From Paracoccus sp. (in: a-proteobacteria) (GTDB lineage Bacteria > Pseudomonadota > Alphaproteobacteria > Rhodobacterales > Rhodobacteraceae), in NCBI GenBank assembly GCA_018056045.1, contig JAGPGI010000056.1:1-10765 (forward strand): DNA of 10,765 nt. The letters run 5' to 3'. Below, piece after piece: positions 1 to 10,765 of the stretch; positions within the stretch are counted from its first letter, which is position 1, and each line of letters starts with the position of its first letter. The position numbers were made by a program, and so were the translations under genes. The notes under the pieces were generated by a model. The model made no database searches, was not told the DNA's origin, and worked only from the letters and a program-made list of their open reading frames with translations.

Positions 1-242
1 ATTTCCACCTGCTCTTCGACGAGCATGAGATCGTGCGTTCGAATGGCGCCGAAACCGAGTCGCTCTATACCGGACCGCAGGCCCTGCGGGCTGTCGGCGA
101 GGCCGCGCGCGACGAGATTCTCACACTGTTTCCGCAGTTGCGCGATACCCCCTGCGCGGCTGCCCGTCCCTTGGTTCCCGGCGCGCGGGCGCGGCAATTG
201 GCGCAGCGTCACGCCCGAAATGGAAAGGATTTGATCTGCTGA
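1..242 (+). CDS. Hint-module (Hint_2 type) protein, C-terminal fragment
   Basis: This is the last ~80 residues of a gene whose start lies upstream of the window; codons read from base 3 to the TGA at 240-242. The visible protein starts FHLLFDEHEIVRSNGAETES and continues through SLYTGPQAL and ARARQLAQRHARNGK. That pattern (HLLFD-HE-V, an acidic SES/TES-like stretch, a PG-QAL-like stretch, then an arginine-rich tail) is what I know from the end of Hint_2 (hedgehog/intein-like) modules of Rhodobacteraceae proteins, which often carry RTX repeats in front. In that family the Hint module is thought to cleave or splice the polypeptide. The catalytic N-terminal Cys of the module is outside the window, so activity cannot be judged. 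The next gene, 178 bp downstream on the same strand, is itself an RTX protein, so the two may be paralogues or functionally linked. A chance open frame is unlikely given the motif match, but the N-terminal architecture is unknown. Confidence 0.8.
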   Translation, partial: FHLLFDEHEIVRSNGAETESLYTGPQALRAVGEAARDEILTLFPQLRDTPCAAARPLVPGARARQLAQRHARNGKDLIC

Positions 243-287
243 GAGTAACAATCAAAAGTTGAAATCTGAAAAATTACCCGGCTGTTT

Positions 288-305
288 CTTGCCCGAAAGG
301 ACAAG
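288..305 (+). other. Small hairpin with GAAA loop downstream of the Hint gene
   Basis: CTTG (288-291) pairs with CAAG (302-305) and CC (293-294) with GG (299-300), with one C/A mismatch between them and a GAAA tetraloop at 295-298. It sits 46 bp after the stop of the Hint-module gene in an AT-rich gap (243-420). No clean T run follows, only scattered T-rich sequence (for example around 315-332). It may be a weak terminator or mRNA 3'-end structure for the upstream gene, or chance. Confidence 0.25.
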
Positions 306-371
306 TAACAGTTTGCTAATCATTTTCCTTTAATCCCGGCCGATGAAATGAACAGATTCGGGCGGGTTGTT

Positions 372-400
372 TTGCTGTCTTCCCCTGAGCTGTACATAAT
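372..400 (+). promoter_or_regulatory. Candidate sigma70-type promoter of the RTX gene
   Basis: A -35-like TTGCTG (372-377; matches the TTG of the consensus) is separated by exactly 17 bases from a -10-like CATAAT (395-400; five of six match TATAAT). Transcription would begin near 407, giving a leader of about 14 bases that contains the ribosome binding site AGGGA (411-415). The surrounding gap is clearly more AT-rich than the genes. The weak -35 and short leader keep confidence modest. Confidence 0.4.
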
Positions 401-420
401 AGACAACTTGAGGGACTGTG

Positions 421-1980
421 ATGGCCGTTTTTTCTGGGACTGCGGGTTCAAACAACCTGCGCGGAACGACTGCGCGCGACACGCTCGCAGGTCATTCGGG
501 TGATGACTGGATTGATGGAAGCCATGGCGCCGATCTGGCGATCGGTGGTCCGGGTGCCGACACCTTTATCTGGGACGAGGATCGCAACAGCGGCAGCCCG
601 ACACTGGATCAGTATATCGGCGGGAACTGGAACGACTACTACGACCCCAACCCCTATGGCGATCTTTCGGGCGGCGACAAGCTGATCCTTGGCGCCTCGG
701 CGGGTGCGGGTGGATTCCGCGTCTTTTTCAACACCACCGAAGAGGGCTCGGTCAACGATGCCTATGGCAACCGCCTGAACTTTTCGGGGATCGAGCGCCT
801 CGAGACCGGCGCCGGCGATGACTTCATCACCGCAGCCGGTGCCAGGATCGTGGCCGCACGCGATCCGGGCGGTGCGGTGAACTATGTGCCCGAGCATGGC
901 CTGACCGCATTGGGCGGCGGCGGCAACGATACCATCATCGGCTCTTCGGCCAATGATGTGCTGGACGGCGGCGAAGGCAATGACCGTTTCTATGGCGGCG
1001 ATGGCGACGACCTGCTGATGTCCTCGGCCGGCGACGATTACGGCCATGCCGGCGGCGGCAATGACAACGTGCGCTGGGGCAACAATGGCGGCACCGCGCC
1101 GATCTATGATATCGGCAACGATACGCTGGTCGGTGGTGACGGTCAGGACCTGATCAATCTCTGGGGCAAGGCCGGCGGCGACAATAGCGTCGGCACCGTG
1201 GTGAGCTTCCGCACGGCCACCAGTGGCAACGCGACCTTCGCGCAGGACAACGGCACCGTGACCTTCAGCGAGTTCGAGCAGTTCTGGACCCATGAGGGCC
1301 GCGACACCGTCAGCGGCGCCAATGCCGATGTCGGCGTGGGTGCCACCGGGATCTGGTTCAACACCCGCTGGGGCGATGACATCCTGACCGGGACCAATGG
1401 CCGGGACACGCTGGAGGGTGGCGATCACGCCGACACCATCAATGGCGGGCGCGGCGACGACATCATCTCGATGTTCGAAGAGGGCTATCACGCCGATGGT
1501 TCGCGGGTGGCGCCTGACGCCCATCGCGACGTTCTGGTGATCGAGGACGGCGCCGGCACCGACCGCGTTCGCGCCTTCCAGGTCGGCGATGCGAGCGGCC
1601 GCCTGGGCGACCGCCTGAACGTCTCGAACCTGCATGACGCGCAGGGCAACCGGGTCGATGTGAACGACGTCGTGGTCGGCTCGCAGGGCAGCAATGCCGT
1701 GCTGATCTTCCCGAATGGCGAGCGTGTGATCCTCGAGGGCGTCAGCCCCTCGACCCTGACCCGCGCCACGCTGATCGAGATGGGCATTCCCTCGTCGACC
1801 GCCGCCGCCTCGCAGGCCACGCGCGCCGCCGATATCAGCGCCTCGACGCTGGAGAGCGCCGCCGGGATCGAATCCACCGCGTCCGCGTCGAACCACTATC
1901 TGGTGAACCTCTTTGGTGCCGAGCTGGCCCCGACGGAGTTCGTGCAGGTCAGTGACATGGCCGACCCGATCCTGGGCTAA
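421..1980 (+). CDS. RTX (hemolysin-type calcium-binding repeat) protein, probably type I secreted
   Basis: A 519-residue acidic, Gly/Asp/Asn-rich protein. ATG 421 is chosen over the adjacent GTG 418 because AGGGA (411-415) lies 5 bases before the ATG but only 2 before the GTG. No Sec signal peptide is present, as expected for type I secretion with a C-terminal signal. Glycine-rich nonapeptides of the GGxGxDxux type, which bind Ca2+ as parallel beta-rolls, occur in clusters: degenerate copies near residues 13-50, a dense block near 161-220 (for example GGEGNDRFYGGDGDDLL), one near 233-245, and another near 318-355 (GGRGDDII). The spacers are non-repetitive beta-rich sequence. The C-terminal part (about 395-460) contains GDRLNVSNL and FPNGERVILEGVSPSTLT, typical of pre-Hint regions of Rhodobacteraceae RTX-Hint proteins. 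It reaches MGIPSS where such proteins would have GIPCF, then ends in an Ala/Ser-rich tail finishing in DPILG. No enzymatic domain is recognised. It may be a structural or adhesive exoprotein; its exact role is unknown. Confidence 0.85.
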   Translation: MAVFSGTAGSNNLRGTTARDTLAGHSGDDWIDGSHGADLAIGGPGADTFIWDEDRNSGSPTLDQYIGGNWNDYYDPNPYGDLSGGDKLILGASAGAGGFRVFFNTTEEGSVNDAYGNRLNFSGIERLETGAGDDFITAAGARIVAARDPGGAVNYVPEHGLTALGGGGNDTIIGSSANDVLDGGEGNDRFYGGDGDDLLMSSAGDDYGHAGGGNDNVRWGNNGGTAPIYDIGNDTLVGGDGQDLINLWGKAGGDNSVGTVVSFRTATSGNATFAQDNGTVTFSEFEQFWTHEGRDTVSGANADVGVGATGIWFNTRWGDDILTGTNGRDTLEGGDHADTINGGRGDDIISMFEEGYHADGSRVAPDAHRDVLVIEDGAGTDRVRAFQVGDASGRLGDRLNVSNLHDAQGNRVDVNDVVVGSQGSNAVLIFPNGERVILEGVSPSTLTRATLIEMGIPSSTAAASQATRAADISASTLESAAGIESTASASNHYLVNLFGAELAPTEFVQVSDMADPILG

Positions 1981-2008
1981 GTCCAGATCCGGACCGGCTG
2001 AAAACAGG

Positions 2009-2048
2009 CGACGCCCGCGAGCTTCAGGCTTGCAGGCGTCGTTTTTTT
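2009..2048 (+). terminator. Strong intrinsic terminator after the RTX gene
   Basis: CGACGCC (2009-2015) pairs with GGCGTCG (2035-2041), and GCGAGC (2017-2022) pairs with GCTTGC (2028-2033) using one G-T wobble. One C/A mismatch separates the two stems and TTCAG forms the loop. Seven T residues follow immediately (2042-2048). It begins 28 bases after the RTX stop codon. Read on the minus strand the same stem is followed by CCTGTTTT, so it could also weakly end transcription of the convergent glycosyltransferase gene, whose stop is at 2076. Confidence 0.9.
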
Positions 2049-2075
2049 GTTGAGGTGCACCCCGTAGGCGCAGGT

Positions 2076-2849
2076 CTAGCTGCGCCCCTCGCGGTCGGCG
2101 GCGCGAATGGCCATCGCCTTGCGGACATGGCCGGGCAGGATGGTGAAGCCCTTGGCATAGCGCAGGAACAGGCGGCGCGGGTTCGACAGCATCCGCCAGG
2201 CCCATTCCATCTTGACCTTGCGCACGAGCTGTGGCGCCCGGCGCTGATGCCCGGACAGGAAATCAAGTCCGGCGCCGATCGAGGCAAAGCCGACATTGCC
2301 CAATGCATCGCGCGCATGGATGGCAAAGCGTTCCTGACGCGGCGCGCCCAGCGCCAGAAAGCACAGCCGCGCGCCGCTGTCGCGGATGCGGGTGATGATC
2401 TGAGCGGCCTCTTCACCCACCGGATCAAAGGGAAAGCCCGGCGCATGGGTCAGCGCGACGTTCAGCCCCGGCACGCGGGCGCGCATGCTGTCGGCGGCCC
2501 GCGCCAGCGAGGCCTCGCTGCTGCCGATCAGCGCCACCGGCAGGCCCAGCGCCGCCGCCTCGGCCGCAAGCGGCAGGACCAGATCCGAGCCGGGCGCCAG
2601 CTTGACCGGCCGACCCGCGATCCGCGACAGCCAGACGATCGGGTTGCCGTCGGCGCAGACCAGATCATGGGCGGCATAGGCGCGGCGGAACGCGGCCTCG
2701 TCGGCAAGGCGCTGCAGGTGATCGACGTTGATCGTGGCAATGGCAAAGCCGCGCCCGTCGGTCAGTCGCTGCCGGACTTCGGCCAGCAGACTGTCTGAAT
2801 CGTGACAATTGATGCGGACGGCATTGCCGTCGGGAAAGCTGAAATGCAT
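2076..2849 (-). CDS. WecB/TagA/CpsF-family glycosyltransferase (GT26)
   Basis: A 257-residue protein read from ATG 2849 to the TAG at 2076-2078. The frame stays open to 3005, but the family homology begins near MHFSFPDG and the longer start would overlap the divergent gene. AGG lies 6 bases before ATG 2849. Family hallmarks in order: ATINVDHL (residues 38-45; T39 fits the conserved Thr), CADGNPIVW (65-73; D67 fits the catalytic Asp of TagA), LIGSS (107-111), a LALGAPRQE motif (165-173), and GAGLDFLSG with a C-terminal basic, aromatic region (EWAWRMLSNPRRLFLRY) that in TagA relatives contributes to membrane docking and the active site. Known members (WecG, TagA, GumM) transfer a sugar or sugar acid from a nucleotide donor to a polyprenyl-linked intermediate at the inner membrane during surface glycan assembly. 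Donor and acceptor cannot be read from the sequence. It is divergent from a ligase/polymerase-like membrane gene, which supports a polysaccharide role. Confidence 0.9.
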   Translation of the reverse strand: MHFSFPDGNAVRINCHDSDSLLAEVRQRLTDGRGFAIATINVDHLQRLADEAAFRRAYAAHDLVCADGNPIVWLSRIAGRPVKLAPGSDLVLPLAAEAAALGLPVALIGSSEASLARAADSMRARVPGLNVALTHAPGFPFDPVGEEAAQIITRIRDSGARLCFLALGAPRQERFAIHARDALGNVGFASIGAGLDFLSGHQRRAPQLVRKVKMEWAWRMLSNPRRLFLRYAKGFTILPGHVRKAMAIRAADREGRS

Positions 2850-2967
2850 GATACGCCTAGGTCCGGCCGGGTTTGCGGCAGGATGGTTTGGGTGTACGGG
2901 GAATGCAACGCCCTTCCCGGGCATCGGGTTGAACGGCCGCCGCGCCACAAAACAGGAGATATGGGCT
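2850..2967. promoter_or_regulatory. Divergent intergenic region (glycosyltransferase / membrane protein)
   Basis: These 118 bp separate the two divergent starts and must hold promoters for one or both. I see a CCTAGG palindrome (2856-2861) next to the minus-strand ribosome binding site, and AGGAG (2954-2958) serving the plus-strand gene. No convincing -35/-10 pair stands out; the region is GC-rich, unlike the other two promoter gaps. The upstream part of the plus-strand frame (from 2809) overlaps the glycosyltransferase coding region and is unlikely to be translated. Confidence 0.45.
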
Positions 2968-4374
2968 TTGCCAATCATGGCCCTGTTGCTCTGGCCTCTG
3001 GTCATCGCACTGCTGTTTGCGAGGCTTGATCGGCAGCGGGCGCTGATCTGGTCGATTCTGGCCGGCTATCTGCTGCTGCCGCCAGTGGTCGCCATTGATC
3101 TGCCGGTGTTTCCCGCACTTGACAAGATGATGATCCCGGCGCTGGCGGCGGCGGCCATGGTCTTTTTCGGCGCGCGGGATCAGGACGGAAAGCCGCCGCC
3201 CATGGGCGGTTTCGTGGTTTTGCTGGTGCTGATGAACCTTGTCTCGCCGATGGCGACGGCGCTGACCAATCCCGATCCGCTGATCGACGGCATCAATTAC
3301 CGCCCCGGCATGAACTTTGCCGAGGGTTTTTCCAATGTCATGCTGCAGGGCATGCAGATCCTGCCTTTCCTGCTTGGATACAAGGTGTTGTGGAATGCCA
3401 ACGGGGCCGAGCTGTGGTGCAAGGCTCTGGTGCTGGGGGTGCTGTGGTATACCATCCCGATGCTGATCGAATTGCGGCTGAGCCCGCAGATGAATGTCTG
3501 GGTCTACGGCTTTTTCCAGCATGATTTCATCCAGACCGTCCGCTATGGCGGCTATCGCCCGATCGTGTTTTTGCAGCATCCGCTTTGGGTGGCGGTGATG
3601 GTGATGACGGCCTTTCTCGCGGCGATTGCCCTTGCGCGCAACCACCGCACGCGCCGCAATATCCTGATCGCGCTTTATCTTGGGGCGATCATGGTGCTGT
3701 GCAAATCGGCCGGGGCGCTGCTGCAGTCGCTGATGGCGGCGCCGCTGGTGCTGCTGGCGCGGCCGAGGCAGATGGTCCTGGGGGCGGCGGTGGTCGCAAG
3801 CATCGCCTTTGCCTATCCGACGCTGCGCACCACCAGTTGGATGCCGCTGCAGGGAATCGTCAACCTGGCCATGAGCATCTCGCCCGAGCGGGGCCGCTCG
3901 CTGGAGTTCCGGATGATGAACGAGCAGCAACTGGTCGAGCGCGCGATGGAGCGGCCGACCTTTGGCTGGGGCAACTGGGGGCGGTCGCTGTTTTACGATC
4001 CCTATGATGGCCGGATGTCCGCCGTGCCTGACGGGCAATGGGTGATCTGGGTCGGGGCGCGCGGTGTCTTTGGCTATCTGGCCTATTTCCTGCTGCTGCT
4101 GACACCGATCTTCGCGCTGCTGCGCGCCATGCCGCGGGGGCGCAAGTTGCCGCACAATTCCGAACTGGTTATGCTGGGGACGCTGTCGCTGATGCTGGCG
4201 ATGAATCTGCTGGACCTGATCCCCAACGCGACCCTGACGCCCTTGACCTGGCTGACGGCCGGGGTGCTGCTCGGCAATGCCAATCGCCTGCGACAAGGTG
4301 TCTCGGATGCCCGGATTTCGACCGAAACCGACACCGGTCTGCCTAAAAAGGCAGGCATTCAAACGGTTTTATAG
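2968..4374 (+). CDS. Polytopic membrane protein, O-antigen ligase/polymerase-like
   Basis: About 468 residues from a proposed TTG start at 2968, 9 bases after AGGAG (2954-2958); ATG 2977 is an alternative that removes three residues. ATG 2961 lies just after the same AGGAG but is out of frame. The protein has roughly ten hydrophobic segments, for example near residues 5-18, 26-43, 54-69 and 76-95, several in the middle, and a pair near the C terminus (LAYFLLLLTPIFALL, then LTPLTWLTAGVLL). Between late segments is a soluble stretch with FGWGNWGR (332-339), a Tyr/Asp-rich region and DGQWVIWVGARGVFGY. This layout, with a periplasmic loop ending in an FGWG...DGxW...G..G pattern, resembles WaaL/Wzy-type glycan ligases and polymerases (GT-C fold), which act on undecaprenyl-linked glycans in the periplasm. 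It is divergent from a WecG/TagA-type transferase, so polymerisation or ligation of an exported polysaccharide is the best guess. The exact reaction is unproven. The short cytoplasmic tail ends in KKAGIQTVL. Confidence 0.7.
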   Translation: MPIMALLLWPLVIALLFARLDRQRALIWSILAGYLLLPPVVAIDLPVFPALDKMMIPALAAAAMVFFGARDQDGKPPPMGGFVVLLVLMNLVSPMATALTNPDPLIDGINYRPGMNFAEGFSNVMLQGMQILPFLLGYKVLWNANGAELWCKALVLGVLWYTIPMLIELRLSPQMNVWVYGFFQHDFIQTVRYGGYRPIVFLQHPLWVAVMVMTAFLAAIALARNHRTRRNILIALYLGAIMVLCKSAGALLQSLMAAPLVLLARPRQMVLGAAVVASIAFAYPTLRTTSWMPLQGIVNLAMSISPERGRSLEFRMMNEQQLVERAMERPTFGWGNWGRSLFYDPYDGRMSAVPDGQWVIWVGARGVFGYLAYFLLLLTPIFALLRAMPRGRKLPHNSELVMLGTLSLMLAMNLLDLIPNATLTPLTWLTAGVLLGNANRLRQGVSDARISTETDTGLPKKAGIQTVL

Positions 4375-4385
4375 GTTGGTCCGAC

Positions 4386-4414
4386 AGGCGGTATTCGCTA
4401 TGCCGAATATGCCT
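4386..4414. other. Hairpin between the membrane protein gene and the PKS gene
   Basis: TATTCG (4392-4397) pairs with CGAATA (4404-4409) around a 6-base loop; AGGC (4386-4389) pairs with GCCT (4411-4414) outside a small asymmetric bulge. It starts 12 bases after the stop of the membrane protein gene. No T run follows directly (the sequence continues GCATGTTGTTAAATTATTT), so it is a poor intrinsic terminator. It could be an mRNA 3' structure, an operator, or an attenuation element for the PKS gene. The GCCT arm also belongs to a second possible pairing with 4351-4358. Confidence 0.4.
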
Positions 4415-4431
4415 GCATGTTGTTAAATTAT

Positions 4432-4451
4432 TTGACCCCTTGGGGTATTAT
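4432..4451 (+). promoter_or_regulatory. Palindrome ACCCC-TT-GGGGT with promoter-like boxes before the PKS
   Basis: ACCCC (4435-4439) and GGGGT (4442-4446) form a perfect 5-bp inverted repeat around TT. It is flanked by TTGACC (4432-4437, resembling a -35) and TATTAT (4446-4451, five of six match a -10). The two boxes are only 8 bases apart, so they cannot act together as one sigma70 promoter. TATTAT may work with the weak TTAAAT at 4423-4428 (17-base spacing), which would place the palindrome inside the core promoter as an operator. The region 4417-4460 is AT-rich relative to the genes. The PKS ribosome binding site AGAGGGA (4461-4467) follows. Confidence 0.35.
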
Positions 4452-4472
4452 GACAGTTGAAGAGGGATCGTC

Positions 4473-7400
4473 ATGGCCTTCGACCTGAACGACGTTGAAG
4501 AGACCGACATCGCCATCGTAGGCATGGCCGCGCAGCTGCCGGGCGCTGCGGGCGTTGCCGAATATTGGGACAATCTGTGCCGGGGCGTCGAATCGATCCA
4601 GCCGGTTCCGCAAGCCGATCTGATCGCGCGGGGCGAGTCGCGGGCGCGGCTTGCCGATCCGAATTACGTGCCTTCGGCCGCGATCTTGCAGCAATTCGAC
4701 GAATTCGATGCCGAGTTCTTTGGTCTGTCGCCGAAAGAGGCGGCGATTATGGATCCGCAGCACCGCAAGTTTCTGGAAACCTGCTGGCACGCGCTGGAAG
4801 ACGCCGCCCAAATGCCCGAACGCTTTGACGGCAATATCGGCGTTTGGGCCGGTTGCGGCATGGGCAGCTATTTTTATTGGAATGTCTGCTCGAACCGCGA
4901 TCTGGTCGATGGCGTCGGGCATTTCCTGTTGCGCCATACCGGCAATGACAAGGATTTCCTGTCCACCCGCGTCAGCCATGTCTTTGACCTCAAGGGGCCG
5001 TCGGTCAATGTGCAGACCGCCTGCTCGACCTCGCTGGTGGCGATCCATATGGCCTGCCAGTCGCTGCAATCGGGCGAATGCGACATGGCACTGGCCGGTG
5101 GCGTCACCATCGAGATGCCGCATGGCGTGGGCTATCTTTACAAGGAAAACGAGATTCTGTCGCCGGACGGGCATTGCCATGCTTTCGATCACCGCGCGCA
5201 GGGCACCGTCTTTGGCAGCGGTGCGGCGGTGGTGGCGCTGCGGCGGCTGAAGGATGCGATTGCGGACGGCGACCATATCTGGGCCGTCATCAAAGGCACC
5301 GCGATCAATAATGACGGCGCCGCCAAGGCCGGCTATCTGGCCCCCAGCGTCGAGGGGCAGGCCCAGGCCATCGCCGAGGCGCTGGCCATGTCCGGCGTCA
5401 GCTCGGACGGCATTGGCTATGTCGAATGCCACGGCACCGGCACCGCGCTGGGCGATCCGATCGAGGTCGCTGCGCTGAATCAGGCCTATGCCCGCATGTC
5501 CGAAGGCGGGCGTCAGGGGCCGTGCCGGATCGGCTCGGTCAAGACCAATATCGGGCATCTGGACACGGCGGCGGGCAGCGCCGGGCTGATCAAATCGGCG
5601 CTGGCGGTCCATCACGGCCAGATTCCTGCCAGCCTTGGCTTTGAAAAGCCCAACCCCGCCATCGATTTCGAGGGCGGGCCGTTTCAGGTCAATGACCGGC
5701 TGGGCGACTGGCCGATTCCGGGGCCGCGCCGGGCGGGCGTGAACTCGCTGGGCGTGGGCGGAACCAACGCACATGTCATCCTGCAGGAGCCGCCGGCGCT
5801 GCCGGGGGCCGAGGATTCCGACTGGCCCTTTCATATCCTGACGGTGTCCGGGCGCAGCAAGGCGGCGCTGGACGCCAACAGCGCGGCGCTGGCCGAGTGG
5901 CTGGCGGCGAACCCCGATGTGAATATGGCGGATCTCAGTTTCACGCTGACGCAGGGCCGGCGGCAGTTCGACCGGCGTCGGGTGCTGGTTGCGGGCAATG
6001 CCGCGCAGGCGGCGCAGTTGCTGGCGCATCCCGACCCGCTGCTGGTCTTTGACCATCAGCCCGTGGGCGATCCGGCGGATGCGGTCTTCATGCTGCCCGG
6101 CGGTGGCGCGCAATATGCCGGCATGGCGCGCGGGCTTTATGAGACCGAGCCGGTCTTCCGCGAATGGATGGATCGCGGCCTTGACCATATGATGCAGGCG
6201 CATGGCACCGATCTGCGCGGGCTGTGGCTGCCCGAGCCGGGCACTGAGGCCGAGGCCGACAAGCGCCTGCTGCAGCCCTCGCTGCAATTGCCGCTGCTGA
6301 TGATCACCGAATACGCGCTGGCGCAGCTTTGGATCAGCTGGGGCGTGCAGCCCAGCGCGCTGATCGGGCATTCGATGGGCGAGAATACCGCCGCCTGCAT
6401 CGCCGGGGTGATGTCCTTTGAGGATTGCATCGGCCTTGTGCGGCTGCGCGGGGCGCTGATGGACCGCGTGCCGGCGGGCGGCATGCTGTCCGTCCCCCTG
6501 GAGCCGCATGAATTTCAGGCCGAACTGACCGAACTGGGGCTGGATCTGGCCGCCGTCAACGGCCCTTCCATGTCGGTTGTTTCCGGCCCTGATGCGGTGC
6601 TGGACCAGTTCGCCGCCCGCATGAAGGCGCGCGAGATCGAATGCCAGCGCATCGCGATTTCCATCGCCGCGCATTCGCGGCTGCTGCATGGGATCATGGC
6701 CGAATTCCGCGCCTATCTGGCCGGCATCGCGCTGCATGCGCCGCAAATCCCGATCATTTCGAACCGCACCGGCCTGCCGATGACGGCGGATCAGGCGACC
6801 AGCCCCGATTACTGGACCGCGCATCTGCGTGGCACCGTGCGCTTTGCCGACGGCATCGCGCATCTGGCGCAGCTGCCGGAGCGGGTTTTCCTTGAGGTGG
6901 GACCGGGTCGTGCCATGCAGGCGATGGCCAAGGCGAACCCGGGCGTGGCGGCCAATCAGGTCATCTCGACCCTGCGTCACCGCGATCACGCGACCGGCGA
7001 CGATACCTATTTCATGGCCGCGCTTGGCCGCTTCTGGGCCTGTGGCGGGCAGATCGACTGGGATCAGATCTGGGGCGGCGCGCGGCGCCGGCGCCTGTCG
7101 CTGCCCGGCTATGCATTCCAGCGCAAACGCTATTTCATCGAACGCTCGGCCAGTATCGCGACCGAGGCCGCCGACGAGCTGGCGCGGATCGATGAGCCGG
7201 CCGAATGGGGCTGGCGCCCGGCATGGCGGCTGGCCTCTCCGGCGATCGAGATCGGCCCCGAGGGGCCGGTCGTGGGTGCGGCGCAGAACTGGCTGATCTT
7301 TGCCGACGAGCTGGGGCTGGGCGCGCGGCTGGCCGACCGGCTGCGGGGCCTTGGCCAAAGCGTGGCCGTGGTCACGCCCGGCGATACGTTCGCCGACAAG

Positions 7401-10400
7401 GGGCAGGGGCAATTCACCCTGCCGCTGGAATCCGACCGCGAAGGGTATGAGATTCTGCTGGCCGCGCTGGCCGGGCACGAGATGGTGCCCAACCGCATCC
7501 TGCATCTGTGGTCAGTGACGCAGGGCGCGCAGTTCCGCGCCGGCTCCAGCCTTTTGAACAGCCAGCTTGAGCGCGGCTTCTTCGGGCTTTTGCATCTGGC
7601 GCAGGCCATCGGTGCCGAGCTGCCCGACGCGGCGCTTGAGGTGATCGCGGTCTGCAATGACGCGCTGCGCGTCGCCGATGAACCCGCGCCGGTGCCCGAA
7701 AAGGCCACCGCCGCCGGTCCGATCCGCGTCATGCCGCATGAGATGCCCAATGTCGCGGCCCGGCTGGTCGATATCCGCGTGCCCGAGGGGCGGGCAAAGA
7801 ACCTTGATGCGCTGGCCGCGAACCTGCTCGAGGAGGCGCTGGCGCCTTCGGGTGCGGCCATCGCCGCATGGCGCGACGGTCGCCGCTTTGAACAGGGGCT
7901 AGAGCGCGTGGCACTGGCGGATGACGGCATGGCCGCGATCCCGCAGGGCGCGGTCTGCCTGATCACCGGCGGTTTCGGCGGTATCGGTCAGGCCATCGCG
8001 CGCGAACTCGCAAGCCGCGGCGGCGCGAAACTGGCGCTGACCACGCGTGGGCGGGTGGATGCGCCCGGCATTCTGGCCTCGATCCGCCAGCTTGAATCTC
8101 TGGGGGCCGAGGTGCTGCCACTGCGCGCTGACGTGACCAGCCCCGAGGACATGGCCCGCGCCGTCGCTGACACGCGCGCCCGTTTCGGCAATGTCGATGT
8201 GGTCCTGCATGCCGCGGGTGTCATCCGCGACAGCCTGATCGCGGCCAAGACCGATGACGACGCCTGGGATGTGCTGGCGCCGAAACTGCTGGGCACGCGC
8301 GCCCTGATCGAGGCGCTGGCACCCAATCCCGCCGGGCTGACGGTGCTGTTTGCCTCGACCTCGTCGGTGATCGCGCCAGCGGGGCAGGCCGATTACGTCG
8401 CCGCCAATGAATATCTGAACGCGGTGGCGCGCAGCGCGCCCGCAGCCCTTGGCCGGGTGGTCGCGGTGAACTGGGGCGTCTGGGCCGATGCCGGCATGGC
8501 CGCGCGGGCCATGGGGCTGGACACCGCCTCGGCCATTGCCGCGCCCGAGGGGCGGCCCTTGCTGGATGAAAGCCTGCCCATGCCGGGCGGGCGCGAATTC
8601 CGCAGCGCGCTCAGCACCGCCGACTGGATCATCGGCGGTCACCGCACCGCCGCCGGTCAGGCGCTGATGCCCGGCACCGGCTGGATCGAACTGATCGCCG
8701 AGGCGGCGATGGAATCGGGCCTGACCCTGCCCTTTGTCATCCGCGAGCTGGAATTCCAGCGCCCGGTTCTGGTCAATGACACCGCGCTGGTCACCACCCG
8801 CATCGGACCCGAGGGGGACGCGATGCGCGTCCAGATCCTTGACGACCCGCAGGGTGAGGGCAATGTCTCGGCGCTGGTCGCGCCCTTGCAGGAACCTGCG
8901 CCTGCCGCCCTGACACTGTCGGGCGGCTGGGATCAGGACGGGCAGGGTGCCGCGCTGCCTTCGGCGCAGGAACGCCAGATGGATTTCGGTCCGCGCTGGA
9001 AAGTGCTGCGGCGCTTCCGCATTGCGGGCGACGAGGGCGTGGCGGAACTGTCGCTGGCCCCCGAATTCGGCCCCGATCTGGATCAGGGCTGGCTGACGCA
9101 CCCCGCGCTGCTGGACATCGCGACCGGATGGGCCATGGCGCTGATCCGGGGCTGGACCCCGGACCATTTGTGGGTGCCGATGGGCTATCGCTCGATCCGG
9201 CTGTATCGCCCGTTGCCGCGCGAGATCGTCAGCCGCATCCGCAATGCCGGCGACAACAGCGATGCCTCCGGCATGGCGCAGTTCGACATCACGCTGGCCG
9301 CGCCCGATGGCACGGTCTGCGCCGAGATTCGCGGATTTGCGCTGCGCAAGCTGCAGGCCGCGATTTCGGCCAAGCCGCAGGGCCGGGCGCAACCCGCCCG
9401 CAGCCTGTCCCCGGCCGAACGCCGGCTGCATCACAATATCAGCCAGGGCATTCCGGCCGCGATCGGTCCGGCGATGCTGTCGCGCGCCATCTCGACCGGG
9501 CTGGCGCAGGTCTATGTCTCGTCTCTGGACCTGAAGGCGCTGATCACTGAGGCGGGCGCCGTCGAGGATGCCGCCCCGGCCGAAGGCGGGTTCGAGCGCC
9601 CCGATCTGGACAGCGATTTCGTCGAGCCGGCCCCCGGCACGCAGGCCGAACTGGCCGCGATCTGGTCCGAGCTGCTGGGCATCGCGCAGGTGGGCGCGGC
9701 GGACAGCTTCTTTGATCTGGGCGGGCATTCGCTGATCGCGGTGCGCATGTTCGGGCAGGTGCGCAAGAAATTCGGCGCCGACCTGCCGATCTCGACCCTG
9801 TTCGAGGCGCCGACCATCGCCGAGCTGGCCGCCCTGATCGAGGAACGCACCGGCCCGCGCGAAATCGCCGCCGCCGAAAATATCCGCACCCTGCCGGGCA
9901 CTGATCGTCCCAAGCGCCGCTTTATCGTCGATATGGGCGGGCGCGGCGACGGCACGCCCTTCTTCATGGTCGCCGGCATGTTCGGCAATGTGATGAACCT
10001 GCGCCAGCTGGCGCAGCGGCTGGGCGGTGACCGGCGCTTCTATGGCATTCAGGCGCGCGGATTGCTGGGCGATGACGTCCCGCATGAAACCTTTGCCGAA
10101 GCCGCCCGCGACTATATCGAGGAATTGCGCGAGGTGCAGCCCGAGGGGCCCTACCTGCTGGGCGGTTTCTCGGGGGGCGGGTTGACCGCCTATGAGATGG
10201 CGCGGCAATTGCGCGCCGAAGGGCAGGAAGTGGCGATGCTGGTCATGCTGGACACGCCCCTGCCGCTGCGCGAGCCGGTCAGCCGTCAGGACCGGCTGAT
10301 GATCCGGCTTGGCGAATTGCGCGAGGGCGGCCCCGGTTTTGCCTGGAAATGGCTGCGCGACCGCGTGGGCTATGAATTCCAGCGCCGCAGCAAGGCCAAG

Positions 10401-10765
10401 GCCGTCGAGGCCGAAGTTGCCTCCGAGGCCACCGGCGCTTTCCACGATCTGGCAATCGAGGCGGCTTTCTATGCCGCGCTGCCCAGTCTGGAACTGTCGG
10501 TCTGGGACGGGCCGGTGGCGATGTTCCGACCACCCTTGGATCGGCGCTGGAAGGCGACGGGCGGGCGCTGGATCAATTCCGGCCGCGACTATGTCGTTGC
10601 CGATAATGGCTGGACGCCCTGGATGCCGAAACTGCAGGTGATCGAGGTGCCGGGCGATCACGATTCCATGGTGCTCGAGCCGAACGTCCGGCGGCTGACC
10701 TCGATCCTGCGGGAAATCCTGCGCGAGGCCGATGCCGAGAATGACGCCTCCGCACGGGTCAAGGC
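4473..10765 (+). CDS. Type I polyketide synthase, KS-AT-KR-DH-ACP-TE (3' end beyond window)
   Basis: ATG 4473 follows AGAGGGA (4461-4467) by 5 bases; 2097 codons are open to the window edge. KS, about residues 9-435: Cys184 in TACSTS, His320 in CHGTGT, His362 in KTNIGH, all present. AT, about 535-835: entry motif PGGGAQY, Ser634 in GHSMGE, His734 in IAAHS; this specificity motif is neither HAFH (malonyl) nor YASH (methylmalonyl). The post-AT linker LPGYAFQRKRYFIE ends near 890, followed by a structural KR half from about 912. KR, about 1160-1340: GGFGGIG (1166-1172), Lys1271, Ser1295, Tyr1308, Asn1312, and Asp1253 in VIRD, suggesting a B-type ketoreductase. DH, about 1375-1627: double hotdog with His1390 in HRTAAGQALMPGTG and Asp1548 in HPALLDIATG. 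Carrier, about 1720-1795: Ser1753 in DLGGHSL, a form shared with peptidyl carriers. TE, about 1828-2085: Ser1900 in GFSGGG, Asp1927 in LDTP, His2063 in GDHDS. There is no loading module, enoylreductase or methyltransferase. The expected chemistry is extension, ketoreduction, dehydration, then hydrolysis or transfer by the TE; whether it acts once or iteratively, and on which starter, is unknown. A phosphopantetheinyl transferase must act on Ser1753 but is not in the window. The TE is normally terminal, so little is probably missing. Confidence 0.95.
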   Translation, partial: MAFDLNDVEETDIAIVGMAAQLPGAAGVAEYWDNLCRGVESIQPVPQADLIARGESRARLADPNYVPSAAILQQFDEFDAEFFGLSPKEAAIMDPQHRKFLETCWHALEDAAQMPERFDGNIGVWAGCGMGSYFYWNVCSNRDLVDGVGHFLLRHTGNDKDFLSTRVSHVFDLKGPSVNVQTACSTSLVAIHMACQSLQSGECDMALAGGVTIEMPHGVGYLYKENEILSPDGHCHAFDHRAQGTVFGSGAAVVALRRLKDAIADGDHIWAVIKGTAINNDGAAKAGYLAPSVEGQAQAIAEALAMSGVSSDGIGYVECHGTGTALGDPIEVAALNQAYARMSEGGRQGPCRIGSVKTNIGHLDTAAGSAGLIKSALAVHHGQIPASLGFEKPNPAIDFEGGPFQVNDRLGDWPIPGPRRAGVNSLGVGGTNAHVILQEPPALPGAEDSDWPFHILTVSGRSKAALDANSAALAEWLAANPDVNMADLSFTLTQGRRQFDRRRVLVAGNAAQAAQLLAHPDPLLVFDHQPVGDPADAVFMLPGGGAQYAGMARGLYETEPVFREWMDRGLDHMMQAHGTDLRGLWLPEPGTEAEADKRLLQPSLQLPLLMITEYALAQLWISWGVQPSALIGHSMGENTAACIAGVMSFEDCIGLVRLRGALMDRVPAGGMLSVPLEPHEFQAELTELGLDLAAVNGPSMSVVSGPDAVLDQFAARMKAREIECQRIAISIAAHSRLLHGIMAEFRAYLAGIALHAPQIPIISNRTGLPMTADQATSPDYWTAHLRGTVRFADGIAHLAQLPERVFLEVGPGRAMQAMAKANPGVAANQVISTLRHRDHATGDDTYFMAALGRFWACGGQIDWDQIWGGARRRRLSLPGYAFQRKRYFIERSASIATEAADELARIDEPAEWGWRPAWRLASPAIEIGPEGPVVGAAQNWLIFADELGLGARLADRLRGLGQSVAVVTPGDTFADKGQGQFTLPLESDREGYEILLAALAGHEMVPNRILHLWSVTQGAQFRAGSSLLNSQLERGFFGLLHLAQAIGAELPDAALEVIAVCNDALRVADEPAPVPEKATAAGPIRVMPHEMPNVAARLVDIRVPEGRAKNLDALAANLLEEALAPSGAAIAAWRDGRRFEQGLERVALADDGMAAIPQGAVCLITGGFGGIGQAIARELASRGGAKLALTTRGRVDAPGILASIRQLESLGAEVLPLRADVTSPEDMARAVADTRARFGNVDVVLHAAGVIRDSLIAAKTDDDAWDVLAPKLLGTRALIEALAPNPAGLTVLFASTSSVIAPAGQADYVAANEYLNAVARSAPAALGRVVAVNWGVWADAGMAARAMGLDTASAIAAPEGRPLLDESLPMPGGREFRSALSTADWIIGGHRTAAGQALMPGTGWIELIAEAAMESGLTLPFVIRELEFQRPVLVNDTALVTTRIGPEGDAMRVQILDDPQGEGNVSALVAPLQEPAPAALTLSGGWDQDGQGAALPSAQERQMDFGPRWKVLRRFRIAGDEGVAELSLAPEFGPDLDQGWLTHPALLDIATGWAMALIRGWTPDHLWVPMGYRSIRLYRPLPREIVSRIRNAGDNSDASGMAQFDITLAAPDGTVCAEIRGFALRKLQAAISAKPQGRAQPARSLSPAERRLHHNISQGIPAAIGPAMLSRAISTGLAQVYVSSLDLKALITEAGAVEDAAPAEGGFERPDLDSDFVEPAPGTQAELAAIWSELLGIAQVGAADSFFDLGGHSLIAVRMFGQVRKKFGADLPISTLFEAPTIAELAALIEERTGPREIAAAENIRTLPGTDRPKRRFIVDMGGRGDGTPFFMVAGMFGNVMNLRQLAQRLGGDRRFYGIQARGLLGDDVPHETFAEAARDYIEELREVQPEGPYLLGGFSGGGLTAYEMARQLRAEGQEVAMLVMLDTPLPLREPVSRQDRLMIRLGELREGGPGFAWKWLRDRVGYEFQRRSKAKAVEAEVASEATGAFHDLAIEAAFYAALPSLELSVWDGPVAMFRPPLDRRWKATGGRWINSGRDYVVADNGWTPWMPKLQVIEVPGDHDSMVLEPNVRRLTSILREILREADAENDASARVK

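Follow-up and report, generated by a model that had tools for sequence, protein, structure and literature searches.

The window, by which we mean the whole 10,765-nucleotide stretch of Paracoccus sp. DNA analysed here, is one contig (C447) of a 3.04-Mb assembly of 491 contigs that is 71.8% complete. Its genes and protein domains are listed in Table 1. The Wzy-like protein has no Pfam match of its own and aligns over 471 columns, at 40% identity, with a Ruegeria protein whose Wzy_C match is below the cut-off; its start near 2977 is our estimate, within an ORF that opens at 2809. The WecG gene is the sole PF03808 match at E ≤ 1e-15 in this incomplete assembly. The RTX repeat protein stands beside the polysaccharide genes; a group of ORFs, one of them annotated as a calcium-binding protein, is seen repeatedly, in 9 of 30 loci. 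The polyketide synthase (PKS) gene lacks its last three codons and stop in the window, and we read its end from contig C197, which matches the last 248 bases of the window (10518-10765, positions 1-248 of L052) with 241 identities and was therefore taken to be the same locus from a variant strain. The overlap is inexact, and the assembly seems to be a mix of strain variants that breaks there. Contig C197 carries the PKS stop, a family 2 glycosyltransferase gene (261-1304) and then a nonribosomal peptide synthetase (NRPS) gene that runs off the contig end; the stop of the glycosyltransferase gene overlaps the NRPS start. The window and C197 map next to each other in Paracoccus lutimaris, whose PKS is the nearest to that of the window among the 25 loci compared (96%, best segment).

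Table 1 Genes of the window and domains of its PKS (residue numbers refer to the PKS)
Feature	Position	Strand	Basis and remarks
RTX calcium-binding repeat protein	418..1980	+	PF00353, four stretches
WecG/TagA/CpsF family glycosyltransferase	2076..3005	-	PF03808
Polytopic Wzy/O-antigen-ligase-like protein	2977..4374	+	likeness to Ruegeria protein
Type I PKS, apparently KS-AT-[KR-DH-KR']-ACP-TE	4473..10763	+	2097 aa in window, runs off contig end
Ketosynthase (KS), residues 11-438	4503..5786	+	Cys184, His320, His362; Pfam
Acyltransferase (AT), residues 538-820	6084..6932	+	Ser634, Arg659; Pfam
KR structural subdomain, residues 949-1112	7317..7808	+	PF21394; NF047870 KR prefix 910-999
KR catalytic part, residues 1161-1339	7953..8489	+	GGFGGIG, Lys1271, Ser1295, Tyr1308, Asn1312
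Dehydratase (DH), double hotdog, residues 1362-1631	8556..9365	+	PF21089, PF14765; AlphaFold2; PDB matches; conservation
Apparent KR C-terminal element, residues 1644-1694, displaced by DH	9402..9554	+	profile A3; KR structure alignment
ACP, residues 1726-1789	9648..9839	+	Ser1753; Pfam
Thioesterase (TE), from residue 1830	9960..10712	+	Ser1900, Asp1927, His2063; Pfam

A Pfam profile scan of the PKS gave the order KS-AT-KR-DH-ACP-TE with both DH profiles behind the KR, as an earlier note on this DNA had proposed from the letters alone; the active residues that it had picked out in the KR and DH are also borne out, and the alphaproteobacterial home that it gave the protein is right. The scan found a single PP-binding stretch, no enoylreductase (ER) match and no second DH between the AT and the KR, which the earlier note had named as a possible objection; the enzyme thus differs from canonical modular cis-AT PKSs, in which the DH stands there. 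The double hotdog predicted behind the KR is present in an AlphaFold2 model and in PDB fold matches, and the catalytic His1390 and Asp1548 are conserved among the PKS rows, as befits the DH of a type I PKS. Four positions after the catalytic Asp the window PKS has Gly, where we take Gln or His to be usual. Arg659 of the AT is the carboxylate-binding Arg, which by the usual rule indicates a malonyl-type extender. In the KR, Asp1253 is invariant in 30 aligned rows; we take its position to be that of the Asp in B-type KRs, and its invariance is compatible with a later trans double bond. Pfam's best TE stretch covers residues 1830-1933, and we placed the right boundary beyond His2063. The residue count covered 58 rows: 12 rows from outside the family were set aside, six more were dropped as shorter than 1700 aa (five PKSs from outside the family and the broken copy L046 from within it), and L047 never entered. 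Broken PKS copies with frame changes or stops (L046, L047 and G031:C1; P. mutanolyticus, P. cavernae and one further genome) are either draft errors or decayed genes.

The DH appears to sit inside the KR, which would then be split into a structural subdomain, a catalytic part and, beyond the DH insert, a C-terminal element. Residues 1644-1694, which follow the DH, include invariant or near-invariant Gly, Ile, Gly, Ala, Gln, Ser-Ser and Leu positions. We built a profile (A3) from 29 such segments and ran it against 13 other PKS proteins, with 100 shuffled versions of these proteins as background (top score 8.1 bits, 95th percentile 2.7). The result speaks against a plain tandem of KR and DH with the segment behind them as a linker: in the Leptolyngbya PKS (L068), which has a KR and no Pfam match to DH or ER, the profile scored 28.5 bits at residues 1415-1444, immediately after the KR (1198-1396). 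It also matched well above the shuffled maximum past the inserted domains of three other cyanobacterial enzymes, namely after the ER in Nostoc (L061, KR-ER, 19.0 bits) and Chroococcidiopsis (L053, KR-DH-ER, 20.9 bits) and after the DH in Planktothrix (L056, KR-DH, 22.6 bits), in which the DH and/or ER precedes the KR C-terminal element as in the window. Two scores, for L058 (7.8 bits) and L057 (5.8 bits), lie above 95 of the 100 shuffled sets and under the highest. L064, L065 and L070 scored below 0, which is chance level, no match was listed in L062 or the second PKS of L053, and the tail had no match in three PfaA-type frames. KR structures (5d2e, 4j1q and a fatty acid synthase) align to the model from residues 1-10 to 557-561, and thus span the DH and reach the model end, which also argues against a tandem; the comparison reports just the first and last aligned residues and the pTM of the model is 0.55, so that nesting is supported and the packing of the tail on the KR is not proven. 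That same modest pTM would suit a tandem, as would the chance-level scores of L060 (2.2 bits) and L054 (0.1 bits) at the expected position and the PDB sequence searches with the post-DH tail, single or as a profile, which found no KR. On the A3 results we dropped the tandem arrangement, which we consider improbable, in favour of nesting. Nesting of the DH would also explain simply why the KR precedes it.

The earlier note had taken this order, combined with a C-terminal carrier and a releasing TE, to suggest a less studied PKS class. We collected 17 PKS loci outside the close family from the plasmid collection and ran Pfam on one PKS from each of 15, all but L063 and L064. The KR precedes the DH in six of these 15 (L053, L054, L055, L056, L057 and L060), a count that gives no frequency because the PKSs were hand-picked from BLAST hits, several of them for alignment across the whole KR-DH part. 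One enzyme (L070) has DH-ER-KR and eight have no DH. The Methylobacterium PKS (L055) has exactly the order of the window, and a Planktothrix plasmid PKS (L056:7986-15518) has KS-AT-KR-DH-ACP-TE with a C-terminal sulfotransferase. Order alone therefore defines no new class. As for named classes, PfaA likewise has a KR followed by a DH-like region. PfaA proteins carry tandem ACPs between AT and KR, whereas the window PKS has no ACP there, scores 339.7 bits with TIGR02813 against a cut-off of 1010.1 and has its KS in a different clade; we rejected kinship with PfaA on the score and the clade, in agreement with the earlier note. Enediyne PksE enzymes have an ACP between AT and KR and a C-terminal phosphopantetheinyl transferase (PPTase) domain. 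Pfam found neither in the window PKS, and the PPTase of P. lutimaris is a separate gene. The mycolic acid PKS Pks13 is also excluded by score (NF040607, 591.8 bits; cut-off 2100).

In a 39-row KS tree rooted on five PfaA-type KSs, NRPS-linked enzymes form one clade of 28 rows (support 100/99), outside which lie six Streptomyces rows (86/73), five of modular type and one with DH-ER-KR. The window family together with L055 and L057 is a clade (100/99) within this group. Its sister clade (99/96) mixes KR, KR-ER, KR-DH and KR-DH-ER enzymes and includes the cyanobacterial PKSs of Leptolyngbya (L068), Nostoc (L058 and L061), Planktothrix (L056) and Chroococcidiopsis (L053), which differ from the window family in their domain sets and have no formyl-monooxygenase NRPS annotated in the stretches compared. 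Thus, of the separate KS clade sharing one order that the earlier note expected, the clade stands, whereas the orders are mixed in its sister. A first tree of 62 rows, with L003 from the window's own genome as outgroup, recovered the family as a clade of 42 rows (100/98), with long-branch warnings. Among the 12 reference loci of the NRPS-linked clade outside the family, annotation places an NRPS or adenylation gene close to nine (L053, L054, L056, L058, L062, L063, L066, L068 and L069); the other three (L060, L061 and L067) are unannotated, and the L067 ORF itself holds condensation (C) and adenylation (A) domains. The enzymes of Loktanella (L066:5959-13830) and Sinorhizobium (L067:5503-14016) are of the form KS-AT-aminotransferase-C-A, and that of Loktanella adjoins glycosyltransferases. 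The best PDB sequence matches of the KS-AT part, spanning these two domains only, are 8xju, 8xjy and 8xjz; entry 8xjz includes a peptide synthetase, which suggests a KS fed by an NRPS.

The partner NRPS of P. lutimaris consists of Formyl_trans_N/C domains, an A domain split by a Bac_luciferase-type monooxygenase (TIGR04020) and a PCP. Neither a Condensation domain nor a TE is matched in it at E ≤ 0.001, as expected for a loading module with the TE at the PKS end. The monooxygenase belongs to the MupA/Atu3671 family, with TIGR04020 scores of 463.6 in the window's own genome and 462.4 in P. lutimaris (cut-off 244.45), and a solved chain that matches this part is PuwE (6ket). Motif anchors were found in 33 of 34 NRPSs, where A4 and A5 are 464-480 residues apart, leaving space for the monooxygenase; its position between them was checked with Pfam in three (P. 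lutimaris, L055 and L057). The ten-residue A-domain codes of the 33, whose positions were set by the anchors, are DILSMGMIWK (25), DILSFGMIWK (6), DILSLGMIWK (1) and DIL?AGMIWK (1), which in our judgement resemble glycine codes. The formyltransferase motif NFHDGPLP is present in 31 of the 33, and the other two ORFs are without the N-terminal part. Myxothiazol and melithiazole NRPS modules have a monooxygenase insert at the matching A4-A5 site of a Gly-type A domain, and the passages on these enzymes in PMC10204066 describe hydroxylation of a glycyl residue by the insert. The partner NRPS differs in its added formyltransferase and its lack of condensation and TE matches, and it apparently starts the line.

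Across 196 sampled Rhodobacterales genomes, the PKS (E ≤ 1e-250) occurs in 85, belonging to 38 of the 87 genera, and the NRPS monooxygenase (TIGR04020, E ≤ 1e-60) occurs in the identical 85 and is absent from the other 111. The PKS is therefore not the stand-alone protein that the earlier note supposed. Distances were measured in one genome per genus, the first listed, except that G066 replaced the fragmented assembly of the window. In all 38 genera the monooxygenase is no more than 4.5 kb from the PKS, at 3.26-3.43 kb in 21 and at 4.17-4.48 kb in 17 genera with the genes on the minus strand, where the real distance is 3.1-3.4 kb because the measure includes the 1.05-kb monooxygenase. The PKS comes first in Rhodobacterales. 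In Methylobacterium, the NRPS lies directly upstream of the PKS on one strand. Outside the order, the pair also occurs in Aminobacter and Shinella and in unannotated loci of Rhizobium and Neorhizobium, where the two genes run on opposite strands. A related pair on an Aliiroseovarius plasmid (L057:3480-17219) has a formyl-A(monooxygenase)-PCP NRPS upstream of a KS-AT-KR-DH-ACP-C-A-PCP-TE enzyme, with nitrous-oxide reductase genes a few kb away.

The pair lies among polysaccharide genes. In the 38 genera, a WecG gene (PF03808, 44 genes) lies no more than 30 kb from the PKS in 36, and a PF02397 sugar transferase gene (107 genes) in 26, against roughly 0.7 and 1.7 expected for random placement on a 4.1-Mb genome; one or both are near the PKS in 37 and both in 25. 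No PF02397 gene was found within 40 kb on the same contig in 12 genera, several of which are drafts. By our reading of the lists, WecG occurs in 130 of the 196 genomes, comprising 84 of the 85 with the PKS and 46 of the 111 without it; the exception, G092, has the PKS and no WecG that we found. In annotated relatives, flippases, Wzz, rhamnose genes, export proteins and glycosyltransferases surround the pair in varying combinations. The 21 kb examined around the Aliiroseovarius pair held no polysaccharide genes. In the Methylobacterium locus (L055:19077-23134), the pair adjoins genes for a right-handed beta-helix protein and for another protein whose Wzz match falls just under the cut-off.

Clusters of this type have been described before. 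The survey sections of PMC10584327 report hybrid NRPS-like/T1PKS clusters as the commonest new cluster type, in 18 of 37 species, and give for Roseibaca an NRPS of 4,527 nt separated by about 1 kb from a PKS of 6,333 nt, a layout that matches the pair described here. The comparison in PMC8273931 finds PKS-NRPS-HSR hybrids in 60% of the Paracoccus strains compared, one on a plasmid; the 225-kb plasmid of P. marcusii (from Cancer pagurus) that matched the window PKS fits the CP157 plasmid of that study in host and size. For Phaeobacter inhibens, PMC4062626 lists a PKS together with NRPSs (Inhi_1972 and Inhi_1974). We infer that the Roseibaca, P. marcusii and Phaeobacter clusters are all this pair, the last from its description only. 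The relevant sections of the three papers name no product for these clusters, and neither PMC10584327 nor PMC8273931 has the word polysaccharide in its main text. This cluster type has thus been published as an orphan NRPS/T1PKS hybrid of Rhodobacterales, in sections that mention neither a nested DH nor polysaccharide. The addition made here is the nesting and the counted polysaccharide link; the earlier note contained neither the nesting nor a polysaccharide cluster.

We propose that the PKS is the terminal, second module of an NRPS-PKS line whose product is placed on, or acts with, a surface polysaccharide, a reading to which we give a probability of about 0.55; the domain order, the conserved catalytic residues, the constant NRPS partner and the polysaccharide surroundings are computed results, whereas the substrate, number of cycles, NRPS-then-PKS order and product fate are what we infer. 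The NRPS would activate glycine or a close analogue, N-formylate it and possibly oxidise its alpha carbon. The KS would accept the formyl-Gly unit from the NRPS carrier, the AT would add one malonyl unit, and reduction by the KR and dehydration by the nested DH would give an alpha,beta-unsaturated thioester, which from unoxidised formyl-Gly would be a 4-formamidobut-2-enoyl group. If the monooxygenase acted as in myxothiazol synthesis, the starter could instead be a hydroxy-formylglycyl or, after cleavage, a glyoxylyl unit. The TE would release or transfer the acyl group, most likely to the polysaccharide made by the WecG, Wzy and glycosyltransferase genes or for action with it. Counted against this line are the PKS-first gene order in Rhodobacterales, the genera without PF02397, the Aliiroseovarius pair, the Gly in the DH and the G092 genome.

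The pair may instead make a free small molecule, such as a siderophore, signal or antibiotic, released by the TE, the polysaccharide genes sharing only an island or regulation. The surveys, in the sections cited above, class such hybrids as orphan secondary-metabolite clusters (PMC10584327 and PMC8273931), and the related Aliiroseovarius pair stands beside other genes, whereas the WecG gene that accompanies the PKS in 36 of 38 genera and the glycosyltransferase gene within the operon speak against this alternative; we regard it as rather unlikely. A PKS working alone and iteratively, as the class proposed in the earlier note would imply and as its one module with its own TE might suggest, would yield a polyene because there is no ER match, or a fatty acyl chain made without an ER, and is very improbable given the NRPS partner in 85 of 85 genomes and a KS that groups with NRPS-linked KSs, away from PfaA.

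The pair is common in the Rhodobacterales sample (85 of the 196 genomes). A broader proposal, which we put forward tentatively, is that a lineage of split-KR PKSs that hosts DH and ER inserts might, as the last module of a two-enzyme line, supply an unsaturated, formyl-glycine-derived acyl group as a constant decoration of a surface polysaccharide in about two-fifths of the sampled Rhodobacterales species, which would make it an assembly line devoted to a glycan. The polysaccharide link would direct the search for the product to the glycan instead of solvent extracts. The domain order of PKSs serves the prediction of their chemistry and the design of hybrids, and if the nesting is true, a cut between KR and DH is predicted to break the KR.
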